A stretch of DNA of 34,112 bases from IMG/VR virus record IMGVR_UViG_3300046522_000644, positions 1 to 34,112 of that record; one strand, given 5' to 3'. The notes beneath the pieces were generated by a model. That model was not told where the DNA came from and searched no databases. It saw only the letters and a list, made by a program, of their open reading frames with translations. The first letter of the stretch is position 1. Each line of letters begins with the position of its first letter. Source of the DNA: a virus. A program made the position numbers and the translations under genes. This document shows positions 1 to 34,112 of the stretch, in pieces.

Positions 1-2
1 CA

Positions 3-983
3 GACTGGACTCAGGTTACAGGACTTGGTACAGCGGCAACAAAAAATGTTGGTACTGCAAACGGAGAAGTTGCTGCTTTTGGGCCTTATGGGGTAGCTGA
101 TCTTGGGTATGGTGCATCGCCAGCTTCAGAACCTGAAACTGATCTAGATGTAATTTATAAGTCAGGTGTTCAAAAAACACGTTTTAGAAATGCTCCACCC
201 AGTATTTATACTAATCCATATGTTGCAGGCTATGCTCCTTCAATAATGATTACACGTGGAGGACTTACAGGAACTGAACTGTTCTTACCGTATTACACCT
301 CAACTCGTGCCAATTTCATGGGGGTAATTGCATGGAGCTATAACTCTACTACTGGAAATCTCAGTAAAACCGAACAAATCGTTTACACCAGCAAGAACTC
401 AATTGTTTATGCAACTGATAATAGTGCGACCAGTGGAAAGTTAGTTACTGTTGAAGCTTCAGGTGAATTGCGCTCTAAGGGTTTTACTGTCGATTCTAAC
501 GGGGTTTATAAGGCAGCTTCACCGATTGCAAGATTGTTTGCGGACTCACTTGAACTTAATGAAGATGCTTCAAAACAGCCGATTAGCTTTGAAAAGATAG
601 ATGTTGGTGATTACCTGATTAAAGACTCGCTGGGTTTTGCTAAAGAAGGCTGGTATATCGAAATGCCTAAGGATGCTAACGGCAATGTAGTTGTAGCAGT
701 GTCTTATGAGCAGCTTGAAGATGGAGACATTTCAGTAAAAACCTACAAGAAAAAGTTCGATATTGAAACTGCTTCAATTGTGCCGGATTTTGATAATCCA
801 ATAGATATTCCTGAGAGTCGCTGGATTGATATCCGTTTGCATGAAGAACCTGAGCCAGAACCTGAAGAGCCACCAAGTGAAACACCAGTCGATTTTCAAC
901 CAACCAATTTATCTGAAGCAGTATCTGCGGCACTAAATGGTATAGAACCGCCTGAATCCTCAAACCCTGATGAAACTCTTTAA
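3..983 (+). CDS. Phage tail fibre-like protein, 5' end cut by window edge
   Basis: The frame is open from base 3 to the stop at 983, so the gene starts upstream of the window; the ATG at 246 is only internal. The visible N-terminus reads WTQVTGLGTAATKNVG, a sequence type common near the ends of phage tail fibres. The C-terminal third is acidic and proline-rich (repeated EPEPE around residues 280-290 of the visible part), suggesting a flexible linker or chaperone-removed tail. It lies just upstream of the tail tube gene, and two terminators follow its stop. The function is inferred from position and the N-terminal motif; I cannot assign a family. Confidence 0.6.
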   Translation, partial: DWTQVTGLGTAATKNVGTANGEVAAFGPYGVADLGYGASPASEPETDLDVIYKSGVQKTRFRNAPPSIYTNPYVAGYAPSIMITRGGLTGTELFLPYYTSTRANFMGVIAWSYNSTTGNLSKTEQIVYTSKNSIVYATDNSATSGKLVTVEASGELRSKGFTVDSNGVYKAASPIARLFADSLELNEDASKQPISFEKIDVGDYLIKDSLGFAKEGWYIEMPKDANGNVVVAVSYEQLEDGDISVKTYKKKFDIETASIVPDFDNPIDIPESRWIDIRLHEEPEPEPEEPPSETPVDFQPTNLSEAVSAALNGIEPPESSNPDETL

Positions 984-986
984 AGG

Positions 987-1010
987 ACCGCTTAATTAGC
1001 GGTTTTTTTA
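987..1010 (+). terminator. Intrinsic terminator after fibre-like gene
   Basis: A 6-bp stem (ACCGCT/AGCGGT) with a TAATT loop runs straight into a seven-T tract. It begins 3 bases after the stop codon at 983. Confidence 0.85.
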
Positions 1011-1027
1011 CACCCATTTTTTAAACG

Positions 1028-1052
1028 ACCCGCTGATGAAGCGGGTTTTTTT
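1028..1052 (+). terminator. Second tandem terminator, just upstream of tail tube gene
   Basis: A 6-bp stem (ACCCGC/GCGGGT) with loop TGATGAA and a seven-T tract. It ends 25 bases before the tail tube ATG and is followed by ATGCCTAAATTTTGGAGA, one of several similar terminator-leader joints in this phage. Confidence 0.85.
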
Positions 1053-1077
1053 ATGCCTAAATTTTGGAGAACTATAA

Positions 1078-1995
1078 ATGAGTTCAGGCGCAAAAATTCG
1101 ATTATATGCTTGTGAAGAAGCAGTACTGGGAACAACCCCCGCTAATCCAATCTGGTACGTCGTTCGCCGTGTGAGTGACGGATTATCTGAAAACGTTTCT
1201 ACAGAAGAAAGCAGTGAAGTTGTAGATTCACGCTTTCGTCAGGGTGGAGTGGTTACTGAAGCTGAAGTGGCTGGTCAGTTAGAGTTTGAATTATCTGTAG
1301 GAACATTCGATTTATTCTTGAGTGCCTTGGCCTTCAATAACTGGGGAGCCAATGCTTTAAGCTTTGGAGGCACAGTTCGAAAATCTTTTACCTTGGTGAA
1401 AGTTTTTGAAGATGTTGGACAGGTCTTTATTTACCGTGGTGTTCAGGTAAATACGGGTGAAATTACCATTCAGACCACAGGAAAGATTACTGGTAACTTT
1501 GGCTTGGTTGGTAATTCATTTACTCGTCAGCAAGTAAACCCAGTTGTTAATCCAGTAGCTGCTTCAAACCGTCCATTGGTCAGCATGCCAAACGTAGAAA
1601 ACTTGCTTGTGAATGGTCAATCGATTCAAGGTAAGGCGTGTTTGCAGTCACTCACGCTTTCTCTTAACAATAATCTGGAAGCAATCCGCTGTATCGGTTC
1701 TGGTAAATACACACCAGAGTTCTATTTAGAGAAGATGATGGATATTGAAGCGAATGCTTCATTCATGTTCTCGGCTACAGCAGCAGGCTGGATTGATGCA
1801 ATCAAAACCCGTGATGTATTCACTCTGACTTTTGATATTAAAGATAGTAAAGGAAGTAAATACTCCTTCAACTTCCCTCAATTAGAAGTTATGGAAGCTA
1901 ATCACCCAGACGGCGGTGGTGATGACATCATCACTTTAGATATCAACTTTGCTCAAGTCCGTACAGCTCCGACGATTGTACGAGCGCTTGTGTAA
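1078..1995 (+). CDS. Major tail tube protein
   Basis: The 305-residue product resembles the phage tail tube protein family Phage_tube_2 (PF18906 by recollection), seen in the N-terminus MSSGAKIRLYACEEAVLGTT and in alternating beta-strand segments throughout. It would polymerise into hexameric rings forming the inner tube of a non-contractile tail. The start is set by TTGGAGA about 10 bases upstream. Position fits lambda V, as the next gene is the frameshifting tail assembly chaperone. It is flanked on both sides by intrinsic terminators, so it may be expressed as a discrete message or through read-through. Confident on role, less so on the exact family. Confidence 0.85.
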   Translation: MSSGAKIRLYACEEAVLGTTPANPIWYVVRRVSDGLSENVSTEESSEVVDSRFRQGGVVTEAEVAGQLEFELSVGTFDLFLSALAFNNWGANALSFGGTVRKSFTLVKVFEDVGQVFIYRGVQVNTGEITIQTTGKITGNFGLVGNSFTRQQVNPVVNPVAASNRPLVSMPNVENLLVNGQSIQGKACLQSLTLSLNNNLEAIRCIGSGKYTPEFYLEKMMDIEANASFMFSATAAGWIDAIKTRDVFTLTFDIKDSKGSKYSFNFPQLEVMEANHPDGGGDDIITLDINFAQVRTAPTIVRALV

Positions 1996-2013
1996 TTCAA
2001 ATTAATAAACCTT

Positions 2014-2043
2014 AAAGCCTATGGAATCCCATGGGCTTTTTTT
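2014..2043 (+). terminator. Terminator after tail tube gene
   Basis: An 11-bp stem (AAAGCCTATGG with CCATGGGCTTT, one G-T pair), loop AATC, then seven Ts. It ends 25 bases before the next ATG and is followed by ATTTCCTAAATTT, like the joint at 1028-1077. Confidence 0.85.
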
Positions 2044-2067
2044 ATTTCCTAAATTTCAGAGGTAGAT

Positions 2068-2577
2068 ATGTCTTTAAAAGTTGGAATTGTTCGAAGTTCG
2101 GAAGTATCTAAGTGGTGTACGTTTGAAACTGCTGGTGGACAAGCTGAGTTTAAAATTCGTGGGATTGGTTATAAGCCGTTTCAAGTTGCGTTAGAAAAGG
2201 CAGGCAATCAGATCTCATCTAAAGGCTATGATGTGATGGTAAAAGATGAAAACGGAAAGCTTTATCATGAGCTTTTATTAGATGCCGCTGGAGCGCATTT
2301 AATCGAAGACTGGAAGGGTGTTGTTTTTGCTGAAGTAGAAGAAGGTGAAACAGTCGAAATTGACCAACCTTACACGCCTGAAAATGCATCTAAGTTGCTT
2401 AACCTTGGTGATATTGGCCTATTAATTTGGTCATTTATCAAAGAGCAAGCGCAGAAGATCCAAGAAGAAGCCGATAAATACAAGGCGACGATTTTGGGAA
2501 AGTCATCGAACTCTACAAATACCAGAAAACCTATGCGTCGAAAACGCCGCACGAAATCGAACAAATCAAGTTCTTAG
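2068..2577 (+). CDS. Tail assembly chaperone, short form (lambda gpG-like)
   Basis: The 169-residue zero-frame product starts at an ATG preceded by CAGAGGTAG. Its place between tail tube and tape measure is that of lambda G. The last 24 residues, after the slippery site, are rich in Lys, Arg, Ser and Asn, as expected of a stretch read only when frameshifting fails. In lambda, G coats the tape measure protein and G-T recruits tail tube subunits; the same role is inferred here. The protein sequence itself does not resemble lambda G to my eye, so the call rests on gene order and the frameshift signal. Confidence 0.8.
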   Translation: MSLKVGIVRSSEVSKWCTFETAGGQAEFKIRGIGYKPFQVALEKAGNQISSKGYDVMVKDENGKLYHELLLDAAGAHLIEDWKGVVFAEVEEGETVEIDQPYTPENASKLLNLGDIGLLIWSFIKEQAQKIQEEADKYKATILGKSSNSTNTRKPMRRKRRTKSNKSSS

Positions 2578-2831
2578 GTGGACATATTCCAGATCCACCA
2601 GAATATTCTTATGCGGCAGATTCAATCCTTGCAGCCTTTTATACGATTATCAGATCTAGGCGATATGAGCAGGGCATTCCGTTATCTTTAGATCAGCAGG
2701 CTATCAATGTCTATGCTGAGCATAATGATATGCCAGTTGATGCTCATATCTTCAATGACTGTATTTTTGCCCTGGATAATCTATTTATTGAAGAGGCTCA
2801 TAAGAAGATTTCGACTAAACCCAAAAAGTAA
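2068..2831 (+). CDS. Tail assembly chaperone, -1 frameshift fusion (G-T form)
   Basis: The zero frame carries G GGA AAG at 2496-2502, the same heptamer used by lambda G/GT. A -1 slip there joins residues 1-145 to an open frame from 2502 to TAA at 2829-2831, adding 109 residues for 254 in all. That downstream frame has no usable start near its 5' end (its first in-frame ATG lies deep inside), yet has normal coding character, for example the segment GGHIPDPPEYSYAADSILAA. In lambda a few percent of ribosomes shift, giving a fixed G:GT ratio needed for tail assembly. No obvious stimulatory stem-loop was seen downstream. Confidence 0.88.
2496..2502 (+). promoter_or_regulatory. Slippery heptamer for -1 ribosomal frameshift
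   Basis: GGGAAAG sits in the zero frame as G GGA AAG. After the slip the tRNAs re-pair on GGG AAA. It lies within the window of overlap between the two frames (the -1 frame is closed by TAA at 2475-2477, the zero frame by TAG at 2575-2577). Confidence 0.88.
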
Positions 2832-2832
2832 T

Positions 2833-2861
2833 AAATAGCTATCTTCGTGATGGCTATTTTA
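2833..2861 (+). terminator. Terminator after G-T
   Basis: An 11-bp stem (AAATAGCTATC with GATGGCTATTT, one T-G pair), loop TTCGT, then four Ts. It starts 2 bases after the G-T stop and separates the tail genes from the envelope-protein cassette that follows. Confidence 0.75.
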
Positions 2862-3002
2862 GTTATTGTGCCACACATACTCTAAAGTCTTCAAAAAACA
2901 GTACATGCCAGCTCTATTCAAGCTTTCACAGCATGAATAAACCGAGCAAACTTTAACTAGAGATTTTGATACTGTAATTAATTTCTACAAAAAACTTTTG
3001 TC

Positions 3003-3048
3003 GTTAATTGCGGTTGAAATCATTTATAATTTAATCACTTTCTATACT
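3003..3048 (+). promoter_or_regulatory. Possible promoter for the 3080 cassette
   Basis: A perfect TATAAT lies at 3025-3030 in an AT-rich stretch, and a second -10-like TATACT at 3043-3048. Neither has a good -35 at 16-18 bases. The upstream terminator and the 248-base gap make a local promoter likely, but its exact position is uncertain. Apart from this and the terminator I see nothing in 2862-3079. Confidence 0.4.
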
Positions 3049-3079
3049 TTCAAATAAATATTTTAATACTTGGATCAAT

Positions 3080-3718
3080 ATGAAAATTCTCTTAAAAGTT
3101 TTATTAAGTTTATCGTTCTGTTTTGCGCTTAATGTTTCTGCTAGTGATCCTAATAATTTAATCGAAGTAATGCCTCCAAATTTACAATGGAAGCAAATCC
3201 CTAAAATTAATATTAGTGATCAGGAACTTCAAGGATATGACAGAGAGGTTGTTGTAGGTTTTTTAGCGAATGAAAAGGGTAAAGTAATAGATACGACAAT
3301 CATTAAAAGTAGTGGTATTGAATCTCTAGATAGAAAAAGCTTAAAAGCCATGAAGAATGCTAGCTTTTACCCTTATCAAGAAAATGGTTTTTATGTTGGA
3401 TTTTATGGTAAGCAGCCATTCAGTTTTGATGTTTCTAGAAAACCAAAATTTGCAGTTTTTCCTGAGATTGAGGTGAATAAAGATGATCTTAAAGGGCAAA
3501 TCAGATATATGAGTATTTATTCAGAAGCAGATGATAGTGGCAATATCACAGTTGCAAAGATTCAAAAAAGTACTGGCTTACAAGAATTAGATAATTTTGT
3601 TTTAGATGAATTCCTTAAAAAAGCAAAATTTTTTCCTCTGATAATTAACGGCAAACCTTATCCGATTAGTGATACTACAAATTTAACATTAACTAAATTT
3701 TTTACCCATCACTATTAA
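3080..3718 (+). CDS. Secreted protein with two tandem TonB C-terminal-like domains
   Basis: The 212-residue protein has a signal peptide ending near ALNVSA (residues 17-22) and no further membrane span. Two copies of a TonB_C-like unit follow: residues about 50-115 (NEKGKVIDTTIIKSSGIESL, then ASFYPYQENG) and 127-205 (DSGNITVAKIQKSTGLQEL, then AKFFPLIINGKP). Each has the G-x-V/I...I-x-K-S-[ST]-G...LD...A-x-F-x-P pattern of the family. True TonB is anchored in the inner membrane and has one such domain; this one looks periplasmic and has no proline-rich spacer. It may bind TonB boxes of outer-membrane receptors without energising them. First gene of a four-gene cassette inserted in the tail operon. 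Confidence 0.7.
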   Translation: MKILLKVLLSLSFCFALNVSASDPNNLIEVMPPNLQWKQIPKINISDQELQGYDREVVVGFLANEKGKVIDTTIIKSSGIESLDRKSLKAMKNASFYPYQENGFYVGFYGKQPFSFDVSRKPKFAVFPEIEVNKDDLKGQIRYMSIYSEADDSGNITVAKIQKSTGLQELDNFVLDEFLKKAKFFPLIINGKPYPISDTTNLTLTKFFTHHY

Positions 3719-3732
3719 ACTATCATTAATTT

Positions 3733-3759
3733 AAAAACCACCTTTGGGTGGTTTTTCTT
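3733..3759 (+). terminator. Terminator after TonB-like gene
   Basis: A 10-bp perfect stem (AAAAACCACC/GGTGGTTTTT), loop TTTG, with the T tract formed by the descending arm and following bases. It separates the first gene from the three that follow, which have their own promoter element at 3761. Confidence 0.8.
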
Positions 3760-3760
3760 T

Positions 3761-3807
3761 ATGTGACAATTAGTAACCACTTTGTTAAAGTTAGTACATT
3801 TTATAAC
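3761..3807 (+). promoter_or_regulatory. Repeated promoter element, copy A
   Basis: Bases 3761-3787 match 30586-30612 at 26 of 27 positions. The shared block holds GTGACA (3763-3768), 17 bases before TAAAGT (3786-3791), a plausible sigma-70 pair. An alternative -10, TATAAC at 3802-3807, sits 14 bases after TTGTTA in both copies. Both copies precede a lipoprotein gene by 35-50 bases, so it is probably a promoter plus regulator site. Confidence 0.6.
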
Positions 3808-3809
3808 AA

Positions 3810-4382
3810 ATGGTGAAAAACTTGAAAAAAATATTATTTTTAAGTGTTCTTTTGGGTTTGATCGGCTGTAGTAACAGTGATAATGCTAAAAAAGCCTCAA
3901 GCGTTAGTAGCAATACAAATGACTCAAGTCTTGAATCTCAAACAGGGAAATGGCGAACTGTAGTTAGCAAAGATGAAATGCGGAACACAGAGTCTAAGTG
4001 GCTTGCTTTGCGTTCTGAGAATAATGCTGATCTAAACTTTCCTTATGACGGGGAGAATAAACTCCAATTTGATATTCTTGACTCTAAATCAGATGACCCA
4101 AAAATATTTCTAACAATAGATAAAGGCCAGTATGACTGTAATGATTACTGTTATACAGCAGTTAAGTTTGGAAATAGCCCAATTCAATATCTTAATTTCC
4201 AAAAATATGAGACATCTGGTAGTGATGGCACTATATTAATTTTTACTGAAAATTCTAAAGCTTTTTTAGACAATATTCGAAAAGTTAATTCACTAATGGT
4301 TGAGCTACCTTTTTATTCGAATGGAACTCGTCAATTCAAGTTTGATACTTCAAAGTTTAATAATGCAGAGAAAGTGATTTAA
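3810..4382 (+). CDS. Predicted outer-membrane or periplasmic lipoprotein
   Basis: The product has a lipoprotein signal ending in the lipobox GLIGC, a Ser/Asn-rich linker, then a beta-rich domain to residue 190. The ending PFYSNGTRQFKFDTSKF recalls small secreted beta-sandwich domains in which a Trp...L-R-S-x-N core is followed by F-D-x-S-x-F, but I cannot name a family. The ATG at 3810 has no Shine-Dalgarno sequence; an in-frame TTG at 3822 has GGTGA 5 bases upstream and aligns with the ATG of the lipoprotein gene at 30648, whose promoter is shared. The shorter form, starting LKKILFLSV, is therefore the better start. The next gene follows after 2 bases. Confidence 0.75.
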   Translation: MVKNLKKILFLSVLLGLIGCSNSDNAKKASSVSSNTNDSSLESQTGKWRTVVSKDEMRNTESKWLALRSENNADLNFPYDGENKLQFDILDSKSDDPKIFLTIDKGQYDCNDYCYTAVKFGNSPIQYLNFQKYETSGSDGTILIFTENSKAFLDNIRKVNSLMVELPFYSNGTRQFKFDTSKFNNAEKVI

Positions 4383-4384
4383 CT

Positions 4385-4921
4385 ATGTCTAAGGTATATA
4401 AATTCATTGTGGTATTAGTTGGTTTTGTTGCTATCGTTTTTTCACTAAATTATTACATGCTTCAAAGGCATATGAATACAGTATTGTTAGAGGATCCTAG
4501 AAATAAAGGGGTTAAAGTCTGGGTTCACTATAAGTGGTTTATTAATCCGACAGAGCTTAAATATGATTTGCGGGATGTATCAGGGAAAAATAGCCCATTA
4601 GATGTAAACAGGGTTCTACTACAATTTGCTGAGAAAATAAAAGATAAGGAATTTAACAAAGTTTATCTTGGTTTTAGAGGGGATGATAAGTTCTTTCTGA
4701 AAGGAGAGTATTTCCAGACACTTGGAAAAGAGTATGAGTTTCAAAATCCTGTTTATACCCTAAGAACCATGCCAGAGAATGTTTATATGTTAGATGGTGA
4801 GCATGCTTATGGTATATGGGAAGGTGGTTTGTTGGGTGTAATGGGTAAGCAGATGGAAGACTTAAATACTTTTGCAAAGGACTGGTATTTGGATGATATT
4901 GTTAAAAGTTTAGATAATTAA
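4385..4921 (+). CDS. Membrane-anchored hypothetical protein
   Basis: The 178-residue product has one N-terminal membrane span (about residues 6-26, FIVVLVGFVAIVFSLNYYML) and a soluble remainder predicted to face the periplasm. It contains LGFRGDDKFFLKGEYFQTLG but no family that I recognise. It starts 2 bases after the preceding lipoprotein gene, so the two are almost certainly translated from one message, and with 4948-5490 it forms an envelope-directed set. The function is unknown. Confidence 0.7.
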   Translation: MSKVYKFIVVLVGFVAIVFSLNYYMLQRHMNTVLLEDPRNKGVKVWVHYKWFINPTELKYDLRDVSGKNSPLDVNRVLLQFAEKIKDKEFNKVYLGFRGDDKFFLKGEYFQTLGKEYEFQNPVYTLRTMPENVYMLDGEHAYGIWEGGLLGVMGKQMEDLNTFAKDWYLDDIVKSLDN

Positions 4922-4947
4922 AGCGCCTCTTAAGTGAGCTAATTAAT

Positions 4948-5490
4948 ATGAAAAAGATTATTTTATTGAGTTTGGTTTTAGGTGTAGTGGGGGTGAACGG
5001 TTGCTCAAAGGTGGAAAAAGAGTCCAAAGAAGCTGTCTTAAACACTTTAAAAGATCCAGATTCAGCACAATTCCAAAATATAAAAGGATATTGTGGAGAA
5101 GTAAATTCAAAGAATAGCTATGGAGGTTATGTTGGCTTTAAGAAATATGTAACCATTGAGGGTGCAGTCTTATTGGAGGACTCAGAGGGTATTGATCCAG
5201 AAACATTTGCAATAATTTGGGAAGCACACTGTACTCCGAATAAGTTATCTGTAAAAGATCGCAGTAATTGTGTCAAGGATGCATACAATCAGTCCCTCAT
5301 AATGGATGCAAGGCTTAAAGGGGTTTTCAAAGAAAGTTTAAGGACTGAAATACTAACAGACAAAAATGCATCAAAAGCAGAAATTGAAGAAGGCTTAAAA
5401 GATATCGATCGTGCATATAACAGTAATTTCAAGGATAAGGGATTGTATGCACAGGATGTTGTTGCTAAATGTGTGAAATTGATTGATTAG
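4948..5490 (+). CDS. Predicted lipoprotein with CGEVN-GGY-GF motif
   Basis: The product has 180 residues with lipobox VNGC. After the lipid anchor comes LKDPDSAQFQNIKGYCGEVN and then YGGYVGFKKY, a pattern I know from small secreted proteins in many Gram-negatives (typically DPxSAxFxN ... CGEVNAKNxxGGYxGF), usually of unknown function. The C-terminal half is helical and charged with two more Cys. It lies 26 bases after the membrane protein gene and ends the inserted cassette; the tape measure terminator-leader follows about 90 bases on. Also a candidate for superinfection exclusion or envelope change by context only. Confidence 0.7.
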   Translation: MKKIILLSLVLGVVGVNGCSKVEKESKEAVLNTLKDPDSAQFQNIKGYCGEVNSKNSYGGYVGFKKYVTIEGAVLLEDSEGIDPETFAIIWEAHCTPNKLSVKDRSNCVKDAYNQSLIMDARLKGVFKESLRTEILTDKNASKAEIEEGLKDIDRAYNSNFKDKGLYAQDVVAKCVKLID

Positions 5491-5581
5491 TGAATGGATT
5501 TAAAAGCACTTGGGCAACGATTTGCAGCAAGACTAAATTTGTTTAACTGTCCAGCTTAGTAAATATATTTAACTTAAATAG

Positions 5582-5607
5582 ACCCACTCAATGAGTGGGT
5601 TTTTTTA
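5582..5607 (+). terminator. Terminator just upstream of tape measure gene
   Basis: An 8-bp stem (ACCCACTC/GAGTGGGT), loop AAT, seven Ts. The ATG at 5591 lies inside this hairpin, which argues against it as a start. The T tract runs into ATTGCCTGGAGAAA and the real start 20 bases downstream. Confidence 0.85.
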
Positions 5608-5626
5608 TTGCCTGGAGAAAAGTAAA

Positions 5627-8600
5627 ATGGCACAAGAATCCCGTCTGGTCATTGTTATTGATTCACAGAATGCTGAACGTAATGTCAAAGCCTTAGCAGA
5701 AGAATTGTCAAAATTTACTGATCGAGGTGATTCCGCATCTAACTCATCGAAAGATATGGGGAAACAGCTTTCTGTTACTAATAACATTGTTCAAAACTTT
5801 AATACCACAGTTAATAATTCCAATACGTCTGTTCAAAAATCGGTTGAAGTGACTAAACAAGCAACTCAACAAAATCATAAATTTGCTCAAGAAATTAAAG
5901 CTACAACCAATGAGCTGGATAAACAGGATAAAGCGGCTAACTTATTCGGTACGTCAATTAAAGCTTTGGCTGGATATATGGCAGGCTTGGCTACGGTCAA
6001 TGCTGCAATTGGTCAAATAGATGCTTATACAGGACTACAAAACCGTTTAAAGCTAGTTACAAAAGACCAGACGGAGTTAAATAAGGCGACTGAAGATACA
6101 TTCAGGATTGCTCAAAATACCTATTCAGCCTGGGATTCTGTTTTACAGGTTTATCAAAGATTTAGTGATAATGCTAAATCTTTAAATCTAACAATGGATG
6201 ATACAGCGCGTTTAACTGAAACTGTTTCAAAAGCTGTGGCGATTAGTGGCGCGAGTGCTTCTGCGGCAGATGCTGCTTTAGTTCAGTTCGGACAAGCCTT
6301 AGCGAGTGGTACCTTACGTGGTGAGGAACTGAACTCTGTCATGGAGCAAACTCCAGCTTTAGCAAAGGCTATTGCTCAGGGCATGGGAATTACTGTAGGT
6401 GAGTTACGTACAGTTGCTGCTGAAGGAAAAATTACATCGCAAGAAATTGTGAAAGCCTTAAGAAATGTAGAGTCTGATGTAGATGCTTTATTTGGTAAAA
6501 CAGATATTACGATCAGCCAGTCATTAACTCTTCTTAATAATGAGATTACTAAATTTGTCGGTGAAGCTAGCCAGGGAAGCGGAGCAGCTCAAGTATTATC
6601 TGGATCAATTAAGGTTCTAGCCGAAAATTTAGAATCAATCTCTTATGTAGCTATTCTGGGCGGTACAGCATTACTAACCAAAGCAATCGCAACACAAGTA
6701 TCTGCTTTAAATACCAAAGTAGGGTCCTTAGTTGCTGACAATGCCGCATCACAATTGCAAAAGCAAAAGGCAATCGAAAGCGCAAAAGCAGCATTGGCTG
6801 AAGCGGAAGCGCATTTAGTTAATGTGCGAGCAACAAATGCCGAAACCCAAGCCAGATTTGGAGCAAGTGCAGCTAGTGCCAGATATGTACTTGCAGCCAA
6901 TAGTGTAGAGAACGCTACGAAAGCCGTTACTTTAGCCCAAGGCAAAAGTGCTTCAATGGCAGGATTAGTAAGCGGTGCATGGGGATTGATTGGTGGTCCA
7001 ATCGGAGCAATCACTTTAGGGGTGACTGCTTTGGCTGCTACTTATATGTATTTCTCAAGTAAATCCGCTGAAGCCACAGCAAAGCTTAAAGAGCAAGCCG
7101 AAGCTGCAAAGCTGACAAAGGAAGAAATTAAAGCCCTTAATGATGAACAGCGCAAAGAAAAATTAGGTGATTTAGCTGCGACAATTGAAGATCAAAACAA
7201 GGCATTAGAACGTCAAGAATTGGCAGTCGGGTCTGCATTGATCAATATCCAGAACTATGCAGTGGGTAATGCAAAAGTTGCTGAAATTTCAAATAATGCA
7301 CGGCTTGGTACCATTTCATATACAGAGGCGATTGAGCAATTAAAGAGTCAAAAAATTCCTGCTGATTTAATGGATGCATTGCTTAAACAAGTGAATGCCT
7401 ACGATGAAGCAGCTGAAACTGCTGCCAAGACCAAGCAAACATATAGCTTATTTGGTGTCGAAGTTACTCTTGCAGGAAATAAAGCTGAAAATGCCATTGT
7501 CGGAGTTGATAAGAATACCAAGTCCTTAAATGAAAATGAGAGAGCGGCATTAGCAGCAAAAAATGCACAAAAGCAATATGCCGATTCACTGGCAGATCGT
7601 AAATTTGAAGCATTAGTTACCAAAGGTTTACTTGCCAAGGGCTACTCACCTGAACAAGTGAAGCAAATGGTAGAAACTGCAAGCTGGGCGCGGAAAAGCG
7701 GGGTAGAAGTTTCTAATGAGTTATATCAGATAGGTTTGCAGACTCTTTCAATAGAGGAACAAAACAAGAATGTAATTGATGCCAAGAATAAAGCATTAAA
7801 GGAAACAACTAATGAACTAACTAAGCAGCAAAAACTTTCTAAACGCCTAGTTGGTGTTTCTGGTCAATCTGGTATTGGTACAGGCCCTCATCTTGATGTT
7901 CGTTATGGTGGTTCAATGTCTGGCCAGAAAGTCTCTAACGAGCATCTGGCCAGATTGCAGGCAGGTGGCAAACCTCTATCCAATTATAAGATCAGTTCAA
8001 ATTATGGTCCACGAAAAGCCCCTACCAAAGGGGCTTCTTCATTTCATAAGGGTATTGATTTTTCGATGCCAGAAGGTACACCAATCACAACTAATGTTGC
8101 AGTGAAAGACATTAAGACCCATTACGATAGCAAAGGTGGCGGTTATGTCAGTGAAGTGATCTTTGAGGATGGTGTGTCACTCAAGCTTCTTCACCAGTCA
8201 CCGAGCATGCAAAGCAAGGTTAAAGGTGGGGCAAGTAAAGGAAGTGATAAAGCTTCAGGTGATATTCAATCACAACTTGATCGTCAGCAGGACCTTCAGC
8301 GGTCACTAGAAAATGAAGTGGCCACCGAAGTAGAGCGAATTAACAATAACAGAAAGACAAGGTTAGAGGAGGTCGACAAAGCAGGCTTTACACCTGAACG
8401 TACAGCCGAAATAAAGGCTGAATTAAATCGCCGTGCTGATAATGATATTGCGATCGCCAAACAAGCTATTAGAAGCAAACTAGAGGACTATAAGGAGTTC
8501 CAGAAAACTGAGGAACAGTTACTTGAAGAGAGCTTTAACCGTAAAAAGTTCAATGCAGCTCATGATATTGAATTAAGTAAATCTGAACAGAAACAGGCCG

Positions 8601-10318
8601 TTGAGTTAGTCAAAGAACAATATAATCAAGAACTCGCGCTTATGCAGTTGGCCCAAGAACAAAGAGCATTTCAAGCCCGATTATCTCTGCTTTCCGAAAC
8701 TCAAGCCATGCAGGAACGCTATAGACTCGAACGGGAGGAGATTCTTAAGAATACAAAGCTTTCTATTGAAGAGCGTCAAAAGCTAATCGCATTATCTAAA
8801 GCCACTCAGGACAAAGAAACACGCGACAAAGTGAATAATGCTGTTCAAAACTGGGGCGGTATTCAGGCTGATATTAATGGTACCAGTGAGTTCTATAGAC
8901 AGGATCAGGAACGGTTTAGCCGCTTGGGTGCTGCAAATGATTTGGCTGATAACCAATATGCAGCAGCTGATTTAGACGAACAAAACAGTCTGGATGGCTT
9001 GAATGCACAAATGGAAGCTGGATTAATTCAGCAACAGGACTTTGAAAATCAGAAGACTGCCATTATTCAAGCTGCTCAAGAGCAAAGGAGTCAAATTTAC
9101 AACGAATATGCCCAGAACACTAAGGACGTTGAAGACAAGTATCAACAAGATAGATTAAACGCTCAGATTGCGCTTGGTGGGCAAATGATGGGTTCAGTCA
9201 CATCTATGTTCGGTTCTATGTTTGGTGAGCAATCTAAAGCCTACAAACTTATGTTTGCTGCCGATAAAGCTTATGCAATTGCTGCGGCAGGTATTGCCAT
9301 TCAGCAGAATATTGCAGCAGCTGCAAAGGTTGGTTTTCCTTACAACTTACCTCTGATTGCTGGGGCGGTTGCACAAGGCGCTAGCATTATCGCCAACATC
9401 CGTGCAATTAAGGATCAAGGCTTTGCTGAAGGTGGTTACACTGGATCTGGTGGTAAGTATGAAGCTGCGGGTATTGTCCATAAAGGCGAGGTGGTCTGGT
9501 CACAGGACGACATCCGCCGTTGGGGTGGTGTTGGTTTAGTTGAGAATATGCGTAAGAGCTCAGGTCCTGAAGCATTTATCAATAATCATGCACAAAACAA
9601 CACTTCAACAGAGAATGTCTTTAATCGTTCTTTCTTAAGCTCAAAAGCTTTTAATGATAGTCAAACGATCTCGAATATTTTTAATCAACCTACTCGAGAG
9701 AATCAGATTATTGTTAAAGCCCTTAAGCCAAGCAATAGCACAGTGTCAAAATCAGGAGATGTTCAGAACATTACTAACTATTCTCAAAGCAATCCTACTT
9801 TTGAAAACATCATGAACCGGGCTAATCAGAGTTCACGAGCATTTAATCAAAATAGAGATATCTCGAACATCTTTAATCAGTCTCATCAAGATGATCAGAT
9901 TATCTATAAAGGTAATGCAAGTTCTACTAATCCAACTGCTTCTGCAAACTCAGATCTATACCATGACGGAAAAGTCTACTTCTCATCAAATGGTTTAGTT
10001 CAGGATCGATCAAATCTGGATGATGTGCAGGACTTTACCTTAGGGCAATCTACACGCCCTCAGGCTGAGATTATGCCTTCAATTGAGTCAGCTGCTCCGA
10101 CGATCAATTTCAAGATTGAAGTTGTGAATCAGGTAAGTGGAGCAACAGTTGAAGCTGAACAACTGGATGAAAAAACTGTGCGGATTATCGTGAAAGAAGA
10201 GCTGGATAAACAACTTCCAAAAGCGGTACCAAGATTAGTAAGCGAGGATATTAAAAATCCAAACTCTTTAATTAGCCGCTCTCTGACTGAGAATACGACT
10301 ACAAGACGGAACCGTTAA
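5627..10318 (+). CDS. Tape measure protein with embedded M23 peptidase domain
   Basis: The 1563-residue product sets tail length and is ejected ahead of DNA. The start is ATG 5627 (MAQESRLVIV) with GGAGAA 7 bases upstream. Residues about 125-290 match the tape-measure domain (TMP_3 type), including GTLRGEELNSVMEQTPALAK. A hydrophobic stretch lies near residues 455-485 (LIGGPIGAITLGVTALAATY). Around 790-860 is an M23/LytM-like domain: SNYGPRKAP, FHKGIDFSMPEGTPI with His807 and Asp811, and LLHQ with His856, suited to opening peptidoglycan during injection. Long coiled coils follow (about 880-1200), then a second hydrophobic region near 1215-1260. The C-terminal part carries a duplicated 45-residue unit. 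Role is lambda H. Confidence 0.9.
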   Translation: MAQESRLVIVIDSQNAERNVKALAEELSKFTDRGDSASNSSKDMGKQLSVTNNIVQNFNTTVNNSNTSVQKSVEVTKQATQQNHKFAQEIKATTNELDKQDKAANLFGTSIKALAGYMAGLATVNAAIGQIDAYTGLQNRLKLVTKDQTELNKATEDTFRIAQNTYSAWDSVLQVYQRFSDNAKSLNLTMDDTARLTETVSKAVAISGASASAADAALVQFGQALASGTLRGEELNSVMEQTPALAKAIAQGMGITVGELRTVAAEGKITSQEIVKALRNVESDVDALFGKTDITISQSLTLLNNEITKFVGEASQGSGAAQVLSGSIKVLAENLESISYVAILGGTALLTKAIATQVSALNTKVGSLVADNAASQLQKQKAIESAKAALAEAEAHLVNVRATNAETQARFGASAASARYVLAANSVENATKAVTLAQGKSASMAGLVSGAWGLIGGPIGAITLGVTALAATYMYFSSKSAEATAKLKEQAEAAKLTKEEIKALNDEQRKEKLGDLAATIEDQNKALERQELAVGSALINIQNYAVGNAKVAEISNNARLGTISYTEAIEQLKSQKIPADLMDALLKQVNAYDEAAETAAKTKQTYSLFGVEVTLAGNKAENAIVGVDKNTKSLNENERAALAAKNAQKQYADSLADRKFEALVTKGLLAKGYSPEQVKQMVETASWARKSGVEVSNELYQIGLQTLSIEEQNKNVIDAKNKALKETTNELTKQQKLSKRLVGVSGQSGIGTGPHLDVRYGGSMSGQKVSNEHLARLQAGGKPLSNYKISSNYGPRKAPTKGASSFHKGIDFSMPEGTPITTNVAVKDIKTHYDSKGGGYVSEVIFEDGVSLKLLHQSPSMQSKVKGGASKGSDKASGDIQSQLDRQQDLQRSLENEVATEVERINNNRKTRLEEVDKAGFTPERTAEIKAELNRRADNDIAIAKQAIRSKLEDYKEFQKTEEQLLEESFNRKKFNAAHDIELSKSEQKQAVELVKEQYNQELALMQLAQEQRAFQARLSLLSETQAMQERYRLEREEILKNTKLSIEERQKLIALSKATQDKETRDKVNNAVQNWGGIQADINGTSEFYRQDQERFSRLGAANDLADNQYAAADLDEQNSLDGLNAQMEAGLIQQQDFENQKTAIIQAAQEQRSQIYNEYAQNTKDVEDKYQQDRLNAQIALGGQMMGSVTSMFGSMFGEQSKAYKLMFAADKAYAIAAAGIAIQQNIAAAAKVGFPYNLPLIAGAVAQGASIIANIRAIKDQGFAEGGYTGSGGKYEAAGIVHKGEVVWSQDDIRRWGGVGLVENMRKSSGPEAFINNHAQNNTSTENVFNRSFLSSKAFNDSQTISNIFNQPTRENQIIVKALKPSNSTVSKSGDVQNITNYSQSNPTFENIMNRANQSSRAFNQNRDISNIFNQSHQDDQIIYKGNASSTNPTASANSDLYHDGKVYFSSNGLVQDRSNLDDVQDFTLGQSTRPQAEIMPSIESAAPTINFKIEVVNQVSGATVEAEQLDEKTVRIIVKEELDKQLPKAVPRLVSEDIKNPNSLISRSLTENTTTRRNR
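9598..9916 (+). repeat. Internal duplication in tape measure C-terminus
   Basis: Two diverged units of about 45 residues, 9598-9726 and 9782-9916. They share the pattern ENV/I-F/M-NR...SS-K/R-AFN...ISNIFNQ...QIIVK/YK. They are Asn/Gln-rich and follow the last hydrophobic segment. The DNA copies have diverged, so this is an old duplication. Confidence 0.7.
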
Positions 10319-10459
10319 TTTAGAAGCACACGTATAAGAGAGGATAATGTTAATGATGTGTAACTAAAACCTTTTAAAGTTAAAGGTATAAGGACAGGAG
10401 AGCTGTTGACACCACAGTACCTACTTATCTTTTTTCAATCTTAGAAGCTACATACAATA

Positions 10460-10487
10460 AAAGAGCTGCCCAAGGGTGGCTCTTTTT
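10460..10487 (+). terminator. Terminator downstream of tape measure gene
   Basis: An 11-bp stem (AAAGAGCTGCC with GGTGGCTCTTT, two G-T pairs), loop CAAG, then Ts. It lies about 140 bases after the tape measure stop; the 10319-10459 stretch holds no gene that I can see. Confidence 0.8.
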
Positions 10488-10548
10488 AATTTCATGGAAA
10501 CCGGGCCGGAGGAAATTCCGAACTATATTTTCTATGATCAGAAAAGCA

Positions 10549-10578
10549 AAAACCCCAGTGTTGGCGCACTGAGGTTTT
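10549..10578 (+). terminator. Hairpin upstream of the small membrane protein gene
   Basis: A 12-bp stem with one C-A mismatch (AAAACCCCAGTG with CACTGAGGTTTT), loop TTGGCG, ending in four Ts. Another terminator-like hairpin placed shortly before a start codon (10620). Confidence 0.6.
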
Positions 10579-10619
10579 CAATTCAACTCAACCAGCGAAA
10601 GTTAAGGAGAAATCTCTAT

Positions 10620-10781
10620 ATGACAAATCATACATCAAAATCACAATTAAAGGTAGATGGAAAAATGAGCGAATCTGGTGCTGATTATGCAGGAAAAATA
10701 CAAAGCTATGCTGTGCTTATTGTAGCTATATCAATTTTGATAAGTGCAATAGGCGGTTTAGCATGGCTATTCTGTAGATAG
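10620..10781 (+). CDS. Small single-span membrane protein between tape measure and tip genes
   Basis: The 53-residue product starts at ATG 10620 with TTAAGGAGAAA 7 bases upstream. The same frame is open from a GTG at 10476, but that start lies inside a terminator hairpin and has no ribosome site. The N-terminal half is polar (KSQLKVDGKMSESGADYAGK) and the C-terminal half is one membrane span (AVLIVAISILISAIGGLAWL). Flanked by terminators on both sides, so it behaves as an independent insert in the tail operon. The function is unknown; a small envelope-acting accessory protein is a guess from context. Confidence 0.65.
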   Translation: MTNHTSKSQLKVDGKMSESGADYAGKIQSYAVLIVAISILISAIGGLAWLFCR

Positions 10782-10800
10782 ATAGTTTTTATCTTTTGGT

Positions 10801-10822
10801 ACCGCCCCTCGGGCGGTTTTTT
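10801..10822 (+). terminator. Terminator upstream of M-like tail gene
   Basis: A 7-bp GC-rich stem (ACCGCCC/GGGCGGT), loop CTC, six Ts, then ATTGCCTGAAGGAAAGTT and the ATG at 10841. Same joint type as at 5582. Confidence 0.85.
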
Positions 10823-10840
10823 ATTGCCTGAAGGAAAGTT

Positions 10841-11239
10841 ATGTACAAGTTAAAGCTAAATCCTCAAACAAATGGCTATGGCGTAACACCAGGTGATGAT
10901 GTAAAGCGTCAGCAAATGGATGGAGGGCGTGGACGCTATTACATCGATGTGAAGCGGAATAGCCATATTGTCGATGTGAACTGGAATTTAAGTAAAACCG
11001 ATTTCAATAAAATGATGGCTTTCTGGCGTGTTTACCAAAGCAAGCCAGCATCATTTTATGCGGATCTGGTGATTGACCAGGGAACGCGCCAGCAATACCA
11101 ATGTAACTTCATTCCCAACTCATTCAAAACTAATGAAGTGAATGGAAACCTTTACCGGGTAACTGCTCAATTAGAGGTTATCCAAAACCAACCAAACGCT
11201 ACTGCTGATCAGGCACTTATTAGTGATTGGGTGGTGTAA
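10841..11239 (+). CDS. Minor tail protein (lambda gpM-like)
   Basis: The 132-residue product starts after GAAGGAAAG. It contains the pattern WNLSKTDFNKMMAFWRVYQ followed by SFYADLVID, typical of short minor tail proteins that follow the tape measure and join tube to tip. It overlaps the next gene by one base (TAATG at 11237-11241), which indicates translational coupling. The gene order tape measure, M, L, K, J supports the call; sequence match to lambda M itself is not evident by eye. Confidence 0.75.
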   Translation: MYKLKLNPQTNGYGVTPGDDVKRQQMDGGRGRYYIDVKRNSHIVDVNWNLSKTDFNKMMAFWRVYQSKPASFYADLVIDQGTRQQYQCNFIPNSFKTNEVNGNLYRVTAQLEVIQNQPNATADQALISDWVV

Positions 11240-11745
11240 TGAATAACGAATACGCCAAGTTCTTTCTCAATCGCAAAGTTGATATCTATCAACTTGAATG
11301 TATTGAGTTATCACATCCATCTTTTCTAAATACTTATCGGGTTGTTCGTAATGATGATCGAGGTGTCTATGTACAACATAAAGAAGGGGCCGGCCAGTTC
11401 TACTATGAATATTTGCCATTAACGATTCAAAGATCCGGAATGTTAGGTGATCTGGACCAGACTTTAACTGTCTCAGTTTCTGGTCTTGGAGATATATTGC
11501 CGGATGAGTTTGAGCGAGTTTTAGAAGGCCAATTTGCGGATGTGAAACCTACTGTCAATTACCGTCTTTATAGTTCAGATAACTTGAATACACCAATCCA
11601 TTATTTGCTAGGCCTTCAACTTGCGGGTGTTTCAATGAACCATAAAGCTGTGACATTCAAGGCTGAATCCCCTCGTTTAAATACTTCCAAAACTGGTGAC
11701 ATCTTTTCATTAGATCGGTTTAGTGGATTAAAGGGGGCTGTATGA
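11239..11745 (+). CDS. Minor tail protein (lambda gpL position, DUF1833-like)
   Basis: The start is ATG 11239, whose A is the last base of the previous stop codon; a TTG at 11227 is in frame but inside the preceding gene. The 168-residue product has IELSHPSFLNTYRVVRND near the N-terminus and a beta-rich remainder, as in DUF1833 phage proteins (family from memory). It overlaps the next gene by four bases (ATGA). Probably a tail-tip hub component that couples tube to the J protein. Confidence 0.72.
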   Translation: MNNEYAKFFLNRKVDIYQLECIELSHPSFLNTYRVVRNDDRGVYVQHKEGAGQFYYEYLPLTIQRSGMLGDLDQTLTVSVSGLGDILPDEFERVLEGQFADVKPTVNYRLYSSDNLNTPIHYLLGLQLAGVSMNHKAVTFKAESPRLNTSKTGDIFSLDRFSGLKGAV

Positions 11746-12104
11746 AAAGTCATGATCATTTGCTTGATAAGCAATACGACGAAGAACACTACAACTGTGT
11801 TCACTTTGCACATGAAGCCGCTCTAGATCTATACGGAGTCGACCGGAGTGAAGCTTTGGATTTGTTCATGCAACCTAAAGGCCATATCGAATTTAAAGTC
11901 TCACGATTAAAACTCTTAAATCCGCTGCCCATGCCCAAGGAAGGCTGCATAGTCGCCTTCCACCCGAGACAAAAAAATAAGCCCCCGCATGTGGGGCTTT
12001 TTCGTGGGCAAAAGATTCTGCATCTCATGGAAAGCGGAGTCACTTATTTAGCTGAAGACGTCATTAAAGCAATGGGGTTTAGTCGGGTCAGTTACTATGA
12101 TTAA
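11742..12104 (+). CDS. NlpC/P60-like tail peptidase (lambda gpK-like)
   Basis: The 120-residue product has the Cys-His layout of NlpC/P60 peptidases: EHYNCVHFAHEAALDLYG with Cys19, then GCIVAF, PPHVGLF with His83, and ILHLMESG with His94. Such proteins sit in the tail tip and cut peptide bridges of the cell wall during entry. At 120 residues it is only the catalytic domain; lambda K also has an N-terminal JAB domain that is lacking here. It overlaps L by 4 bases and J by 8, so all are translated together. Confidence 0.82.
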   Translation: MKSHDHLLDKQYDEEHYNCVHFAHEAALDLYGVDRSEALDLFMQPKGHIEFKVSRLKLLNPLPMPKEGCIVAFHPRQKNKPPHVGLFRGQKILHLMESGVTYLAEDVIKAMGFSRVSYYD

Positions 12105-15100
12105 GATTATTTATAAACAGGATCCTTTGTCTGAAGAAAAGACAATTGAGCAAGCCGAAACTATTGGGCAATGGCTTACTTCAAAATATGAATACTTACC
12201 TGAGCATGTCCGTATTTTTCACACATCAAGCAATATGGATCATGCTGAGATCTCTTTTGCTAATGAAGTTACACCTAAGAATGCTCACGACTTAAAACAG
12301 CTTGATTTCTTGCCAGGCACTTTCATTGTGATTGAAAATCCGAAAGGTATGCCTGCGCTTATTGCTGCTATCGTTTCTATTGTTTTAAGTGTGGCGATTG
12401 CATTTTTAATGCCCGCGCCATCAATTGCCCAAACCACCCAGAATAACAACCAGTCTTCATCTGCAAATAACGAACTTTCAAACCGCGAAAACAAAATGCG
12501 GGTGAATGGTCGTATTGCTGATATTTATGGGGCTGCTTGGGATACGCCTGATTTAATTGCAGTTCCTTACAAAGTCTATGAAAACAACGTTGAAGTTGAA
12601 CATCTTGTTGGTTGTATTGGGCGCGGTCACTATCACATCAAAGGTGCTTACGATGGGGAAACCAATATTGTTGATATTGCAGGTGCATCGGTAGAGGTCT
12701 TTCGACCAGGTGTAGATATTGTTTCTGGACAACCATATTTTTCGCTTGGTAGTGAAATAACCACGCCACCTTTAACCGTCCAGCATCAAAACTCAGTGAA
12801 TGGCCAGATCTTGCGACCAGCTGACACTCAAAGTTTAGAGGGCACAAATTATCTTCAATTTGCATACCCAAACGAGATCCTGCGAGCAGCTGCTAATAAT
12901 ACCGATTTAACGACTAAGTTTGTCAGCAATGACCGAGTTGATATCTCTAATGCTTCTTTTACTTTTAACGGACAAACATACGATTTAAACGGTACGTACG
13001 GTGTCTTATCCGTTGCTGATGACCGAATGGCCTTATCTAACCCGGCAGCAGTAAATCCGAACTGGTTAAAGCTAAAAGAACTCACTAATCAGCAAACTGG
13101 TGCTTTATCTCCAAAACTCTCATCCATTGGTGAAAAGTGGATCGGTCCATTTATTCTGGACAACCTTGAACGTAGTCGTGTCATCTTTAACTTTGTGGCG
13201 AATAATGGGCTTTATACAGTCTCTTCAGGAGGTAATCAGGCGGCTGTAAATGTCACCATTGAAGTTGAAGTAACTCCAGTGAATGAATCAGGTGCAGCTA
13301 TTGGCAACCCAATGCTAAAGCAGATCATTCTCAAGGGTTCGGCTAAGTCACGGCAAACTGTTGGTGCAACGCTCGATATGGTCACATTTCAGGGGCGCTG
13401 TAGTGTACGTGCTCGACGTTTAACACCAACCCCAGCAGTGACAACTGTAGTTGATGAAGTGAAGTGGCAAGCGCTATACGGCGCATTTCCATTGCAAAGC
13501 ACGATGTATGAACATGAAACGGTTTTCCGTGCACGTACATATGCAACGACTGGAGCTTTATCTGTTAAGTCGCGCAAGATCAATTTTGATCTTCAGCGGA
13601 TGTTGCCAACCTATAAAAATGGAGCAATGACGACAGAGTTATTTCCAACTTCAAGCTTTGCAGATGCACTGGTTTCAATGGCGCTCGATGACAAGATTGG
13701 CCGCCGCACGATCGACGAGATTGATATTGAAAACATCTATCGTACTTATAACGATATTGTCGATTACTTTGGTACACCTCTAGCAGCCGAGTTCTGTACG
13801 ACGATTGACGACACCAATCTTTCATTTGAAGAATTGGTCACTAATCTTTGTGATGCTGTGTTTTGTACAGCATATCGACAGAACAATAAGCTAAAGATCT
13901 ACTTTGAACGGCCAACAGATAACTCGGTATTGCTGTTTAATTTCAGGAATATCATTCCGGATAGTTATAAGCATGATCTAACGCTTGGCATGATGGATGA
14001 CTATGATGGGTTGATCTATGAATATACGGATCCGGCCGATGATAGCCGTATCAATATCTATTTGCCGGATAAAGGAGCCAAGAACCCTAAAGAGGTGAAA
14101 TCGGTAGGTGTGCGTAACAAATGGCAAGCCCGTTTTAATGCGTACCGGCTCTGGAACAAGCTCCGCTTCCAGCGCAAATCCATCACATTTGATGCAGCAC
14201 CAGAATCGGAATTACTGGTCTTACGTGATCGTATTGCTGTAGCAGATTATCGGAATGGTATCCATCAAAGCGGTGATGTGGTGAAACAAGAGGGTTTGAT
14301 TCTTACATTGAGCCATGATGTCGATTTTATTGCTGGCAAGAGCTACGTGATTTATTTGCAAATGGGAGATGGTACCGTTGATCTACTTCCTATTACTGCC
14401 GGATCTGCTAAGAACAAAGTAGTTTTAGGGCGCTTGCCCAACGGGGCATTAAAGTTAAGTCCTGATGATTTTGTTAATACGATCTATACAGTTGTTAATG
14501 ACGATACAAAGGACTCCTTACCTTACCTTGTCGCTAAGAAAGACCCAGTGGATAAGTTCTCAAACACGATTACTGCGGTGAATTACGATGTTCGGTATTA
14601 CCTCAATGATAAAGATTTTATTGATGTACCAGTCGATGATTCTCCGATTTACATTCGATACGATCAGCTGGATATTAATCTTGCACGTCTATATCAAATG
14701 CAAAGAGGTGACTTGCCAACGACTGGAGAAATTAGCTTTATCGTTGAAGCGGGTGCTTTGGTTTCGAGTTCTAGTTCACTTCGACCAGAAACAAGAATGG
14801 TTTATAAGTTTGACTATAACTCTAGTCCAGCAAAACAAGAGTTTATTGTACCTGCAGCACCAGAACTGCCTGCGATTGATACAGGAGAGTTTCCTCCTGG
14901 TCTTACTGTAAATCTTACGATTAAAGGTTCAGTGGTTGGGCGTGGGGGCGATGGTGGTTTGCCACATTTGGCCTTTGGTGCATGGTCTAGTGATCCTGAT
15001 TATAACTTTGCCAAAACACGCCGTGATGGGTTCCAAGGTGCACCGGGTTTAATGAACCGGCACGGTAAATTGAACCTGATTATTGACGGCGGAACACTTG

Positions 15101-15534
15101 CTCGAGGCGGCTCTGGAGGTGGTGCTACTCCAAGTGGTATCTACACTGAACTAACTTATGGAGTTCAAGGAGTACCTGGTGGAGCTGGTGCACCTTTTGG
15201 ACGGGTTATGACAGGTCAGCCAATTTACAATGATACTCAAGACTGGCGTTGGTACTTTACTGGCTATTTTGTGGTAGATAAGGTTACTGATGCAGAAGCT
15301 TCAGTACCTGGTAAAGGTTACCGAACTCAAAATGACCGCTATGGATCTCCTTTATCCGGTGATGGTGGTGGTTGGGGGCAACGTGGTACCAAGTCTACGA
15401 ATGATGGAACTTCGAACTGGAATTACCATGGCACAACTGAAGGTCAACCGGGACCGGGTGGTATCGCAATTGTAGGAATAGCACCCCTTACAATTAAATT
15501 GATTAATGGAGGAAAAATCTTACAAACTGTTTAA
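12097..15534 (+). CDS. Tail tip attachment protein (lambda gpJ-like)
   Basis: The 1145-residue product carries an I-like N-terminal part (residues 1-85), a hydrophobic segment near 90-110 (PALIAAIVSIVLSVAIAFL), the linker NNELSNRENKMRVNGRIADI, then the J-type body. The last 200 residues are glycine-rich (VVGRGGDGG, RGGSGGGATPSG, GVPGGAGAP, GGGWGQRG), resembling glycine-rich tips that bind host receptors. Position, length and the I-J segment pattern make this the central fibre and probable primary receptor-binding protein. It is followed by a strong terminator. Confidence 0.88.
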   Translation: MIKIIYKQDPLSEEKTIEQAETIGQWLTSKYEYLPEHVRIFHTSSNMDHAEISFANEVTPKNAHDLKQLDFLPGTFIVIENPKGMPALIAAIVSIVLSVAIAFLMPAPSIAQTTQNNNQSSSANNELSNRENKMRVNGRIADIYGAAWDTPDLIAVPYKVYENNVEVEHLVGCIGRGHYHIKGAYDGETNIVDIAGASVEVFRPGVDIVSGQPYFSLGSEITTPPLTVQHQNSVNGQILRPADTQSLEGTNYLQFAYPNEILRAAANNTDLTTKFVSNDRVDISNASFTFNGQTYDLNGTYGVLSVADDRMALSNPAAVNPNWLKLKELTNQQTGALSPKLSSIGEKWIGPFILDNLERSRVIFNFVANNGLYTVSSGGNQAAVNVTIEVEVTPVNESGAAIGNPMLKQIILKGSAKSRQTVGATLDMVTFQGRCSVRARRLTPTPAVTTVVDEVKWQALYGAFPLQSTMYEHETVFRARTYATTGALSVKSRKINFDLQRMLPTYKNGAMTTELFPTSSFADALVSMALDDKIGRRTIDEIDIENIYRTYNDIVDYFGTPLAAEFCTTIDDTNLSFEELVTNLCDAVFCTAYRQNNKLKIYFERPTDNSVLLFNFRNIIPDSYKHDLTLGMMDDYDGLIYEYTDPADDSRINIYLPDKGAKNPKEVKSVGVRNKWQARFNAYRLWNKLRFQRKSITFDAAPESELLVLRDRIAVADYRNGIHQSGDVVKQEGLILTLSHDVDFIAGKSYVIYLQMGDGTVDLLPITAGSAKNKVVLGRLPNGALKLSPDDFVNTIYTVVNDDTKDSLPYLVAKKDPVDKFSNTITAVNYDVRYYLNDKDFIDVPVDDSPIYIRYDQLDINLARLYQMQRGDLPTTGEISFIVEAGALVSSSSSLRPETRMVYKFDYNSSPAKQEFIVPAAPELPAIDTGEFPPGLTVNLTIKGSVVGRGGDGGLPHLAFGAWSSDPDYNFAKTRRDGFQGAPGLMNRHGKLNLIIDGGTLARGGSGGGATPSGIYTELTYGVQGVPGGAGAPFGRVMTGQPIYNDTQDWRWYFTGYFVVDKVTDAEASVPGKGYRTQNDRYGSPLSGDGGGWGQRGTKSTNDGTSNWNYHGTTEGQPGPGGIAIVGIAPLTIKLINGGKILQTV

Positions 15535-15552
15535 AACTTTGAAAGAACATTG

Positions 15553-15577
15553 AGCACCCATTTTGGGTGCTTTTTTA
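15553..15577 (+). terminator. Terminator after J
   Basis: An 8-bp stem (AGCACCCA/TGGGTGCT), loop TTT, six Ts. It closes the tail-tip operon. Confidence 0.88.
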
Positions 15578-15684
15578 TCAGCTATATTTGGTGAGTGACT
15601 GTAATTTTTTAAATTAACTCAATCTAAATGTGATATTCGAATAAATAACTTTAACTTTATTAATTTTAAGTAAGGTAGCTAAGA

Positions 15685-17328
15685 ATGGATGTTATAGAAA
15701 GTACCAGTGAATTATTGAATATTCAAAATCCTGTAAATGGTCAAACTGTATACTTGAAATCATACTATGCAGGACAAAACCGTGGTGGTGGCCACTTTAT
15801 TTATGATTCAACAAGATCTACCCAGAATGATAGTGGAACTGTTTTTAATGGATGGGTGCGGCAAATAGGTTTTGGTGAGTTGTACCTCAGTTGGTTTGGT
15901 GCAAAATTTGATGGCTCGGATGATGCATCTGCTTATCAGGCAGCAATTAATGCTTCAGATAATGAAACTACAATTTTTGCAGATGGTGACTTTACATTTA
16001 GTACTGTTGATTATGGAAGTAAAGCTGTAAGTCTTCGTGGTGTTCCCTCAATTTCGGCACAAACATTAAAAACAACTATTCGTATTAGTGGAGCAGGAAT
16101 TAAGTGTAATACTCAAAAAGTAAAGCTTGCGTATATTGATTTTCAATCAACGGGTACCAAAACAGATAATTTAAATATCTGTTTACTTACGAATAGTAAA
16201 ATTAATGGTGCATGGGTTCATGTTTTAAATTGTCGAGCATCAGGTTTTTCAGGCCATCTAATTTTTGCTAAAGATCTTATTGATTCAAAAATCAGTGGAT
16301 TTATTCCTAACAGCAATAATATTGTATTTAAGTTTGTAAAAGATGAATGGGAAAATAATACGACTATTCAACTTGAAAAAGTTTATGCCCAAAATAATAC
16401 ATTGTTATTTGATGCTGATTACTGTACTCAATCTTCAATGATTGATTGTATTTTTGAGTTTAATACATCAATGGGGCATATCAATAATGGTGTTTGGACA
16501 ATCGTCAATTTATACACAGAGAATAATAGTGCTCCTTTAACTGCAACTAATACACGGTTATTAAGAATGTATCATTTTGCATTTACTGCAAATGATACGA
16601 TTAATGTTACGCAGCCTGACCTATTTTATATTGATAAAGGGACTAGCTTATTCACTCCACGTGTAGCTGGAGTTTTCGAATTACAAAAGGAATTTGAGCG
16701 TTTCAAACGTATTACCCCTTCATTTTCTGGATCTACATGGACCAAATTAGGTACTGCGGCTATAGGCGAGGCTGGAATTCTATGTTTAGAGATCCTTGGA
16801 ACGAATAGCTATACTCAAGGAAATCCTTCTGCTTCTTCTGCGTTAGGGAAAACAATAGTATTTGCACAGTGTAAAAATAACTCAAATGCTGCAAATGCAA
16901 ATATCCAAGCCACATGGCATCACATAGGAAATGGGGCAGGTATTCAAGAGGTACGTTTCGTACAAACATCTACCAATAGGTATGTTTATGATGTTTATGT
17001 CCTTCAGTCTTCAAATGCATATATTTCTTGTGCAGCAGAAATTAGTGGTGGTGATGCATTTGTTTGGGATATACAACGCTTAGTTTCAAAACCTACAGGT
17101 GGGGGTTCAGGAGATGTAAATACACCAACAATGCTAATTGCATATCCTTATGTCAAGCTTCAAGCAGGTTCTGGATTTATTGGAGTAGATGAATCTGGTA
17201 ATCCAATGCTGGGTGGTGTTTCAACTACTACTGCTATGACTGGAACAGCCAGTCCCTTACCTGCACAACCAGCAGGATATTTATCGATTAACATCAACGG
17301 TACAGTTCGGAAAGTTCCATATTATTAA
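15685..17328 (+). CDS. Tail spike 1, beta-helix, possible capsule depolymerase
   Basis: The 547-residue product has an N-terminal head seen in many tail spikes (GQTVYLKSYY, RGGGHFIYD, FNGWVRQIG, WFGAKFDGSDDASAYQAAIN). Repeated short beta-strands of a right-handed parallel beta-helix follow to about residue 300. The C-terminal part looks like a carbohydrate-binding or trimerisation domain, ending PAQPAGYLSININGTVRKVP, a tail end common in Acinetobacter prophage fibres. Acinetobacter phages usually use such spikes to degrade capsule. No catalytic residues could be assigned by eye. The start has TAAGGTAG upstream; a 150-base AT-rich gap after the J terminator probably holds its promoter. Confidence 0.75.
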   Translation: MDVIESTSELLNIQNPVNGQTVYLKSYYAGQNRGGGHFIYDSTRSTQNDSGTVFNGWVRQIGFGELYLSWFGAKFDGSDDASAYQAAINASDNETTIFADGDFTFSTVDYGSKAVSLRGVPSISAQTLKTTIRISGAGIKCNTQKVKLAYIDFQSTGTKTDNLNICLLTNSKINGAWVHVLNCRASGFSGHLIFAKDLIDSKISGFIPNSNNIVFKFVKDEWENNTTIQLEKVYAQNNTLLFDADYCTQSSMIDCIFEFNTSMGHINNGVWTIVNLYTENNSAPLTATNTRLLRMYHFAFTANDTINVTQPDLFYIDKGTSLFTPRVAGVFELQKEFERFKRITPSFSGSTWTKLGTAAIGEAGILCLEILGTNSYTQGNPSASSALGKTIVFAQCKNNSNAANANIQATWHHIGNGAGIQEVRFVQTSTNRYVYDVYVLQSSNAYISCAAEISGGDAFVWDIQRLVSKPTGGGSGDVNTPTMLIAYPYVKLQAGSGFIGVDESGNPMLGGVSTTTAMTGTASPLPAQPAGYLSININGTVRKVPYY

Positions 17329-17336
17329 TAGTAAAT

Positions 17337-17368
17337 AAAGGCTCTAAGTGAAATCTTAGGGCCTTTTT
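17337..17368 (+). terminator. Terminator between the two tail spikes
   Basis: A 12-bp stem (AAAGGCTCTAAG with CTTAGGGCCTTT, one T-G pair), loop TGAAAT, five Ts. Confidence 0.85.
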
Positions 17369-17404
17369 ATTTCTTATAAAATTTCTTAAAAAATGGTGAG
17401 AAAA

Positions 17405-19225
17405 ATGGCAACAGTAAATGCAATAGATGTAATTGATGGTGATAAAAATCAACATGAAATCAATGAGCTAAATACAGGGGTAATAAAAAATATCGATGAA
17501 CTTAGGGAATTCATAGGGTCTTTCCAAAATCAAATGGCGCAAACCATTGAATACCATGCTGGTAGTGGCTATGGTGGTGCACTATATAAGTGGGATAGTT
17601 CAGCCAATGAGGATGATGATGGGTGTTCTGTAATTGCAGTTACAGGTGTTGGTATAGGGCGCTGGAAACTTCAATTAATTAACAGAACCATTCATGCTAC
17701 ACAAGCAGGGCTACTTGCGAACTTGGCTCAAACCGATCTAATTAACCAGTCATCTATTGTTCAAAAGTGTATAGATTACATCGCACTAATAGGGGGCGGG
17801 GTTGTTAAACTTCCAAAAGGTCACATTTACGCGCAGGTTCTAGCGAAGTCCAATGTTGAAATTCATGGCACATTTGAATCATTCGTGACTACAAAAAACT
17901 ATGCGGAAATATCGGCAAACCCAACTGGAGTAGTGCAAACTGTTAGATATGAACATGGTACTTTCTGGCACTCAACAAGCTCAACAGATTTATTCTTTAT
18001 GCCCGAAAACGTGTCTAATTGCACAATTTCTAATTTAAAAATGCTGGGTCTGCGACTGGACCAATCATCATCAGCGTGCGGTTTTGGTATGCGCATCACT
18101 GGCGATAGTTTTACTGCAAAATACGTGGATACATCAGGATTTAGGTTTGAAGGTTTGTATATTCGCGGCAAGGTTGGGGTTGATTGTGGAAATCACTATT
18201 TTGAGAATTGTAATTTTGATGATGCACGACGCAATACAGCAGCACTGATCTTCTGTCATGATGTGCATTTCAAAAATTGTAAGTTCCGACAATTAAAGCC
18301 TGAATTATCGTGGATTTACTTGTTCGACATCGAACCAAACCCTAGTACGTCTGACACTGTTTATAACGTGACAATGGAAAACTGTGAATTTAATGCAGTT
18401 TCTAGTTTAGATGCCGAACCCACTGTTTTGGTTAAAGAGCAAAATACTCCTACAGGATCACCTAACGTTAAATTTTTAAATTGCCGATTCAAGGGGGTTG
18501 CTACAATACGTAATAATTGTGCTAACGGATGGAAGGATTGTATTGTAGATAACTGTGAGTTTGACACTTATGCTTTTAGTACAACACTTGGTTATACAAT
18601 TTTATCAGGTAAGTTTACAAACAATCGCATGTATGGATTAGTAGCTAAAGGGTTTTCTTTTAATACGCCTGCGACAGGGGACTTTATCATTGAAGGTAAT
18701 ATTTTTAATGATACTGTATTCACTTCAAATATTTTAACAAGTCAAGCATCATTTGGGCTGAATACTTTTACAGGTACAGCAACATTAGTAACACCAATAG
18801 ACCGCAGATCAATTACCGCTCAATATCGCATCACTCCATCCGTTCTTGAAGTTGTAAGCCCAGTTGGGGCTGCTTTAACAGCATATAGTCATATTGAAGT
18901 TAGACAAATTAATCTATCAACAACTTTAACGGATATCTTAACGACTCGGCTACGCTCAGGTGTAAAGATTACCATTACAGGTTGCGATGCCAATGACTCG
19001 ATAGGGAGCAAGGCTTTCGTAGAGCTATTTATTAATAGCGACAATACTGCAAGCGCTACAGCAGCTCAGGAAATACTTAACCCTGCTACTTATGGAATAA
19101 CTTTTGCTTGGAGTGGGCGAACTCTGCAATTAGCCTCCAAGTCCACAGCAGCCAATCAGTTTATTATTAAGGTCGAGGTTTTCGCAGCGTTGCCGCAGTA
19201 TAAGGACGTAGCATGGTTAGTTTGA
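17405..19225 (+). CDS. Tail spike 2, pectate-lyase-like beta-helix
   Basis: The start is most likely ATG 17405 (MATVNAIDVIDG) with GGTGAG 4 bases upstream; the ATG at 17393 gives four more residues. The 606-residue product has a short N-terminal adaptor, then ATQAGLLANLAQTD and SIVQKCIDYIALIGGGVVKL, the usual entry to a pectate-lyase-type helix. Many rungs with N-x-x-F-x-N-C pattern follow (FENCNF, FKNCKF, MENCEF, LNCRF, VDNCEF). The last 130 residues form a separate beta domain. A second, unrelated spike next to spike 1 suggests two receptor or capsule specificities, or a swap in progress. Confidence 0.78.
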   Translation: MATVNAIDVIDGDKNQHEINELNTGVIKNIDELREFIGSFQNQMAQTIEYHAGSGYGGALYKWDSSANEDDDGCSVIAVTGVGIGRWKLQLINRTIHATQAGLLANLAQTDLINQSSIVQKCIDYIALIGGGVVKLPKGHIYAQVLAKSNVEIHGTFESFVTTKNYAEISANPTGVVQTVRYEHGTFWHSTSSTDLFFMPENVSNCTISNLKMLGLRLDQSSSACGFGMRITGDSFTAKYVDTSGFRFEGLYIRGKVGVDCGNHYFENCNFDDARRNTAALIFCHDVHFKNCKFRQLKPELSWIYLFDIEPNPSTSDTVYNVTMENCEFNAVSSLDAEPTVLVKEQNTPTGSPNVKFLNCRFKGVATIRNNCANGWKDCIVDNCEFDTYAFSTTLGYTILSGKFTNNRMYGLVAKGFSFNTPATGDFIIEGNIFNDTVFTSNILTSQASFGLNTFTGTATLVTPIDRRSITAQYRITPSVLEVVSPVGAALTAYSHIEVRQINLSTTLTDILTTRLRSGVKITITGCDANDSIGSKAFVELFINSDNTASATAAQEILNPATYGITFAWSGRTLQLASKSTAANQFIIKVEVFAALPQYKDVAWLV

Positions 19226-19228
19226 TGA

Positions 19229-19257
19229 GAAAAAAAGCACTCTAGGGTGCTTTTTTT
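19229..19257 (+). terminator. Terminator after tail spike 2
   Basis: A stem of AAAAAAGCAC with GTGCTTTTTT around a 6-base loop, ending in seven Ts, 4 bases after the stop codon. Confidence 0.82.
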
Positions 19258-19297
19258 CTTTTTTAGATTACATGTATAACCCAATAAACAACCACAG

Positions 19298-19328
19298 GCC
19301 CTTTGCTTCAATAGCTTAGGGCATTTTT
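19298..19328 (+). terminator. Second terminator, directly upstream of holin gene
   Basis: GCCCT pairs with AGGGC, and GCT with AGC inside it after a TT/TT bulge, followed by five Ts and then ATTACCTAAATTTTCTGGAGA. Same joint type as upstream of the tail tube gene. Confidence 0.65.
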
Positions 19329-19354
19329 ATTACCTAAATTTTCTGGAGATATAA

Positions 19355-19744
19355 ATGGAACCAGTTTCTACTAGCGGTTTAACAGCACTTTTAAAATTTT
19401 ACGGTGCAGCAATTATGGTGACTTTAGCGGTCGCATTAGTTGCTGCAGTTGTTTTGATGACACGTATGCCGCGCTCACCTCAAGAATGGGCCGTGGGGCT
19501 CATTTGTACGGTTGTATCAAGTCTCGCAGGTGGCTCATTTATTATCGTGAAGTGGGGGCTTCATGAATGGGTTACTGATGTGTGGGGAATGATTGCCTTA
19601 GGGGGCTTCTTCTTCATATGCGGTATTCCCGGCTGGGCTTTAGTTCGATGGATCTTTAACTTCATTGCTAAACAAGAAGGTAAAACAATTGTTGAAGTGA
19701 TCAAAGAAGTTAAAAAAGCCAAAGATGATATTCAAAATAGTTAA
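19355..19744 (+). CDS. Probable holin
   Basis: The 129-residue product has three hydrophobic segments (about residues 13-36, 47-66 and 76-100) and a charged C-terminus (EVIKEVKKAKDDIQNS), the usual layout of a class I-type holin. Segment one contains AAIMVTLAVALVAAVVLM. It would form inner-membrane lesions that release the endolysin encoded 1.6 kb downstream. TCTGGAGATATAA sets the start. Two accessory genes separate it from the endolysin, an unusual spacing for a lysis pair. No family is named with certainty. Confidence 0.65.
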   Translation: MEPVSTSGLTALLKFYGAAIMVTLAVALVAAVVLMTRMPRSPQEWAVGLICTVVSSLAGGSFIIVKWGLHEWVTDVWGMIALGGFFFICGIPGWALVRWIFNFIAKQEGKTIVEVIKEVKKAKDDIQNS

Positions 19745-19759
19745 CCGCCTTCAGGCGGT
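19744..19759 (+). terminator. Hairpin overlapping holin stop codon
   Basis: ACCGCC pairs with GGCGGT around TTCA. It is followed by ATTATT, not a clean T run, so termination may be weak. Confidence 0.5.
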
Positions 19760-19862
19760 ATTATTCAATAGTTCACTTATATTTCTGTCATCTGTCGGAA
19801 TTAATCAAATGATTTAGAGACTTGTTTATACTAAATGTTCAAAATAAAAACAGGATAACGCC

Positions 19863-20735
19863 GTGAAAAAGATAATTTTAGCAACAGTAATGGGTTTCAG
19901 TGGAGTAGGTAGTGCTTTTGCCGAGTGTACCTATAGCTTTGATGCAACTTTACAGGATTTAAAAGCATTAGAAGCAGCAGTAGGTGGAAGTACATCAAAT
20001 TACCGATATATTGAGAAAGTTGCCAATATAAATAGCGCTAATCAATCTGGTTATGATCTTATAAATTATTACTCAAATAAAAATGTTGACTTATATTTAG
20101 CTTCTAAAAAGTATGCTCAATTTAAAACCCAGTATCATCTTAAAACTCCAGATAATGTTGTTTTAATTGATAAGCCTATTGCCACTTCAAATATCTTTGT
20201 CCAAGAATTTGTTTTTGATGTTAGCAATTTGCAAGTCAATCTTGGTACTACTTCGCAAATTTATAATTACGGTTTTTTAGTCACAGGTTCTTCTCAGAGC
20301 AAAATAGAATTAGCCTTAAACGTAATTTTTGTTAAAGCAAATAATTATTCAGGCGCGATAAATGGTAATTCTATTACTGTGTTGGGTGTAACTAATAAAT
20401 CAGATGGTACAGGTTATCTAGCGCCTTTAAGTGCCGCTAGCACAAATATTCCTGTACAAATACCAGCTGATGGAAAGGTCAGAGTGGGCATTTATGTAAA
20501 CCAAAATAGCAAACAAGTTGGTTATATAATTAATGGTACTAACTATGGCTATCTAAATATTGTTATGGAAAACAAATTAAGTAATATCAGCTTTACTGGT
20601 GTAATTAATCAAAATCCATTTGCTAACTCTGCTTTGACTGGTAAAACGGTTGGGCTTCAATTGGTTACAGATAAGTCTAAAATGCAGTTTACTTATCCTA
20701 CTGGAGCTAAGGATATTTGTGGAGTAGCGTTGTAA
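19863..20735 (+). CDS. Secreted DUF4882-like protein
   Basis: The start is GTG 19863 with AGGATAA upstream. The 290-residue product has a clear signal peptide (MKKIILATVMGFSGVGSAFA, cleaved before ECTYSF). The mature part has an N-terminal helix (FDATLQDLKALEAAVG) and a long beta-rich domain, with a Cys near each end (ECTY, DICGVAL) that could form a disulfide. It matches my memory of DUF4882, found mostly in Acinetobacter and its prophages, with no known function. TATACT at 19827-19832 is a possible -10. It sits between holin and endolysin as an accessory gene. Confidence 0.65.
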   Translation: MKKIILATVMGFSGVGSAFAECTYSFDATLQDLKALEAAVGGSTSNYRYIEKVANINSANQSGYDLINYYSNKNVDLYLASKKYAQFKTQYHLKTPDNVVLIDKPIATSNIFVQEFVFDVSNLQVNLGTTSQIYNYGFLVTGSSQSKIELALNVIFVKANNYSGAINGNSITVLGVTNKSDGTGYLAPLSAASTNIPVQIPADGKVRVGIYVNQNSKQVGYIINGTNYGYLNIVMENKLSNISFTGVINQNPFANSALTGKTVGLQLVTDKSKMQFTYPTGAKDICGVAL

Positions 20736-20768
20736 AACTGCGAATTAAATTAGCTATTTTTTCTCAAC

Positions 20769-20786
20769 AGCCACCTTCGGGTGGTT
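20769..20786 (+). terminator. Weak terminator after DUF4882-like gene
   Basis: GCCACC pairs with GGTGGT around the stable loop TTCG, followed by TCTATTTT. The T tract is interrupted. The remainder to 20947 is very AT-rich and probably holds the promoter of the next gene, though I cannot place it. Confidence 0.55.
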
Positions 20787-20947
20787 CTATTTTATAAAAG
20801 AGTAGTTTTGAGGTTTAATTTATTTTTATTAAGTGATTGAAAGTATTGTATTATTTTTTAGTAATAGTTAAAATCTTCGTCACTTTTAATAATATTAATT
20901 TTATTAAAATTTCATATAAATATTTGATTAGTATAAGGGTGTTTTAA

Positions 20948-21286
20948 ATGTTGAGATGGCTTATCTTTCTTGTTATTCCTATCATGCTTCCAGGTTCTTT
21001 ATATCCTCTGTTGATTGAGTTAACTAAAGCATTTAATGACATAGCTCAAAGAGTTGTTGCCCTTATAGTTATGTATATTGTAGCTGCTTTTATTGCTGCG
21101 ACAGTAACTTATGAAAATAATCCATATGGTAATAAATTGAAACCTGTCATTGTAGTGTTATCAATTGGAGCATTATTATTTTTTATTTCTTCCAAAACTT
21201 TAATCGCGATTATTTATCTTATTGCAAGTATATTTATAGTTGTAAAGTGGCATAAGAAATTTAAGGATAAACCTTTGCCAAATTGA
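20948..21286 (+). CDS. Small multi-span membrane protein
   Basis: The 112-residue product is almost wholly hydrophobic, with about four spans (residues 2-20, 36-54, 67-82, 85-102) and a basic end (KWHKKFKDKPLPN). AAGGG lies 9 bases before the ATG. It sits just upstream of the endolysin terminator-leader and could be a second holin, an antiholin or an unrelated accessory protein. Codon use is as AT-rich as the neighbouring accessory genes. I do not recognise a family. Confidence 0.6.
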   Translation: MLRWLIFLVIPIMLPGSLYPLLIELTKAFNDIAQRVVALIVMYIVAAFIAATVTYENNPYGNKLKPVIVVLSIGALLFFISSKTLIAIIYLIASIFIVVKWHKKFKDKPLPN

Positions 21287-21320
21287 ATAGCAATTTAACT
21301 AGTTAAGAATATTTCAACCT

Positions 21321-21342
21321 AACCCGCATATGCGGGTTTTTT
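21321..21342 (+). terminator. Terminator directly upstream of endolysin gene
   Basis: AACCCGC pairs with GCGGGTT around ATAT, with six Ts, then ACGTCCAAAGGAAAGTGAA and the endolysin ATG. Confidence 0.85.
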
Positions 21343-21361
21343 ACGTCCAAAGGAAAGTGAA

Positions 21362-21907
21362 ATGAACATTGAACAATATCTTGAAGAATTGATTAAACGC
21401 GAAGGTGGTTACGTGAATAACCCTGCTGACCGTGGTGGCGCAACTAAGTACGGTATTACTGAAGCAGTTGCTCGAGCAAACGGGTTTAAAGCCAGTATGA
21501 AAGACTTACCTCTTGAGGTGGCCAAGTCTATTTATCGTAAACAATACTGGATCTCACCGCGTTTTGATCAGGTGAATGCCGTTTCTTCTGCAGTAGCTGA
21601 AGAGTTATTAGATACCGGTGTGAACTGTGGTACCGGCTTTACAAAACCACTTTTACAGCGTGCATTAAACCTACTGAATAATCAGGGTAAAGCAGGGTGG
21701 TCAGATTTAACTGTTGATGGAATTTATGGTCCAGCGACATTAAATGCACTAAAAACTTTTCTGGCCAAACGTGGGAAAGATGGGGAGAAGGTTTTGCTTC
21801 GAATACTCAACATCATGCAAGGCCAGCGTTACATTGAAATTTGTGAACGTAATCCAAGCCAAGAACAATTCTTTTACGGTTGGATTGCTAACCGAGTTTC
21901 ATTATGA
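21362..21907 (+). CDS. Endolysin, glycoside hydrolase family 108
   Basis: The 181-residue product has the GH108 signature IKREGGYVNNPADRGGATKY with catalytic Glu14 in EGGY. The C-terminal part (VDGIYGPATLNALKTFL to ERNPSQEQFFYGWIANRV) is the PG_binding_3-type domain that accompanies it. It cleaves the glycan backbone of peptidoglycan to release progeny. AAAGGAAAG sets the start. Its stop overlaps the ATG of a 32-codon lipoprotein gene (ATGA at 21904-21907). Diverged copies of its 3' end occur at 24046-24111 and 28714-28825. Confidence 0.9.
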   Translation: MNIEQYLEELIKREGGYVNNPADRGGATKYGITEAVARANGFKASMKDLPLEVAKSIYRKQYWISPRFDQVNAVSSAVAEELLDTGVNCGTGFTKPLLQRALNLLNNQGKAGWSDLTVDGIYGPATLNALKTFLAKRGKDGEKVLLRILNIMQGQRYIEICERNPSQEQFFYGWIANRVSL

Positions 21908-22002
21908 AGGTTCTGGTTTTGCTGTGCATTTTGCTTTCAAGATGCACAGCTCATACTATCAATAATAATGTGAATGTGGGTATTTGTGTGAAAGCTCTCT
22001 GA
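21904..22002 (+). CDS. 32-residue lysis-linked lipopeptide
   Basis: ATG overlaps the endolysin stop (ATGA). The product MKVLVLLCILLSRCTAHTIN... has a short hydrophobic signal and the lipobox LLSRC, leaving a 19-residue mature lipopeptide ending NVNVGICVKAL. A second, diverged full copy lies at 24108-24206 and a third 3' part at 25216-25275; all keep N-V-N-x-x-I-C-V-x-x-L. By position it would be an Rz1-type outer-membrane spanin, but no Rz gene encloses it and it is shorter and lacks the proline-rich body of Rz1. It might resemble small lysis lipoproteins of colicin operons. Confidence 0.7.
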   Translation: MKVLVLLCILLSRCTAHTINNNVNVGICVKAL

Positions 22003-22016
22003 CGAGGGCTTTTTTT
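21991..22016 (+). terminator. Terminator ending the lysis module
   Basis: AAAGCTCTC pairs with GAGGGCTTT (one T-G pair) around TGAC; seven Ts. It overlaps the lipopeptide stop codon. 22017-22113 shows nothing further. Confidence 0.85.
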
Positions 22017-22113
22017 ATAAATAATTTTAACTGTAAAATCTAGAGCATAATTGACCATACTAACTTAAATAGCAGTAACTTTCATGCTAAATGGATTAGT
22101 TATTTTACATATA

Positions 22114-22536
22114 TTAGTCCAGAAGCCCAGCTATCCAGAAACCATGATTTGCGCAACTATCGGGAATAGAAGGGGTGACATGTGTAGATTTTACTTCATC
22201 TAATAGGCCACCGCCTATTGATATTTCTTCGCCAATTAAAACAGATCGATTTGAAAAACTATTGGTAATTTTAAATATACCATTTCCTAGGTTTTCTAAT
22301 TTGCTGCCATAGCGCCAAATAATTAATGGACCCGTTTCATCGCCGAGTCTGATACATCCATTTTTATCTGCATAAAGCTTTCCATGTGCTGAGGCCATCA
22401 TTGAAATATTACTTCTAGTATTGCTTGTGATAAGTATCGGTTGAATAGAGACCTCTTCATTGTTAGCTATAATAGGCTTTATCATGCAAGAAGTAACACT
22501 AATAGTCATTAACGATGCTAAGAGTTGTATTTTCAT
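22114..22536 (-). CDS. Predicted lipoprotein, second of a related pair
   Basis: The 140-residue product has lipobox SVTSC at residue 17. The mature part is beta-rich and contains NGCIRLGDETGPLIIW, then VLIGEEISIGGG and a late Cys (PDSCANHGFW). This C-I-x-L...G-P...I-x-x-GGG pattern occurs in small secreted lipoproteins of unknown role. The upstream gene 22549-22977 has a similar layout, so the two look like diverged paralogues. They are 12 bases apart and co-transcribed. In this region lipoproteins may be periplasmic immunity proteins, but that is only context. Confidence 0.65.
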   Translation of the reverse strand: MKIQLLASLMTISVTSCMIKPIIANNEEVSIQPILITSNTRSNISMMASAHGKLYADKNGCIRLGDETGPLIIWRYGSKLENLGNGIFKITNSFSNRSVLIGEEISIGGGLLDEVKSTHVTPSIPDSCANHGFWIAGLLD

Positions 22537-22548
22537 ATAAGGGCTTTT

Positions 22549-22977
22549 TTACTTTTTAGTAATAGGTTCTATAAGTTGATTGATAATAACACCTTTACTT
22601 AGATCACATGCTGGTTCGGGTTTAACGATCCAGTTGTAGTCATTCAAATTAAGTGCATAAGCTTCTCCACTACCATAAGCAATAGTATCACCCTCTTTAT
22701 ATTCTTTTGAGTCAACAATTAAAAGATGCTTATTGCTATCCCAATGAGCATCTTTAGTTGCGAAAACAGGAAGGACTCGATCACTTTCATGCATTAAATA
22801 AACACACGAATCTTCAATTTTGATTTGTGCCTCGCTATAGCTTGCATTATCAGCAACGCCTGAGTAAGCAATTTTTGGCACAATAACCTTATTTTGAGGC
22901 TGAGAAGGATTAATACATCCATTAAGCAAGATGACTAATCCAGTTAGAAAAGTGATTAAAATATTTTGTTTATTCAT
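22549..22977 (-). CDS. Predicted lipoprotein, first of a related pair
   Basis: The 142-residue product has lipobox LLNGC at residue 21. It shares with its downstream neighbour the order Cys-hydrophobic stretch (DSCVYLMHESDRVLPVF), then EYKEGDTIAYGSGEAY and a late Cys (EPACDLSKG). The function is unknown. It is transcribed away from 23134, so the 22978-23133 gap should hold divergent promoters; I could not place one. Confidence 0.65.
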   Translation of the reverse strand: MNKQNILITFLTGLVILLNGCINPSQPQNKVIVPKIAYSGVADNASYSEAQIKIEDSCVYLMHESDRVLPVFATKDAHWDSNKHLLIVDSKEYKEGDTIAYGSGEAYALNLNDYNWIVKPEPACDLSKGVIINQLIEPITKK

Positions 22978-23133
22978 ACTTAATATACTAATGAAAAGCC
23001 TAAATTATAAAATTCGTCAGTAGACAGGTAATAGTATTCATTACATTGCCTAACTCTAGCACACGAGATAAGATTGATAGAATTTCATCAATAAAAGTTG
23101 ATAAATAAAATGACTATAGTTTAGGAAAGATGA

Positions 23134-23502
23134 ATGGAAAGCGAATATACATATAGTTGTCTTTTAGCTGATAGAGGTATTCCACTATCATTAATCAATC
23201 CTGGAAGTACTGAGGTAGCTTTATATTTTGATGATGCTCTAATGGCTTTGGAAATGCATAAAAAAAATAAAACTATAATTTTAGGGGGGGATGTACTAAT
23301 AGAAAAAGATGGTGAATTAATGTACGTATATCAATTATGGGGAAATGAGTATATTTATCTAAATTGGTATTTTGAACCTAATCAGAATAACTTGTCAGAT
23401 TGTTACATGGCGAGTCATGAAGCTGCTCTTAAGAACCTCTGTGAAATTAAAAAAAATAGTGATCAGTTCAAAACAACTTGCCTTATTGTTTTTGTTATCT
23501 AA
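23134..23502 (+). CDS. Imm40-like immunity protein
   Basis: The 122-residue product shows the layout that I associate with Imm40: a proline/glycine-containing N-terminus (RGIPLSLINPGSTEVALYFD), a helix (ALMALEMHKKNK), the core TIILGGDVLIEKDGELMYVY, a W-E region and a final S-H-E-A-A helix. Imm40 proteins protect against secreted nuclease or other polymorphic toxins. TTAGGAAAG precedes the ATG. No cognate toxin lies next to it, so it looks like an orphan immunity gene. The last 20 residues differ in character and may reflect a small 3' alteration. Family call from memory. Confidence 0.6.
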   Translation: MESEYTYSCLLADRGIPLSLINPGSTEVALYFDDALMALEMHKKNKTIILGGDVLIEKDGELMYVYQLWGNEYIYLNWYFEPNQNNLSDCYMASHEAALKNLCEIKKNSDQFKTTCLIVFVI

Positions 23503-23666
23503 TTATTGTTTCCAACTAAAGTCACCTAATTTTTACTTTTTCTATAGAAAAAATTAACTTATTTCGGTTTGCAATTAGTCTTATTTATATATCAAAGCCT
23601 TATTATAAATAAGCTGGGATATTTTTTTAGATTAAAATTTAAACTTATTCATTTAAAGAGAAAACT

Positions 23667-24041
23667 ATGGCTAATATTAAAATTCATGCGGGCGACTTCA
23701 ATAAAGGAAAAGGAACTATAAGTTTCATGTTTGGTAATTGTTCAATTACTCCTCCTTATGGTGACGGTGATAAATGGGCACCAACATCACATCCTATTGT
23801 TTCTGGGAATATTGAGGAAATATCCTTAGCCACGGAAGAGAATGTAAAAAGAATTGGTGGCACAGTTGGATGGGGGATTGCTGGGGCTGCTCTACTTGGT
23901 CCTTTAGGTTTATTGGCTGGTCTACTATTAGGTGGAAAAGGAAAAGATGTAACATTCATCTTAAAACTTAAAGATGGTAGAAAAATGCTAGCAACAACTG
24001 ATAGTAAGTCATATACAAAACTTTCCGCTTTAGCTTTTTAA
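23667..24041 (+). CDS. Hypothetical protein with glycine-rich hydrophobic hairpin
   Basis: The 124-residue product starts MANIKIHAGDFNKGKG, then a middle beta part, a glycine-rich hydrophobic stretch (RIGGTVGWGIAGAALLGPLG to LLAGLLLGGKGK), and ends VTFILKLKDGRKMLATTDSK. I know similar proteins of the form 'AGDF-KGxG ... GGTVGWG ... GKGKxVTF ... DGRKFLA' as conserved hypotheticals in many bacteria. AAAGAGAAAAC sets the start. Its stop codon is directly followed by an endolysin remnant at 24046, which marks a recombination joint. Confidence 0.65.
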   Translation: MANIKIHAGDFNKGKGTISFMFGNCSITPPYGDGDKWAPTSHPIVSGNIEEISLATEENVKRIGGTVGWGIAGAALLGPLGLLAGLLLGGKGKDVTFILKLKDGRKMLATTDSKSYTKLSALAF

Positions 24042-24045
24042 ACCG

Positions 24046-24111
24046 ATTGAAATCTGTGAGCGCAACCCAAGCCAGGAGCAATTCTTTTATAGCTGGATTG
24101 CTTCACTATGA
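24046..24111 (+). pseudogene. Endolysin 3' remnant, copy 2
   Basis: This segment still encodes IEICERNPSQEQFFYSWIA, in line with the endolysin end ERNPSQEQFFYGWIANRV, but the 5' part of the gene is missing. Third-position changes throughout and a 9-base deletion before the stop show that it comes from a diverged relative and not from recent copying of 21362-21907. The ATGA overlap with the lipopeptide gene is preserved. Confidence 0.85.
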
Positions 24112-24206
24112 AATTTCTGGTTTTGCTGTGCATTCTATTTTCAGGATGCACAGCTCATCCTATAAGTACAAATGTGAATACTTCTATTTGCGTTAGATCA
24201 CTTTAA
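24108..24206 (+). CDS. 32-residue lipopeptide, second full copy
   Basis: MKFLVLLCILFSGCTAHPIS... keeps the signal, a standard lipobox (LFSGC) and the 19-residue mature peptide ending NVNTSICVRSL. It differs from the copy at 21904 at many codons but has the same length. Its upstream endolysin is gone, so it would need read-through from 23667 to be translated. Retention of an intact frame suggests either recent arrival or selection. Confidence 0.65.
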   Translation: MKFLVLLCILFSGCTAHPISTNVNTSICVRSL

Positions 24207-24210
24207 AAAA

Positions 24211-24237
24211 ATCCCTGATTTCTCAGGGCTCAGTTTT
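24211..24237 (+). terminator. Terminator after lipopeptide copy 2
   Basis: CCCTGA pairs with TCAGGG around TTTC. The following tract is CTCAGTTTT, so efficiency is doubtful. The hairpin is closely similar to the one at 25280-25305. Confidence 0.6.
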
Positions 24238-24243
24238 CCTTAA

Positions 24244-24375
24244 ATAAAGGTACCTTTTGGTCATCATAATTGCCCTCTATCCCAATTAGAGCGTGAAATT
24301 GGCTATGATATTTTCGGTTTAGAAGGATACTTAGATGGTGGATCACATCACATAGTGAATTTTTTGATAATTTAA
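24244..24375 (+). other. Orphan coding-like fragment without start codon
   Basis: A frame open for 43 codons reads KVPFGHHNCPLSQLEREIG then YDIFGLEGYLDGG. It has no plausible start codon or ribosome site and ends at TAA 24373. Its composition is protein-like rather than random. It may be the 3' end of a lost gene. I could not match it to any neighbour. The rest of 24207-24444 holds only terminators. Confidence 0.35.
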
Positions 24376-24402
24376 TCAAAACCAGAGGCTAAGATAACTA
24401 AT

Positions 24403-24426
24403 AAAAAAGGGGCTTTTCGCCCCTTA
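24403..24426 (-). terminator. Terminator for the minus-strand immunity gene
   Basis: AAGGGGC pairs with GCCCCTT around TTTTC. Read on the minus strand it is followed by a run of Ts (As at 24403-24408), 20 bases beyond the stop of the gene at 24445. Confidence 0.8.
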
Positions 24427-24444
24427 ATTATTTAAACTTCTTTT

Positions 24445-24864
24445 TTATTTACTTTTGAAAATATAAATACCACTAAGAATTAAGAACATAGCTTGGAATA
24501 AAAACCATCCAAGTGTTGAATAATTAGAACACTTAGTGATGGAATCATAAATAATCTCCTTATAAGATACGGTTTCCATCATGTTTAGTAGTATTAATTC
24601 AGCTAATAATAGAACTAGAGAAATAACAGTGTAAAAATACTTATTTCTTATAAAAATTAAAATTATTGAAACGATGATCGATAATAAGCCACACATCCCT
24701 AACATTGATGGATCATTAGCTGAAACCCCATTTAACTCTTTAAAATAGGTAATAGTGCCTATAGCAATATATTCATTAATACATAAATCTTGCCCAAACT
24801 TATCTATCGTATATCCGCCTATACCTGATAAGAATAAAAATAATATGGCTACATATCTAATCAT
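24445..24864 (-). CDS. Four-span membrane protein, immunity candidate (orphan)
   Basis: The 139-residue product has about four membrane spans with one larger external loop after the first (NEYIAIGTITYFKELNGVSA). The loop and second span align with 26069-26512: both have EYI..., then ND/DD, then a span of the type CGLLSIIVSIILIFIRNKYF versus FFGIISVVLGLIMFFVKN. That gene follows an intact transglycosylase-like effector; this one follows a truncated relative (24868-25214), only 3 bases away. The pairing suggests an immunity protein acting in the inner membrane or periplasm, kept after loss of its effector. Confidence 0.65.
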   Translation of the reverse strand: MIRYVAILFLFLSGIGGYTIDKFGQDLCINEYIAIGTITYFKELNGVSANDPSMLGMCGLLSIIVSIILIFIRNKYFYTVISLVLLLAELILLNMMETVSYKEIIYDSITKCSNYSTLGWFLFQAMFLILSGIYIFKSK

Positions 24865-24867
24865 AAT

Positions 24868-25214
24868 TTACAAACTCAATTTTAATGATGGATCAAATTT
24901 CCATGTTTCAACTTGTAGTTCTGGATCTGCTCGGCAAGTTCCTTGGCATCCATCTGGAATTGCTATTACATCACCATTTGCATCTGTACAGATCACAACA
25001 AAAGTTTCATAGAGCCAATCAGGATTCCTTTTATCAATGTTCATCAACTCTGCTGTTAATCCTACTTGCATCTCTCCAAAGCCATAGCTGTTATGAGGGT
25101 AGACTTCACCTAAGTTAAGATAAAAGGATAAGAGGTTTTTTCTATAAGCCCATACACCATGCATTTTTTCTTCAAATACAATAGATGCAACGATCTGAGG
25201 ATCTATTACATTTG
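24868..25214 (-). pseudogene. Truncated transglycosylase-like effector
   Basis: Open from a stop at about 25221 down to 24868; the ATG at 25164 is internal to the homologous region. The visible part reads NVIDPQIVASIVFEEKM, then HNSYGFGEMQVGLTAELM, matching the intact effector's VDPLAVGSIIFQEKFF and RSYGLGEMQLGLAADLL. The presumed catalytic Glu is kept but the whole N-terminal delivery part is missing. Past ETF the C-terminus differs from the intact protein and lacks its HNAGEKG segment. The truncated end abuts the lipopeptide remnant at 25216, so one recombination event probably cut both. Could still be translated from 25164 as a 98-residue fragment. Confidence 0.75.
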
Positions 25215-25215
25215 A

Positions 25216-25275
25216 TGCTCAGCTAATACGATCAATAGCAATGTGAATGTATCAATCTGCGTTAGAGCACTTTAA
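25216..25275 (+). pseudogene. Lipopeptide 3' remnant, copy 3
   Basis: Encodes only CSANTINSNVNVSICVRAL and stop, i.e. exactly the mature lipopeptide from its lipid-bearing Cys, with the signal peptide replaced by unrelated sequence. It joins directly to the minus-strand effector fragment. The downstream terminator is the same type as after copy 2. Confidence 0.8.
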
Positions 25276-25279
25276 AAAA

Positions 25280-25305
25280 AGCCCTGAGGGATCAGGGCTA
25301 TTTTT
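25280..25305. terminator. Bidirectional terminator
   Basis: AGCCCTGA pairs with TCAGGGCT around GGGA. Ts follow on the plus strand (ATTTTTG) and a seven-base A run precedes it (Ts on the minus strand), so it can end both the lipopeptide remnant and the minus-strand lipoprotein gene at 25308. Confidence 0.85.
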
Positions 25306-25307
25306 GT

Positions 25308-25937
25308 CTAGTTTTCAAATTCCACATTATAAAGGGATGTTAAAGATGCCTTTAATTTTTCATCTTTAGTTTCTGCAATGTACTCTTGCATTTTCTCTTT
25401 ATACTCAGGGTGTCCAGCTTTATATTTTGCATACAAGTATGAGAACTCGCCTATCTTATAATCAGGGTCGGTCTTGTTTTCGGGTTTATCTAGTTCCACT
25501 TTTAGAACTTCTGCAACGTGGTCATAGCACTTATTAACCAAAGTACTTTCTTTCTTTTGTAAAGTTAGTAGCTGACATCTAAATGTAAGTCTTGCTGTGT
25601 CATTTGGTTTCTCTGCAAGTTGCTTATCATTCAATGCTTGTGCTTCTTCATATTTTTGCAAAGTCATGTAGATATTCATTTGCATAAATTCACGTTTTTT
25701 CTTATCCGAAATCTTACTGACTTCGGGCAATACTTCTACCATCTTTTTTTGAAATTCTTCAAAGTTACCCTCGCGGTAATATTTAAAGTAACTTTCATAT
25801 TTATCAATGATTTTCTGATCTTCGGCAGATATCAGCTTAGGTGCTGTGATTTCGCTTTGTTTTGTACTATCCGAAGCATTGCTACAGCCACCAAGAAATG
25901 ATGAATAAACGATAAATAGGGTTAAATACTTTTTCAT
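25308..25937 (-). CDS. Predicted helical lipoprotein
   Basis: The 209-residue product has lipobox FLGGC at residue 18, a short linker, then an almost entirely helical domain with TPR-like repeats (EAQALNDKQLAEKPNDTARL; KCYDHVAEVLKVEL). It lies downstream of the effector-immunity operon on the same strand but is separated from it by a terminator and a perfect palindrome, so it is probably a separate unit. It could be an additional periplasmic immunity protein. The function is not recognised. Confidence 0.65.
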   Translation of the reverse strand: MKKYLTLFIVYSSFLGGCSNASDSTKQSEITAPKLISAEDQKIIDKYESYFKYYREGNFEEFQKKMVEVLPEVSKISDKKKREFMQMNIYMTLQKYEEAQALNDKQLAEKPNDTARLTFRCQLLTLQKKESTLVNKCYDHVAEVLKVELDKPENKTDPDYKIGEFSYLYAKYKAGHPEYKEKMQEYIAETKDEKLKASLTSLYNVEFEN

Positions 25938-26004
25938 ACTTATGATTGAGTCTGCTTTAGAGGGGACGCCTTTTTCTGGACCACATTTAGATTAAATGTA
26001 TTAT

Positions 26005-26033
26005 AAAAAGCCCTAAATAATTAGGGCTTTTTT
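26005..26033. terminator. Bidirectional terminator after the effector-immunity operon
   Basis: A 12-bp perfect stem (AAAAAGCCCTAA/TTAGGGCTTTTT) with loop ATAA. A and T runs on the two sides permit action in either direction; the minus-strand immunity gene ends 35 bases upstream. Confidence 0.85.
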
Positions 26034-26034
26034 C

Positions 26035-26062
26035 TTGAGTATAGAGATATCTCTATACTCAA
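26035..26062. repeat. Perfect 28-bp palindrome
   Basis: TTGAGTATAGAGAT is followed directly by its exact reverse complement, with no spacer. It sits between the stop codon of the immunity gene (26069) and the terminator at 26005-26033. As DNA it could bind a dimeric protein; as RNA it would form a 12-bp or longer hairpin at the 3' end of the operon message. Confidence 0.9.
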
Positions 26063-26068
26063 ATTCCA

Positions 26069-26512
26069 TTATGCTTCTTTAGGTTTATGTTTAATATTCA
26101 ATAATATGAATAAAATGGTATAAATAAGTAAGGAAATAAGCCACAGAATTAAATAAATATTTTGATCGAATTTAATAGTATTTATAACAAGTTGGTTGAT
26201 TGGATCACTTTCAGCTAAAAATGCGCTTAAAAATAAGAAGATATAAACAAAAAAACCTATTCTTAAAACATAAGTTATATTTTTAACAAAGAACATAATA
26301 AGGCCAAGTACGACACTTATAATTCCAAAGAACCATATTAAAACACTATCGTCATCTGCTGAGCCTTGCATGTCTCTTAAATAAATATATTCATCTACGC
26401 CGTAAGGGGCAAAAGTCACAAATCCTTTAGATAAGGATTCAAAGCAAATGGCTAAAATGCCCGATACTATCAATACGATAGCCAAGTAATATTTTAAGTT
26501 TAGAGTTTTCAT
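26069..26512 (-). CDS. Four-span membrane immunity protein candidate
   Basis: The 147-residue product has spans at about residues 8-25, 57-76, 82-100 and 120-140, and an external loop (GVDEYIYLRDMQGSADDDSV). The ATG overlaps the stop of the effector gene by four bases (26509-26512), the tight coupling usual for toxin-immunity pairs. A paralogue at 24445-24864 stands in the same relation to a truncated effector. For a periplasmic peptidoglycan-cutting toxin an inner-membrane protein with a periplasmic face is a reasonable antidote. Inference from position and duplication; no family recognised. Confidence 0.7.
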   Translation of the reverse strand: MKTLNLKYYLAIVLIVSGILAICFESLSKGFVTFAPYGVDEYIYLRDMQGSADDDSVLIWFFGIISVVLGLIMFFVKNITYVLRIGFFVYIFLFLSAFLAESDPINQLVINTIKFDQNIYLILWLISLLIYTILFILLNIKHKPKEA

Positions 26513-27507
26513 ATTCCTGTATATCCTTCCCCAGCTTTCCAGTATTTATGCAATGTGCGTGGGGTTGCGGTACATGCTTCACAATTATCCGGTTTAGAAT
26601 AAATAATACCGTTTAAAGCTTGTTTAATGGATTCTTGCCAATTTCTTGATCGATTATAAACTCTAGAGGGACTATCAAAACTAGCCTTATTAGTTGAAGG
26701 ATCCAGATAAGAATCTAAACCCTTCTCACCAGCATTGTGCAGTATTGTAGCTTCCCTAGGGGTGAGCTGGCGGCCTAATTTTAATTGCTTTAAAGAAATA
26801 TTCTTAGCGACAAGATCAGTTGCTACTTGAGGGTCGTTAGTGATGAGGTCAAATGTCTTTCTAAGCCTATTTGGGTCACTCTCCAGATAACCTAGCAGAT
26901 CTGCGGCCAAACCTAATTGCATTTCACCAAGTCCATAGCTTCTATGAGGTTTAACGCCTCCGCGGTCTTTCGCATATGCAATATAGTTCTTGGCGATGGC
27001 TGCTGCTGAAAAGAATTTTTCCTGAAAAATAATTGAACCAACAGCCAACGGATCCACACCATACTTTGCTGCGGAGGTATTAATGGCTGCATTGTAATAG
27101 GCAACCATATTTAAGCCATCCGGTGCTGGTACTGAACGATTAACCATAACATGATCAAGATTGTGGTCTTTTTCTTGGCTAGTTTTATGAGCAACTAATT
27201 TAACTTGATGTACTGTGTGCGTTACGCTACTGCCTGATTCTTTCGTGTATGTAGTGCCAACGAAAGGTTGGGGCTCTAACAATCTACCAGTCGGCAAGTA
27301 CACATTAAATCGAACAGTACAGTTTTTAGCATTTTCATTTTTCTGAAGTGGGAAACTTGTCTCTACAGATATACCTGAAGGGTTGATTTTCAACTTGCCC
27401 GTTTCAAACTTTCTACCAGTATCTTGCGCGATAAATAAAGCAGAAAATGAGAAGTTGGTATAATCGCCTAATCCTCTTAATCTCAACTGTGCATAACATG
27501 TACTCAT
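26509..27507 (-). CDS. Lytic-transglycosylase-like effector of T6SS type
   Basis: The 332-residue protein has two parts. Residues 1-120 are beta-rich with no signal peptide, fitting delivery by a carrier. Residues about 135-310 have the features of soluble lytic transglycosylases: VDPLAVGSIIFQEKFF with candidate catalytic Glu163, SYGLGEMQLGLAADLL at 190-205 (cf. the G-L-M-Q-l-x-p-x-T-A motif), and EATILHNAGEKG (cf. A-Y-N-x-G). It would cut the glycan strands of a rival's cell wall. It overlaps the VgrG-fragment gene upstream and the immunity gene downstream by four bases each (ATGA). The lack of a secretion signal and the VgrG piece point to T6SS. A phage lysozyme role is the alternative. Confidence 0.72.
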   Translation of the reverse strand: MSTCYAQLRLRGLGDYTNFSFSALFIAQDTGRKFETGKLKINPSGISVETSFPLQKNENAKNCTVRFNVYLPTGRLLEPQPFVGTTYTKESGSSVTHTVHQVKLVAHKTSQEKDHNLDHVMVNRSVPAPDGLNMVAYYNAAINTSAAKYGVDPLAVGSIIFQEKFFSAAAIAKNYIAYAKDRGGVKPHRSYGLGEMQLGLAADLLGYLESDPNRLRKTFDLITNDPQVATDLVAKNISLKQLKLGRQLTPREATILHNAGEKGLDSYLDPSTNKASFDSPSRVYNRSRNWQESIKQALNGIIYSKPDNCEACTATPRTLHKYWKAGEGYTGI

Positions 27508-27875
27508 TCTGTGTCTTCCTCACTTGGCGGCACAGGATCCGGATAATCATGGTTCTCTAAAAGATGGAAAGACATTTGTTCTTCTTTCTGGGTATATATC
27601 CGTTGAGTGTAGCCATTTTCATCAGTCATACCTTCAAATTGCCTACCTGATTCTGATATTGCGAAATATGCTTTATTTTTATAGGGTGCATTTTGATTAT
27701 CAATTAATTGAACACTTAAATTAAATATACCTTTACTTTCGGGTAATACTGGAAAGTGGCTAACAACTTGTTCACCCGACTTGAATATATGTTGACCAGC
27801 TTTAACCTCAAATTTACCTCCCGTTATTATCGTAATACCTTTATCATTAATTACAATACGTGAACCACCCGCCAT
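27504..27875 (-). CDS. Free-standing VgrG C-terminal fragment with transthyretin-like domain
   Basis: The 123-residue product starts MAGGSRIVINDKGITIITGG then KFEVKAGQHIFKSG, which is the end of the DUF2345 region of VgrG. The remainder (GIFNLSVQLIDNQNAPYKNK ... SGRQFEGMTDENGYTQRIYT) looks like the transthyretin-like extension that some VgrGs use to hold effectors. The start Met is the native Met of that VgrG segment; a stop codon lies in frame three codons upstream (TAA, AAA, AGT, ATG), so no longer VgrG exists here. It is unclear whether it is a remnant kept by coupling or an independent adaptor. The overlap with the effector start (ATGA) supports co-translation. Confidence 0.75.
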   Translation of the reverse strand: MAGGSRIVINDKGITIITGGKFEVKAGQHIFKSGEQVVSHFPVLPESKGIFNLSVQLIDNQNAPYKNKAYFAISESGRQFEGMTDENGYTQRIYTQKEEQMSFHLLENHDYPDPVPPSEEDTE

Positions 27876-27947
27876 ACTTTTTTATTCTCAAATTTAAATT
27901 TATGTGATTAGAATAACATAACTTGTTTAAACTCAAAAAATACACTT

Positions 27948-28649
27948 ATGACCATGATTGTTTCGGCGCATCTCGGAGATTGTATACTGATTGCCGCTGA
28001 TAAAAGAGCGATGGTATATGATATAAACTCTGGATTATTAAGAATATCTCATGATGATGAGGCGAAAATAAAGTTATGGTGCCGTGGTGCTATTACAGGC
28101 ACAGGAGACAGTTTATTTATAAATCGTATAATGAATTATTTTGAAAATTTAACAGAACAAGAACAAAAACTTGAACAAGTGAATGCTATTCAAATGGAAA
28201 TAGAAAGAAGATTGTCTGAAGGGGTTCCAAAAGAGCTTCTTTCTAATAATACGCTTATATTCTCAATATTTAATGGCTGTAAAACCTCATTATATATAAT
28301 ACCCATACAGCCATTTTTTGAGACATTTAAACTTGGTAGTCGCGAACATTTAAGGTCCCAAGTTAATGAAATTAAAGAATGGACCATAGAGGTATGCTGT
28401 TTAAATATTCCTTCCGATTTAGCATTATTACAAGACTTCCAGCGCAATTTAAGGAGCTTAAATAGCTTTGAAAGTGAGGGGCAATTCATTAGTTACTATA
28501 TAGAGCATTTAAAGACTATTTTTGCGAAACAAGCTTCTATAGATACTAGTGTTACACCGTCTTTTGACCTGTATTTACAATCATGTGAGACTGGAGGTAG
28601 CTTTGCCATTCATATTGAGAACAACTTTTTAACAACTTCAAATGTGTAA
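27948..28649 (+). CDS. Proteasome-beta/HslV-like Ntn hydrolase
   Basis: The 233-residue product begins MTMIVSAHLGDCILIAADKR, close to HslV (MTTIVSV...) and proteasome beta subunits. If Met is removed, Thr1 would be the nucleophile, Asp falls exactly at position 17, and the KIK at 39-41 follows as the K-I motif; the next segment, GAITGTGDSLFINRIMNYFE, resembles the G-x-x-x-D strand-helix of the family. Length fits a beta subunit. No unfoldase gene is nearby, so it may work alone or with host HslU or Clp. It is divergent from the T6SS-type operon across a 72-base gap. Activity is inferred, not shown. Confidence 0.6.
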   Translation: MTMIVSAHLGDCILIAADKRAMVYDINSGLLRISHDDEAKIKLWCRGAITGTGDSLFINRIMNYFENLTEQEQKLEQVNAIQMEIERRLSEGVPKELLSNNTLIFSIFNGCKTSLYIIPIQPFFETFKLGSREHLRSQVNEIKEWTIEVCCLNIPSDLALLQDFQRNLRSLNSFESEGQFISYYIEHLKTIFAKQASIDTSVTPSFDLYLQSCETGGSFAIHIENNFLTTSNV

Positions 28650-28660
28650 TATTTTGCCCA

Positions 28661-28678
28661 TTGGTCCAACTGGACCAA
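28661..28678. repeat. 18-base inverted repeat
   Basis: TTGGTCC and GGACCAA flank AACT, 12 bases after the stop at 28649. There is no T tract on either strand, so it is not a standard terminator. It lies just before the endolysin remnant. Confidence 0.6.
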
Positions 28679-28713
28679 GATTAACTAAGTTATTTTTGGC
28701 TCGAAAGAATTAT

Positions 28714-28825
28714 TTGGCCAAACGTGGGAAAGAAGGCGCGAAATTTTTAGTCTGAGTTCTCAACATTATCCAAGAACAGCGTTACATCGAAATCGGTGAA
28801 CGTAATCCCTCTCAGAAGCAATTCT
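28714..28825 (+). pseudogene. Endolysin 3' remnant, copy 4
   Basis: Reading in one frame gives LAKRGKEGAKFLV, a stop, then VLNIIQEQRYIEIGERNPSQ. This aligns with the endolysin's LAKRGKDGEKVLL...RYIEICERNPSQ. It has an in-frame TGA, lost both ends, and differs at many bases, so it is an old relic of another endolysin. No lipopeptide part follows. Confidence 0.85.
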
Positions 28826-28897
28826 AACCGTATTTCATGATCTATTAAAAATTATTTTGCTAGACGAATTTCAGTCTAGCAAAATATATATGAATGT

Positions 28898-29674
28898 TTA
28901 CTTAAAAATTAATGCTCTCGAAACACGAATAGAATCATATAGAAAATGATTAACTTCGGTATTTAGAGCTGGATGAAAGTCAGGTATGGTCTGTTCAAAG
29001 TTTGTAGGTATAGAAAAACGACTAATATATAATGGGATTAAATATCTCTCATCGTAAACAATAATATTTCTTTCATCTCCCGAACTGCACAAAACCAAAG
29101 CTGATTCACCTAATTGTAAATAAAATTTAAATCTAAATCCTGATCCATCATCATCAATAATTTGATTTTCATATAATTCTTGCCAACCATCTAAATGATT
29201 AATACTGAAAATTTTGTCATTTAAAAATGGTGTTACAAAGAGATAGACATTTTCTGAAGGTTTTTTTGTTTTAAAAAAATCATGATAAAAGTTTAATTTT
29301 TTTTCTTTGAAAGAGCTTGGACCAGTAGCGAAGAAATTTAGAAAAATCTTATATATAAGAATTCTTAGTTTTTCTACACACTCTCGATTTAGAAAGTCTT
29401 TAGGATCCTTCCCATCTATCATAACTTCTAGGAGATCTTTGCATGATTCATCAATATCACATAACCATCCATTATTACAGGATGCACAAACTTTATGGGT
29501 AAAAGTGTGTGGAATAGGAGTTGTTGGCTTAAAGACTTCAAGATTTTCTGATATTGAAGTAAAAGATAACTGCTTTTTTTTAATATCTAATTTTTTTATT
29601 ACCCATTGAGGAATAACATGTTCATTTGTTTTTTCTTTACCAGAAATCTCAGTTTTGCAATAAATGCATTCCAT
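28898..29674 (-). CDS. HNH endonuclease-like protein
   Basis: The 258-residue product has Cys3-x2-Cys6, NEHVIPQW with Glu18-His19, and KVCASCNNGW with Cys63-x2-Cys66-Asn67. That is the C-x-x-C ... E-H ... C-x-x-C-N layout of HNH nucleases with a structural zinc. The remaining 180 residues have no motif that I recognise and could bind the target. It lies 68 bases downstream of the papain/transglutaminase-like gene on the same strand. Such HNH proteins occur in phage-defence loci, in toxins and as phage homing or packaging nucleases; here the accessory setting favours defence or toxin, without proof. Confidence 0.65.
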   Translation of the reverse strand: MECIYCKTEISGKEKTNEHVIPQWVIKKLDIKKKQLSFTSISENLEVFKPTTPIPHTFTHKVCASCNNGWLCDIDESCKDLLEVMIDGKDPKDFLNRECVEKLRILIYKIFLNFFATGPSSFKEKKLNFYHDFFKTKKPSENVYLFVTPFLNDKIFSINHLDGWQELYENQIIDDDGSGFRFKFYLQLGESALVLCSSGDERNIIVYDERYLIPLYISRFSIPTNFEQTIPDFHPALNTEVNHFLYDSIRVSRALIFK

Positions 29675-29742
29675 TTTAACTATTCCTAGTTTTTGAATTT
29701 AAAATATTAATTATATACAGGTGGTTGATATTGCTAAAGATA

Positions 29743-30165
29743 CTATTTTTTATAATACTCAGAATAAAATTTTTTCTTAATTGTAGGTATTAAACTCATT
29801 AGATGAGACCAACCTGTATCGATAGATTTTGTATGAATATTAATTGAAAATTCCTTGTTTAGCGGGTATACACTTTTATCAATTAGCTTAAAAGGCTCAT
29901 TAATATCATCAAACTGGTGGGCTGTTAGATCAATAATACTATTTTCAGACTCTAACCAAAAATGGTGTGCATCATCTGTGTTAGTTCCCCTCATCATTTT
30001 AAAATTAGAATATTCTTCTTCTTCTAATATACTTAACAAAATACTAGATACTTCCTCACAATAGTTTCTAGGAAATGTTTGAATCCTGCCATAAGAAGGC
30101 AGTTCTTTTTGAAAACACTCTAAAGCGCTGACAATAATTTCAATTAGTTTTTCATGTTCATTCAT
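29743..30165 (-). CDS. Papain/transglutaminase-like protein
   Basis: The start is taken at ATG 30165 (MNEHEKLIEI), with AAGAG upstream; an in-frame ATG at 30189 adds eight residues without a ribosome site. The 140-residue product has TFPRNYCEEVSSILLSIL with Cys36, then HHFWLES with His68 and IIDLTAHQF with Asp79, a Cys-His-Asp order seen in small papain- or transglutaminase-fold proteins. Possible roles are peptidase, deamidase or acyltransferase. With the HNH gene downstream it may form a two-gene unit. I do not know a named family for it. Confidence 0.6.
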   Translation of the reverse strand: MNEHEKLIEIIVSALECFQKELPSYGRIQTFPRNYCEEVSSILLSILEEEEYSNFKMMRGTNTDDAHHFWLESENSIIDLTAHQFDDINEPFKLIDKSVYPLNKEFSINIHTKSIDTGWSHLMSLIPTIKKKFYSEYYKK

Positions 30166-30214
30166 ATTAGATCTCTTATTAATCACCAACTATTCCTAAA
30201 ATTAGAATCATTAA

Positions 30215-30535
30215 CTATTCTTCACTTATACATTTAAATCTGATTTCTGTTTTAGGAAAGTTACCCAAAATGTAAGGTGGTTTTGCATCAATGGCTTCTA
30301 AGACACTAACAGATTTAATTGTTTTCTGGCATTATTGATATGCTTCTTTCATTGTATCTGCTTTAAGTGTTCCCATCCCACTAAAACCGGTAGCAGCTTG
30401 ACGTGAGACCATATAAGTATTATTTCCCATAGGTACAATACCTGAATTTGCAGCGCACCCTACAATTAGAAAACTATAAATTGTAATCAAGATTTTTTTA
30501 TTAAAAGAAGCAGTAAGCATGAAATTTTGATCCAA
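30215..30535 (-). pseudogene. Frameshifted lipoprotein gene
   Basis: The first part encodes a lipoprotein (lipobox FLIVGC) with AANSGIVPMGNNTYMVSRQA and ends at TAA after KEAYQ (30332). The next frame continues as coding-like sequence, SVSVLEAIDAKPPYILGNFP then KTEIRFKCISEE, to TAG at 30215. I recall intact Acinetobacter proteins of this type with both halves in one frame, so a small indel near 30330 broke it. The first frame could start at the ATG codon at 30520. Confidence 0.75.
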
Positions 30536-30585
30536 TAAACAAGTTTTTAAAGTAAATCTTACTTAAGATTACTACTTATTTTTCT

Positions 30586-30630
30586 ATGTGACAATTAGTA
30601 ACCAATTTGTTAGATTATGTGAACTTTATA
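30586..30630 (+). promoter_or_regulatory. Repeated promoter element, copy B
   Basis: Matches copy A (3761-3787) at 26 of 27 bases. GTGACA at 30588-30593 is followed after 17 bases by TAGATT. The alternative TTGTTA to TATAAA spacing of 14 bases is also kept. It drives the lipoprotein gene at 30648, as copy A drives the one at 3810. Confidence 0.6.
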
Positions 30631-30647
30631 AAAAACATTGAAAATTC

Positions 30648-31091
30648 ATGAAGAAAATATTAGTTACTAGTTTAATTGGATTGGCTTTAGGTGGGTGTAC
30701 ATCAATCCAAGTTAATAATGCCACTGGATTTAATCCTGAGTCTATTCGACAAGTTTGTGTTGTTGACAACCCGAAAGTTGTCATCAAGGATTTTAATCAA
30801 ATCATCGAGCGAAGTTTTAAACGCTATAATATTGATGCTAAAACTTATAAGGATACTGATAACTTAAGTCTTTGTCAGACGACTTTGAACTATACAGCTA
30901 CTCGTTCTTGGGATATGGCTCCATATATGGTTGCTGCTCAATTCAATCTTTTGCAGAATGGCAGACAAGTTTCTGAAGCATCTTTTAGATTACGTGGAAA
31001 TGGTGGACTAGCCCCAAATAAATGGCGTAGTACCGAAACGAAGATTAATGAGTTGGTTGATCAGTTGTTAAATAAAGTACAATCGAAGTGA
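30648..31091 (+). CDS. Sbal_3080-like lipoprotein
   Basis: The 147-residue product has lipobox LALGGC. The mature part contains RQVCVVDNPKVVIKDFNQII, LNYTATRSWDMAPYMVAAQF, and GNGGLAPNKWRSTETKINEL, which fit my memory of the Sbal_3080 family of small lipoproteins (C-V-V-x-N-P-x-V ... Y-T-A-x-R-S-W-D ... G-G-L-x-x-x-K-W). The function is unknown. It shares its upstream promoter block with the lipoprotein gene at 3810. The next gene starts 10 bases after its stop. Confidence 0.7.
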   Translation: MKKILVTSLIGLALGGCTSIQVNNATGFNPESIRQVCVVDNPKVVIKDFNQIIERSFKRYNIDAKTYKDTDNLSLCQTTLNYTATRSWDMAPYMVAAQFNLLQNGRQVSEASFRLRGNGGLAPNKWRSTETKINELVDQLLNKVQSK

Positions 31092-31101
31092 GTTATCTAA
31101 A

Positions 31102-31590
31102 ATGAAAAAGATTATTTTTACTTTAGTTCTTGGGTGGATTGTTTCATCATCTGCATTTTGTCAAATTATTTGGCAAAATGCAGAGAAAGGAATGAGTGTT
31201 GCTCAAGTTAAGAAAAACTTTCCTAAAGCTCAGAGTGTTCAGCCAACTGATGGAACAACATTAGGGGACGGGGCTCTAAGATTATTAGAGTTGTCAGACT
31301 ATGATATTAATAATTTCAAATTTGATGCATTTTTCTATTTTAAGGATGCCAAATTAATACAAGTTACCTTAAAAGCCAAGGATTCAGAAAATCAGGCTCT
31401 TGTTTATAAAAAAATGGTTGAGGCATTTCGCATGAAATATGGCGAAGAAAAATCAACTAATAATATGAGTATTGGACAAGAAAAACGTTGGATAACGAAG
31501 GATAAAACTGAAATAACTGTTTCTTTGTTAGGTGGCGATATGAATATTTATTATTCAGCCCGAATCGGTAATGAGCTAAATAAAATATAA
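31102..31590 (+). CDS. Secreted hypothetical protein
   Basis: The 162-residue product has a signal peptide (KIIFTLVLGWIVSSSAFC). The mature part begins IWQNAEKGMSVAQVKKNFPK, like the first helix of small secreted folds of the SmpA/BamE or DUF type in which a 'G-M-s-x-x-x-V-x-x-x-F-P' helix is followed by a beta-sheet. The Cys at the end of the signal is not in a standard lipobox (SAFC), so lipidation is uncertain. Co-transcribed with the upstream lipoprotein. No definite family. Confidence 0.6.
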   Translation: MKKIIFTLVLGWIVSSSAFCQIIWQNAEKGMSVAQVKKNFPKAQSVQPTDGTTLGDGALRLLELSDYDINNFKFDAFFYFKDAKLIQVTLKAKDSENQALVYKKMVEAFRMKYGEEKSTNNMSIGQEKRWITKDKTEITVSLLGGDMNIYYSARIGNELNKI

Positions 31591-31623
31591 TCAAAAGGAA
31601 AATTAGCAAGTTCATTAGCTAAT

Positions 31624-31650
31624 AAAAAAGCACCTTAGGGTGCTTTTTTT
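31624..31650. terminator. Shared bidirectional terminator
   Basis: An 11-bp stem (AAAAAAGCACC/GGTGCTTTTTT) with loop TTAG. Convergent genes end here: the plus gene at 31590 upstream, and the minus gene, whose TAA (31635-31637) is in the loop. Confidence 0.88.
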
Positions 31651-31967
31651 AAATTATTATGAATTTCTTTAATTAACTCATCAACCTCTAAGTTTGATAC
31701 TTCAACTTCAGTTTCATTATTGATTGTAAACTTTTTAATTTTACTTGCTTTATATGAGTTGATAAGCCATGTTGCAAGGGTTTTAAGCACATCATATGAT
31801 GCTCCGGCCGCAACACCAATTACTATATCGTATAAAGCGCTATCACAAGTTAGCCCATTATAATTTCGAGGTACCACAGTTAATTTAAAATTAGAATTCA
31901 ATAAATTATCTTTCTGGAAAGAGGCAATATCCTCAATAAATATCTTGTTAAATTCAATTTTTTGCAT
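31635..31967 (-). CDS. Small hypothetical protein with one hydrophobic segment
   Basis: The 110-residue product has a hydrophobic central stretch (LYDIVIGVAAGASYDVLKTL) and a charged C-terminus (EVEVSNLEVDELIKEIHNNL). The pattern of small beta N-terminus, glycine-containing helix and acidic end recalls effector-associated constant components of conflict systems, but the match is weak. It lies between the lipoprotein pair and the Mnt-like repressor, on the same strand as the latter with a gap of about 70 bases. Unknown function. Confidence 0.55.
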   Translation of the reverse strand: MQKIEFNKIFIEDIASFQKDNLLNSNFKLTVVPRNYNGLTCDSALYDIVIGVAAGASYDVLKTLATWLINSYKASKIKKFTINNETEVEVSNLEVDELIKEIHNNLKKAP

Positions 31968-32036
31968 GATTTCTCTCTTTTTATGTTTTCGACATTTTAA
32001 TTAGTTTTCTTAAAGTAGAGGATATCCGGTTCCCCA

Positions 32037-32486
32037 TCATTCCTTATCCTTATGTACATAATGATCTTCAACAATCAGCCAACCAAGACTTTTTTTACCA
32101 TTATCTACAACATCAATATGATTGTTGCCTTTATAAACCAGAACATCTTTATTAAAAAACTTCAATGAATTCCAGAAAGAAGAGTTACTCAAAACTTCCA
32201 GAGATAGATGGATATCATCACGAAGACTTGAAAGTCCCTGTGTGTAATCCAAATCAAGCGTATTCAACAATTTCCCATAAATGACACGCTTTTTACCATC
32301 TTTTAACGGGATTATTCTGACATCAGCTTGGTTGTTGCTAAAATTAGTCGCCGGTAAAAAACTCTCTTCTAGACGATGTACTGCTTCAGCATTTATTGAT
32401 CTACCGCTTTCTTTAGCCGCATCTTCAACTTGTTGTTTGAGTTCTTGTGGAACACGTAAATTAAATTGAGGATCTGTTCTAGCCAT
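32037..32486 (-). CDS. Mnt/Arc-type ribbon-helix-helix repressor
   Basis: The start is ATG 32486 (MARTDPQFNLRVPQELKQQV); the in-frame TTG at 32501 is less likely. Residues 1-45 closely follow P22 Mnt and Arc: a beta-strand PQFNLRVP, then a helix, then GRSINAEAVHRLEESF. The extra 100 residues are beta-rich and unrelated to the Mnt tetramer helix; they may bind a ligand or partner. It is divergent from the Arc-like gene at 32595 across a 108-base region with repeated ACCGT sites, matching the mnt-arc arrangement of P22 immI. Expected role is repression of the arc-ant promoter during lysogeny. Confidence 0.82.
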   Translation of the reverse strand: MARTDPQFNLRVPQELKQQVEDAAKESGRSINAEAVHRLEESFLPATNFSNNQADVRIIPLKDGKKRVIYGKLLNTLDLDYTQGLSSLRDDIHLSLEVLSNSSFWNSLKFFNKDVLVYKGNNHIDVVDNGKKSLGWLIVEDHYVHKDKE

Positions 32487-32525
32487 CAAAGTGAAGTCCA
32501 AAAATTTTTATAAGAATATGCTAGT

Positions 32526-32571
32526 ACCGTGCTTGACTTCAATATTAGCACCGTAATAGTATTATCACCGT
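32526..32571. promoter_or_regulatory. Operator-promoter region between Mnt-like and Arc-like genes
   Basis: Three ACCGT motifs occur at 32526, 32550 and 32567, in contexts TAGTACCGTG, TAGCACCGTA and TATCACCGTG. TTGACT (32533-32538) and TAGTAT (32557-32562) form a sigma-70 promoter for the Arc-like gene with an 18-base spacer. The motifs thus overlie and flank the promoter. ATCACCGTGAT is also a near-palindrome (ATCAC/GTGAT). Likely binding sites of one or both ribbon-helix-helix repressors. Confidence 0.65.
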
Positions 32572-32594
32572 GATATCACAAAACGGAACACTAT

Positions 32595-32750
32595 ATGGCT
32601 AGAAACGATAAACAATTAAATGTTCGTATGCCTTGCGAATTGATTGAAGAGCTAAAAAAGAATGCTGAACAAAGCAGACGTTCATTAACAGCTCAATTAA
32701 ATTTCATTATCGAAGAGTGGCTAAAAGATCAGCCTAAAATCATTAAATAG
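32595..32750 (+). CDS. Arc-like ribbon-helix-helix repressor
   Basis: The 51-residue product MARNDKQLNVRMPCELIEEL... ends LTAQLNFIIEEWLKDQPK. It has the strand QLNVRMP, helix A, turn with QSRRSLTAQL, and helix B of the Arc/MetJ fold; P22 Arc has 53 residues. It would bind as dimers to the upstream ACCGT sites and limit transcription of itself and the antirepressor gene 68 bases downstream. The divergent neighbour is Mnt-like. The ribosome site is weak (GGAAC). Confidence 0.85.
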   Translation: MARNDKQLNVRMPCELIEELKKNAEQSRRSLTAQLNFIIEEWLKDQPKIIK

Positions 32751-32759
32751 AAAAACAAT

Positions 32760-32792
32760 GAAGCCCCTGAATCTTGGCGGACTAGGGGCTTC
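32760..32792. promoter_or_regulatory. Hairpin in the arc-ant gap; attenuator or antisense RNA terminator
   Basis: GAAGCCCCT pairs with AGGGGCTTC around 15 bases. On the plus strand no T tract follows, so it is not a plus-strand terminator. On the minus strand it is followed by ATTGTTTTT, which could end an antisense transcript. In P22 the same gap holds the sar antisense RNA that blocks ant translation. Confidence 0.5.
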
Positions 32793-32818
32793 TATCCAAC
32801 TCGGTTAGGAGATCAGAT

Positions 32819-33622
32819 ATGACAAGTCTAGCATTAACATTTAATGAAGTGAACTTACACCCAATTTCTATAGAGGATGGGCAGGTGTGGATAGGGGCAA
32901 CCCAAATTGGGTTAGCCTTAAGATACGCAAATCCTGAAACGGCTGTAATTAAACTGTTTAATCGAAATATTGAAGAGTTTTCTACAAATATGACTCGGTT
33001 AGTAGAAATGAAAACAAATGGTGGTTTGCAATCTATAAGAGTTTTTTCACTTCGAGGTTGCCATCTTATTGCTATGTTCGCAAAAACTGCGATTGCTAAA
33101 GAATTCCGTAAATGGGTTTTAGATATTCTAGATCGGGAAGTTCAACCAAAACATAAAACTCACAAATCTGAACGTGTATCACTTAACGATGCCATTCACT
33201 TACTAGTGGCCAAAACTAAAAACCTGAACTTCTCTGATGCCTACAAACTGGTGCACCAGCGTTTTGGTGTAGAAGGCATAGATGAAATTTCTTTTGATGA
33301 GATTCCTGTAGCGGTTGAATATGTTCACCACCTAATTGCTCTTATGAGCAATAAAAACGGTAATACAGGACTAGACACCAACGTTAAAGCTATGGCGATA
33401 TACCTAGCTTGGTTAAGCGGGTGGTGGAGACAGTTTGGCCCTGCGGTAAGAGGTATTAATCCGCATATGGCCGCAGCAATCCATGATTATTTTAATGATG
33501 GAGGCTTTGTCGCTTGGTCATTTATTGAAAAAGATAAGAGAGCCGAGCTACATAAACGTATAGATACTCATCCTTGGCATTTACCACCAATGGATCGTTA
33601 TCATTTGCTAAATAGAAACTAA
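32819..33622 (+). CDS. BRO-N family antirepressor (Ant position)
   Basis: The 267-residue product has a BRO-N domain in residues about 1-115: EDGQVWIGATQIGLALRYAN, then RVFSLRGCHLIAMFAKT and AKEFRKWVLDILDRE. The C-terminal part (from residue 120) has helices seen in phage antirepressor companions, ending HPWHLPPMDRYHLLNRN. TTAGGAGATC sets the start. Antirepressors of this kind bind and inactivate the prophage repressor, promoting induction. It follows the Arc-like gene, as ant follows arc in P22. Confidence 0.85.
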   Translation: MTSLALTFNEVNLHPISIEDGQVWIGATQIGLALRYANPETAVIKLFNRNIEEFSTNMTRLVEMKTNGGLQSIRVFSLRGCHLIAMFAKTAIAKEFRKWVLDILDREVQPKHKTHKSERVSLNDAIHLLVAKTKNLNFSDAYKLVHQRFGVEGIDEISFDEIPVAVEYVHHLIALMSNKNGNTGLDTNVKAMAIYLAWLSGWWRQFGPAVRGINPHMAAAIHDYFNDGGFVAWSFIEKDKRAELHKRIDTHPWHLPPMDRYHLLNRN

Positions 33623-33630
33623 TAGTTCAG

Positions 33631-33658
33631 TGGAGATGACGGGAGTTGAACCCGCGTC
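33631..33658 (-). ncRNA. ssrA (3' fragment): 28-base tmRNA (ssrA) 3'-end copy, probable attachment core
   Basis: On the minus strand GACGCGGGTTCAACTCCCGT then CATCTCCA, the T-arm and 3' acceptor strand of tmRNA (E. coli has GGACGCGGGTTCAACTCCCG at the same place). No tmRNA body lies to the right of it, so it is only a fragment. Short 3'-end duplications of tmRNA are typical integration cores of phages and islands. The orientation does not fit a simple right-end junction (see findings). Confidence 0.65.
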
Positions 33659-33663
33659 TTTAA

Positions 33664-33687
33664 GAGCTCTCTTCGGAGGGCTTTTTT
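33664..33687 (+). terminator. Terminator after tmRNA fragment
   Basis: AGCTCTC pairs with GAGGGCT (one T-G pair) around TTCG, followed by six Ts. The same stem sequence with another loop ends the lysis module at 21991. It would terminate transcription from the antirepressor gene. Confidence 0.85.
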
Positions 33688-34012
33688 ATGTAATGAGCAT
33701 ATAAAAACTAGAAAAATAATATTTTTATGCTTTTGTAATTCCTATCAAATATCAGTACAAAAATGACTCCAATAGATGTAATGTCTAGATGGTTATTTAC
33801 ATGAAAATTACAACATCTTAAAAAAGAAATCTTTATATAAAGCTTCAAAATAGATGTTGTCACTTATGTCAGTAAAATGATTATTAGATTTAACTGTTTT
33901 GCAAGAATTTTGCATTTATTTTGCAGGACATCGAAATAAATCTAATAAACTTAAAATTAATCAAATAGATATGGAATTTCTAAAATATTTATTCTTTATG
34001 GAGAAAGAATAT
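33688..34012. other. AT-rich gap between prophage end and permease gene
   Basis: No coding frame of note. It holds a 9-bp inverted repeat (ACAACATCT at 33810-33818, AGATGTTGT at 33852-33860) and the phased TTTTGCA repeats listed separately. The permease promoter is presumably here, but no good sigma-70 pair was found. Confidence 0.5.
33897..33925 (+). repeat. Three TTTTGCA repeats at 11-base spacing
   Basis: TTTTGCA begins at 33897, 33908 and 33919, exactly 11 bases apart, so all lie on one face of the helix. They are about 90 bases upstream of the GntP-type permease start. Confidence 0.75.
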
Positions 34013-34112
34013 ATGTGGGAATTATTTGTAATTCTACTTTCGCTTGGGCTGTTAATGTACACAGCTTACAAGGGTTTTTCCGTCATTCTCATGGCACCAA
34101 TTTGTGCCTTAC
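34013..34112 (+). CDS. GntP-type gluconate/organic acid permease, 3' end outside window
   Basis: ATG 34013 has GGAGAAAG upstream. The 33 visible residues (MWELFVILLSLGLLMYTAYK, then GFSVILMAPICAL) match the first span and the Y-x-G-F/Y-S-V-I-L-x-A-P segment of the GntP family, proton symporters for gluconate and related acids. This is ordinary chromosomal content and indicates that the prophage ends between 33658 and here. Confidence 0.7.
   Translation, partial: MWELFVILLSLGLLMYTAYKGFSVILMAPICAL

Follow-up and report, generated by a model that had tools for sequence, protein, structure and literature searches.

A proteasome-like threonine hydrolase gene paired with a detached VgrG tip, a probable accessory of split-spike T6SS effector cassettes

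The stretch of DNA analysed here, called the window throughout, is IMG/VR virus record IMGVR_UViG_3300046522_000644 in its full length of 34,112 nucleotides. It reads as an Acinetobacter prophage, given its phage tail genes, a phage lysozyme gene (21362–21907) and host-like DNA at its right end, where positions 33984–34112 are 95% identical to a citrate-transporter gene. A cargo region is positioned between the lysozyme gene and a cluster of small genes. It includes a cassette (Table 1) in which an open reading frame (ORF) for a 233-residue protein with the N terminus MTMIVSAHLGDCILIAADKR diverges from a short ORF that matches positions 118–150 of the 151 in the Pfam DUF2345 model, which we call the detached VgrG tip, VgrG being the spike protein of the type VI secretion system (T6SS). 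A homologue of the putative effector encoded after the tip adjoins the same module at another locus (L062). The module formed by the Ntn gene, the tip and the effector is prophage cargo.

Table 1 Features of the Ntn–tip–effector cassette in the window
Feature	Position	Strand
Predicted Ntn (T1, proteasome-like) hydrolase, 233 aa; Thr2, Asp18, Lys40, GTG (oxyanion region)	27948..28649	+
Divergent intergenic region, 72 bp, separating the start codons of the Ntn gene and the tip ORF	27876..27947	
Detached VgrG tip: last DUF2345 strands (MAGGSRIVINDKGITIITGGKFEVKAGQH) and putative transthyretin-like effector dock	27504..27875	-
Putative T6SS effector, lysozyme/transglycosylase-like by motif	26509..27507	-
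Putative membrane immunity protein, from position and hydrophobicity	26069..26512	-
Putative lipoprotein, possible second immunity protein	25308..25937	-
Decayed copy of the phage lysozyme 3′ end, closing the cassette	28699..28825	+
Copy of the sequence that follows the lysozyme 3′ end, forming the opposite cassette edge	25214..25299	+

The 3′ end of the lysozyme gene, or the sequence downstream of it, is repeated in partly decayed form at 24046–24230 and at both edges of the cassette, with three cargo blocks lying between. Cargo was therefore apparently added stepwise, cassette by cassette, at the lysozyme tail. The preceding block holds, at about 24982–25296 on the minus strand and including ORF 24868–25164, a decayed relative of the cassette's effector (39% identity over 105 amino acids, with stops), apparently an older effector that was displaced. 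Just past the cassette, ORF 28898–29674 (minus strand) has a weak, sub-threshold match to HNH_5 (E = 0.005).

An initial annotation had read the 233-residue product as a lone threonine protease of the proteasome-β/HslV type, pointing to an N-terminal threonine, an aspartate at position 17 after methionine removal, a lysine motif and a GTGDS segment. The active-site residues hold up well. Threonine is residue 2 (1 without Met), aspartate is residue 18 (17 without Met), the GTGDS segment lies further on, and the lysine stands at residue 40, six residues past the canonical K33. In an alignment of 22 relatives, reaching down to 22% identity, M1, T2, I4, D11, D18, K40, S106 and Y184 are invariant. 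Across 41 non-redundant copies, one of which has serine, Thr2 is written with all four threonine codons; serine replaces the N-terminal threonine at loci L067 and L065. The invariant residues and the use of all four codons indicate that the Thr/Asp/Lys pattern goes beyond chance.

Structure prediction gave a proteasome-type Ntn fold. AlphaFold models of the window protein (pLDDT 76.5) and of an Acinetobacter guillouiae relative (pLDDT 88.9, pTM 0.86) both matched 20S proteasome β-subunits and Anbu in Foldseek searches with probability 1.00 and TM-scores up to 0.64, Anbu being among the best matches to solved structures (0.63). A profile comparison with Anbu/HslV aligned T2, D18 and the lysine of the family, although the match was weak overall (24.7% probability), and one relative reached the phage 'HslV family' PHROG at E = 0.001. 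The window protein itself had no significant family in Pfam, NCBIfam, PHROGs or PADLOC, and sequence searches of the PDB returned noise or weak proteasome matches. Given the models and the aligned T2, D18 and lysine, a proteasome-β/Anbu-like sandwich fold is well supported, and Ntn-hydrolase activity, predicted from that fold and the conserved active-site residues, is likely.

With the window protein alone as query, no matches were found among viral and genome contigs. Relatives came first from Acinetobacter plasmids, a phage contig and a Vibrio plasmid, and alignments of plasmid relatives were needed as queries to recover the wider family from viral contigs and genomes. The Ntn modules occur on plasmids and prophages. 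Surveys of the class (369 genomes) and of the Vogesella order (200 genomes) added no carriers beyond the centre genomes, which indicates that the family is mostly confined to Moraxellaceae. One Acinetobacter genome (G076; for example, loci L044 and L066) has seven family matches, six long and one a fragment. Two plasmids bear 5′-truncated Ntn genes and no tip ORF (L007, 3004–3273; L008, 3001–3264), the second with an effector and an immunity gene still beside the truncated gene. The relative on a Vibrio parahaemolyticus plasmid (L005), also with no tip ORF, lies near recombinase genes, an IS110 transposase and an S-type pyocin-domain gene. A protein of Bacillus phage phi3T (L006, 3001–3234) shows weak N-terminal similarity (48% over 43 residues), and its annotated start lacks the threonine.

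The neighbourhood survey contradicts the description of the gene as lone. The Ntn gene diverges from a tip ORF in 59 matches (41 non-redundant), at a spacing of mostly 50–130 bp (median 87 bp), and genes for variable antibacterial-type effectors, together with putative immunity genes, lie downstream of the tip. Other parts of the initial annotation are confirmed here, namely the neighbouring effector operon, the setting in a mobile cassette and the lack of an ATPase partner adjoining the gene in the window. The tip ORF lacks the gp27/gp5 spike body and has a start codon of its own, often with an AGGT-like ribosome site. The exceptions to the divergent pair are the Vibrio plasmid gene, the phi3T gene, the two 5′-truncated plasmid copies, L017 (at a contig end), L058, L063, L064 and a Moraxella locus in which the tip is downstream of the Ntn gene on the same strand; no tip was detectable beside the Ntn gene on the Vibrio plasmid, in L058 or in L064. 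A reverse search with the tip covered 119 Acinetobacter genomes, adjacency being counted by hand from a comparison of positions with an Ntn search of the same genomes. Among the matches listed, 28 of 29 separate tip ORFs adjoin an Ntn match and no full-length VgrG does so; about five further short fragments among them appear to be vgrG genes cut short or to lie at contig edges. The Ntn gene and the detached VgrG tip are thus a near-obligate pair, and the gene is no lone protease.

Several observations connect this pair to the T6SS. In Moraxella lacunata, the Ntn gene and the tip follow hcp, tssE, tssF and tssG, in that order and all co-directional, with the four T6SS genes confirmed by Pfam. 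TssB was detected in 21 of 25 Ntn-positive versus 48 of 94 Ntn-negative Acinetobacter genomes (Fisher p = 0.003, with species not independent), which leaves four Ntn-positive genomes with no TssB match. The modules have the make-up of a T6SS effector cassette, with a VgrG-derived carrier bearing a VgrG-type dock and then effector and immunity genes, the immunity roles being putative and assigned by position. The genes after the tip belong to many unrelated groups, among them Ntox15, Tox-REase-5, LysM with peptidase M15, GH19, VRR-NUC and DUF2515. This gene association, together with the co-variation described below, makes it probable that the Ntn enzyme serves as a T6SS accessory.

Within the modules, a constant head carries a changing load. 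Across 38 modules, identity between Ntn proteins tracks that of the 34-residue tip (Mantel r = 0.66) more than that of the rest of the tip ORF (0.30). Two pairs of loci illustrate this: L001 and L056 share 87% identity in the Ntn protein and 100% in the tip but 22% in the rest of the tip ORF, and the corresponding values for L025 and L104 are 89%, 97% and 31%. The dock, effector and immunity gene are therefore swapped directly after the tip while enzyme and tip co-vary. The docks of detached tips match the C termini of full VgrGs at 53–75%, so the same effector dock occurs in two settings, either at the end of a full VgrG or on a detached tip accompanied by an Ntn gene.

Such swapping would also be expected of a silent cassette, in which the tip ORF is a DNA homology arm for recombining effector–immunity genes into the 3′ end of a chromosomal vgrG, with the Ntn gene carried along as a passenger or serving a role unrelated to the spike. 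Effector exchange by itself could retain the tip, and the occurrence of identical dock types on full VgrGs and of modules on plasmids and prophages fits this explanation too. However, the tip ORFs retain their own start codon, often with a ribosome site, and tip protein sequences group apart from those of VgrGs (0.69 among orphans and 0.77 among VgrGs, compared with 0.59 between the two). The near-obligate pairing with the Ntn gene also speaks against it, as does the relation between enzyme clade and tip start set out next. We consider the silent cassette unlikely, while giving it real weight.

The start of the tip is fixed with some precision. Full Acinetobacter VgrGs read ...KEIVLT/AGGSQ...TT/GGKFE...KAGQH (slashes mark the junctions discussed here), and most detached tips start with M-AGGSQ, exactly at the AGGSQ column; extra residues precede this motif in Alkanindiges tips, as a short N-terminal extension, and perhaps in A. 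gerneri. Tips are 61% identical to the resident VgrG in Moraxella, 70% in Vogesella and about 61–64% in Acinetobacter, compared with 15–39% across these lineages. The Moraxella and Vogesella tips are thus closest to the local VgrG, yet their start column is unchanged. A second, shorter form starts later, with M-GGKF, M-AGKF or M-SGKF, and the Ntn proteins of the four short-tip loci that could be placed form one clade (support 98/95, on long branches). That the Ntn clade predicts the tip start suggests that the enzyme and the N terminus of the tip work together. The threonine codon ACG is one step from ATG, so the start boundary by itself is no proof of cleavage, and a structural strand boundary would likewise fix the start column.

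We favour, with a probability of roughly 0.55, the reading that this threonine Ntn-hydrolase is a dedicated accessory of a split-spike T6SS effector cassette and serves detached VgrG tips. The cassette would carry the last part of VgrG (the final DUF2345 strands and the effector dock) as a separate ORF, with no full vgrG, and the detached tip would join a VgrG encoded at another locus of the same cell. The substrate of the enzyme is a more tentative matter. The fixed start column makes the junction between VgrG and tip a candidate, though one less likely than not; in that case the enzyme would cut VgrG at or near the boundary between T and AGGSQ (or, for the short form, between T and GGKF), and the detached tip with its effector would then replace VgrG's own end. 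In A. baumannii the T6SS cannot assemble without the C terminus of VgrG (PMC6960284); a shortened VgrG would therefore have to be given an end. The tip might attach non-covalently or through transpeptidation, the reaction performed by Connectase. Ligation by the Ntn enzyme, suggested by that analogy, seems improbable to us. We are equally sceptical of the complete scheme, in which the enzyme would cut VgrG between Thr and AGG (or GGK) and join the detached tip and dock in its place post-translationally.

The co-variation of enzyme and tip would equally fit a protease that degrades tips. The Ntn protein could thus be a regulator, or a quality-control protease that clears tips or spikes left without a load or shields the producing cell, as its proteasome-like fold and its divergent orientation, common among control genes, might suggest. 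Against this, no unfoldase partner is encoded nearby, none of the Moraxellaceae genomes tested, Acinetobacter included, has HslU above the cut-off, and the Moraxella gene runs co-directionally with T6SS structural genes; we regard this role as rather unlikely. Maturation of the effector or dock, for example by removal of a leader, instead of action on VgrG, would account for the presence of the Ntn gene in the same module. The enzyme is constant across unrelated effectors, however, and tracks the tip above the rest of the tip ORF, and because the effectors vary so widely we judge effector-specific maturation improbable. Still less probable is a catalytically dead Ntn fold acting as a chaperone or adaptor for the tip. 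Several modules do have no other recognisable chaperone, but Thr2, Asp18 and Lys40 are invariant across divergent members, and modules with a DUF4123 chaperone also retain the Ntn gene. Finally, the proposal of the initial annotation, an HslV-like protease acting alone to degrade proteins of the host or of rivals, or else an effector of defence, is scarcely credible: it draws on the fold and the N-terminal threonine only, none of 22 family members had a PADLOC hit, HslU is missing from the Moraxellaceae genomes tested, and the gene is paired with a VgrG tip, stays constant while effectors change and sits in a T6SS core operon in Moraxella.

Under the complete scheme, a single spike protein could take up effectors encoded on plasmids and prophages that do not bring a vgrG of their own. 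The accessory reading assigns a definite function, open to test, to a family of proteasome relatives, perhaps one already described without function or genomic context. It also points to a split-spike, plasmid- and prophage-borne form of T6SS effector delivery, with a possible part for a protease or ligase in loading the spike. Should the junction chemistry also prove correct, a secretion machine would be assembled post-translationally in a new way.

Among known proteins, HslV shares the fold and the N-terminal threonine. The HslV half of the first assignment nevertheless falls, whereas the proteasome-β half stands in the form of a proteasome-β/Anbu-like fold. HslU was above the cut-off in 0 of 11 Moraxellaceae genomes, with Vogesella the only positive (1 of 12 genomes), and the Acinetobacter carriers tested mostly have a separate Anbu gene. 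Proteasome and HslV models gave 0 Pfam hits for the window protein, and the best relative, at E = 0.009, was below the Pfam Proteasome cut-off. Anbu resembles the family in its M-T start, its aspartate and lysine and its fold, but the family is a separate one with a different gene context. Membership of Anbu was ruled out by the genuine Anbu gene present separately in most of the Acinetobacter carriers tested, the profile match being the weak one given above.

The cassettes also recall the orphan effector–immunity modules of T6SS, Rhs and CDI systems, in which displaced C-terminal pieces with immunity genes occur on mobile DNA. Unlike these, the Ntn cassettes combine a tip ORF that has its own start with an enzyme gene that is constant and divergent. 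In sequence, tip and dock resemble the C-terminal DUF2345–TTR region of Acinetobacter T6SS VgrGs (PMC6960284, PMC6838775), from which they differ in that the tip is a separate short ORF, nearly always starting with AGGSQ or GGKF. Connectase, too, is an Ntn protein of the proteasome type that acts without a ring partner, and two family members give weak hits to the N-domain model of connectase (E = 0.06). Both family models, however, contain the first helix pair, which is absent from Connectase (PMC8665760), and no KDPGA motif is known in the family.

The closest description may be that of Fuchs, Alva and Lupas (2021), who reported 22 new families of proteasome homologues, including GPH (Gammaproteobacterial Proteasome Homolog; representative WP_152342571.1), for which they found no genomic context hinting at function and which they linked to Firmicute clusters (PMC8665760). 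Like GPH, our family is small, proteasome-like, mostly gammaproteobacterial and without an AAA+ partner, and the Firmicute link fits its sole weak outside match, the Bacillus phage phi3T protein. The open-licence literature yielded no paper linking proteasome-like or Ntn proteins to the T6SS, or on VgrG cleavage. Compared by description and distribution, the Ntn family may well be GPH; the link to the T6SS appears to be new for such proteasome homologues, GPH having been described without one.
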